34,480 bases of DNA from a virus. The stretch is taken from positions 1 through 34,480 of IMG/VR virus record IMGVR_UViG_3300046048_000299. The stretch is one strand, 5' to 3'. The notes beneath the pieces are model-generated. The model did no database searches. It worked only from the letters and a program-made list of their open reading frames with translations, and was not told where the DNA came from. Shown one piece after another: positions 1-34,480 of the stretch; positions within the stretch are counted from its first letter, which is position 1; each line of letters starts with the position of its first letter. The position numbers and the translations under genes are program-made.

Positions 1-127
1 TCGTCGCGCTTTTCATAAAGTCCGCCAATTTCCCCGCGTTCATACGCCTTGCCTTGTTCGAATGCCCAATATAGCAACCCGCCCGTTTCGTCGAACCGGT
101 TTATAACCGTCGTAACTCCCAGGGCGG
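1..127. repeat. Terminal direct repeat, left copy (circular genome overlap)
   Basis: Bases 1-127 are identical to bases 34354-34480. The nuclease gene that crosses the join keeps its frame when one copy is removed (170 + 508 = 678 bases, 226 codons). The window is therefore a circular sequence of 34,353 bp written with a 127-base overlap. An overlap of exactly 127 equals a common largest k-mer size in de Bruijn assemblers, so I infer that it is an assembly overlap and not a biological terminal repeat. Confidence 0.95.
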
Positions 128-170
128 TTGCCCCGTTTTTTAACTTGTATCCGCCTTTAGGTCGTGCCAT
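1..170 (-). CDS. PD-(D/E)XK nuclease, N-terminal part (continues at 34353 after circularisation)
   Basis: This is the 5' end of the recombination nuclease gene whose main part lies at 33846-34480. Reading from the ATG at 170 gives a protein starting MARPKGGYKLKNG, which runs in frame through position 1 into the residues encoded below 34354. An internal TTG at 34430 is a poor alternative, because it would drop about 31 conserved-looking residues including ALGVTTVINRF, a pattern often seen at the start of phage RecB-like nucleases. The joined protein is 225 residues. The start sits just after the 172-residue gene's neighbourhood at 180, in the same transcription unit; upstream on the minus strand is a GGAGGCGCC stretch that can act as a Shine-Dalgarno. 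Confidence 0.85.
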   Translation of the reverse strand, partial: MARPKGGYKLKNGATALGVTTVINRFDETGGLLYWAFEQGKAYERGEIGGLYEKRD

Positions 171-179
171 GGCGCCTCC

Positions 180-698
180 TTAAAATTGTATTTTTTGGGG
201 TCGGTTTATATACCCTGTTATTGTCTTGAAAACGTAAACGTCGCCCTTTGCTATTAAGGCCCCGGCCTTTTGTTCCGCGTCGTTTATGGTATCAAAAAAA
301 AGTAAAGTATTGTCGGGCGTCAATACCGCAAAACTTTTTACCGATTCCCTGCTAATTGGCGCGATATTGACGACGTCGTTAAATAATTTGTTTTGCGTAA
401 TTGGTTTACTCCAATTCTGCGGTTTGGGGATAAAATAGGCGTAATTTTTGCCGTCTTGGTCAAGTATTATTTTCCCTTCTTCACTCATTTTTTTTAACAT
501 ACGGCCCGCGCCCTTGCTCATTGAAAGGCCCCAGGTTCCGCCAATCCGGGAATTAAATAAACTGACGATTTTATTAGTCGTAAACGCCCGGTCCGAACTT
601 TGCAACAAGGCAACAACAAAGTCCTTAAAAATTATTTGTTCCCTTGAATTTGTTACCCCTACCCAACGAAACCCCTTTTTCAGCTTTAGACTTTCCAT
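180..698 (-). CDS. Hypothetical protein with a winged-helix-like N-terminal half
   Basis: I do not recognise a named family for this 172-residue protein. Residues about 20-95 look like a winged-helix fold: IIFKDFVVALLQSS, then FTTNKIVSLFNS as a possible recognition helix, and a final KIILDQDGKNYAYF hairpin. The C-terminal half (residues about 110-172) has alternating strands and one helix and may be a separate small domain. The start is fixed by an AAGAGGGG Shine-Dalgarno just upstream. It lies in the early operon between a 74-residue winged-helix-like gene and the recombination nuclease, so a DNA-binding or regulatory role is plausible. That role is inference from fold pattern and position only. 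Confidence 0.7.
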   Translation of the reverse strand: MESLKLKKGFRWVGVTNSREQIIFKDFVVALLQSSDRAFTTNKIVSLFNSRIGGTWGLSMSKGAGRMLKKMSEEGKIILDQDGKNYAYFIPKPQNWSKPITQNKLFNDVVNIAPISRESVKSFAVLTPDNTLLFFDTINDAEQKAGALIAKGDVYVFKTITGYINRPQKIQF

Positions 699-716
699 TT
701 TTTACCCCTCTTGGTA

Positions 717-941
717 TTATTTATCTTTTGCGAAATAAACAAACCGCGTAAAAGAACCGCGCCGGTCCTCGTTTGCCGGTTCAATCATTCCGCGTAAGCG
801 CAAGTTAGTTATGGCCCGGATAATTCCGGGGCCGGTATATTTCCCTTTAATTTCGCGCCGAACGTCGGTTAACGACAATGGATTGTCGGCCCCCATAAAA
901 AGGGCCAAAATGACTTTTTCAATGGTTTCTTGGTCGGCCAT
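717..941 (-). CDS. Small winged-helix-like protein (74 aa)
   Basis: The protein starts MADQETIEKVILAL. I chose the ATG at 941 because it overlaps the stop of the upstream 37-residue gene as TAATG, which implies translational coupling; a longer reading from 1013 has no ribosome binding site. The sequence PLSLTDVRREI, GPGIIRAITNLRLRGMIEP and a basic C-terminal FTRFVYFAKDK fit a compact winged helix with a recognition helix around residues 40-55. It resembles small phage transcription regulators in size and pattern but matches no family I can name. It sits downstream of the integrase in the early operon, so a role in regulating recombination or early expression is possible. Confidence 0.65.
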   Translation of the reverse strand: MADQETIEKVILALFMGADNPLSLTDVRREIKGKYTGPGIIRAITNLRLRGMIEPANEDRRGSFTRFVYFAKDK

Positions 942-1054
942 TATTGCGCCGCCAATTCTTTTAGGATTAAAACCCAGGCGCCCAGGAAAGAAACAAATAT
1001 TAGAATTGAACAAAAAACATTAATTAAGATTGACGAATTTTTTAAATATTTCAT
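941..1054 (-). CDS. Small membrane peptide (37 aa)
   Basis: A 37-codon reading frame starts with ATG at 1054 behind a strong AAGGGGGG Shine-Dalgarno five bases away, and ends TAATG at 941 where the next gene starts. After a basic start (MKYLKN) comes one hydrophobic stretch, residues about 8-32, ILINVFCSILIFVSFLGAWVLIL, shown here only by its bounds and composition. It is a single-pass membrane peptide by prediction. The good ribosome site and the coupled overlap are the evidence that it is real, since the length alone would not be. Function unknown; small membrane peptides in early phage operons can affect exclusion or lysis timing, which is only a guess here. Confidence 0.55.
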   Translation of the reverse strand: MKYLKNSSILINVFCSILIFVSFLGAWVLILKELAAQ

Positions 1055-1066
1055 TCGGACCCCCCT

Positions 1067-1672
1067 TTAAATGCTAATGTTTTCTATTGCTTCGTCTATT
1101 TTGTTTTGGTCGACGTTCAAATAACGTTCGGTATTTGCAATTGAAATATGGCCCAATGCGTTACAGGTCGCCCGCATTGGGTCGACCTTTTGACCGGCCG
1201 CGACTAGGGATAACATATATTCGTAAATGCGCGTCCCGAAAGTCTTACGCATTGAATGGGTACCAATTGTTTTTCCGCCAAGGCCGCAATTTTCCAACGC
1301 CGCGGACAAACCGCGCCACGCCTGGACCCGGTCAATTGCTTTTGCGTCGGTTCGGCTTGACGGGAATAAAAAGTCGGTAATTTTTTCGTCTTTGACGTAT
1401 TCCAAAAGGTCCCGTTGCGTTTTGCTGTTTAACTTGACGGACCGGCCGCGTTTCCCGCCTTTCATGTTTTCGGGCGGAATATATAAATAGTCGCGGACCC
1501 GGCCGTCGCCATTCATAATATCGTTTACCTTAACGGTTAATAATTCGGAAATACGAAACCCGGTATTGCAACCAAGGGAAAATAGCATTTTGTCGCGGGC
1601 CGCATTCCGACCGGCGAACGCGCCCAAAATTAATTTAACTTCCCTTTCTGTTAACGGCCTTGACCCTTTCAA
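1067..1672 (-). CDS. int: Minimal tyrosine recombinase / integrase (catalytic domain only)
   Basis: This 201-residue protein is a tyrosine site-specific recombinase. The catalytic residues can be read in order: Arg in TGFRISELL (about residue 41), Lys in GGKRGRSVKL (about 76), the HxxR pair in THSMRKTFG (about 139-142), His in LGHIS (about 175) and the nucleophile Tyr in ERYLNV (about 184). Phage integrases are usually 300-400 residues with arm-binding and SAM-like core-binding domains; here both are missing, as in FimB/FimE-size enzymes. The start is TTG at 1672 behind a GGGGGGGAG tract. It lies in the early operon, right beside a perfect 8-bp inverted repeat. It may integrate the phage, resolve multimers or invert DNA; the context does not settle which. 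Confidence 0.88.
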   Translation of the reverse strand: MKGSRPLTEREVKLILGAFAGRNAARDKMLFSLGCNTGFRISELLTVKVNDIMNGDGRVRDYLYIPPENMKGGKRGRSVKLNSKTQRDLLEYVKDEKITDFLFPSSRTDAKAIDRVQAWRGLSAALENCGLGGKTIGTHSMRKTFGTRIYEYMLSLVAAGQKVDPMRATCNALGHISIANTERYLNVDQNKIDEAIENISI

Positions 1673-1685
1673 AAACTCCCCCCTT

Positions 1686-1710
1686 TACAACATAAGGTTA
1701 TAATGTTGTA
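1686..1710. promoter_or_regulatory. Perfect inverted repeat beside the integrase (candidate recombination core or operator)
   Basis: TACAACAT (1686-1693) and ATGTTGTA (1703-1710) are perfect 8-bp arms around a 9-base spacer, directly upstream of the integrase start. Tyrosine recombinase core sites have this geometry, two inverted binding sites around a 6-9 base crossover region, and attP is usually next to int. It could equally be an operator, because AT-rich promoter-like sequence (TTGATA then TATAAC on the minus strand) overlaps it. Confidence 0.45.
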
Positions 1711-1742
1711 TATTCTTAAACTATCAAAAAGGCGATTGCAAC

Positions 1743-1775
1743 AAAAAAAAAGGGACCCGGTAAAAGGTCCCTTTT
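1743..1775 (-). terminator. Rho-independent terminator after the small early genes
   Basis: On the minus strand an AAAGGGACC stem pairs with GGTCCCTTT around an 8-base loop and is followed by nine T residues. It lies after the 90-residue gene (1808-2080) and before the integrase, so it can separate the immediate-early genes from int and the recombination/replication genes. The plus-strand T run is only four bases, so it should work mainly on the minus strand. Confidence 0.85.
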
Positions 1776-1807
1776 CAGGAATTGGGGTAATTCGTGAAAA
1801 CGAAATA

Positions 1808-2080
1808 TTAACCCCGCATAGAAGAACAAACAATTTTCGTTTCGGTCCTAATGTCCAAACCAAGTCGTTTGTTTAGGTCCTCGGCGTGTTTTGCCATTTC
1901 TTCGTATGTGTCGGAATGCGCCCAGGTAAAAGGAACGGGCGAATATCCTTTTTCGTTTGCAACTGCGACCCCCAACCCAATCCCGAATTTTGTTACAACG
2001 GCGACAAATGCAAACAACTTACCTTTGAATGCCTCTTGAACTTCGCCAAAATCCCAATCGTTTAAATAAACCGTTTCCAT
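1808..2080 (-). CDS. Hypothetical early protein (90 aa)
   Basis: Translation starts at METVYLNDWDFGE, behind an AAGAGGGGGG Shine-Dalgarno. The first 50 residues alternate strands (KLFAFVAVVTKFGIGLGVAVAN) and the last 40 form a helix-rich tail with YEEMAKHAEDLNKRLG. The hydrophobic middle is too interrupted by charged and small residues to be a confident membrane segment. No family recognised. It is the last gene before a terminator, in a run of five small early genes that starts with the promoter near 3350. Confidence 0.65.
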   Translation of the reverse strand: METVYLNDWDFGEVQEAFKGKLFAFVAVVTKFGIGLGVAVANEKGYSPVPFTWAHSDTYEEMAKHAEDLNKRLGLDIRTETKIVCSSMRG

Positions 2081-2098
2081 GATAACCCCCCTCTTGTA

Positions 2099-2290
2099 TT
2101 ATGCAAAATTAATATAATCCAAATAGGTCCCGACGTGGTAACGCCTTTTCCGCCTGGGAAATAACCTTTTAGGCATTAACCGGACGCCGTACCCGTTAAT
2201 GTGTCCTTGGTCAACCCGATATTGGTTAAACCTTTCGTTTAAAAACTTTTCCGCCTCTTTGCGCGTTTCGAATGCCCGACCGAATGCCAT
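2099..2290 (-). CDS. Small basic hypothetical protein (63 aa)
   Basis: The start at 2290 (MAFGRAFETRKEAEKF) is chosen because AAGGGGG lies seven bases upstream; a longer frame from 2392 reads back through the neighbouring regulator gene without a ribosome site. The N-terminal part has a short helix, ETRKEAEKFLNERFNQYR, and the C-terminal part is rich in Arg/Lys and aromatics (RLFPRRKRRYHVGTYL). The pattern of a helix packed against a small sheet resembles many small phage proteins but I cannot assign a family. It sits directly behind the Xre-like regulator. Confidence 0.6.
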   Translation of the reverse strand: MAFGRAFETRKEAEKFLNERFNQYRVDQGHINGYGVRLMPKRLFPRRKRRYHVGTYLDYINFA

Positions 2291-2292
2291 AA

Positions 2293-2484
2293 TTACCCCC
2301 TTGTCGTTTTGTTCGCCTCTTTGAACTCTAGGCCGTCGATTGCAACCTCTACAATTCCAGGAATGCGGCGCAATCCGTTTTCCCATTTCCAATAGGTAGA
2401 CGGCGGCGTTTTTAATGCCGCCGCCATTTGGCGGGCGTTAAGGCCCATTGTTAGACGCCGTTTAATAAGGCCCACTCTAGTCAT
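2293..2484 (-). CDS. Xre/Cro-type helix-turn-helix regulator (63 aa)
   Basis: The protein starts MTRVGLIKRRLTMGL at 2484, with a GGGGGGGG Shine-Dalgarno. Residues about 5-48 match the lambda-repressor-like HTH pattern: RLTMGLNARQMAAAL is helix 2, TPPSTYWKWENGLRRIP contains the recognition helix and the usual W-E-N-G signature. There is no cleavable C-terminal domain, so this is a Cro- or small-Xre-size regulator and not a full CI repressor. It overlaps the end of the upstream gene by eight bases. The pair of GCCATTGG sites in the operon promoter at 3338-3376 are its most likely operators, by position. Confidence 0.75.
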   Translation of the reverse strand: MTRVGLIKRRLTMGLNARQMAAALKTPPSTYWKWENGLRRIPGIVEVAIDGLEFKEANKTTRG

Positions 2485-2731
2485 TCCCCCCCCCTTTTTT
2501 GTTTTCCTGGCACTCTTTACAATTACAGGTTTCCGCATTCCTTATTGCGTCCCATGCCTCGCGCTTGCTATCGAAACCCCGTACCCCTTCGTGGCAACCC
2601 GGTTCGAAACTCCAACCATAATGTAGGGTTACGATTCCGCCCTTTGCTTCGGGTTCGTCAAAGTCCCAAAACTCGACCCGTTGCATTAGTTTAGCGCGGC
2701 GCCTAATTGGTTTTTGTTTTGTCTTGTTCAT
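2477..2731 (-). CDS. Hypothetical protein with C-terminal Cys cluster (84 aa)
   Basis: Translation starts MNKTKQKPIRRRAKL behind CCAAGGGGGTAAAA. The middle section resembles a small sheet (RVEFWDFDEPEAKGGIVTLHYGW). The end carries C-N-C-K-E-C, together with an earlier GCHEG, so up to four Cys plus one His could hold a metal. No family recognised. The stop overlaps the start of the Xre-like gene, so expression of the two is likely coupled. Confidence 0.6.
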   Translation of the reverse strand: MNKTKQKPIRRRAKLMQRVEFWDFDEPEAKGGIVTLHYGWSFEPGCHEGVRGFDSKREAWDAIRNAETCNCKECQENKKGGGND

Positions 2732-2746
2732 TTTTACCCCCTTGGT

Positions 2747-3286
2747 TTAGTTAAACATTTCCTTGTATTTCTTTTCGCTTTTCCTTTTGCCGTCGACATA
2801 AATTAACGCCGGGAATTGGTTAAAAAGTTTTCCGTTTTTGGAACAATTAATAATCATTTCTTGCTGTATTTCGATTTTCCGGCCCTGGCGGGTTCCGTAA
2901 ATCCGAAAGGTTAATCCGGTTAAATGTTCCACTTCGACATTTTCCAGGGTTTCCAATTTTGCCAAAATTTTAATTTTCCAGGTATTAATGGTGTCCTTTG
3001 CATATTGCGCCGCGGCCTTTTCCATTTTCTCGGCGTCAATAGAATAAATGCGCCGGTCCCTGGGCGAATGGGTAATCGCGTTAGGGTTGTCCGGGTATTC
3101 GCATTTAACTATTGGGCGGACCGTTTCGGACCATTGTTTACAATAGGCCCATGAATTATGAACGCCTTTTAAATCTTCGCCTAATGCCTCGACCATGCGG
3201 CCGAACATATACTCGACATTTAATTTAAATCGGGCCGCAATTTCCGGGGCGTAGTCGCCCAAACCTTTTAACAAATTGTTTTCCAT
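2747..3286 (-). CDS. First early gene, hypothetical protein (179 aa)
   Basis: This is the promoter-proximal gene of the early operon, starting MENNLLKGLGDYAPEIA behind CCAAGGGGGTAAAA. Its layout is a helical N-terminal half (residues about 1-60, including an EYMFGRMVEALGED helix), a polar middle with KMEKAAAQYAKDTINTW, and a C-terminal sheet-like segment, HLTGLTFRIYGTRQGRKIEI. I do not recognise the family. Phage genes in this position often counter host defence or take over host functions; here that is speculation from position alone. Confidence 0.65.
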   Translation of the reverse strand: MENNLLKGLGDYAPEIAARFKLNVEYMFGRMVEALGEDLKGVHNSWAYCKQWSETVRPIVKCEYPDNPNAITHSPRDRRIYSIDAEKMEKAAAQYAKDTINTWKIKILAKLETLENVEVEHLTGLTFRIYGTRQGRKIEIQQEMIINCSKNGKLFNQFPALIYVDGKRKSEKKYKEMFN

Positions 3287-3328
3287 TTTTACCCCCTTGG
3301 TTGAATTAATAATGTATTGTTAATTACT

Positions 3329-3357
3329 AAATTAATTGCCATTGGCTATATTGTCAA
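3329..3357 (-). promoter_or_regulatory. Candidate sigma-70 promoter of the early operon
   Basis: On the minus strand a perfect TTGACA (3357-3352) is followed after 17 bases by TAATTT (3334-3329), a weak -10. The expected start is about 35-40 bases before the ATG at 3286. The weak -10 and the operator-like repeats across it fit a regulated promoter. Confidence 0.45.
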
Positions 3358-3376
3358 CAAGAAAAATGCCATTGGA
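3338..3376. promoter_or_regulatory. Pair of GCCATTGG operator-like repeats
   Basis: GCCATTGGC (3338-3346), a perfect palindrome around one base, lies between the -35 and -10. A second copy, GCCATTGGA (3368-3376), lies upstream of the -35, exactly 30 bp away, about three helical turns, in the same orientation. This is the layout expected for a dimeric repressor that blocks the promoter; the Xre-like protein of the same operon is the natural candidate. Confidence 0.45.
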
Positions 3377-3394
3377 AATAACTTACTCCATTTG

Positions 3395-3483
3395 CCTAAC
3401 AAGGGCTCAGCTGACGCCGGCAAACAACAACTAGGCGAAATTGCTATATATAATGTTTTTGAATGGAGTAGAAAAACCTAACA
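3395..3483 (+). repeat. 89-bp intergenic element, copy 1
   Basis: Bounded at both ends by CCTAACA. Aligned without gaps against the minus-strand copy at 18574-18486 it matches at about 62 of 89 positions, mostly in four blocks: CCTAACA, CTGA(C/G)GCCGGCAAACAA, AATGGAGTA and ACCTAACA. The middle is AT-rich and diverged, with TATAAT at 3449-3454 on the plus strand. An outer 9-bp inverted repeat, TACTCCATT (3384-3392) and AATGGAGTA (3462-3470), occurs in this copy. It lies between the late terminator and the early promoter; function unknown. Confidence 0.7.
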
Positions 3484-3490
3484 AAAAAAG

Positions 3491-3525
3491 ATAAAAAAAC
3501 CCCGGACCGACTACCGGCCGCGGGG
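3491..3525 (-). terminator. Rho-independent terminator at the end of the late operon
   Basis: On the minus strand CCCCG (pairing 3521-3525 with 3500-3504) encloses an inner GC-rich stem with CCG/CGG pairs, followed by TTTTTTTATC and another T run. It lies just after the stop of the DUF5675 gene at 3562, so it closes the structural and lysis transcript before the early promoter. Confidence 0.85.
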
Positions 3526-3561
3526 TAAAAGGCGTTAACCAAGAGGGGCGTTTGCCTTTTT

Positions 3562-3963
3562 TTAGTATTGTTCAATAACGGTTAAATGTGCCGTTTGGTC
3601 GGTTGCCAAACGCATTAGAAATAAATTAAAAGTCGACCCGGAATTCAAAACGGCCCGTTGTCCTCGTAATTTCCCGACGGTCGAACCCAACAAAATGCAA
3701 CCCTCGGTATGCTCGGCGGTATTCCCTGGGTGAAATAAAACATTGTCCCGCCCTGGGACGTCCTCAATAATCCAGGTTTCCCCATGTTTAGCGGAAACGT
3801 GGGGATGGCATAAATATTGTTGCGCCGGAATGCTCGACCGGTTCCGTTCGTTTAGGCGGTCCGACGGTTCCAACGTATAACAAAAAACCTCTTTGTCTAT
3901 TTTCAGGACCCCGACGGTACCTTGCCGCGTTTCCTCCAATCTAACTAATTCTAAAACTCGCAT
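3562..3963 (-). CDS. DUF5675 family protein, candidate peptidoglycan-active lysis enzyme
   Basis: This 133-residue protein matches the DUF5675 pattern: RVLELVRLEETRQGTVGVL at the start, the CYTLEPSDR segment, SIPAQQY, and the strongly conserved HPGNTAEHTEGCILLG. His78 and Cys89 in that last motif resemble the His/Ser-His-Gly-Cys active site of L,D-transpeptidase (YkuD-like) folds; this resemblance is my reading. The family is found in many phages, often near lysis genes, and its activity is not established to my knowledge. It is the last gene of the lysis cassette, starts directly after the stop of a membrane protein, and no other endolysin is visible in the genome. It is therefore the best endolysin candidate. 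Confidence 0.8.
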   Translation of the reverse strand: MRVLELVRLEETRQGTVGVLKIDKEVFCYTLEPSDRLNERNRSSIPAQQYLCHPHVSAKHGETWIIEDVPGRDNVLFHPGNTAEHTEGCILLGSTVGKLRGQRAVLNSGSTFNLFLMRLATDQTAHLTVIEQY

Positions 3964-4311
3964 TTATTCGATTCCCAAAACCACTTTAATTTTATATGCA
4001 ATGCCAAGAAACAAGGCCCCGACCCCCAGGGTACAAACGACAATAACAATTGTCATTAACCCCCTATTGGCGAACTTTTGCAAATCCTGGCCGAAATTTA
4101 TACCTTTACGGAATTGGTTAACCTGTTCGGGTTTGTCTACGTCGACGCCCATAATTTCAAAAACACGCTTAACTGCCCGGTCCGCGGCGACCTGGGGTTC
4201 GACGCAACCCGCAATTGGGCAACGCCTTTCAATATACCGACGTTCGGGGTAAATGCGCCCGTCTTCGCCGACGTATGTTTCAAGGGGCCGCAATTGGTTT
4301 TCGTTGCTCAT
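3964..4311 (-). CDS. Membrane protein of the lysis cassette, holin-like (115 aa)
   Basis: The start at 4311 (MSNENQLRPLETYVG) overlaps the upstream stop as ATGA, which sets it; a reading from 4353 adds 14 basic residues with no ribosome site. Residues about 1-80 are soluble and charged, with a short CPIAGC pair and ADRAVKRVFEIMGVDVD. One membrane segment follows near the C-terminus (GLMTIVIVVCTLGVGALFLG). This layout, a conserved soluble part with a single C-terminal anchor, resembles DUF6127-like phage membrane proteins. The position between the spanin gene and the DUF5675 gene suggests a holin, pinholin or anti-holin role. Confidence 0.7.
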   Translation of the reverse strand: MSNENQLRPLETYVGEDGRIYPERRYIERRCPIAGCVEPQVAADRAVKRVFEIMGVDVDKPEQVNQFRKGINFGQDLQKFANRGLMTIVIVVCTLGVGALFLGIAYKIKVVLGIE

Positions 4312-4565
4312 AAGTCCGAATCGTCCCTTTCGCAATCGCCTAACGCTTGGCAATGGTGCCTTAATTGGTTAAACCACGCCCACGTTTCCGGGTGTTTATA
4401 TTTATCCTGGAAAGGCGCCAATTCCCGCTTAACGGCGTCATTCGGCCGCGGGAAATGCGGACAATGTGCCGACCGGGTACTACAACCGGTCAAGGGGATT
4501 GTCAACAAAAGGACTATTATTAATTTCGTTGTCCTCGTTAGCATCCTGGGCCGCCTGTTTGTCAA
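4308..4565 (-). CDS. Outer-membrane lipoprotein spanin, Rz1-like
   Basis: A basic N-terminus followed by KLIIVLLLTIPLTGC gives a signal peptide with an LTGC lipobox, so the protein should be a lipoprotein with the lipidated Cys at about residue 28. The mature part is about 58 residues with two Cys pairs. The gene begins inside the upstream Rz-like gene in another frame (overlap 4480-4565), the classical Rz/Rz1 arrangement. A second in-frame ATG at 4544 (MLTRTTKLI) would give a shorter, more typical signal peptide and may be the true start. O-spanins join the inner-membrane spanin to fuse the two membranes in the last step of lysis. Confidence 0.75.
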   Translation of the reverse strand: MTNRRPRMLTRTTKLIIVLLLTIPLTGCSTRSAHCPHFPRPNDAVKRELAPFQDKYKHPETWAWFNQLRHHCQALGDCERDDSDL

Positions 4566-4659
4566 TTTTGGCCTTTGCTTGCCGTTGCCCTATCCTATAT
4601 ATAAATATAGCAGAGGCGATAAGGACAACGACAAGCAAAAGAACAAGTAAAAGGGTCAT
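4480..4659 (-). CDS. Inner-membrane spanin-like protein, Rz-like (59 aa)
   Basis: A 59-residue protein starts at 4659 in a TAATG overlap with the upstream holin-like gene. An N-terminal membrane segment, MTLLLVLLLVVVLIASAIF, is followed by a charged helical tail with RQAKAKIDKQAAQDANEDNE. The topology (N-terminal anchor, periplasmic helix) and the overlap with a lipoprotein gene in another frame point to an i-spanin. It is short for an Rz protein, whose periplasmic part is usually over 100 residues, so it may be a small variant. The alternative is a DUF2681-like small membrane protein. Confidence 0.65.
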   Translation of the reverse strand: MTLLLVLLLVVVLIASAIFIYRIGQRQAKAKIDKQAAQDANEDNEINNSPFVDNPLDRL

Positions 4660-4838
4660 TATTCGGTTTTGCTCATTGCAACGCGAATGCCGAAAATACC
4701 CAACCCGGCCGCAATAGAGGCGATACCCTCGGCCAATACGTCAAAAATATTGCCGTTGTATATGCCCGCCGCAATAATGCCAAGGCCCGTTAATATAAGG
4801 CCGATACCGCCAATTTTTCCTTTATATCCTTCCAACAT
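4659..4838 (-). CDS. Small membrane protein, holin-like (59 aa)
   Basis: The gene starts MLEGYKGKIGGIGL at 4838 with a CAGGGGGT Shine-Dalgarno. Two hydrophobic stretches, residues about 9-27 (IGLILTGLGIIAAGIY) and about 39-54 (IASIAAGLGIFGIRVA), are separated by a short polar loop. The ending FGIRVAMSKTE resembles the LGIRHAIEK tail of small phage membrane proteins found next to lysis genes. It is the first gene of the lysis cassette and is coupled to the Rz-like gene, so a holin role is likely but unproven. Confidence 0.7.
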   Translation of the reverse strand: MLEGYKGKIGGIGLILTGLGIIAAGIYNGNIFDVLAEGIASIAAGLGIFGIRVAMSKTE

Positions 4839-4861
4839 AATTTTTTACCCCCTGTTTTGTT

Positions 4862-5206
4862 TTAAACCGCGACCAAATTATCAACGTAAAAAGTCGCCCT
4901 ATCTTTTATCGGCAAACCCGACCCGTTGTTGCTGTTATAGGTCCCTTCGATTGTAAAAACTCTTAATTCCGAATCGCCGGTCCCTAAAATTTGTAGGTCG
5001 GCGCCTTTCAGGACTATGACATTTTCTTCGGCCGGGGTTGAAACTTCGACGTCGGCGCGGCTGTTAATAACCTTGCCGTTTGCGTCGGTCAACGTCCACG
5101 TTAGGGTCGCGGGGATAACCGCCGTATCGTCCTCGTCGGTTATTGCGACCGTTATTATAAAGGTCGATTGTTCCCGCGCCCGCGCGTCTAGTGCAATTGC
5201 GGCCAT
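4862..5206 (-). CDS. Minor virion protein with an Ig-like strand pattern (114 aa)
   Basis: Start MAAIALDARAREQSTFIITVAITDEDD with an AAGGGGG Shine-Dalgarno. The chain is almost all alternating strands (FIITVAITDED, ATLTWTLTDANGKVIN, NVIVLKGADLQIL, RVFTIEGTYNS, DRATFYVDNLVAV), the pattern of one Ig-like or beta-sandwich domain of the type used on phage virion surfaces. It follows the fibre and a small minor structural gene and precedes the lysis cassette. I infer a fibre accessory or decoration protein. Confidence 0.65.
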   Translation of the reverse strand: MAAIALDARAREQSTFIITVAITDEDDTAVIPATLTWTLTDANGKVINSRADVEVSTPAEENVIVLKGADLQILGTGDSELRVFTIEGTYNSNNGSGLPIKDRATFYVDNLVAV

Positions 5207-5234
5207 AATTAACCCCCTTTTAGTTAAGGTTTAA

Positions 5235-5675
5235 TTATGCGGACGCTAAAGTAAATATGCCGGAACCATGGAATTCAACCGTAAACGTTCCGTTGCTAGT
5301 CGAAATTTGGCCGCCGAAATCAATTAGACAAACCAACCCGTTATTTGAGTCGGTATAGTCATAAATTGCGGCCCAATATGCGCTTATTGTCGACCCGGTC
5401 CATTGCACGTCGGGCGCGTCAAACGTTGTCGTTCCGCTTGATTCATTCCAGGTAGAGGCGCCAATCGTTTTTCCGCCGGTTACATAACCCGTCCCGGACG
5501 CCTCGGTAAAATCCGCGGTCAATGCAACGCCCGCCCCGCCGGTATCATAACTTTGATAAGTCGCGGCCGGTGTAGACGCGTCGTTAAACAAGGCGATATA
5601 AAATGTATCGTCGTCCATGTCAAACGTTCCGTCGCCTATCCATTCAGTTAACTTGTTAAATAGTAAATCCGCCAT
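5235..5675 (-). CDS. Minor tail or fibre-associated protein (146 aa)
   Basis: Starts MADLLFNKLTEWIGDG with the best classical Shine-Dalgarno in the genome, AGGAGG. The sequence follows a pattern seen in many phage tail-region proteins: a short N-terminal helix (LFNKLTEWIG), then FYIALFNDAS, a Thr/Gly-rich sheet (GYVTGGKTIGASTWNESSGTT), and a final Ig-like part (AYWAAIYDY, VCLIDFGGQIS). Proteins of this shape are usually annotated as minor tail or fibre proteins of unknown role. It sits directly after the large repeat fibre. Confidence 0.65.
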   Translation of the reverse strand: MADLLFNKLTEWIGDGTFDMDDDTFYIALFNDASTPAATYQSYDTGGAGVALTADFTEASGTGYVTGGKTIGASTWNESSGTTTFDAPDVQWTGSTISAYWAAIYDYTDSNNGLVCLIDFGGQISTSNGTFTVEFHGSGIFTLASA

Positions 5676-5689
5676 TTCCTTTTTTCCTC

Positions 5690-8671
5690 CTATGAGTTAG
5701 TTATTATTGCCTTTGGGCGTTTGCTTGCGAAACTTATTTCCGGCGCCGTCGGGGTATACGATACCCCAGGCGCTTTTCCTTCTATATTAAACGTTATAAC
5801 ATTGCCATATAAAACACTTGTAACCGTCGCGTGATATTGCGTTATTTCCAAATTTAAAAGGGTCGCCGTTATTTTCGAATCGGCCTTAACGGACGCCGCG
5901 AACTGGCTTAATTCTAAAGATAACGGCGCAACCTGGGCGAACGTTGAACCGGCCTTAATTAATGCCGCATATTGCGTCAATTCGGCGACCAATGGCGCCG
6001 GTATGGTATGGGTCGCGTGTAATTGTCCGACGCCCTGGGCCGCATATTGTGTTAATTCAAGCGCAAGGGCCGCGGGGACCGTATGTTTAGAGTCCGCCTT
6101 AATTGTCGGCGCATATTGCGCTATTTCAAGGGATTGCGGCGCGGCAACCTGGAAAGTTTGGCCGGTTAGCACCTGGGCCGCATATTGCGTCAATTCAAGC
6201 GCAAGAGGGGCCGCAACGGTATGTTTCGCGTCGGCTTTTATTGTCGGGCTATATTGGGTTATTTCTAACGCCTGGGGCGCCTGGACGGTATGCGTTGCGT
6301 CCCCCTGGGTTTGGCCGGTCGCATGATAAAGAGTAATTTCTAACGCCTGGGCCGCGGCAACCTGGAAAAGAGAATCGGCTTTTATTGTTGGCGCATATTG
6401 CGTTAATTGCAATTCCAGGACCGCCGGGACGGTATGCGTTACGTTCCCGGTTGCTGACGCCGTCGCATGGTATAGGGTAATTTCCAACGCAAGGGCGGCC
6501 GCTACCGTATGGGCGGAGTCGGCTTTTATTGTCGGCGCATATTGCGTTAATTCTAAGTCCTGGGCGGTTGCCGTATGTTTTGCGTCGGCCTTAATGGTCG
6601 GTGCAAATTGCGTTAATTCCAGGGAAAGAGGGGCGGCGACCGTATGCGTTGCGTCAACCTTTGCCGTTGCCGCGTATTGTGTCAACTCCAACGCCTGGAC
6701 CGCGGCGACCGAATGGGTAACGTTTGCCCGCCCCGTTGCCGGATATTGCGTTAATTCTAATGCCTGGACCGCCTGGACTGTAAAGGTTTGTCCCGCGTTT
6801 GCCGTTGCCTGGAATTGGGTTATTTCAAGGGACAACGGCGCGGCGACTATATGTTTTACGTCGGCCTTAACGGTTGGCGCATATTGCGTTATTGCTAAGT
6901 CCTGGACGGTCGCCGTATGCTTTACGTCGGCTTTTACAGTCGGCGAATATTGGGTTAATTCCAATGCCTGGGCCGCCTGGACTGTAAAGGTTATTCCCGC
7001 GTTTGCGGTTGCCTGGAATTGGGTTATTTCAAGGGACAACGGCGCCGAAACCGCAAAAGTCGAATCGGCCTTAATGGTTGGCGAATATTGGGTTAATTCC
7101 AAAAATTGCGGGGACCCTACAACGTGGACCGAATCGGCTTTAATCGTGGCGACGTTTTGGGTCAATTCCAACGCCTGGACCGCGGTTACTGTATGCGTCG
7201 CGTTTGTTTGGCCGGACCCGGTCGCGTGATATTGCGTTAACTCTAATGCCTGGGCCGAACCGGTAAATTTAGCATCCGCCTTTATGGTCGGGCTAAATTG
7301 CGTCAATTCTAGCGATTGCGGGGCGGTTATGGTAAACGTTGCGTTGACTTTCGCGGTTGCCGGATATTGCGTTAACTCTAATGCCTGGGCCGCCGAAACC
7401 GTATGTTTTGCGTCGGCCTTAATCGTGGCGGCGTTTTGAGTTAACTCTAATGCCTGGACCGCCTGGACCGTATGCGTTGCGTCCCCCCCTCCCGACGGTT
7501 CGTAAGTCCCGGCGATTATCGCGTCAAAATCGTCTGAATTTTTAACAATGTTCCAAACGACCGTAGTATCTAAAATGCCGAATAACTCGTAATCATAATC
7601 AGAAAAACGCAAGTCTGACGTTGTCGTCGAATAATTGGCGCCGGTCCCTGACGTATTAACAATTTTTGATTGTGCAAGATGGTCATAAACTTGTAACGTC
7701 CAACCGCCGGAACCATCATGCGTGAACATTAAAGAGTACGGAGTATCAGTATCAACGGAATAACTGTCGGTAATGGTTCCGTCGCTATCTGTTATGCTTA
7801 TGACGGCCCCGTCGGTAACTTCAATCATTATGCCCGTACTAACGGGCCACGCGTCGGGACCATGCCAATAAATAACGTTTCTTGTTGCAAACGTCCAAAT
7901 AATAAACGACGTGAAAATCGTAAATGTCGTCCCTGACTTAAATGGGTAATTAGACGATAAATTGGCGTTTGTCCTTTGTAGCCAAGAATCGGGGTAAAAC
8001 GAAACACTCTTTTCCCCGTATGCTGAACTATACCCTGAAAGGACAGTCCCGCCGCCAAGGGTTAAATCGTTCCCGTTGTCCGACTGGTCGGTATAGTCGC
8101 TTTCAAAATCCCACCAACCGCAAAGGCCGTCGTCGTCTGTAAAGTCGTTTTCCTCTTGCGCGATAAATAAATATGCGCTTATGGCAGTCGAAACATAGGC
8201 GGTATAGGTTTGATTGTATAAACGGAACTCGTAAAGGTCGTTTAAGTCGGCGCCCGAAACGTCAACCGCGAATTGTATTTCCGTTTCGTAATCGTCCGCA
8301 AGGTTAATCGAATCGCAAGTCGCGGCGTTTTCGACTTCCTCGCCATTTTGCCAACTGTCCCCCTGGGTTGACGTCCGGCGGTTTGCTTCGGTTAATGCGT
8401 TCCCGTTTGTTAATACTGTACTGGAACTTCGTTTTAAATCCCCGGTCGTGCCTAATGCGGTCCATGAACCGGAGTCCGTTATATTGCGCCAATGTAATGT
8501 ATATTGACTTGCAACGGTATCTTTGCCGCCTGAATGAATACAAACCGCGACAATAATATGCGGGTTTGTTACAAGACGCGAAACGTTGCCGTTATCATCT
8601 CCACTAAGGTCATTCCGGCTTGCGTCTAAAATCCGCCAACCGCCCAATTGTGAATAATAAGTCGTTGCCAT
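5690..8671 (-). CDS. Large tail fibre / adhesin with LamG-like domain and tandem repeats (993 aa)
   Basis: Three regions can be seen. Residues about 1-175 form a sheet-rich N-terminal domain with IIVAVCIHSGGKDTVASQYT and RRTSTQGDSW. Residues about 180-395 look like a concanavalin-A/LamG jelly roll (GLCGWWDFESDYTDQSDNGN, FTIFTSFI, GGWTLQVYD). From about 397 on there are about 24 degenerate copies of a 23-residue unit with consensus LELTQYAPTIKAD, ending in a short C-terminal domain with ISFASKRPKAIITNS. I infer a long fibre in which the repeats form a rod and the lectin-like domain binds glycan. The start overlaps the YkgJ-like gene as TAATG. Repeat number may vary between relatives by recombination. 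Confidence 0.8.
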   Translation of the reverse strand: MATTYYSQLGGWRILDASRNDLSGDDNGNVSRLVTNPHIIVAVCIHSGGKDTVASQYTLHWRNITDSGSWTALGTTGDLKRSSSTVLTNGNALTEANRRTSTQGDSWQNGEEVENAATCDSINLADDYETEIQFAVDVSGADLNDLYEFRLYNQTYTAYVSTAISAYLFIAQEENDFTDDDGLCGWWDFESDYTDQSDNGNDLTLGGGTVLSGYSSAYGEKSVSFYPDSWLQRTNANLSSNYPFKSGTTFTIFTSFIIWTFATRNVIYWHGPDAWPVSTGIMIEVTDGAVISITDSDGTITDSYSVDTDTPYSLMFTHDGSGGWTLQVYDHLAQSKIVNTSGTGANYSTTTSDLRFSDYDYELFGILDTTVVWNIVKNSDDFDAIIAGTYEPSGGGDATHTVQAVQALELTQNAATIKADAKHTVSAAQALELTQYPATAKVNATFTITAPQSLELTQFSPTIKADAKFTGSAQALELTQYHATGSGQTNATHTVTAVQALELTQNVATIKADSVHVVGSPQFLELTQYSPTIKADSTFAVSAPLSLEITQFQATANAGITFTVQAAQALELTQYSPTVKADVKHTATVQDLAITQYAPTVKADVKHIVAAPLSLEITQFQATANAGQTFTVQAVQALELTQYPATGRANVTHSVAAVQALELTQYAATAKVDATHTVAAPLSLELTQFAPTIKADAKHTATAQDLELTQYAPTIKADSAHTVAAALALEITLYHATASATGNVTHTVPAVLELQLTQYAPTIKADSLFQVAAAQALEITLYHATGQTQGDATHTVQAPQALEITQYSPTIKADAKHTVAAPLALELTQYAAQVLTGQTFQVAAPQSLEIAQYAPTIKADSKHTVPAALALELTQYAAQGVGQLHATHTIPAPLVAELTQYAALIKAGSTFAQVAPLSLELSQFAASVKADSKITATLLNLEITQYHATVTSVLYGNVITFNIEGKAPGVSYTPTAPEISFASKRPKAIITNS
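5810..7480 (-). repeat. Tandem degenerate ~69-bp coding repeats (about 24 units)
   Basis: Units of 66-75 bp encode L-E-(L/I)-T-Q-(Y/F)-x-(A/P)-T followed by KAD and HTV(A/P)A. Successive units are related but not identical, and some pairs share long near-identical stretches (for example the units around 6780-6850 and 6980-7050), which points to repeated duplication within the gene. Such arrays are prone to copy-number change. Confidence 0.9.
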
Positions 8672-8988
8672 TATTCGACCGCTTTCATTATTGATTTACA
8701 ATCGGCTAATTTCGATTCCGCAATACAGCAAATATAGGGGCGCATGGGCCAATCGTTACAAATTTTTATCCCGTTGCCGTCGTCTAACAACCTGTCGCAT
8801 TTTATTTTTTCGCAACATTTCCCGCATTTGACGCAACGCGAAACCTTAACGCGCAAAACGTCGTCGCATGGTGTATAACTTGCCAAATGCTCAACCCCTG
8901 CCATAATATCAATTACTGCCATGCTCGCCCATTCGGGGATAAAAAACGACCTTTCCCGGCCGTCGTCGGATTGAAAAATTATTTTCAT
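8671..8988 (-). CDS. YkgJ-like cysteine-cluster protein (105 aa)
   Basis: The start at 8988 (MKIIFQSDDGRERSFF) overlaps the upstream stop as ATGA. Residues about 50-95 hold RCVKCGKCCEKIKC, then CNDWPMRPYICC, the signature of the YkgJ family (CxxCGxCC, then C near an RPxxC motif), which is predicted to bind zinc or an iron-sulfur cluster. A final Cys lies in LADCK. YkgJ-like proteins are common in bacteria with no agreed biochemical role. Finding one inside a tail-fibre cluster is unusual. It could modify or mature the neighbouring fibre proteins, but that is speculation. Confidence 0.75.
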   Translation of the reverse strand: MKIIFQSDDGRERSFFIPEWASMAVIDIMAGVEHLASYTPCDDVLRVKVSRCVKCGKCCEKIKCDRLLDDGNGIKICNDWPMRPYICCIAESKLADCKSIMKAVE

Positions 8989-10676
8989 TGCGGACAATAT
9001 GCCCCTAATGTGTTTCCGGTGTTTTGGTTCAATGTTACCGAACCGCCCGCGCCAAACGTTGAACTCGTATCTATGCAATAATCATAAACACCCGACAAAC
9101 TCGCGCCCCCCGATTCCGCCGGGGACCCAACCGTTAGGCGCAAATCCGACGCCGATTCGAATTCCGGGTCGTCGGCAATGTCGTTCGCCTCGCCCGCGTA
9201 TGAAGAACCATAACCGTTTAAATCGAAATCGTCTTCATACATATTATAACCGCCGGTTATTACGTCGGTCCCGGTAATGTAATTCCATAAAATAACGTCG
9301 CCGCCCGACCCGGCATTTATGACAATATTGTTTTGAAACGTCGCGGCGTCCGAACTGTTAACAAGGCCCAATTGCACCGCATAACCCGACCCGGTTGTCC
9401 TAACGGTATTTTGTGTTATGTTCCAACCGCCTAACGTTCCCCAAATGCCCGTCCCGTTCCAATTTTCTATTATATTTCCGTATGTTTTGTTGTCGCATGG
9501 TCCGTTGCTGGCCCCGCTACAATATGTGTACTCGTATTCGTTATGCGTGATTGCCGAACCGCCTTGCCAACCGGCGCCGCCTTTTGTTTTTATATAATTA
9601 TACCTGACGATATTATCATGCGTCCAGGGTTGCCCGCCCGCCTTAATTCCGTTCCCGTCGCCCCAATCCGAACCGTTGTCGGTTATTGTCCCGGTATCTA
9701 TCAAATTGTATTGAATCGTTACTTGCGAACAACCATAAACGTCTATGTCGTCGTCGGGGTAACTTTTTATTGTGTTATATTCAATAGTTACATTTGAATA
9801 ATCGTCGTATGTCGCGCCGCCCGCGTTACAGTTAATCCCGTCCGCTATCCAATTACAACCGCAAGACGCCGAACGGGTACCGCCCGTCATATTGTTATTG
9901 CTAACTGTCCCGTAGGTTGCGCTTTCATGGGTGCCATTCCCAATTACAATGCCCAACGCCACATTGCTGATTGTGTTATTTGTGTAGGTAAAATAATTCG
10001 CGCCGTCCGAACTAATCCCGTAATTCTGCCCGTCGGTCCCGGTATCGCCCGTTATTATGCAACTATCTATTGTTACATAGTCCCCGGTCGGCCCCCAACC
10101 AAGGAAAAACCCAAACCCGCTATTTGTATCGTTAACTTTTACCGTTATTTGGTCGTTGCAATACCATTCTATATAATCTTCTTGGATATAAATGGTCGTG
10201 TTTTCCGACCATCCCGAACCGTCGGAAATGTCAAACGTTACGGTATCGCCTGGGTATGGTAAAAACAAAACCGGTTTTCCGCTAATCCCTGTATAATTTG
10301 ACAAACCCGCAATCCATAATTGCGCGGTAAATGTCCCGTCGTCGTCTTTTATGTAAATTCTATCGTTCGGGCCTATTAACCCGTCGTCCGAATCGACATT
10401 AGCCCAATTTGCATTTGTGTTTATGTCGTCAACGTCAAAAGCGCCGGTACAACTGTCCGTTTCCGGGGCGCCTCCCCCGCCCGACGCGCAAAGGTAAAAT
10501 GTTTCGGTCGCGCCGCCCCCTGGTAATGTCGTCGTTGTGGTTGCCGGGACGGTTGTTGTTGTCGTCCCCCCGCCGCTATCAGAACCGCCCGAAATAAACA
10601 ACGTACCCCAACCAAACGCAAGAGTCGGCAAGAACAACAAAAGACAAATCGCGCATATTTTTTTTATTAATTCCAC
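8985..10676 (-). CDS. Secreted right-handed beta-helix protein, tail-spike or carbohydrate-active
   Basis: A signal peptide (ELIKKICAICLLLFLPTLAF) is followed by a Thr/Pro linker (TTTTTVPATTTTTLPGG) and about 480 residues of Asn/Gly/Thr-rich short strands (NYFTYTNNTISNV, YSNVTIEYNTIKSY, IQYNLIDTGTITDN) typical of parallel beta-helix (PbH1) folds such as pectate lyases, alginate epimerases and phage spikes. I chose the GTG start at 10676, which begins the signal peptide behind GGGCGG; an ATG at 10703 adds nine residues and has no ribosome site. No catalytic residues can be assigned by eye. It may be a tail spike or a secreted, lysogeny-linked enzyme or adhesin. TTTTTLP linkers are common in some environmental Proteobacteria. 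Confidence 0.7.
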   Translation of the reverse strand: MELIKKICAICLLLFLPTLAFGWGTLFISGGSDSGGGTTTTTVPATTTTTLPGGGATETFYLCASGGGGAPETDSCTGAFDVDDINTNANWANVDSDDGLIGPNDRIYIKDDDGTFTAQLWIAGLSNYTGISGKPVLFLPYPGDTVTFDISDGSGWSENTTIYIQEDYIEWYCNDQITVKVNDTNSGFGFFLGWGPTGDYVTIDSCIITGDTGTDGQNYGISSDGANYFTYTNNTISNVALGIVIGNGTHESATYGTVSNNNMTGGTRSASCGCNWIADGINCNAGGATYDDYSNVTIEYNTIKSYPDDDIDVYGCSQVTIQYNLIDTGTITDNGSDWGDGNGIKAGGQPWTHDNIVRYNYIKTKGGAGWQGGSAITHNEYEYTYCSGASNGPCDNKTYGNIIENWNGTGIWGTLGGWNITQNTVRTTGSGYAVQLGLVNSSDAATFQNNIVINAGSGGDVILWNYITGTDVITGGYNMYEDDFDLNGYGSSYAGEANDIADDPEFESASDLRLTVGSPAESGGASLSGVYDYCIDTSSTFGAGGSVTLNQNTGNTLGAYCPQ

Positions 10677-11281
10677 GTTCCGCCCTGCCCCAATGTTAAC
10701 CATTCAGTCGTAGAAATTCCCATTAAACAAATAAATTCTCCGACCGCGCCCGAACTTGCTACCGCGGTCCCGGCCCCTTGCGAAACACCGTCAAGTAATA
10801 TTAATTCCGTTCCGTTCGGGTCCAACGTTATAATTTGGGCGACGTCCCCGGCGGCAAAACAACAATTTAACCCGGCCACGACGTCCGGCAAATCAAACTC
10901 AATTGCGGCGGTTCCCCCGTTTAAGTGCATTGTCCCTTGGCATTCGGCGGTTGTTACCGTATGGGTTGCGTCGGAATAGGCATAAATTTTCAAACTCGCC
11001 CGCAAGTCCCCAGTTATAAGAAAATTTCCGCTACCGTCCGGGGTTATACCGTCCGATTCGTAAATTATATTTGTTGAATCGGAAAGGTTTGTCGAACTCA
11101 TACCCTTGGCAAGATTACCAATCGTTACTTTGCGGTCCGCCGCCGAACCCGACGGGTTGTTTATGGTGTAAACAATATCATCCGACGTCGGGGTCGTATC
11201 TTCGGTTAAATCCTTTATGGTATCCGCCGCGACTAACGACGCCGATAATAAAATTAAAATCGCAATTATTAGTTTTCGCAT
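10667..11281 (-). CDS. Fibre-like protein with a Sec signal peptide (204 aa)
   Basis: The ATG at 11281 follows GGGGG by six bases and starts MRKLIIAILILLSASLVAADT, a clear signal peptide with cleavage after AxA-like residues. The mature part begins IKDLTEDTTPTSDDIVYTIN, a pattern typical of phage fibre N-terminal segments (an IKDLTE motif before polar repeats). It ends in a compact sheet domain, with GLNCCFAAGDVAQIITLDPNG and TTEWLTLGQGGTWN, as in C-terminal fibre domains. A signal peptide on a fibre-like protein is odd for a virion component. It lies between the tail hub and the beta-helix protein. Confidence 0.7.
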   Translation of the reverse strand: MRKLIIAILILLSASLVAADTIKDLTEDTTPTSDDIVYTINNPSGSAADRKVTIGNLAKGMSSTNLSDSTNIIYESDGITPDGSGNFLITGDLRASLKIYAYSDATHTVTTAECQGTMHLNGGTAAIEFDLPDVVAGLNCCFAAGDVAQIITLDPNGTELILLDGVSQGAGTAVASSGAVGEFICLMGISTTEWLTLGQGGTWN

Positions 11282-11283
11282 TT

Positions 11284-12966
11284 TCAACCCCCGACTAAGT
11301 CAATTCTTTTCCCGCTTTCCATTTCAACAAAACCGCCCCCGACCAATTCCAAATAGCCGCGCCGCAAAACCCCTATAGACTTGTTAGGATTTATTCGCCA
11401 AAATAACAATTTTGCGGTGCCGTTGCTTGAAAAACTCCGTTCTATGCAAATAAAATTTTCGTCTTGCCAACCACTTTCCCCGACGGGACAAGTTATGGCG
11501 ACGCAATCGCCCTCTAAAATGTCCCATGCTAACCACGCCTCAACCGCAAAACTTAATAAGTCGTGCCGGAACGCGAAAAAATCGCGATACCGTCTTAAAA
11601 TATGGAACGCGACGCCCTCGCCGTCTTGCCCGACTTCGGACATTTCAATAATTTTTTTTCGGCGTCCGTAAATTTGCTCAGACAATTTAAGCAAATAATC
11701 GTTTTCGTGGTTTAACAACGCGTTACCGCCGTATGTATTTTTCCAGGGTTTATAATAATATCGGCCGTAAAGGTAATTACAAATTAGGTCCTCCGGGGTC
11801 CTGGTAATTTCTACGTCGGAAATTGCGTCGTTATCCGTATCAATTGACGCGGTTGGGGTCCGGTTTATATCAAACGCCGTAAAAGAAACTTTCCCGCCCC
11901 TTTGCAAATAACTTATAAAAAATTGTTCGGAAAACCTGTTTAGTATAGTTGTTATATTTTCTTCATTAATTATTGCGGTCGCGACTTTTAACCCTGGGGT
12001 TCGCTGTTTCGCCTCCAATGCGCTCGCCCGGTCCACTTTGTTCTTTTTAATGTCGGAATAATTTGTTAGCAAATGCAAAGAAACCGCGGCCGGATGTTCT
12101 ATTAAATTATCCGCGTCGGAACTGCCCCCGGTAAACTCCCCGTTGTCATAATAGCCCCTTGCGCTTGCAAAGTATGGCGGGTTATAAGTCCCCTCTAACG
12201 TCGCCCACGAATTATCGTGGTTGATAACTGTTACCGGAAAATTCTTGCGGTCTATAACTTCGATTAATTCATAATTCGCCGCCGACAATGCCGTCCCGTC
12301 GGAGTCGACAATTTCGACTTCCCCGCCGGTATAGTCTGCGTCGACTGACAAGATTTTCCCGGCCGCCAAAATAAAAACATAATCAAGGGTATTCCCGCCG
12401 ATTGAACGTGAATCGTCGTCGACGTAATAAATGGGAAAATAAGGTTTGTTCCCGTAAACAATAGGGTATGGCGCGTTTTCTGAACTTGGTTGCGCTGTTA
12501 TGTCGTCCCAACGGTCGCCGGAAATAAACGGAACCGCGCAAATGGAAAGGTTTTTAGTAAAGTCGTTAATAGTTATTTTATAGTTTTTCCTGGAATACCT
12601 GTCGACCTGGATATTTCCGCAAAAAACAATCCCGTTTTTTTGAATGTCGGCATAATCCAAACCGGCGGCATAAATGAAACAAGTAGCCTCGGCGCCGTCC
12701 AAAAACGTTTGACTATCCTGGAACCTGTCATTATTAGATAACGAAAGGGAAACATAACTTACGGAATAACGCATAGTCCGAAAGTCAAAACGGTTCCCGA
12801 CCCAATAATGATTTAATATTTTCCCCTCGACTAAAATGTCGCTACCGGCCGAATTTGGTATAACAAACGTCGCATTTGAGAAATATTTTTTTGTCCCCCG
12901 GTCGTCTATTTCCCAAACGAAATAAATTGTCTTATTTGTTCTTAATACGTCGGCAACGTATGACAT
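11284..12966 (-). CDS. Tail hub / baseplate protein (560 aa)
   Basis: The protein follows the tail-tip component downstream of the tape measure. Early strands (TIYFVWEIDDRGTKKYFS, FDFRTMRYSVSYVSLSLS) and the later ILEGDCVAITCPVGESGWQDENF and LLFWRINPNKS segments match the pattern of phage tail hub proteins of the gp27/Tal type, where the LEGDxV strand is characteristic. The C-terminal 40 residues (RGYLELVGGGFVEMESGKRI) look like a separate contact region. It overlaps no neighbour: start ATG at 12966 right after the upstream stop, with AGAGG upstream. Its likely job is to close the tail tube and carry the fibres. Confidence 0.65.
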   Translation of the reverse strand: MSYVADVLRTNKTIYFVWEIDDRGTKKYFSNATFVIPNSAGSDILVEGKILNHYWVGNRFDFRTMRYSVSYVSLSLSNNDRFQDSQTFLDGAEATCFIYAAGLDYADIQKNGIVFCGNIQVDRYSRKNYKITINDFTKNLSICAVPFISGDRWDDITAQPSSENAPYPIVYGNKPYFPIYYVDDDSRSIGGNTLDYVFILAAGKILSVDADYTGGEVEIVDSDGTALSAANYELIEVIDRKNFPVTVINHDNSWATLEGTYNPPYFASARGYYDNGEFTGGSSDADNLIEHPAAVSLHLLTNYSDIKKNKVDRASALEAKQRTPGLKVATAIINEENITTILNRFSEQFFISYLQRGGKVSFTAFDINRTPTASIDTDNDAISDVEITRTPEDLICNYLYGRYYYKPWKNTYGGNALLNHENDYLLKLSEQIYGRRKKIIEMSEVGQDGEGVAFHILRRYRDFFAFRHDLLSFAVEAWLAWDILEGDCVAITCPVGESGWQDENFICIERSFSSNGTAKLLFWRINPNKSIGVLRRGYLELVGGGFVEMESGKRIDLVGG

Positions 12967-15450
12967 TTAAGGGACCTCTGTTAATTCGAAAGAAACGTGA
13001 TATTTGTCATTAACCCAATGCCTTTGCTCAATGTCCCCCATGTTTTTAACTAAATAACTTTTCCAGGCAATCGCGGAGTCCGGGACAAAACAAATATTTT
13101 GTCCGCCGTCAATAAACCGGGACATTGCAATAATTTGGTCCCGCGTATCCTGTGAACATTTCCAATTAAGGGACCATTCGCGAACCGGCGGCCCGCTTCT
13201 TATCGGGAATATGCCGCCGCCTGAATTCCTGTTATAATCTACGTTTGGCCGTTGCGTTAGGTTAAACCCATTGTCGGGCGTCCGCGTTAATGTAATATCC
13301 ATCCCCGCGACCAATGAACCAATTTTGTAAAACCCCTCCGCGGTTGTTTGCGTTTCAATCAAAATCATTAAATAACGCCCATTGGCCCCGGTAAACGACT
13401 TGTAAGAATTGCCGCCGAAAATTGCGATTGCGTCCCCGTCGTGAAAGTCGTTTGTTATATCGCCCTCTAGGTACAATTTGCCGCCCAAATTGTATTTTAT
13501 TTTATAGGTATTGCCCGCCTCCGAACCGCCGCCGCCATTGTCTACGCCCCGCAAATAGGCCCCCGACAATTCAAAATCGGCAAAATCAGTTATTGCCGTC
13601 GGAACGTCAATATAACCCGAATCGGTTGTTTCGACGTCGCCGGTTGCAATGTCAAAACTAACTGTTTGATTAATGGTAGGGGTTCCGAAACTGTCGTCGG
13701 CCGCCTGTTTAATGGTTAATTGCCTTACGTTGCAACCGAACAAACCAACGGCGTTAATAAAATTTCCGTATGTTTCTCCCAGGTCAAAAAATATGGCGGC
13801 GTCGACGCTATCGCCGGTTGTCCTAAACTGTTTGGCGGGCGAATCGGACAAGATATTTTTAGGCGCAAACAAAAAGTCCGGGCCAAACGTCCAAATATCG
13901 CCGTCGCGACCGTTGCCCCCATACCATTGAACGTCGATATTATTTATTAGTCTTTGTTTTAATGCGTTCATCGGGACATAACAGTCGTTTGTTCCTTCGC
14001 TATAGGTTAACCAATGTCCCCTTTTATATAACTTCAATGTATTATTGCTTCGGTCAATTACGGTTAAAATCGCCGAATGACCGTCGGGAAACGAAAGGCC
14101 GCACGAATTATATGTCCCGCCACTTGGCCCCGAAATTACTTGGTCCGCCGACCACGTTTCGCCGCCGTCGTCCGACATTGAATAAAGGTACGTCGAATCG
14201 GTAACATTTACCGCAACGCAATATATGTCGCCGTTAAGGTCAACGATTGCCGACGGGTACGATACCGCGTCGGGGTTGTCTGCAATTACTGGCCCTTCGT
14301 CGTCAACCCAAACGCCGCTTGCTTCGTCAAAATATGTAAAATAAATTTCGTTGTAACTTGTCGGGACTGTCCTGTAAAAAAACATTAAACCATAAGGGCC
14401 GGACGAATAAATAAAATTACCCCCGTAAATTGTAGAAACCCCTATGCGGGTCGCCATTGTAACCGGACTTCCCCAGGTCAATCCGTTATCGTAAGAATGG
14501 ACCGCCATACAATATAAGAAAGTCCCGCCGTGATAGGCGCCCAACAAATACCCGTCGGGGTGTTCAAAAATTGAATGGCAAGACGTATTCCCGTAAAAAT
14601 CGACCCTTTGCCAAGTCGCGCCGTTATTGTCTGAATAATATATATATAAATACGCACTAACGAAAATTCGCCCGGACGTCGGGCTAATATATGCGGTATA
14701 AACAGATAAGTTATAAGTCCCAGGGATAACCGTAAAAGACGACCACGTCAACCCCCCGTCAATACTTGTTTTATAACCCGCATAATTCGCCGAATTTTGA
14801 TAAAACAAAAACCATGTCCCGTCGTTTGCGACAATAACCGGTAAACTATAATGTGCGTAGTCTTTGACGTCGTCCGCGACTTCTACTCCGCCGTACCATG
14901 TTGTTCCGTCCAATGTTTCCCGGCCTAAATACGTTGTCCCGCCATTATGGGACCATCTAAAAGAGGCGTTTTGCGGGTCGCCGCCGTTGGTCAATTCTAG
15001 TATTATGTCCCGGCTTATATAGGGAATTGTTATCGTATATGATACGCCTGAAACTATTTGCGCCGAAAACGCCGCGGTCGTTATTGTCCCGGTCGACCTA
15101 ACATAGTCGGAAATGTCTTTTGTTTCCCCGGACGCCGCCCCGGAATTAATAGTAACTTTTCCGCCTATCAAAAAGTCGTCGCCAATAAATTTTAATTCGG
15201 CCGACGTATCGACAACGGTTGTACCGCCAACGGCGCCATTAGTGGTTGTTGTCCCGCTAAATGTAAAATCGCCTATCCCCAAATTGCTTGAACAAACGGG
15301 GCGCAAATTTCCCAAATTACTATTAGACGGCGTCGGTTGCCTGACGAATGGGTTTGCCGGTATTGCGTTGTCGTCAACCTGGGCCACGTCTTGGTTAAAA
15401 AATGACATTTCGGGCGTCAAACTTTTTCCAACAATTAATTTCGTAGTCAT
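12967..15450 (-). CDS. Tail-tip protein with Asp-box (BNR, sialidase-like) beta-propeller (827 aa)
   Basis: Residues about 150-480 contain four clear Asp boxes of the form S-x-D-x-G-x-T-W: at about 229-236 (SIDGGLTW), 273-280 (SDNNGATW), 319-326 (SYDNGLTW) and 426-433 (SDDGGETW); a weaker one lies near 167. This spacing is that of a six-bladed sialidase-type propeller. I cannot locate the catalytic Arg triad or a FRIP motif, so activity is unproven, and Asp boxes also occur in non-enzymatic propellers. The C-terminal 160 residues (REWSLNWKCSQDTRDQI, ICFVPDSAIAWKSYLVKNM) resemble distal-tail/minor-tail domains. It is the first gene after the tape measure, the usual place of the distal tail protein, so the propeller appears built into a tail-tip protein. 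Confidence 0.7.
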   Translation of the reverse strand: MTTKLIVGKSLTPEMSFFNQDVAQVDDNAIPANPFVRQPTPSNSNLGNLRPVCSSNLGIGDFTFSGTTTTNGAVGGTTVVDTSAELKFIGDDFLIGGKVTINSGAASGETKDISDYVRSTGTITTAAFSAQIVSGVSYTITIPYISRDIILELTNGGDPQNASFRWSHNGGTTYLGRETLDGTTWYGGVEVADDVKDYAHYSLPVIVANDGTWFLFYQNSANYAGYKTSIDGGLTWSSFTVIPGTYNLSVYTAYISPTSGRIFVSAYLYIYYSDNNGATWQRVDFYGNTSCHSIFEHPDGYLLGAYHGGTFLYCMAVHSYDNGLTWGSPVTMATRIGVSTIYGGNFIYSSGPYGLMFFYRTVPTSYNEIYFTYFDEASGVWVDDEGPVIADNPDAVSYPSAIVDLNGDIYCVAVNVTDSTYLYSMSDDGGETWSADQVISGPSGGTYNSCGLSFPDGHSAILTVIDRSNNTLKLYKRGHWLTYSEGTNDCYVPMNALKQRLINNIDVQWYGGNGRDGDIWTFGPDFLFAPKNILSDSPAKQFRTTGDSVDAAIFFDLGETYGNFINAVGLFGCNVRQLTIKQAADDSFGTPTINQTVSFDIATGDVETTDSGYIDVPTAITDFADFELSGAYLRGVDNGGGGSEAGNTYKIKYNLGGKLYLEGDITNDFHDGDAIAIFGGNSYKSFTGANGRYLMILIETQTTAEGFYKIGSLVAGMDITLTRTPDNGFNLTQRPNVDYNRNSGGGIFPIRSGPPVREWSLNWKCSQDTRDQIIAMSRFIDGGQNICFVPDSAIAWKSYLVKNMGDIEQRHWVNDKYHVSFELTEVP

Positions 15451-15453
15451 AAC

Positions 15454-17955
15454 TTACCCCAAATTATAGGCGCCTCCGGTGTTTATGGCATTAATAACTT
15501 CCGTAATAAATTCTTCTTGCGTTACGGACCCGTAGACGTTGACGGTTATATTTTTTCCCAATTCCTTTTCGAATGCCTGTTCTATTAAAAGGTTCAATTT
15601 GTCTAAATAAGCGGGTATTTCTTCAACCGTTTGAATCGACCCTAACGCCTGTGGGCTAAATTCGAATTGGTCTATTCCTAATTCCTTTGCGACCCCCTCC
15701 CAATAATCGAAAATCGGGGTTAAAAGCGCGTTCATTGCATTGACAACTTCCGGGTTTGCTCCGCCCTGGCCCCAGGCGTAATTTTCGCCACTTGGCCCTT
15801 GCTGAAAATCCCAAAATGGTTCCCACCGGGCGTCGCTAAATATATCCGGCTCATTCCAATACATTAATTGAAAATCCCCGGCGTCGTTTAGCCCGAAACG
15901 GCCGCCATAAGAACCGAAATTTATACCGGGGTCCTCACCGAATACCTTCCATAAGGCATAAATCATACCGGCAATTGGTACGCCGACCGCGGCCGCCGCG
16001 CCGAAACCGGCTCCCGCCGCCGCCCCGCCGCCCATTGTGCTAACACCGCCACCGACAACCGTCCCCGTTGCCCCTGGGACCGGCAACGCAATCGTAGTAC
16101 CAACGGCCGCCGCCCCCGCGCCCGCCGCCGTTCCTGTTATCGCGGCCCCAATATCACTAAGAACCCCCGACGCGCCGGATAATAAACCGCCGGTCAATGT
16201 GTCCCCCATGTCGACCGCAAAATCCCCAATCAATGAACCAAGGGACGTAAAACCTTCGCCGAATGAATTAAAAATTTCGCTAAATATGTTTTTTGTCGCC
16301 CATTCGACCAACATTTGCGCCAAAATATCGCTAAAGGCCCATAACATAGAGTCTAGCAACGCCTCCCATGCGTCGCCAATGTCCTCAAAATCGCCTTTTA
16401 AAACCGCGAAAAAAGTATCCTGAATCGCATTTTTTGAATTGCGGGCGAATTCCGTTGAAATATAGGCCCCTTTTTCGGCCCAGGTTAATTGCCAATCCTG
16501 GACGTCGTCGAACCCTAATTTTAACCCGTCAAAAAATGTCCCGAACTCTAACGTTTGCGCCCGTAATTGTTCTTTTGTGTTATATGTTTGTTCGGCCAAT
16601 CCGTCGTTATATGCCTTGTTGACGTCCTTTGCGCCCTCTTTTGTATAAACGAAAAAGTCGTCGAATGCCCCCGATTGTTGATTTACCTGGGCTTGTTGGA
16701 ATTCGGTCATATTCTCAAAAGAGTTATAATATTCCGATTGCATTTCCCCCAGGCCCTTAATGGTAGTCGTAAACAGGTCGTCGAACGCGTCCTCGGCGAC
16801 GTTATATTGTTTTTCCTGGGCTTTTGTTGCCGCGATAATTTCTTCGGTTGCGCTGTTACTCGCGTCTATTGTTTTCCCAATTGACGCGGTATAGGTTTCG
16901 ACGGCCTTTGTCGCAAGGTCCTGGCGCTCCGTTATTTGCATTAGGTCGTCGGTTAAATCGGACGTCATAAGGTCGGCCGCGGCCCGGAATTCCCCGACTG
17001 AATCTTCTAAAATATCAAACGGGTTATTATCAATGGCCCCCAATTTTTTTAGTCCTTCGAACAAAAGGTCTAACGGTGCGAATAGGGTACGCAACCCGAT
17101 TAACAGGTTTTCGATACCATGCGCGATTAATGAAACCGCGGCGGCCCCCGTTACTTTTAATGCGGCCCAACCTTTTTCGAACCAACCCAGGGCGTTAATT
17201 GCCGACGTAATCGCGGCCGGTAAATTGTCTTTCGCCCACGTCGCAAGGCGCGTTAATTGCGGGGTAAACTCTACGACAATTGTTTGCGTCAACCCCATAA
17301 ATTGACCTTTTAGGCGGGTTAAAGAGTCATTAAACGCGGCAATATTATTCGCCCCTTGTTGGGATAACGTTAACCCTAACTCGTTCGCCTCTTGCCGCAT
17401 TGCTTGAATACCGGCGGCGCCGTCCTCCATCATTGCTAAAACGCCGGTCCCCCTCGCGCCGAATAGTTTTTCCGCCAAACGGACCCGGTCGGCGTCATTG
17501 GCAACGCCCCGCAACGCCTCGGCCAAAACTTCGAACATTTGTTCCGGGCGTAAATTTTTCAATCTTTGCGCGTCGACGCCCAATTCGGCCAAAATGTCGG
17601 CGCTTGCTTTCATTCCGCTTGCACCTTCGGATGTAACGCGTATCATTTGTTGCAATGCTTTTGAAAGGGTCGTGAACTGGACCCCCGAAAGGTCGGCGGC
17701 GTGTTTTAACTGGCTCAACGCCTCCGTTGATATGCCAAGGCGGGACGACAATTTATGTATTTCGTCGCCTGTTTTGAGAACGTCGCGGGCCATAATGCCA
17801 AATGCGGCGGTTCCGGCCGCGGCCATTGCCGCAAGGCCGGTCCCGACAATTTGGGCGCCTTTCCTTAACCCATTTAACCCGCTTTCAACCTTTGAAAATG
17901 CGGCCGCGGTTTTGTCCTGGGCTTTTATGTCGAACTTAACGTCGGAAAATGCCAT
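15454..17955 (-). CDS. Tail tape measure protein (833 aa)
   Basis: The N-terminus (MAFSDVKFDIKAQDKTAAAFSKVESGLNGL) and the KLSSRLGISTEALSQLKHAADL segment are typical of tape measure proteins of the lambda gpH/P2 gpT type. Hydrophobic, Ala/Gly-rich segments lie at about 37-55 and about 585-650, as needed for DNA passage and membrane insertion. The rest is helical. By the usual rule of about 0.15 nm per residue it would measure a tail near 125 nm; this is an estimate from the family. The gene starts inside the end of the -1 frame of the chaperone gene, the standard order G, GT, tape measure. Confidence 0.92.
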   Translation of the reverse strand: MAFSDVKFDIKAQDKTAAAFSKVESGLNGLRKGAQIVGTGLAAMAAAGTAAFGIMARDVLKTGDEIHKLSSRLGISTEALSQLKHAADLSGVQFTTLSKALQQMIRVTSEGASGMKASADILAELGVDAQRLKNLRPEQMFEVLAEALRGVANDADRVRLAEKLFGARGTGVLAMMEDGAAGIQAMRQEANELGLTLSQQGANNIAAFNDSLTRLKGQFMGLTQTIVVEFTPQLTRLATWAKDNLPAAITSAINALGWFEKGWAALKVTGAAAVSLIAHGIENLLIGLRTLFAPLDLLFEGLKKLGAIDNNPFDILEDSVGEFRAAADLMTSDLTDDLMQITERQDLATKAVETYTASIGKTIDASNSATEEIIAATKAQEKQYNVAEDAFDDLFTTTIKGLGEMQSEYYNSFENMTEFQQAQVNQQSGAFDDFFVYTKEGAKDVNKAYNDGLAEQTYNTKEQLRAQTLEFGTFFDGLKLGFDDVQDWQLTWAEKGAYISTEFARNSKNAIQDTFFAVLKGDFEDIGDAWEALLDSMLWAFSDILAQMLVEWATKNIFSEIFNSFGEGFTSLGSLIGDFAVDMGDTLTGGLLSGASGVLSDIGAAITGTAAGAGAAAVGTTIALPVPGATGTVVGGGVSTMGGGAAAGAGFGAAAAVGVPIAGMIYALWKVFGEDPGINFGSYGGRFGLNDAGDFQLMYWNEPDIFSDARWEPFWDFQQGPSGENYAWGQGGANPEVVNAMNALLTPIFDYWEGVAKELGIDQFEFSPQALGSIQTVEEIPAYLDKLNLLIEQAFEKELGKNITVNVYGSVTQEEFITEVINAINTGGAYNLG

Positions 17956-18465
17956 TTTTGGCCGCCTCTATTTTCTTTTTTTGCGCGGTTGCTATTTTGT
18001 TAAAATAAATTTTCCATATTAACATTTCGCCGTCGCCCATAACCTGGGACAATTCTTGAATTGACCGGCCCCATTTGTCGCAAAGCAAAAGAAAAAAACG
18101 GACGTCGGGGTCGTCCGCAATTACTCCCCCAGGTCGTCGCTAATCGCCTCGACTTTTTTCAGGCTATGATTAATTATATCCCCCGCAACCCGCAAGACGA
18201 CTTCGGCGTCTAGTTTTAATTTTATGGTTTTCAGGTCCGCCAACGAAAACAAACGGTTGCCGTCTTTGTCCCTTGCCGCATGAACCAACGTCCGCGCCGC
18301 GCCGTCGAAATTGTCCGTTGCGTTCTTAGTAATTAATCCGCGGTCCTGTAAATTAAGTTTTTTAAAATAAATCGGCGCCCCCCATTCCGGGACGTCCAAT
18401 TCGACTAAGTCGCCGATACTTGTTGCGGCTATAATCTTTTCTAAAAACTCGTTCCTTTCCGCCAT
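17936..18465 (-). CDS. Tail assembly chaperone GT fusion made by predicted -1 frameshift (about 176 aa)
   Basis: The chaperone reading frame ends at 18121. A -1 shift at the preceding run of five G residues gives GGA-GTA-ATT and continues for about 63 codons to a TAA at 17936. The extension begins VIADDPDVRFFLLLCDKWGR and contains SIQELSQVMGDGEMLIWKIYF, the pattern of T-domains of tail chaperones (small hydrophobic helix, W-x-x-Y/F). This frame has no start codon with a ribosome site, so a frameshift is the best explanation. The T part should bind the tape measure, whose gene overlaps its end. Lambda G/GT uses the same logic. Confidence 0.7.
18121..18132 (-). other. Predicted -1 ribosomal frameshift site
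   Basis: On the minus strand the last codons are CTG GGG GAG TAA. The run of five G residues (18130-18126) lets the GGG-decoding tRNA slip back one base with perfect re-pairing. The stop codon immediately after would favour a pause. The usual lambda heptamer (GGGAAAG) is absent, so this is a single-tRNA slip in my reading. Confidence 0.5.
18121..18465 (-). CDS. Tail assembly chaperone, gpG-like (114 aa)
   Basis: Start MAERNEFLEKIIAATSIGD with an AAGAGGGG Shine-Dalgarno. It lies between the tail tube gene and the tape measure, the fixed place of tail assembly chaperones. The central DVPEWGAPIYFKKLNLQDRG and the C-terminal helix TIKLKLDAEVVLRVAGDII match the usual pattern of the G domain in this family, where a DVPEWG element is common. 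The frame ends DDLGE just after a G-run at which a -1 shift is predicted. Confidence 0.85.
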   Translation of the reverse strand: MAERNEFLEKIIAATSIGDLVELDVPEWGAPIYFKKLNLQDRGLITKNATDNFDGAARTLVHAARDKDGNRLFSLADLKTIKLKLDAEVVLRVAGDIINHSLKKVEAISDDLGE

Positions 18466-18485
18466 GCGTTACCCCTCTTGTTAGT

Positions 18486-18574
18486 TGTTAGGTAATTTTA
18501 CTCCATTTTAAGAAACAAAATGCAATAAAATCAACTATTTATTGTTTGCCGGCCTCAGCTCGGAAAATGTTAGG
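18486..18574 (-). repeat. 89-bp intergenic element, copy 2
   Basis: Minus-strand partner of the element at 3395-3483, with the same length and no gaps, bounded by CCTAACA at both ends (18574-18568 and 18492-18486). The blocks CTGAGGCCGGCAAACAA and AATGGAGTA are shared; the middle is AT-rich and diverged. It fills the gap between the tail tube gene and the chaperone gene and ends just before the chaperone ribosome site. A promoter, protein-binding or recombination site are all possible. Confidence 0.7.
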
Positions 18575-18580
18575 AAAAAA

Positions 18581-18970
18581 TTAAACGGTTGCCCCGGTTA
18601 ATGGTCCCACAAAGTCGAAATTTCTTGTTACCATTCCCGTTTTTCCGCCGCCCATGCTAACCCGCGAAACGACAACGGTACCGGTATAATATTTGTCGCC
18701 GGTTGTAGCCCCTTCGGGGTAAAGGTTTAGCGTAACCTCGGAACCGACAATTAACGCCTCTTGGCCGTTAGTATCGGTTTCGTCAAAAAGGCAACTAACT
18801 GAACCGTCCCCGCGTTTAATCCCGCTTGCTTTTGGGACGACCGCGGTATCGCCCATACTGCTAACTTCTTGCACGTCAATATCGGCCTCGTTGTATGCCC
18901 AATCCTGGACCTCCGCGACGCTGTTTGACGCAACTTTTACAGTCCCTTCGTTTCCGTGGTGATAAGCCAT
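18581..18970 (-). CDS. Major tail tube protein (129 aa)
   Basis: Starts MAYHHGNEGTVKVASNSVAE with an AAGGGGG Shine-Dalgarno. The chain matches the compact tail tube family: EVQDWAYNEADIDVQE, the DGSVSCLFDETDTNGQ loop, and the strand pair VTLNLYPEGATTGDKYYTG before the closing MVTRNFDFVGPLTG. In this family the protein forms the hexameric tube rings. Its place, after the tail terminator gene and before the chaperones, supports the call. It is followed by an unusually long gap for this genome that holds the 89-bp element. Confidence 0.85.
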   Translation of the reverse strand: MAYHHGNEGTVKVASNSVAEVQDWAYNEADIDVQEVSSMGDTAVVPKASGIKRGDGSVSCLFDETDTNGQEALIVGSEVTLNLYPEGATTGDKYYTGTVVVSRVSMGGGKTGMVTRNFDFVGPLTGATV

Positions 18971-18992
18971 TTTATGACCCCCTTATATTGTT

Positions 18993-19439
18993 TTATCTTG
19001 TTGTTGTTGGGTTATTGCGCGGGGTAGCATACTCTATACGAAACGTTAACCGGGCAATTCCGACCGGCTTTTCGCCGATAACGTCAAAATCAATCTCGGT
19101 CGACGCTAAATATAAATCTTTGCTCAATCCGTTTAATAACGGGTCCGCGCAAATTGCCGCCTCTACTTCTTTACAAATTAGGTCAAGGGTATTGTCCAGG
19201 CCGCTAATTGCGGACGCCTGGGCCTCAATTACTAGGTCCAAATAACGCGTTAACGTCCCCGCGGGGCCTATACTTTCAACGCCTGACGATTCCAAAACGG
19301 TATAAATTAACAACCCCGGCAAATTGTCAACGCCCTGGGGATATTTCCGGGACTGAAAAACGTTAGTCCCGGTTGTTGTTAATCCGGTCAAAGTCGTTGT
19401 TACCTTGTCCCTTATTTGTTTTCGTAAATGGTCGGCCAT
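18993..19439 (-). CDS. Tail terminator, lambda gpU-like (148 aa)
   Basis: Start in a TAATG overlap with the upstream head-tail joining gene. MADHLRKQIRDKVTTTLTGL, the FQSRKYPQGVDNLPGLLIYT segment (R-x-Y-P then LPxLLIYT) and the later RYLDLVIEAQA with IADPLL-like residues match phage tail terminator proteins, which cap the tail tube and join it to the head. Order (joining protein, terminator, tube) agrees with lambda FII-U-V, with no Z-like gene in between. Confidence 0.75.
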   Translation of the reverse strand: MADHLRKQIRDKVTTTLTGLTTTGTNVFQSRKYPQGVDNLPGLLIYTVLESSGVESIGPAGTLTRYLDLVIEAQASAISGLDNTLDLICKEVEAAICADPLLNGLSKDLYLASTEIDFDVIGEKPVGIARLTFRIEYATPRNNPTTTR

Positions 19440-19750
19440 TAATCTTGATTTTCTAACATAAGGCGAACCAACCCGGTCCCGTCGGGTTGTGGCGGCCCCA
19501 CGATTTTATAATTTGTTGAATTAATAACAACCGGTTCCCCTTCGGCGGCGTCGGCAACGTCAACCCCCTTACATAAACAGGTCGCTTGCTGAATGCCAAC
19601 CGGGACCATCCCGTCGGTTATAGCCTCGACATATTCTTGGTCGAAAATAACCTTTATTATTTTTTGTTCCTTTCCGGTCGGGGTATATTTTGCCTCAACC
19701 GCGAAACCGTCCAGGTCAAAAAACGGGGAAAAATCTTCGGTAAATGCCAT
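19439..19750 (-). CDS. Head-tail joining protein, lambda gpFII-like (103 aa)
   Basis: The protein starts MAFTEDFSPFFDLDGFAVEA. The KIIKVIFDQEYVEA strand, GIQQATCLCKGVDVADA, and the ending YKIVGPPQPDGTGLVRLML follow the gpFII/Gifsy head-tail attachment pattern (strand, I-x-x-x-F-D, and a DG-x-G-x-x-x-L-x-L hairpin at the end). It lies between small head genes and the tail terminator. Ribosome site is weak, so coupling to the upstream gene is likely. Confidence 0.7.
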   Translation of the reverse strand: MAFTEDFSPFFDLDGFAVEAKYTPTGKEQKIIKVIFDQEYVEAITDGMVPVGIQQATCLCKGVDVADAAEGEPVVINSTNYKIVGPPQPDGTGLVRLMLENQD

Positions 19751-19758
19751 TTAATCAA

Positions 19759-19962
19759 CTAAGGCGTTTCTATTGTTTTTTCTTCGGCCGGTTCGGTTTT
19801 CTTTTTCTTCAAACCTGCCGCCGTTTCCACTAAAACGCCTTGCCTCAAATAATGGGCGATTGCCGACGGTTCCATTTCTTTCCCCGCCTTTATAATATCG
19901 CCTTTTTTATATTTAATGCCGCAATACAGAACCGGCCTATCAAAAGTATATTGTTTCGTCAT
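19759..19962 (-). CDS. Small head protein (67 aa)
   Basis: Starts MTKQYTFDRPVLYCGIKY with an AAGGGGG Shine-Dalgarno. The pattern F-x-R-P-V-x-Y-x-G-x-x-Y-x-x-G-D and the later PSAIAHYLRQGVLV recur in small phage proteins coded between the capsid and the head-tail joining genes. The last 17 residues are Lys/Glu-rich and probably disordered. Function not assigned; a head-completion or connector-associated role is inferred from place. Confidence 0.6.
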   Translation of the reverse strand: MTKQYTFDRPVLYCGIKYKKGDIIKAGKEMEPSAIAHYLRQGVLVETAAGLKKKKTEPAEEKTIETP

Positions 19963-19977
19963 TGTTCCCCCTTTCCC

Positions 19978-20319
19978 TTATTCTAAAGGAAAACCGGCGG
20001 CCGCGTATGCGGCTTTTTTGCCTTTAACCTTGGCGCCGTCCGCTAATAGGTAATAACCGCCTCCGATATGTTCAGGCTTAACCGGTGTTTGTTCCCCATG
20101 CGGGTTAACCGGTCCCCTCTTTACGGGGTCCCTATTTTCGACTTTAGGGTCGCGGTTTTCTATGGTGCCGTCTTCGAAATAAACCGCCTTTCCGTAACTG
20201 ATAAGGGCGACCGCGTCCCTCATCGAAATGTCGGTCCCAATTTCGTAAACGTTGCCCTGTTCAAAATGTTTACCGGCCGCCGCGGTTGAACGCAAAATCC
20301 TAATACATTGACTTGACAT
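19978..20319 (-). CDS. Hypothetical head-region protein (113 aa)
   Basis: The start at 20319 (MSSQCIRILRSTAAAGKHF) is chosen because AAAGAGGGG lies just upstream; an ATG at 20382 would add 21 residues with no ribosome site. The first 55 residues look like a small sheet domain (GNVYEIGTDISMRDAVALIS, YGKAVYFED). A repeated polar linker (ENRDPKVENRDP, PVNPHGEQTPVKPEH) follows, then a short C-terminal piece. The linker holds an imperfect ENRDP duplication. Similar small proteins lie between capsid and joining genes in many siphoviruses; role unknown. Confidence 0.6.
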   Translation of the reverse strand: MSSQCIRILRSTAAAGKHFEQGNVYEIGTDISMRDAVALISYGKAVYFEDGTIENRDPKVENRDPVKRGPVNPHGEQTPVKPEHIGGGYYLLADGAKVKGKKAAYAAAGFPLE

Positions 20320-20384
20320 TGTTTTCCCCTCTTTTGCTTTGCCGGGGACCAATCCCCCGACGTTTTTAGTCGTCCGCGGCATGA

Positions 20385-20825
20385 CTAAAATACGTCAACC
20401 GGCAATTGTTCGGCGCCTACCGCGAAACCTATTATCGCAATTGGGGTCCCGTTGCTGTGGGTCCCGGTAACATTAACAACCGGGCGAACGTATCGGCTTG
20501 AACCCCTATAGGTAACACTTAAAACGGTGTCGTCTTCGGCGGGGTCGTCGATTAACCCCCAACAACCGTCGTTAGTCCCGGCGACCGCGTTTGACAAGTC
20601 CGCGTCGGCGCAATCGGCAAATGTTGAATTGTCGTCGCTATCCTCTAATTCCAATTCGATTTTAACGGAACCCGAAAGGGTATCGCCTGACGCCCCGACC
20701 ATTGCGAAAAATGTCGCCTCGCGGTATCCCTTCAGGTCAACCGCGGTCCCGTCTTGGTCGGTTGTTACGACCTGGGGCGTTAGACATTTTGTGTCTTTTA
20801 TTATGTTTTCTAAATCGTGCAACAT
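20385..20825 (-). CDS. Head-associated protein, possible decoration protein (146 aa)
   Basis: Starts MLHDLENIIKDTKCLTPQVV behind AAGGGGG. The chain is strand-rich with many Asp/Ser/Gly turns: VDLKGYREATFFAMVG, VKIELELEDSDDNSTFAD, VLSVTYRGSSRYVRPVVNV, IAIIGFAVGAEQ. The R-x-x-R-P-x-x-x-V and the ending A-x-x-G-A are typical of a protein family coded right after the capsid gene in many siphoviruses. Decoration or head stabilisation is the likely role. A strong terminator separates it from the capsid gene. Confidence 0.6.
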   Translation of the reverse strand: MLHDLENIIKDTKCLTPQVVTTDQDGTAVDLKGYREATFFAMVGASGDTLSGSVKIELELEDSDDNSTFADCADADLSNAVAGTNDGCWGLIDDPAEDDTVLSVTYRGSSRYVRPVVNVTGTHSNGTPIAIIGFAVGAEQLPVDVF

Positions 20826-20846
20826 GGTTTTAACCCCCTTATTTTT

Positions 20847-20880
20847 AAAAAAAGGGCGGGCGCCCTGCCCGCCCTTTTAC
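20847..20880 (-). terminator. Rho-independent terminator after the capsid gene
   Basis: A perfect 8-bp GC stem, GGGCGGGC (20854-20861) with GCCCGCCC (20867-20874), around a 5-base loop. On the minus strand it is followed by seven T residues. It lies between the 146-residue gene and the protease-capsid gene: the transcript reads through 20825-20385 before reaching capsid in genome coordinates the other way, so on the minus strand this hairpin is downstream of the capsid stop (20906) and upstream of the next gene. It should limit expression of all later head and tail genes relative to capsid. Confidence 0.85.
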
Positions 20881-20905
20881 GGTTTTTATTTACCCGCGCT
20901 AATTA

Positions 20906-22897
20906 TCAAGTTGTAACAATTTCCTGGCAAGCGGCAAAGGAAACCGGGTTACGGATTCCTATGTCGGTATCAAGAAAAACTGTTACGCGGACGCCGCCGG
21001 ACGCCGAAAGGGTATAGGGGTCGGCCAATACGTCAACGCCGTTGCCCCATTGCCCGATTATAACGTCGGAGAAATTGCCGAATAGCAACGCCGAAAGGGA
21101 CGACCCGCCGCCTTTTGTTAGGTCGGACGGTACGCCATTTGTAACGGCGAACGGGTACCCATAAAGGGAATTCCAGGGTTCGTCGAGAATCATGCGCGAA
21201 TCGGTAGACGAAACCCTTACGGTTTGGGACAATTTCGACTTGACCTTCGGGTTCATCAAATAGGCTAAGTCGCCAAGGTCGCCGTTGTCGACTTCGACTT
21301 CCCGGACAAGATTTACAACGGTTGCCCATGTTGGGGCGCCGCCGTTTGTTGCAATGGTTACTGAACCAATACCGGCCGTTTGCAAAATTCCGGTCGGTTG
21401 GTTCGTGGCGCCGCCCTCAATTCCGACCGCGTCAACTGCAACGGCGCAACCGCGGACCATGTCGTCGCGGAAAATCATTTCGGCGTCGGGCGAACTCTGC
21501 AACCTTAACTTACGGGAAATGTCAACGTATGCGGCAACCGTTTTCGGCGCCATTGCAACCTGGCGAACGGTCGGGGCGCCCTCGGTTGGTTCGCCGGATT
21601 CCGCAACCCAATAAACTTGGGTTTTTGCGTTAAACGCGGGGATTGACAAGTCGCCGGTTAATCCGGTCATTAGCCTTGCGCCCAATTGACGCAATACGAT
21701 TCTGTCATAAAGCGCTTGAATAAACAAGTCGCCCCGATGGTCGGTCCCTTTCAGGAACCCGCCCGCGGTCGTTGAACCGACTGTCATATCGCGCTGTAAA
21801 TTTGCCCTCGGCATAAAACCGCCAATTTCAATCGGCATATAAAAACCGCGCGGGGCCTTGTCGCCGTTCATCTTTTGGACGGCGTCGGAACATTCCTTTT
21901 CAAATCCGGCTTTTGACCAATCTTTGCTGATACTGGCGTTTATGGCCTTGAAAAGAGAATATTTTTTACGTTCGCCGTCGGTCAACCCTAACGGGTCGAT
22001 ATATTTCGGGCCTGGGTCGGCGGCCATATTCTCGGACCGCTTGCCGACCGCCTCTAGTACCTGGGTTTTAAAGTCTTCGACTGAAACGTTATCCTTTACG
22101 GCCTTAATCGCTTCGTCAACCATGCCGTGGGCGCCGCCGATTGCGAAAATTGCGTTAACGCGCTTTTCTTGTTCGGTCCGGGCGACTGTTAGGCTATCGG
22201 CTTTAATTTTGTCCGTATCGACAACCGGGGCCGCGGGTGCGGTCGGGGTCGTATCTGTTTTGTCGTCTTTCATCTTTTCCTTTACCTCCACTTGGTTTTT
22301 TTTGAAATTAACTATTTCGCAATCAAACGCCCTGGCCGCGTCAAAAGTCCGCATAATGCCGACCGTCCTGTCCGCGGGTACACTTACAATAGAAACCTCT
22401 AAAGGTTCCCATTCCGTAACCCGGTAAACGTCCGGCGCGTCTTCGTTTTCTTCGACCAATTTCATTTTGTTTACCCTATAACCAACGGAAATGTTTTTAA
22501 TAATTCCGTCTTTTATATCCTGGAAAATATCTTCGGCGTCGTTCCGTTTTGAAAATCGCAAACGCGCCGTCCCGCGGCCGTCTTTTACGCCCGCCGTTTC
22601 AATTACTGCGACTTGACTTTTAATGCTGTTATTGTGGTCAATCAAACCGGGCGCATTCCCGCTGTTAATCCAATCCAAATTAACTTCGCCCTTATCATGC
22701 CCCAATATTTCAAACCCAAACCAACGCAAATAAGGGTCCTCGGACGAAAAAGAAACGGGAATTGTCCGGTTTTCGTCGTCTATTCCGCGGTCCCGGTCAA
22801 TAGATAACGCCCTATATAGTACCGGCATTTTAACCCGGCCGTCGTCGCCTATTTTAAATTGTTCCGTTGTCTTGTCCGTTATCGTTTCCATTTCCAT
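20906..22897 (-). CDS. Fused HK97-type prohead protease and major capsid protein (663 aa)
   Basis: Residues about 20-190 are a prohead protease: GLIDHN (His88), NISVGYRV (Ser137) and EVSIVSVPAD (Glu167) match the catalytic positions of the HK97 gp4/U35 family. A charged helical region (about 200-300, with EVKEKMKDDKTDTT and DTDKIKADSL) acts as the scaffold-like delta domain. The capsid domain follows from about 310, with RDMTVGSTTAGGFL, GARLMTGLTGDLSIP, VAESGEPTEGA and the closing GIRNPVSFAACQEI. The fusion means that the protease cuts itself from the shell. The ATG at 22897 follows GGGGA and overlaps the portal end by 44 bases. Confidence 0.92.
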   Translation of the reverse strand: MEMETITDKTTEQFKIGDDGRVKMPVLYRALSIDRDRGIDDENRTIPVSFSSEDPYLRWFGFEILGHDKGEVNLDWINSGNAPGLIDHNNSIKSQVAVIETAGVKDGRGTARLRFSKRNDAEDIFQDIKDGIIKNISVGYRVNKMKLVEENEDAPDVYRVTEWEPLEVSIVSVPADRTVGIMRTFDAARAFDCEIVNFKKNQVEVKEKMKDDKTDTTPTAPAAPVVDTDKIKADSLTVARTEQEKRVNAIFAIGGAHGMVDEAIKAVKDNVSVEDFKTQVLEAVGKRSENMAADPGPKYIDPLGLTDGERKKYSLFKAINASISKDWSKAGFEKECSDAVQKMNGDKAPRGFYMPIEIGGFMPRANLQRDMTVGSTTAGGFLKGTDHRGDLFIQALYDRIVLRQLGARLMTGLTGDLSIPAFNAKTQVYWVAESGEPTEGAPTVRQVAMAPKTVAAYVDISRKLRLQSSPDAEMIFRDDMVRGCAVAVDAVGIEGGATNQPTGILQTAGIGSVTIATNGGAPTWATVVNLVREVEVDNGDLGDLAYLMNPKVKSKLSQTVRVSSTDSRMILDEPWNSLYGYPFAVTNGVPSDLTKGGGSSLSALLFGNFSDVIIGQWGNGVDVLADPYTLSASGGVRVTVFLDTDIGIRNPVSFAACQEIVTT

Positions 22898-24368
22898 TAG
22901 TCCCCATTGCTGAAATTAAAGCGGGTAGCGTAAACCCATATTTTTTAGCCAATTCTTGGTCGGCCTTGCGCCGTTTTAACACTTCTTCAAAGTCCCGGCC
23001 CTTTTCCGCGCAAACGTCGGAAACGTTTTTAAACCCTTGTTCGATTGCCTTAACGTTTGCCAAAACTTCCTTTAGCGGGTCGACCCAATCCCAACCGCGC
23101 GGCCCCCAAACCGGCGCGTTATATTTGTCGAAACGTTCAATTGGCAAAACGGTTGTCGGTAGGGTTAAATAAAATTTTAAAAAGGTTTCGAAAACGTCCG
23201 TTAAAAAATGGTCGATTAACCATTGTTGACGGTCCCGCCAATTGTCCCTTTCTTCAATGGCGCCTTGGCGAATACTTGAATAACTTACTTGCGTTAAGTC
23301 GCTTGACAACGACGCATACGAAACATTTAAGGCGCTTGCCATTGCCCGGACCCCCGATTTAACGAAAGAATCAAACGCCGTTGTCGGATGTTCCGGCGAC
23401 CACGGTTCAAACCTTACGCCCTGGGGCAACCGTTCAATTATGCCCGGTTCCGCCTCACTAATTAAGTCGTGGTTGTCTTCGTCGCCCTCTATGTCGTCCC
23501 CGGTATATGCGTCGGGGTCCATTTCTTCATAAAAGAAACCCATTTTAGCGGCCGCGGTCCTGGCGGCGACTAACTCCGCTTCTTCGTAACCGTTCAACAT
23601 TTTTGCCCGATACATTGCCGTAACCATTGGGCTAATATATCTTAATTGCCCCGGACGTTCTGGAATTCCTAAAAATAATATTTGGTCGGCCGGTATCCGT
23701 TCGTGGTCGTTTCTTATATTGGAAAAAACCCAACCGCCCGGATGGTCCTTTAGTACCCAATAGGCGACCGGTTTATAAAACCTGTTAATCTCGACGCCCA
23801 TTATAATTTTATTGCCGTTGCCTAAATCCCTGTTAAGGTTTTCGTCTAAATGGTCCCCCTCATAAACCCGCAAGGCAAATTTAAACTCGTTCCCGGCCGC
23901 GGCCCCGTAAACTTTACGGACAATTATTTCGCCGGAACAAAAAACACTTTCGACAATCATCTTTTGCAAATCAATAAAAGACAACCCGCCGTCAATTGTG
24001 CAAACGCCTTTTTTGGTCCAACGTTTCCATGCGGTTTCTATTTCATTGTTGGCCCATTCGTCCGGTTGGCCCTGTTTATTCATGGACCTAACTTGCAATT
24101 GGATACCGGCGGGGCCGACTATGTTGGTTTTGCAAAGGTTAATAAACCGTCGGGCGTATTCGTTGTTTTGTCCCAGGTCCCGCGCCCGCGCCCGGATTTT
24201 TGCCAACCGGCTATATATTTCGTCGTTTGGGTTTGCGCTTGACCCGACCCAATCGTTTGTTAATCGGCTTGCGTCGCCCGCCATATAACCGCGGGTCCGC
24301 GGGGGTCGATAACCCTTTTTCCTTTTTGCCGGTTTATTTGTCCCGAAAATTTTGTTTAAAATTCCCAT
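22854..24368 (-). CDS. Portal protein, lambda gpB family (504 aa)
   Basis: The start at 24368 (MGILNKIFGTNK) overlaps the upstream stop as TAATG; a TTG at 24377 is a weaker choice. The RARARDLGQNNEYARRFINLCKTNIVGPAGIQ segment, EIETAWKRWTK, and VYEGDHLDENLNRDL through the GVRAMASALNVSYASLSSDL region follow the lambda-type portal pattern (PF05136). The C-terminus is Asn/Gly-rich (NGNGNDNGQDNG). Portals form the dodecameric DNA channel at one vertex and bind terminase. Neighbours, terminase upstream and protease-capsid downstream, fit. Confidence 0.92.
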   Translation of the reverse strand: MGILNKIFGTNKPAKRKKGYRPPRTRGYMAGDASRLTNDWVGSSANPNDEIYSRLAKIRARARDLGQNNEYARRFINLCKTNIVGPAGIQLQVRSMNKQGQPDEWANNEIETAWKRWTKKGVCTIDGGLSFIDLQKMIVESVFCSGEIIVRKVYGAAAGNEFKFALRVYEGDHLDENLNRDLGNGNKIIMGVEINRFYKPVAYWVLKDHPGGWVFSNIRNDHERIPADQILFLGIPERPGQLRYISPMVTAMYRAKMLNGYEEAELVAARTAAAKMGFFYEEMDPDAYTGDDIEGDEDNHDLISEAEPGIIERLPQGVRFEPWSPEHPTTAFDSFVKSGVRAMASALNVSYASLSSDLTQVSYSSIRQGAIEERDNWRDRQQWLIDHFLTDVFETFLKFYLTLPTTVLPIERFDKYNAPVWGPRGWDWVDPLKEVLANVKAIEQGFKNVSDVCAEKGRDFEEVLKRRKADQELAKKYGFTLPALISAMGTNGNGNDNGQDNGTI

Positions 24369-24940
24369 TATCGGCAAAACCTTATTTTAACGCGTTGCCC
24401 GGTCCGCTTGCCGCGTTTCCGTTTCTCGCGCCTTTGCTCGTTTTTATAAATGCCAAGATACAATAAATAAGTTTGGTTAATGTCGCTAATGCTCATTGAC
24501 GTTAAGGACCGACCGGCGATTGCGTAATTTATTGTATCCTTCGCAACCTTGCCTAAAATTATCGGTTCCAATGTGTCGACAACCTGTTTCGCAAAACTTC
24601 GGGTTTCAAGGGACTTTGCGGACGCCTGGGCATAGTCCGGCAAAATGTTTATTTCGCCCTCGCCCGTCTTGTATCGTTCGGACGTTGCCGCCTTGGTAAC
24701 ATATTCCTGGAACGCATAAAGGCCCGCCGGATATGCGGCCGTTACGGTCGCGGCAACCTCGACCAAATGGGCGGTCCCGTCGGCTGTTCCTGTTATTGTT
24801 AATTGCTTGTCGGCCTTGACTAAGGCGTAGGATATTACCCAGGTTGGCGCCGGGTAATCGCTAAATGATTTTTTCCACGAAACCGAATCGCCCGCAACTA
24901 GGGCGGCCGGTACGTCGTCGAAAACTTTTTGGTATGGCAT
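24368..24940 (-). CDS. Conserved virion protein at the gpW position (190 aa)
   Basis: Residues 1-110 form a beta-sandwich-like domain (ALVAGDSVSWKKSFSDYPAP, TWVISYALVKADKQLTIT, HLVEVAATVTAAYPAG). Residues about 118-160 carry the helix pair ETRSFAKQVVDTLEPIILGK, then INYAIAGRSLTSMSISD, which matches a family common between terminase/HTH and portal genes of lambda-like prophages; the S-I-A-G-R-S-L-T signature is the best handle. The C-terminus is basic (RREKRKRGKRTGQR). It may be the head-tail connector that replaces gpW. The start lacks a good ribosome site. Confidence 0.7.
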   Translation of the reverse strand: MPYQKVFDDVPAALVAGDSVSWKKSFSDYPAPTWVISYALVKADKQLTITGTADGTAHLVEVAATVTAAYPAGLYAFQEYVTKAATSERYKTGEGEINILPDYAQASAKSLETRSFAKQVVDTLEPIILGKVAKDTINYAIAGRSLTSMSISDINQTYLLYLGIYKNEQRREKRKRGKRTGQRVKIRFCR

Positions 24941-25031
24941 TATTTCATAGTGTTTTTAGTTTTTTTATCGCGAAAATAAAAAAAACTTAATGCTGAAACT
25001 ATACACTATGTTTTTAGGCCGGGACAAAAAA

Positions 25032-25071
25032 GGGGTATAAAAGGGGTATAAAGGGACGGAAAAGGGGTATA
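25032..25071. repeat. Helically phased GGGGTATA repeats
   Basis: GGGGTATA occurs at 25032, 25043 and 25064, all preceded by AAA and followed by AA; the steps are 11 and 21 bp, one and two helical turns. A diverged AAAGGGACGG unit fills the gap. The array lies in the 149-bp gap between the HTH gene and the gpW-position gene, so the sites face one side of the DNA. It may bind the HTH protein or the small terminase. Confidence 0.6.
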
Positions 25072-25089
25072 AAAAGAGCTTGACAAAGT

Positions 25090-25296
25090 TTATTTTTTAT
25101 GCGCCTTGGCCTTTTGTTCTAAAATCCAACCGGCTAAGTCGTCGTCCAATGCAATCCAGGTCCCGGCGGCCTCATATTTAAACGCCGGTAATCCTTTTTT
25201 CTGAACGTAAAAGGCAAAACGTTTTGAATTAATGCCAACGGCCGCGCTTATTTCTGCAACGCCCCTGCGACATAACGGTTTTAATTTTGGTTCCAT
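25090..25296 (-). CDS. Small HTH DNA-binding protein (68 aa)
   Basis: Residues about 8-60 look like a helix-turn-helix of the excisionase/MerR (HTH_17) type: RGVAEISAAVGINSKRFAF, then YVQKKGLPAFKYEAAGTWIALDDDLAGWI, with the wing at GLPAFKYEAAGTW. It is coded between terminase large subunit and the gpW-position gene, where lambda has gpW. Its own gene is followed by a phased repeat array, which it may bind, either to control late transcription or to help packaging. The start has AAAGGGGG 12 bases upstream. Confidence 0.7.
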   Translation of the reverse strand: MEPKLKPLCRRGVAEISAAVGINSKRFAFYVQKKGLPAFKYEAAGTWIALDDDLAGWILEQKAKAHKK

Positions 25297-27164
25297 CTTT
25301 TAACAAAACCCCCTTTCCGTTTTCGCTTTAATCCCTTGCGGCGCGATTGCTCTTTTTCCTGGGCGTCTTTTTCCTGGGCGTTTTCTTCCTGGGCGTCTTT
25401 TATTTTTTCGTCGGCCCGTTCGATTGCCTTTGCCAATACTTTAAATTTTGGGTTCAGGATATAAAGCGCCGCAATATTATAAACCCGGCAATCTAGCGGT
25501 TCGTTGCGCGTCCTAATTTTTTTATATTCCCTATGCGGGACGCCTTTTTTGTACTTAATTACTTTTTCTTCGGCCGTTAACCCTTGGTAATAATCCTCGT
25601 TATAGTGGTCCGGGAAATGACAATACCCAGGCCCCGGCGTTTCTATGCCTAATCGGGCGAATATGGTATCTTTTGCGGTATCCGTTCCGACCATATAAAG
25701 CCGAACCTTTTTGCCGATACCGACCTTTGTTGGGCGGGAAACAATCGGTTTCCCTGTTTGCGCGTGGCCTTTCAAGGCATAAACCCGGCGGACTTGTCTT
25801 TTCTCAACGTATTTATAAACCGCATTGGTCGCGAACCCTGTATCTATTCCCAATGCGTTTATTTTCAGTATGCCGCCCCCAGGCCGTCTAAATTGCCGGT
25901 CTAGTATTTCGTCCAGGCGGCCCCAAACCTCGCTTAACTCCGGGTCCCCGTAAATTATTTCGTAATCCAACGACCACGATTGTTCGCGTTCGCCCCAACC
26001 GACTATTTCGCATTCTATCCGGTTGTCCTGGACGTCGACGCCCGCGGTAATACATAAAACCCCGGCCGGTGCCTGGGCGGTTCCGTATTTTTCCGCCCTG
26101 TTTATTAATTCCAGGCCGTCTACCCCTTCGCCCCTTTCTTCCCATGTTTCCCCCAGGACCGTATTAACAAACGTTTGCAATGTTACCGGGTCGTCCTTTA
26201 CTTCTAAAAATTCGGCCGCAAGTTTTCCCCATGCCGCATTGGGAAACAATGAATACGCGGCCCATATATGAAAACCGGCGTGGCCCTTAAATGGCGCCGT
26301 TGGTATCCATTCGCCATTTTTTACCATCCACGCCTTAAACTTTTCGTTTATTTCCGCGCCGCATTCAGGACAAACAAACCGCGCCGTTTCCGGTTTCCCT
26401 GGGTCCCATTTTAAATTTTTCCATTTTAGAACGTGAAAGGTTTTACAATGCGGACAAGGGACATTGTAAAAACGTTTGTCGGATTGTTCGAAACTCGTTT
26501 CTATCCTGGACGCCCCTTTAATCGTCGGGGTTGAACCTAAAATAATTTTACGGTTCCAAAATGTTTCGGTCCGTTTTATTCCTAATCGTATTTGGTCGCC
26601 CTCAACCCCGGCCGTCGGCGGGTAGGCGTCCGGTTCGTCAAACAATACAATTCGAACCGTCAACCGTCGGAAACCGCGGGCGGAATTCGCCCCGATAATG
26701 GTTAAAACCCCGCCGGGGTATTGTTTTTTTAAAATGGTATTGGAACTGTCGCGGGTTTTCGGGTCGGAAACTAAACCGTCAAGGGCGGGCGTATCCCGCA
26801 ACATTGGCGCAATTTCGTCTTTGCTGTAACCCTGGGCGTCGTCTATTGTTGGTTGGACTACTAATATTGGGGCCGGGTCCTGTTCTATATGGTACCCGAT
26901 AAGATTGTTTAAACATTTCGTATAGCCAACCCTGGCCGACTTCATCCAGGTTATACGTTCGTTTAACGCGTCGGTCATTGCGTCCATTGGCCCGCGTTGA
27001 TATTCTATAGTATGCCACTTCCCCGGCTCCGCTGACGATTCCGGGGACAAATACGCCTTTTCGTCCGACCATTCGGACAAGGTTAGAACCGGCGGCGGCG
27101 TCCAAATCTTTTTTACCGCCTCAATGCAAGTCGTTATTGTTTGGTCGCAACTTTCAATTAACAT
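25281..27164 (-). CDS. Terminase large subunit, lambda GpA family (627 aa)
   Basis: The ATPase has a deviant Walker A at about 75-83 (KSARVGYTK), as in lambda gpA, Walker B at about 173-179 (VLFDEPD) and a coupling motif ILGSTPT (208-214). Cys237, Cys240, Cys265 and Cys268 form a zinc site (CPHC, CPEC). The nuclease follows with ITAGVDVQDNRIECEIVGWG and ALGIDTGF carrying the conserved Asp residues. The enzyme cuts concatemers and pumps DNA into the prohead. The start overlaps the Nu1-like gene as TAATG. The C-terminus is an odd Lys/Arg tail with AQE repeats encoded by a tandem repeat around 25345-25400. Confidence 0.93.
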   Translation of the reverse strand: MLIESCDQTITTCIEAVKKIWTPPPVLTLSEWSDEKAYLSPESSAEPGKWHTIEYQRGPMDAMTDALNERITWMKSARVGYTKCLNNLIGYHIEQDPAPILVVQPTIDDAQGYSKDEIAPMLRDTPALDGLVSDPKTRDSSNTILKKQYPGGVLTIIGANSARGFRRLTVRIVLFDEPDAYPPTAGVEGDQIRLGIKRTETFWNRKIILGSTPTIKGASRIETSFEQSDKRFYNVPCPHCKTFHVLKWKNLKWDPGKPETARFVCPECGAEINEKFKAWMVKNGEWIPTAPFKGHAGFHIWAAYSLFPNAAWGKLAAEFLEVKDDPVTLQTFVNTVLGETWEERGEGVDGLELINRAEKYGTAQAPAGVLCITAGVDVQDNRIECEIVGWGEREQSWSLDYEIIYGDPELSEVWGRLDEILDRQFRRPGGGILKINALGIDTGFATNAVYKYVEKRQVRRVYALKGHAQTGKPIVSRPTKVGIGKKVRLYMVGTDTAKDTIFARLGIETPGPGYCHFPDHYNEDYYQGLTAEEKVIKYKKGVPHREYKKIRTRNEPLDCRVYNIAALYILNPKFKVLAKAIERADEKIKDAQEENAQEKDAQEKEQSRRKGLKRKRKGGFVKRWNQN

Positions 27165-27616
27165 TAGTCGGTTGATAATTCGGTTAAGACGTCCCGAACC
27201 CCTTCGGACAAAATGTTTTTAACTTCGTTTAATTTGTCGACCCCTATAACGGCGGGCGCCAATTTTGACGGTAGGGACAATAAACGCGCCTTTGCCCCTG
27301 CGATATAACTTGCCCAACGCCTTTTTGCTTCGTCGGTCGGTATCAATTCGCCCTTTAGACGCGCGACTTGCAATTCCTTTTCGTCCGCCTTTGCCTTTAC
27401 AAGTCGCGCCTCGTTGTCCTCTTTTGTCCCGTCCGTTGGTCCGACCGAAACGTTTACATAAATTGCCGCGACAACGTCCGCCATTCGGTAATATTTCGAT
27501 TTACCGTCGATTCGAACCGGGGCAACGTTCGCAATCTTTTTGCCTATGGTTCGACGGTCAATTCCTAACTCTACCGACAAACCCGAAACGGTCCAATCGG
27601 TCGGCGTTAATGACAT
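27164..27616 (-). CDS. Terminase small subunit, Nu1-like (150 aa)
   Basis: Residues about 8-53 are a winged helix (WTVSGLSVELGIDRRTIGKK, then a YYRMADVVAAIY wing/helix), and residues about 65-110 are a helical segment with RLVKAKADEKELQVARLKGELIP, the pattern of Nu1/DUF1441 small terminases. It recognises the packaging site and recruits the large subunit, coded next with a TAATG overlap. The GpA/Nu1 pairing normally goes with cos-type packaging. Confidence 0.85.
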   Translation of the reverse strand: MSLTPTDWTVSGLSVELGIDRRTIGKKIANVAPVRIDGKSKYYRMADVVAAIYVNVSVGPTDGTKEDNEARLVKAKADEKELQVARLKGELIPTDEAKRRWASYIAGAKARLLSLPSKLAPAVIGVDKLNEVKNILSEGVRDVLTELSTD

Positions 27617-27810
27617 TATAACTCGACAATAACTCGTATTTGGTAGACGGTTTGCGGCTTGCTTTCCTTGTCGTTCGCGGGGTGAATAATCCGGCGGGCA
27701 ACCTCAATGTCCTTTAGGCCCAATTCTGTCTTTCGTAGAAAATCCAATAAAAGGGCCGCAATATCGTCTTGTAACTTGTCTTTTAAACTCCTAATTTCTT
27801 GAACGTCCAT
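27616..27810 (-). CDS. Small hypothetical protein before terminase (64 aa)
   Basis: Starts MDVQEIRSLKDKLQDDIAAL behind an AAGAGGGGG Shine-Dalgarno and ends where Nu1 begins (TAATG). A long amphipathic helix (residues about 3-28) is followed by DIEVARRIIHPANDKES and a strand-like YQIRVIVEL. No family recognised. Its coupling to Nu1 suggests a part in packaging or head completion. Confidence 0.65.
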   Translation of the reverse strand: MDVQEIRSLKDKLQDDIAALLLDFLRKTELGLKDIEVARRIIHPANDKESKPQTVYQIRVIVEL

Positions 27811-27927
27811 AATAACCCCCTCTTGTTTTTTTTGTTCTTAGTGGCGGAACCTGGAAAATTTTTTGTAACTAAAAAAATTTCGACCTCTCCGCGCTACCTT
27901 CGACGCAAGGCGCCGGAAGGACCCGCG
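27811..27927. other. Non-coding segment with GC-rich dyad, candidate cos region
   Basis: GCGC-N2-CCTTC (27891-27901) mirrors GAAGG-N4-GCGC (27916-27928) around a GGCGCC centre. Next to it is an AT-rich inverted repeat (AAATTTTTT near 27858 and AAAAAAATTT near 27871). It is just upstream of the gene pair that leads into the lambda-type terminase, the usual place of cos. No overhang can be defined from sequence alone. Confidence 0.3.
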
Positions 27928-28074
27928 CTATATACGGTCAATGCAACGCAAGAAAAACAAACATAAAACGGAATAATAAAGCAAAAACAAAGCAATAAAA
28001 ATTAATGCGAATTCTGCAATATTTCCGACAATTTTAAATGCCTTTTTCCAATCTATTTTTGATTTAAAAATCAT
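27928..28074 (-). CDS. Small single-pass membrane protein (48 aa)
   Basis: The frame starts at 28074 (MIFKSKIDWKKAFKIVG) behind a GGGGGG tract four bases away and ends TAG at 27928. One membrane segment covers residues about 19-43, with LIFIALFLLYYSVLCLFFL. A basic amphipathic N-terminus and short RCIDRI tail suggest N-in topology. The strong ribosome site, formed by the last unit of a repeat cluster, is the evidence that it is translated. Function unknown. Confidence 0.55.
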   Translation of the reverse strand: MIFKSKIDWKKAFKIVGNIAEFALIFIALFLLYYSVLCLFFLRCIDRI

Positions 28075-28076
28075 CA

Positions 28077-28152
28077 ACCCCCCTGGGGTACCCTTGTTTT
28101 TTATGGTACCACCCCGTATTTTTTGGACGACCCCCCCCCAGGTATTTTTTTT
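28077..28152. repeat. C-tract/T-tract repeat cluster B (three units)
   Basis: Three units of the form A-C(4-9)-N-G(G)TATTTTTT: C6 with T6 (28078-28102), C4 with T6 (28112-28124), and C9 with T8 (28131-28152). They lie downstream of the 102-residue gene and upstream of the 48-residue gene. On the minus strand each unit is an A-run followed by a G-run, and the last one serves as a ribosome site. Confidence 0.7.
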
Positions 28153-28461
28153 CTAATCAATTGTCCGGGCGGACTTAACTGGACTTGCCGGGTATCCTTT
28201 GCAACAATTAACGTCAACTCCGGCGATATTTCCTTCGGCGTCCTGGGTAACAACAAACTCATATTCCGGCGCCCATGCCGAAAGGGGTACCGTCGAAAAT
28301 CTATTGCATACCCCCATATATTCTATGGCGTTATAGTCCAATCTTGTTTCTGCGTGTATTGGCAAAAGGCCCAAAAAGGCGAATAATTTTGCCACTAAAT
28401 CCGGGGACTTTTCAATAAAACGCAAGTCGATTCTAAACCGCCCCAATTGCCTATAATTCAT
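28153..28461 (-). CDS. Hypothetical protein flanked by repeat clusters (102 aa)
   Basis: Starts MNYRQLGRFRIDLRFIEKSPD with a GGGGG ribosome site. The chain has a hydrophobic helix (LVAKLFAFLGLLPIHAE), a VCNRFST segment, YEFVVTQDAEGNIAGVDVNC and a final CCKGYPASPVKS. Three Cys lie in the last quarter. No family recognised. The gene sits between two similar three-unit repeat clusters, like an exchangeable cassette, and directly after the CMP-sugar synthetase-like gene. Confidence 0.6.
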   Translation of the reverse strand: MNYRQLGRFRIDLRFIEKSPDLVAKLFAFLGLLPIHAETRLDYNAIEYMGVCNRFSTVPLSAWAPEYEFVVTQDAEGNIAGVDVNCCKGYPASPVKSARTID

Positions 28462-28466
28462 CTCGT

Positions 28467-28533
28467 ACCCCCATGTTTTTTTTAATACCCCCCCCCTGGG
28501 TATTTTTTATTGACCCCCTACCCGGTGTTTTTT
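28467..28533. repeat. C-tract/T-tract repeat cluster A (three units)
   Basis: Units: C5 with T8 (28468-28483), C9 with GGGTATTTTTT (28488-28508), C5 with GGTGTTTTTT (28514-28533). The second unit is also a 7-bp inverted repeat, AATACCC and GGGTATT. The cluster reaches into the stop codon of the CMP-sugar synthetase-like gene and supplies the ribosome site of the 102-residue gene. Confidence 0.7.
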
Positions 28534-29335
28534 ACAGGTTACGCCCTGAACAAAACCAATCGTTTCTTATTTTGTCGGGGCATAATTCGCAATACCCCCC
28601 GCGACATTGGGCCGAATATGGTAAATCTTGCCTATGCGTTTTATACTTTTGCGGCGTATCATAAACTAAACGGTCGCATTCCCAGGACATACGCGCCCGC
28701 AATAAATCTTCGGCGTTATCAATATCGTAATTGGCCCAGGCGGGCAATTCCAGGAATACAAGAGGGAAACGCCAACGGAAACCCGCTTCGGCAATAAAAA
28801 CCGGGGCAACCTGTATTGAATTGATTTCGATAAGGAATATTTCGTTTAAATCTTGCGTCCTGGGGTAATTGTCAATGTTCCACCAAGTCGGAGATTTACT
28901 GCCAACGCGCCATAACCAAGGCGGAACGGGTACGCCTGTTAGTCCCCCTAATGCCTTTTCTCTTATTACTGCGTCGATTAAGGTATCAATTGCCCCCATT
29001 GGCCGCAATGGGACCGCGGCTTGCAATGTTACGACGTAATCCATATTCGGATAAAACGTTAAGGCGTGTTTGACGGCGTCGGATATGTCGGCCGTATCGC
29101 TTGCCAATTCAGGCGGCCGGACAACCGTTTCGAACCCCCAACGCGCCGCAATTTCCGCCGTTCGTCCGCAATCGGTTGAAACGCACCGATGGGTTATAAA
29201 CCCCGAATCGTTGGCGGCCTGGAATGCGAATTCAACCAATCGTAAATCGCCCAAAAATTCCAGGTTTTTCCCTGGCAAGCGCTTTGAACCGGCGCGGGCG
29301 CAAACGACCGCTAAGACATTAGGCGGGTTGTTCAT
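28532..29335 (-). CDS. CMP-sugar acid synthetase-like (acylneuraminate cytidylyltransferase family) with Cys-rich tail
   Basis: The N-terminus CARAGSKRLPGKN matches the nucleotide-binding signature of CMP-N-acetylneuraminate, CMP-pseudaminate and CMP-KDO synthetases (PF02348). VSTDCGRTAEIAARWGFE, the RPPELASDTADISD segment and DIDNAEDLLRA near residue 210 follow in the family order. These enzymes join a sugar acid to CMP from CTP. The usual LQPTSPLR is LQAAVPLRP here, so substrate or activity may differ. A C-terminal addition of about 50 residues carries CRGGYCELC and a later Cys, a possible metal site. The start at 29335 follows AAAGGGGG; an ATG at 29359 adds eight residues and also has a G-tract. 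Confidence 0.8.
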   Translation of the reverse strand: MNNPPNVLAVVCARAGSKRLPGKNLEFLGDLRLVEFAFQAANDSGFITHRCVSTDCGRTAEIAARWGFETVVRPPELASDTADISDAVKHALTFYPNMDYVVTLQAAVPLRPMGAIDTLIDAVIREKALGGLTGVPVPPWLWRVGSKSPTWWNIDNYPRTQDLNEIFLIEINSIQVAPVFIAEAGFRWRFPLVFLELPAWANYDIDNAEDLLRARMSWECDRLVYDTPQKYKTHRQDLPYSAQCRGGYCELCPDKIRNDWFCSGRNL

Positions 29336-29358
29336 TGTTCCCCCTTTATACGGCGCCA

Positions 29359-29688
29359 TTATTGGCCCCCGTATTTTTTACTTTTCAACCTGTCTAACTC
29401 CCCCTCTAGGTCGTCGATTAAATCCGGTTCCCATGCCTCGCCCTTTCCGGCCCTTTCCTTTTCCTTTAGGGTCCTGACTTGCGATTCCAACATGAAAATT
29501 TGAAAGTCTAAAAAGTCGCGTTGTACTGGTTCGGATTGTTGTTTATAAATTTCTTCGGCCTCACTTTCGGTGCAAATAAGACGGTCGAAATATTTAAAAC
29601 CGCCTCCGATTGTTTGCGTTGCCCCGAACATAATACCCATTGCAACGACAACGGACAAAATTGGGTTATCTTCTATTATTTTTCGCAT
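29359..29688 (-). CDS. Small membrane protein with coiled coil (109 aa)
   Basis: A membrane segment lies at about residues 9-29 (ILSVVVAMGIMFGATQTIGG), followed by a charged helix with coiled-coil character, residues about 40-105 (SEAEEIYKQQSEPVQRDFLD, IFMLESQVRTLKEKE, DLIDDLEGELDRLKSKK). Ribosome site GGGGGATGG. It overlaps the glycosyltransferase-like gene by 23 bases and is coupled to the CMP-sugar synthetase-like gene by TAATG, so the three form one unit. It could anchor the enzymes at the inner membrane, or be an unrelated spanin-like or exclusion protein. Confidence 0.65.
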   Translation of the reverse strand: MRKIIEDNPILSVVVAMGIMFGATQTIGGGFKYFDRLICTESEAEEIYKQQSEPVQRDFLDFQIFMLESQVRTLKEKERAGKGEAWEPDLIDDLEGELDRLKSKKYGGQ

Positions 29689-30244
29689 TCCATCCCCCGA
29701 ACAATTCGATTAATGGTCCTGAAACGGCGCGTATATTTTCCGAATTAGGACAAATTATTTTTGCATTTAACCAAGGCCGTAAATGGTGCTTTAATTCCTT
29801 GCGCGTTTCCTTGGTCGCGTCGTAACCCGTCCTTTCGTAATAATACGCGTCCCCTGTATAGCAATCCATCCCGCACAATAAAACAGGGTCGCCCCCCAAA
29901 TGGCAAGCGAACCACGTTGCCAAACTTGACGACATACCCTCAAACCACTTAACGCAATCATGTTCAAAGTCGGAATACGCGCAAATGGTTGAAAGTCGAC
30001 GCCCAATATATTCTTTTTGTATTTCGTAAAAATCCGGCCATTGGATAGGGTCGTCGGCAAAAACCATATAATTGCAAACAACCAACCGGGCCGCATGATG
30101 GTTAACGGAAATTAAAACAGTATCGGGCAAAAATTCGACGTTGTCTATTTTTTCAAGGTCCCCAGGCAAAGAGGGACCGCCCCCCAGGACCGCAATGGTT
30201 CGCCCCTTAAAACTGTCTTTCATTGCCCGCAAGGAACGTTTCAT
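29666..30244 (-). CDS. DUF115 / GT42-like protein, possible nonulosonate transferase (192 aa)
   Basis: The protein has VLGGGPSL at 19-26, SVNHHAARLVVCNYMVFADDP at 46-66 (pattern only: SVN, then FADDP), SSSLATWFACHLGGDP at 105-120, LLCGMDCYTGD at 122-132 and CPNSENIRAVSG at 165-176. The same order (GxGPSL, an N near 48, a D-P, a serine-rich turn, then LCGxDxYxGD) is found in Campylobacter CstI/CstII sialyltransferases (GT42) and in DUF115/Maf proteins that add pseudaminic acid to flagellin. Catalytic His candidates are His153/154. It is short for either family. The DUF115 family also includes MptE pterin enzymes, which is the main alternative. Confidence 0.65.
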   Translation of the reverse strand: MKRSLRAMKDSFKGRTIAVLGGGPSLPGDLEKIDNVEFLPDTVLISVNHHAARLVVCNYMVFADDPIQWPDFYEIQKEYIGRRLSTICAYSDFEHDCVKWFEGMSSSLATWFACHLGGDPVLLCGMDCYTGDAYYYERTGYDATKETRKELKHHLRPWLNAKIICPNSENIRAVSGPLIELFGGWNAKNNRR

Positions 30245-30245
30245 T

Positions 30246-30848
30246 TTATCGCATTGTCCTTAATGCAATCGACAACCGTTGATAAAAATTATTCGGAAAT
30301 TTCTTTTTGGCCTCGCGTTGCGCGACTTCGTCGAAAAAATATCGTTTAGGGACGACGGCCGAATATGCCCGCGTAAATATTTTTTTGACAACGGGGTTTT
30401 TCTTGCCCCCTGTTTTTTTAAAAATTCCCCTCTTGTTCGAAAACGTGTTTTTTTGGGCCAAGACTTTTTCGGGTCCTAATGCGTTTGCCAATGTCTTAGG
30501 GGTATTCGCCGTTGGTATTAATAACGACTTTGATTTAAAGGGCGTTTTAATGCCGCCGTCCGTTTGTAAAGACAAAAAATACGCCTTTGAATAAACGGTC
30601 GCGACTAGGGCGGGCCATAATTTTTTGTCCGCCGTAACGACCTTAATACCCGTCGGTTGTTGCTGTTTGTACCAAACCTTTTTATTGTTGAAAACCGTTT
30701 GCGCCTCGCGCGTTAATGCGCCTTGACAATCTTTTATCGTGGCCGTCATTGCGGCGGCCGTCGCATACGGTAATTGCTTTTTTTGTAAATCGTTTAATTG
30801 GCGGGCAACGTCTTTTATATTGTCTTTTACAACAAGGTCTAGCGGCAT
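30246..30848 (-). CDS. Possible tail-completion protein, minor tail Z / gp10-like (200 aa)
   Basis: Starts MPLDLVVKDNIKDVARQLND behind GGGGGG. Residues about 20-50 (LPYATAAAMTATIKDCQGAL) recall the PxAxAxALNxTA start of lambda gpZ-like and HK97 gp10-like proteins; the centre is basic and Pro/Lys-rich, and the end (YFFDEVAQREAKKKF) resembles a C-terminal helix of this family. In lambda Z lies between FII and U; here that slot is empty, and this gene is 11 kb away, before the terminase. The call rests on pattern and on the empty slot, so it is tentative. Confidence 0.45.
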   Translation of the reverse strand: MPLDLVVKDNIKDVARQLNDLQKKQLPYATAAAMTATIKDCQGALTREAQTVFNNKKVWYKQQQPTGIKVVTADKKLWPALVATVYSKAYFLSLQTDGGIKTPFKSKSLLIPTANTPKTLANALGPEKVLAQKNTFSNKRGIFKKTGGKKNPVVKKIFTRAYSAVVPKRYFFDEVAQREAKKKFPNNFYQRLSIALRTMR

Positions 30849-30874
30849 AATGTCCCCCCGTACCCCTCGACGCC

Positions 30875-31051
30875 TTAAACTTTAGCGGCCTGGATTGTTT
30901 TAATCAAGTTTTTAATCGAACGTTTCGCATTGCTCTTGTTAAAAAAACCCTCGCCCGATATACAAATTATTTTATTATTGTTCGCCTTAATCCGCCAACG
31001 CCAATTGTTTTTAACCGATAATGACTTGTCCTTAAATATTTGAACTTTCAT
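30875..31051 (-). CDS. DUF1508 (YegP-like) small protein (58 aa)
   Basis: A 58-residue frame starts at 31051 behind AAGGGGGG and overlaps the end of the initiator gene. The pattern NNWRWRIKANNNKIICISGEGF followed by NKSNAKRSIKNL is that of DUF1508/YegP: W-x-W-R-x-K-A, then an I-x-x-S-G-E strand and NK-x-x-A-K-R helix. The family is small and widespread, often duplicated in bacteria, and of unknown biochemical role. It is the last gene of the replication block. Confidence 0.75.
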   Translation of the reverse strand: MKVQIFKDKSLSVKNNWRWRIKANNNKIICISGEGFFNKSNAKRSIKNLIKTIQAAKV

Positions 31052-31703
31052 TTTTCCCCCCTTTTAATTTTGGCAATTCAAGCGAAATGCGGCTAATAAA
31101 GTCGTCCCATGATTCGCCGGTAAAGGCGTAATTGTTTAATCCTTTATCTACTAAAACAATGGGCCAATTTTGGTAATTTTTTTTAATTTTTAAAATTAAC
31201 TCAAAATCTTTTATTTTCTTTTCTTTATCCGTTACCAATTTTGGTAATTTTTCGGCCCCGGTTTTCTCTTTCTTTTGTATAGTTTCTTTATTTTCTTTTG
31301 TATGTCCCAATTTTGGGACCCCTATATTACCAATTTTGGGACCCCTTGTTACCAATTTTGGTAACGGGTTTTCGCCCTTTTTACCGGGTCCCAATTTTGG
31401 TAACGCCCGCCAACCTTGATATTGTTTATTAAATCCGTATTTGTTACCATTTTTGGTAACGATATTCCGGTCGGTCAATTCGTTTAACGTCCGGCAAACA
31501 TGGGACTTTTTTAGTCCCGTCCCGTCCATCCATTGCGACAACGAAATGCGGTCGCATTTTTTACCCTGCCAACCGTAAGTTTTTCGGAGTAAATAAAAGA
31601 GGCACCGAACCTGATAACCCGATAATTGGGTTAACGCTAATGCCTCTAATATTTCGTTCGCAATCTTGGTATAACCGTTTTCTAATTGTGGCGTTGGCGA
31701 CAT
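31032..31703 (-). CDS. Replication initiator, phage O N-terminal domain type (223 aa)
   Basis: Residues about 1-105 follow the Phage_rep_O pattern: LENGYTKIANEILEAL, QVRCLFYLLRKTYGW, ISLSQWMDGTGLKKSHVCRT and LNELTDRNIVTKNG, a winged helix that binds origin iterons. The centre (about 110-175) is a repetitive PKLG/PKLV linker whose DNA holds seven palindromic iterons, as in lambda where the origin lies inside O. The C-terminal part (SWDDFISRISLELPKL) may recruit the host helicase or its loader; no P-like loader or helicase gene is visible. The ribosome site is weak, so translation may depend on the upstream annealing protein gene ten bases away. Confidence 0.85.
   Translation of the reverse strand: MSPTPQLENGYTKIANEILEALALTQLSGYQVRCLFYLLRKTYGWQGKKCDRISLSQWMDGTGLKKSHVCRTLNELTDRNIVTKNGNKYGFNKQYQGWRALPKLGPGKKGENPLPKLVTRGPKIGNIGVPKLGHTKENKETIQKKEKTGAEKLPKLVTDKEKKIKDFELILKIKKNYQNWPIVLVDKGLNNYAFTGESWDDFISRISLELPKLKGGKNESSNI
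31164..31460. promoter_or_regulatory. ori: Candidate replication origin: seven palindromic iterons and an AT-rich tract
   Basis: The core CCAATTTTGG starts at 31164, 31235, 31307, 31330, 31352 and 31391, with a variant (CCATTTTTGG) at 31447. The outer arms are GTTACC/GGTAAC or GTCCC/GGGAC; the sites at 31304-31319 and 31348-31365 are perfect palindromes around TT. A strongly AT-rich, T-rich stretch (31174-31300) lies beside the cluster, a good unwinding element. It is all inside the coding sequence of the O-type initiator. Confidence 0.75.
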
Positions 31704-31712
31704 TGTTTTTTA

Positions 31713-32993
31713 TTAATCTTCGACGGTAGAATTTTTCCGGCATTCGATTATATGGTCATTTGCCAATTGCTGAATTTGGTTGTATTCGTCGGGCGTTAAA
31801 TCGCGTTTATATTCGTCGTCGCGCCGTAAAATTAACCGGGAAATGTCAAGTCCTTTGTCAAGCGATTTAATTTCAACCGCGTATTGCTCTAAAGTCATTG
31901 CGGGCTTTACGTTTGCGTCCTCGCTTTCAATGTGGCCGACCTGGGAATTATAGTAATTAGTCAACATTACAAACGACCGCGGGACCAAATCTTTTTCGGC
32001 CTGTTCCCTGTTTTCATTCCACCATTTTTTTAAACCGTCGACGTCGCCCGCTAATGACGTTACAATCGACTTATATTCGCCGAATGTTAAGGTATTGCGC
32101 CCCCCCCTTTCGTCCGAATTTGGGCCGGTTCCGCCGTCCTGGACGTCTGTTTTGTTAATATCCTTATCGGCGGTCAATGTTTTCTCAACGTCGGCCTTTC
32201 GTTCGTCCTGTGTTTTAATAACGTCCTCTTTATGCTTTTGCGCCGGGGTTTGGGTAAACAAGTCGTCGGCGCGTTCGGTCCCGTCCTCTATTTGCCGACA
32301 TAGGCCGCGCAATATTGCAATATCGTCGACCGTAAAATCCGCAATCGTCTTGCCCAATGTGTCAATAACTTGTTGTTCGCTAATACCATGCTGTTTTAAA
32401 TAGTTAAGGGCCTTATCGGTCGCCTTTGCTAATCCCAATTTGGTTATATTGTTCAAAACCGCCTTTTTCGCATTGCTAAAAACCCGTTGTTGCAACCATT
32501 CAGGAATTGACCCCTTAACAACGTTTCTTATCGCCTTGCTTTGCCCGGATTGCATTTGCATATCGGCCCAACGTTCGGCGCCATATTTCCCAGGGGCCTT
32601 AGTTTTCGATTGCTTATAAATCCGCGAAAAATTATAGCCCCTTTCAATATCAATAAACGTCGGGCTGAAAATATAGGCGTCGTTTGTTTCTTCGAAAAGC
32701 GGGACTATGGCGCAATTGCCGAACTCGCGGGCTATTGCTATTTGACCATGATACGACAACCCCTCAACGGGAACCTTTTTGCCGTTTTTATCCGTTACCA
32801 TCCAGGAATAATAATAAAATTCCCCGGCGTATTCCGAATCTTTGTCTAGCGCCTTAACTATGCGGTCAATGTCCCTGGGTTGCTGAACCGAAACGGCCGT
32901 TTGAAAACCGGACGTAATTTGTTTTAATGTTTCGCCCCCGGAAATAATACCGACGGCCCCTTGTCCCAATGCTAAATCGTTATTCGTCGTCAT
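31713..32993 (-). CDS. Probable single-strand annealing protein (RecT/Erf-like, 426 aa)
   Basis: Residues about 1-240 show the layout of phage annealing proteins: FQTAVSVQQPRDIDRIVKAL, YYYSWMVTDKNG, LSYHGQIAIAREFGNCAIVP, IDIERGYNFSRIYKQSK, then MQMQSGQSKAIRNVVKGSIPEWL, which parallels the conserved K-A-x-R-N region before a helical segment, and DFTVDDIAILRGLCRQIEDGT at the end of the core. Residues 250-330 are polar and linker-like, and a C-terminal domain of about 90 residues follows. The exonuclease lies two genes upstream, giving an Exo/annealing pair. The family call is from remembered pattern and is moderate. Ribosome site GAGGGGG; overlaps the upstream gene by 14 bases. Confidence 0.55.
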   Translation of the reverse strand: MTTNNDLALGQGAVGIISGGETLKQITSGFQTAVSVQQPRDIDRIVKALDKDSEYAGEFYYYSWMVTDKNGKKVPVEGLSYHGQIAIAREFGNCAIVPLFEETNDAYIFSPTFIDIERGYNFSRIYKQSKTKAPGKYGAERWADMQMQSGQSKAIRNVVKGSIPEWLQQRVFSNAKKAVLNNITKLGLAKATDKALNYLKQHGISEQQVIDTLGKTIADFTVDDIAILRGLCRQIEDGTERADDLFTQTPAQKHKEDVIKTQDERKADVEKTLTADKDINKTDVQDGGTGPNSDERGGRNTLTFGEYKSIVTSLAGDVDGLKKWWNENREQAEKDLVPRSFVMLTNYYNSQVGHIESEDANVKPAMTLEQYAVEIKSLDKGLDISRLILRRDDEYKRDLTPDEYNQIQQLANDHIIECRKNSTVED

Positions 32994-33615
32994 AGTCGAA
33001 AACCCCCTCTTGTTTGTCCTTTATGGAAACCTTAACCAATGTAACGCCGCGGTTTTCAAGGCCCTCTAAAACGTCGTCGCTTTCTTCGCCGGTTATAATG
33101 TATTCTATGCGTTGCGGTTTCCAAACGTGGAAAATTGCGGCCTCGGTAATTACTTCGCCCTTGTCGTCGTCGAAACGTTCCAACGCCTTTCTATGGGCGC
33201 AACAAACAAACGTTTCCCCTAATACAAAGTCCCTGGGGATTGCGGGTATCCGCCGCGAAATTCCCATATTTTCGGCCTCGCGCAACCATTTTCCAGGCGT
33301 CGGGTAATGTTTTTCGCCAACCCAAATTAAACCGGCGCGACCTATGCGGCCCGCAAGGGGACAATTGCATATCGCGTATTCCCCTTGTCCTCTAACGTCG
33401 CATTCTACCCCGTCAAATATTTTGTCCGCGTCAATCCAGGTCCAACCGCGGGCCGGTTTAATCCCGGCGCCGCAACATGGGCATACGTCCAAAACCAACG
33501 GTAATTTACCGCAAGGGCGCCCGACGCCGTCCGCGACTAAATAAAGGCCCCCAGGTTTTCTATAACCGCAACCCCGGCGGCCCTCAAAACTAACGCAAAT
33601 GTTATAACTCGCCAT
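32980..33615 (-). CDS. Cys-rich conserved phage protein (211 aa)
   Basis: The start (MASYNICVSFEGRRGCGYRK) follows AAGAGGGG. Ten or more Cys residues occur in groups: GCGYRKPGG, CPCCGAGIKPARGWTW (a zinc-ribbon-like CPCC), CNCPLAGRIGRAG and CCAHRKALE. The pattern of a CxxC-type ribbon followed by GWTWIDAD recurs in phage proteins coded beside recombination genes. I expect a metal-binding structural or DNA-related protein but no activity can be assigned. Expression is coupled to the annealing protein by overlap. Confidence 0.6.
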   Translation of the reverse strand: MASYNICVSFEGRRGCGYRKPGGLYLVADGVGRPCGKLPLVLDVCPCCGAGIKPARGWTWIDADKIFDGVECDVRGQGEYAICNCPLAGRIGRAGLIWVGEKHYPTPGKWLREAENMGISRRIPAIPRDFVLGETFVCCAHRKALERFDDDKGEVITEAAIFHVWKPQRIEYIITGEESDDVLEGLENRGVTLVKVSIKDKQEGVFDYDDE

Positions 33616-33630
33616 AATTTACCCCTCTTG

Positions 33631-33846
33631 TTATTGCATATCTTTAGTTATTGCTTGTTGCTCTTTTTCTAAACCTAATTCCAACGTAAACATTGTTAAG
33701 GCCGTTTCTGCAATTTTCCCGTTGTCGTCTATAATTTTTTTAAATTGCTGTTTAATGCTTTCAATTTTGAATTGGTCCTCTTGCGGCATTTGAGAAATTG
33801 CGCCAATCATTGCCAACAATACAAGTTTTACCTGGGATTGATTCAT
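33631..33846 (-). CDS. Small helical hypothetical protein (71 aa)
   Basis: Starts in a TAATG overlap with the nuclease stop: MNQSQVKLVLLAMIGAISQM. It is nearly all helix, with a hydrophobic first third and an amphipathic KIESIKQQFKKIIDDNGKIAE. No family recognised. Coupling to the exonuclease suggests an accessory role in recombination. Confidence 0.6.
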   Translation of the reverse strand: MNQSQVKLVLLAMIGAISQMPQEDQFKIESIKQQFKKIIDDNGKIAETALTMFTLELGLEKEQQAITKDMQ

Positions 33847-34480
33847 TACTTGACCCTTTGCCCGATTGCTTTATCAATGGGCCATAATTTTAAAATTGTT
33901 TTAAAATATTCCCATTCGTTTGAAAGGCCGGAAAAATGTTTATGCGAAAAGTCGCCGTTGACCTTGTCGAACCTTACCAAATGGGCGCCGCCCGTTATTT
34001 TATATTTCGGGTAGTTTTCATTCCATAACATTTCGTATGCGGCCAATTGTACCAAATGCCCCTTGTAAACGCCTTTCCCCGTTTTCCAATCCAATAAAAT
34101 TACCATGGTATCGAATTTGCCGACGGCGTCAATACAACCCCCGAACCCGTATTTTTCGGAAACTAAAGGTATTTCTGTTTCCATTATTTCAAGTTTGGAT
34201 TGCGCGGCCCAACGCTTATAGGCTAAAAACGCGTTAATTGCTTGTTGCACCACTTTATCGGGCGACTTGGTTTCATCTAATATTTTTTCGGTATCTTGGC
34301 CCTTTATATGCGCCTCGACTAAATCATGCGCCAAGGTCCCCGCGTTCGCCGCTTCGTCGCGCTTTTCATAAAGTCCGCCAATTTCCCCGCGTTCATACGC
34401 CTTGCCTTGTTCGAATGCCCAATATAGCAACCCGCCCGTTTCGTCGAACCGGTTTATAACCGTCGTAACTCCCAGGGCGG
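33846..34480 (-). CDS. PD-(D/E)XK nuclease, RecB/Cas4-like phage exonuclease (main part)
   Basis: The joined protein is 225 residues, with its N-terminus at 170-1. NAGTLAHDLVEAH carries the first motif His, GGCIDAVGKFD the Asp, LLDWKTGKG the D-x-K catalytic pair and HLVQLAAYEMLW the Q-x-x-x-Y motif, the full set of the RecB-like PD-(D/E)XK superfamily. Phage members act as 5'-3' exonucleases that work with an annealing protein, and a candidate for that is coded at 31713-32993. The gene is incomplete at the window end only because the circle was opened inside it. Confidence 0.85.
   Translation of the reverse strand, partial: ALGVTTVINRFDETGGLLYWAFEQGKAYERGEIGGLYEKRDEAANAGTLAHDLVEAHIKGQDTEKILDETKSPDKVVQQAINAFLAYKRWAAQSKLEIMETEIPLVSEKYGFGGCIDAVGKFDTMVILLDWKTGKGVYKGHLVQLAAYEMLWNENYPKYKITGGAHLVRFDKVNGDFSHKHFSGLSNEWEYFKTILKLWPIDKAIGQRVK
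34354..34480. repeat. Terminal direct repeat, right copy (circular genome overlap)
   Basis: Exact copy of bases 1-127. It lies inside the nuclease gene, so neither copy marks a gene boundary, a cos site or an integration site. Count this sequence once when describing the genome. Confidence 0.95.

Follow-up and report, generated by a model that had tools for sequence, protein, structure and literature searches.

An uncultivated tailed phage, whose IMG/VR virus record of 34,480 bases is considered here in full (the window), carries near its terminase genes one gene whose product resembles CMP-sugar synthetases and a second whose product resembles sialyltransferases. The question raised by this locus is whether the phage activates an acidic sugar with CMP and transfers it and, if so, to which acceptor. 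An earlier note on this DNA had described the two genes as a coupled pair with a small membrane protein between them. In this study, the gene order, the family and fold assignments, the nucleotide-site residues and the occurrence of the pair in other viral contigs were analyzed computationally.

Tailed-phage genes for terminase, portal, capsid, tape measure and major tail protein were recognized in the window. The three genes of interest (Table 1) are complete open reading frames on the minus strand; transcription runs from the 192-residue protein through the membrane protein to the synthetase, and downstream of them lie the small and large terminase subunits (27616-25281), followed by portal, capsid and tail genes. 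The first of the three starts 1 nt downstream of the gpZ-like minor tail gene and overlaps the membrane-protein gene by 23 nt, which in turn overlaps the longest form of the synthetase gene by 1 nt; the overlapping, coupled arrangement claimed in the earlier note is thus confirmed, and the motifs quoted there (CARAGSKRLPGKN, GGGPSL and LCGMDCYTGD) were all found in the window proteins. The start of the synthetase is uncertain because the alternative at 29335 has an equally good ribosome site (GGGGGAACAATG). No NulO biosynthesis genes were recognized among the window proteins scanned, and no flagellin gene was recognized in the window. Downstream of the module, a run of C followed by a GGGTATTTTTT-like sequence is repeated in the intergenic stretches (28060-28160 and 28480-28540) that flank the 102-residue open reading frame.

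Table 1. Positions of the module genes and of the genes bordering their slot in the window
Feature	Coordinates	Strand	Basis
gpZ-like minor tail protein, left slot border, candidate acceptor	30246..30848	-	phrog_1924, E 4.5e-20
DUF115/GT42-like predicted CMP-sugar transferase, 192 aa	29666..30244	-	PF01973, phrog_4603, profile A10, AF2 model
109-aa single-pass membrane protein	29359..29688	-	Hydropathy; no family matched
CMP-nonulosonate synthetase-like protein, 275 aa (267 aa from start 29335)	28532..29359	-	PF02348, PDB 1eyr, model
102-aa ORF between synthetase and packaging genes	28153..28461	-	No families matched
Terminase small subunit, right slot border	27164..27616	-	phrog_57, E 3.2e-21

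The synthetase matches PF02348 with an E-value of 3.1e-21 (76.6 bits against a cut-off of 22.6), which is not a chance match. Its nearest solved structures by sequence are CMP-Neu5Ac synthetases (1eyr, 2.6e-14, compared with 4.9e-6 for KdsB). The AlphaFold model, with a mean pLDDT of 79, is mostly above 90 in the core and of low confidence in a Cys-containing C-terminal tail of about 45 residues; it superposes on 1eyr with a Z-score of 26.6, on 6ifd with 26.3, on the CMP-Kdn synthetase 9t4z with 26.2 and on the CMP-Pse synthetase 9ftc with 25.2. CMP-Neu5Ac, CMP-Kdn and CMP-Pse synthetases make up the whole of the top eight structural matches (Z 24.1-26.6), whereas KdsB reaches at most 21.4. 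The claim that this protein belongs to the CMP-sugar synthetase family therefore holds, and both sequence and model support its grouping with the CMP-nonulosonate synthetases, nearer to the NulO type than to KdsB, with the corresponding activity predicted. Loss of the CTP-binding residues, named beforehand as counting against the claim, was looked for in the alignments; R14, S17, K18, K23, N24, R73 and D80 (267-residue numbering) and the DID metal motif are kept. The score of 57.4 bits lies far below the cut-off of the NCBIfam PseF equivalog model (205.7), so no exact sugar can be named. In the synthetase tree the window protein forms a long branch with no close relative, and its placement is not firm. 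The best synthetase match among annotated phage records, Moritella viscosa FPLJ01000048, is in fact a capsule locus from a bacterium, and the weaker matches, found in Synechococcus phage MinM1 and Stenotrophomonas phage ANB28, cover short segments at E 2-4 and were set aside.

The sole Pfam match of the 192-residue protein is PF01973 (E 1.2e-7; 32.1 bits against a gathering cut-off of 34.6), a family matched by all 50 aligned relatives (best 7.9e-12); phrog_4603, labelled 'alpha-2;3-sialyltransferase', is matched by 47 of them. The present name of PF01973, 'MptE-like', comes from the 6-hydroxymethylpterin pyrophosphokinase MptE, but the family is the former DUF115, which also takes in Maf; a match to PF01973 alone does not, therefore, refute a transferase. 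An AF2 model (pLDDT 93) has Maf (5mu5) as its best structural match (Z 12.8 over 178 residues at 3.7 Å), followed by SteA (Z 10.9), MptE (8sd5, 10.8), CstI (10.5) and CstII (10.3). Structural Z alone cannot tell CstII from MptE, whereas the sequence profile separates them: profile A10, which combines 16 phage members of the transferase family, matches CstII at 1.1e-10 (in the nucleotide-binding domain), CstI at 1.7e-9 and a Pasteurella sialyltransferase at 1.3e-6, and more weakly MptE (6.8e-6) and Maf (2.6e-4). The A2 profile alone gives 6.5e-5 for CstII and 0.0086 for MptE, the latter in the Gly-rich loop only.

The relatives conserve the residues that line up with the CMP site of CstII: N48 in 49 of the 50, S105 in 47, D127 in 50, Y129 in 49 and Y135 in 41. 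The counterparts in CstII are N31, S132, D154, Y156 and Y162. A nearby histidine, H154, is present in 39 of the 50 and is at most a candidate counterpart of the CstII base histidine H188, which has no invariant equivalent in the family. PF06002 (CST-I) has no match in the window at E-values up to 10, nor in the A2 scan.

These comparisons bear on a different reading, in which the 192-residue protein would be an MptE-like pterin pyrophosphokinase or some other nucleotide-binding Rossmann protein, adjoining the synthetase incidentally. Its single Pfam match and the structural likeness to 8sd5 are compatible with such a function, as are PF01973 matches in control archaea. However, the family profile ranks CstII above MptE, the MptE match of the A2 profile is limited to one loop, Maf tops the structural matches and CMP-sugar synthetases recur beside the family, as set out below, and we regard a pterin kinase or a similar protein as improbable. 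Placement with the MptE-type kinases was the outcome that had been named beforehand as refuting the GT42/Maf/DUF115 assignment; the profile evidence instead ranks CstII above MptE. Profiles and model thus support a protein that fits the GT42/Maf side of the superfamily better than the MptE side, with CMP-sugar transfer as its predicted activity.

The 109-residue protein has one hydrophobic N-terminal segment (residues 10-28, hydropathy peak 1.75) and is otherwise charged. It matches no family, none of the loci searched contains a relative, and the other transferase-synthetase pairs shown lack it, which rules it out as a conserved partner. The earlier description of a small membrane protein coupled by overlaps between the two genes was correct in this respect, but its inclusion as a part of the system was not upheld.

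The transferase belongs to a widespread phage family whose genes are usually flanked by the terminase and the portal and have no synthetase beside them. Relatives are encoded in 161 IMG/VR candidates, of which the best 80 were fetched; of 86 transferase loci, 66 have the terminase large subunit at one flank and 69 have the portal at the opposite flank. A membrane protein of 57-70 residues follows the transferase in 23 of these loci and a methyltransferase-like open reading frame precedes it in 13. In L258, one of the synthetase-bearing loci described below, the transferase overlaps the last gene of a head-tail cluster. No synthetase was found near the close relatives in the 80 loci, using a NulO-type profile and, within the fetched stretch, KdsB-type queries; a PF02348 search of whole records found one in a single record (G004) among 16 besides the window and in none of seven further records. 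Since most transferase-bearing phages lack a synthetase, the transferase must normally use a host donor or do something else. Relatives also occur in genomes, among others in MAG contigs of Anaerolineae/Chloroflexi, Armatimonadetes and Omnitrophota, though this does not assign the window phage to a host. Annotated phage records gave no transferase matches, and single-sequence scans of viral contigs found nothing.

The slot between the tail gene and the terminase genes can be compared in three relatives of the window. G004, the nearest record in the set, has the same order of exonuclease, replication gene (39%), gpZ-like tail gene (43% identity) and transferase (43%). About 10 bp after its transferase lies a KdsB-like cytidylyltransferase (PDB KdsB, 5e-18) that gives no blastp match to the window synthetase; the slot and the transferase are the same and the class of synthetase is replaced. 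A second transferase copy lies just before the terminase. In this record, which is that of locus L026, a radical-SAM-like gene (TIGR04471-like, below cut-off) is situated between the tail gene and the transferase (L345:5362-6132). In G024 the slot is empty, the tail gene being followed directly by the terminase, and neither transferase nor synthetase was found in its 32.7-kb record. In L349 the slot is filled by other genes, ParB-like and methyltransferase-like (L349:1550-4725), so that it looks like a cargo hot spot. The two genes are thus together in two phages and together absent from one, which are few cases, and the occupancy of the slot in the three relatives indicates that the module is accessory.

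The synthetase of G004 raises the possibility that the window enzyme makes CMP-Kdo from the Kdo of Gram-negative hosts and that the transferase adds Kdo to the acceptor. One Maf enzyme does accept CMP-Kdo besides CMP-Neu5Ac (PMC11339370). Nevertheless, structure favors the Neu5Ac, Kdn and Pse synthetases for the window protein (Z 24-27 against 21.4 for KdsB) and the sequence matches given above favor 1eyr in the same way, which makes Kdo a rather unlikely sugar here.

Recurrence of the pair was examined in 80 viral-contig loci chosen for carrying a synthetase, part of which may be bacterial sequence. A DUF115-like gene lies directly upstream of the synthetase in L176, L180, L223, L226 and L242, as well as in L258 and L267, and directly downstream in L219, L234 and others. 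Fifteen DUF115-like genes occur within four genes of a synthetase and ten of these are immediate neighbors, where a quarter would be expected (P of about 8e-4, with contig kinship ignored). On the synthetase tree, the supported branches require the 'paired' label to change at least four times, and on the transferase tree three times. Capsid genes were recognized in L219, L223, L242, L258 and L226, the last of which (IMGVR_UViG_3300035698_002488) has portal and capsid genes of the type found in the window. The evidence supports a recurrent phage arrangement that spans at least four synthetase lineages and is not an accident of one contig, and its recurrence in unrelated phages suggests a phage-owned decoration of virions or host surfaces with acidic sugars.

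Other glycan genes accompany the synthetases in these loci. NeuB-like genes were found in 44 of the 80, with Pfam confirmation in L176 and L226, and genes for NeuB, a 2-epimerase and an aminotransferase often occur close to CMP synthetases in viral contigs, L176 and L180 among them, which suggests that some phages carry large parts of nonulosonic acid pathways. The cassette of L226 comprises a DUF115-like transferase, a synthetase, two NeuB-like genes, GT29-like and GT8 genes and methyltransferases. In L168 (2107-3605) a CMP synthetase overlaps the end of a 236-residue protein that has a CstII-like 'FTNGLAYMVALAL' stretch and no Pfam or PHROG matches; this is perhaps another transferase family, and L185 (5627-6361) has a protein of similar appearance close to its synthetase.

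The two genes might also be passengers acquired from the surface-glycan locus of a bacterium and serve the phage in no way that is under selection. The long branch of the synthetase and the other genes in the L349 slot would suit such an origin. On the other side, the frames are open, the base composition of the module resembles that of the remaining genome, the transferase forms a separate phage family whose genomic position is conserved and the pairing is repeated in separate lineages. Mere passengers are accordingly very improbable.

We consider it probable, although well short of certain, that the locus is an accessory tailed-phage glycosylation module for the synthesis of a CMP-ulosonic acid and the transfer of its sugar, perhaps to a virion protein. 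Inserted between the minor tail gene and the terminase genes, the module would act in two steps. The synthetase would combine CTP with a host-made ulosonic acid (a nonulosonic acid such as sialic, legionaminic or pseudaminic acid) to form the CMP-sugar, and the 192-residue protein, as a minimal GT42/Maf-like enzyme, would transfer the sugar in the cytoplasm to its acceptor. This acceptor may be a tail or capsid protein, by analogy with a Maf enzyme that transfers Neu5Ac or Kdo from CMP-sugars to Ser/Thr of flagellin (PMC11339370). A virion protein is put first because the transferase lies beside late structural genes, directly behind the tail gene here and in head-tail modules elsewhere; if the enzymes are correctly assigned, the chance of such an acceptor may be put at slightly less than even, and that of the host surface, which comes second, is distinctly lower. 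Nothing in the data speaks for phage DNA, a further acceptor suggested in the earlier note. Two tail-region genes on the minus strand of the window may be mentioned in this context. The 827-residue protein encoded directly after the tape measure gene (12967-15450) contains a sialidase-like propeller of the BNR_2 type (PF13088, E 6.4e-12), which raises the possibility that glycans are bound or cleaved by the tail itself; the protein has no solved relative by sequence, and no clear sialidase arginine motif was seen by eye. The 993-residue protein (5690-8671), which matches no family, has many imperfect Thr/Ala-rich repeats ('THTVAAPQALELTQYAPTIKAD') and is a possible glycan acceptor.

The same two enzymes could alternatively modify the host surface (LPS, capsule or S-layer glycan) late in infection or during lysogeny, thereby blocking re-adsorption or superinfection, with the membrane protein as the anchor of the transferase. 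GT42 enzymes such as CstII act on lipooligosaccharide. The coupling of the membrane protein in the operon, the small membrane proteins that follow the transferase in 23 of the 86 loci, an integrase-family protein encoded in the window and the absence of the module from one relative, as would be expected of morons, all agree with this possibility. However, late expression is indicated by the tight coupling of the transferase to structural genes and, in most relatives, by its position within head-tail modules, and the other pairs shown lack a membrane protein between the genes. Modification of the host surface is therefore unlikely on balance, while keeping some weight, and the virion protein is retained as the preferred acceptor.

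A wider proposal can be offered tentatively, as something that we find plausible but would not expect to hold: the short DUF115-like proteins between terminase and portal genes would be phage CMP-ulosonic-acid transferases for virion proteins, using sialic-acid-like sugars or Kdo; most would draw on the CMP-sugar of the host, and some would repeatedly and independently have added a synthetase of the class that fits the available sugar. If true, this would give one chemistry, the transfer of a CMP-activated acidic sugar, to a widespread phage family that is now labelled pterin kinase or sialyltransferase without test. Sialic-acid-like coats on virions would bear on the passage of phages through mucus and on their encounters with antibodies and host receptors. 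Furthermore, the short transferase is a candidate for the Maf/GT42 catalytic domain in minimal form, and nature offers a direct test of donor choice, in that a NeuA-like synthetase stands next to the transferase in one phage and a KdsB-like one has taken its place in another. The parts of the module are known families; the phage module itself, a DUF115-like gene paired with a synthetase, was not found described in the literature searched, a search outside which many journals lie.

Among known systems, the mycobacteriophages Che8, Corndog and Myrna offer a precedent for the proposed outcome, since they are described, in the excerpts of the reports considered here, as glycosylating capsid and tail proteins with transferases of their own (PMC12363180, PMC11256854). 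Those transferases are different ones, and the same excerpts describe no CMP-ulosonate synthetase (PMC12363180, PMC11256854). The window synthetase shares its fold over 204-215 residues and its catalytic motifs with the NeuA/PseF enzymes (1eyr, 6ifd, 9ftc and 9t4z), but it is only 21-26% identical to them and has the Cys-containing C-terminal tail in addition. The 192-residue protein shares a Rossmann-like fold and a Gly-rich loop with MptE (8sd5), from which it differs in the weaker profile match and in the lack of a pterin context. With GT42 CstI and CstII (1ro7 and 2p2v) it has in common a homologous nucleotide-binding domain and conserved counterparts of the CMP site; however, it is about 65-100 residues shorter, leaves PF06002 unmatched and lacks an invariant base histidine. 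The closest likeness in structure is to Maf (5mu5; CbMaf), which uses CMP-activated nonulosonic acids (PMC11339370) and whose central domain fold is the one that the model matches best. Maf chains, at 666 residues in 5mu5, greatly exceed the phage protein in length, carry further domains and act on flagellin, whereas the phage protein consists of the catalytic-like domain only and is placed in phage structural modules.
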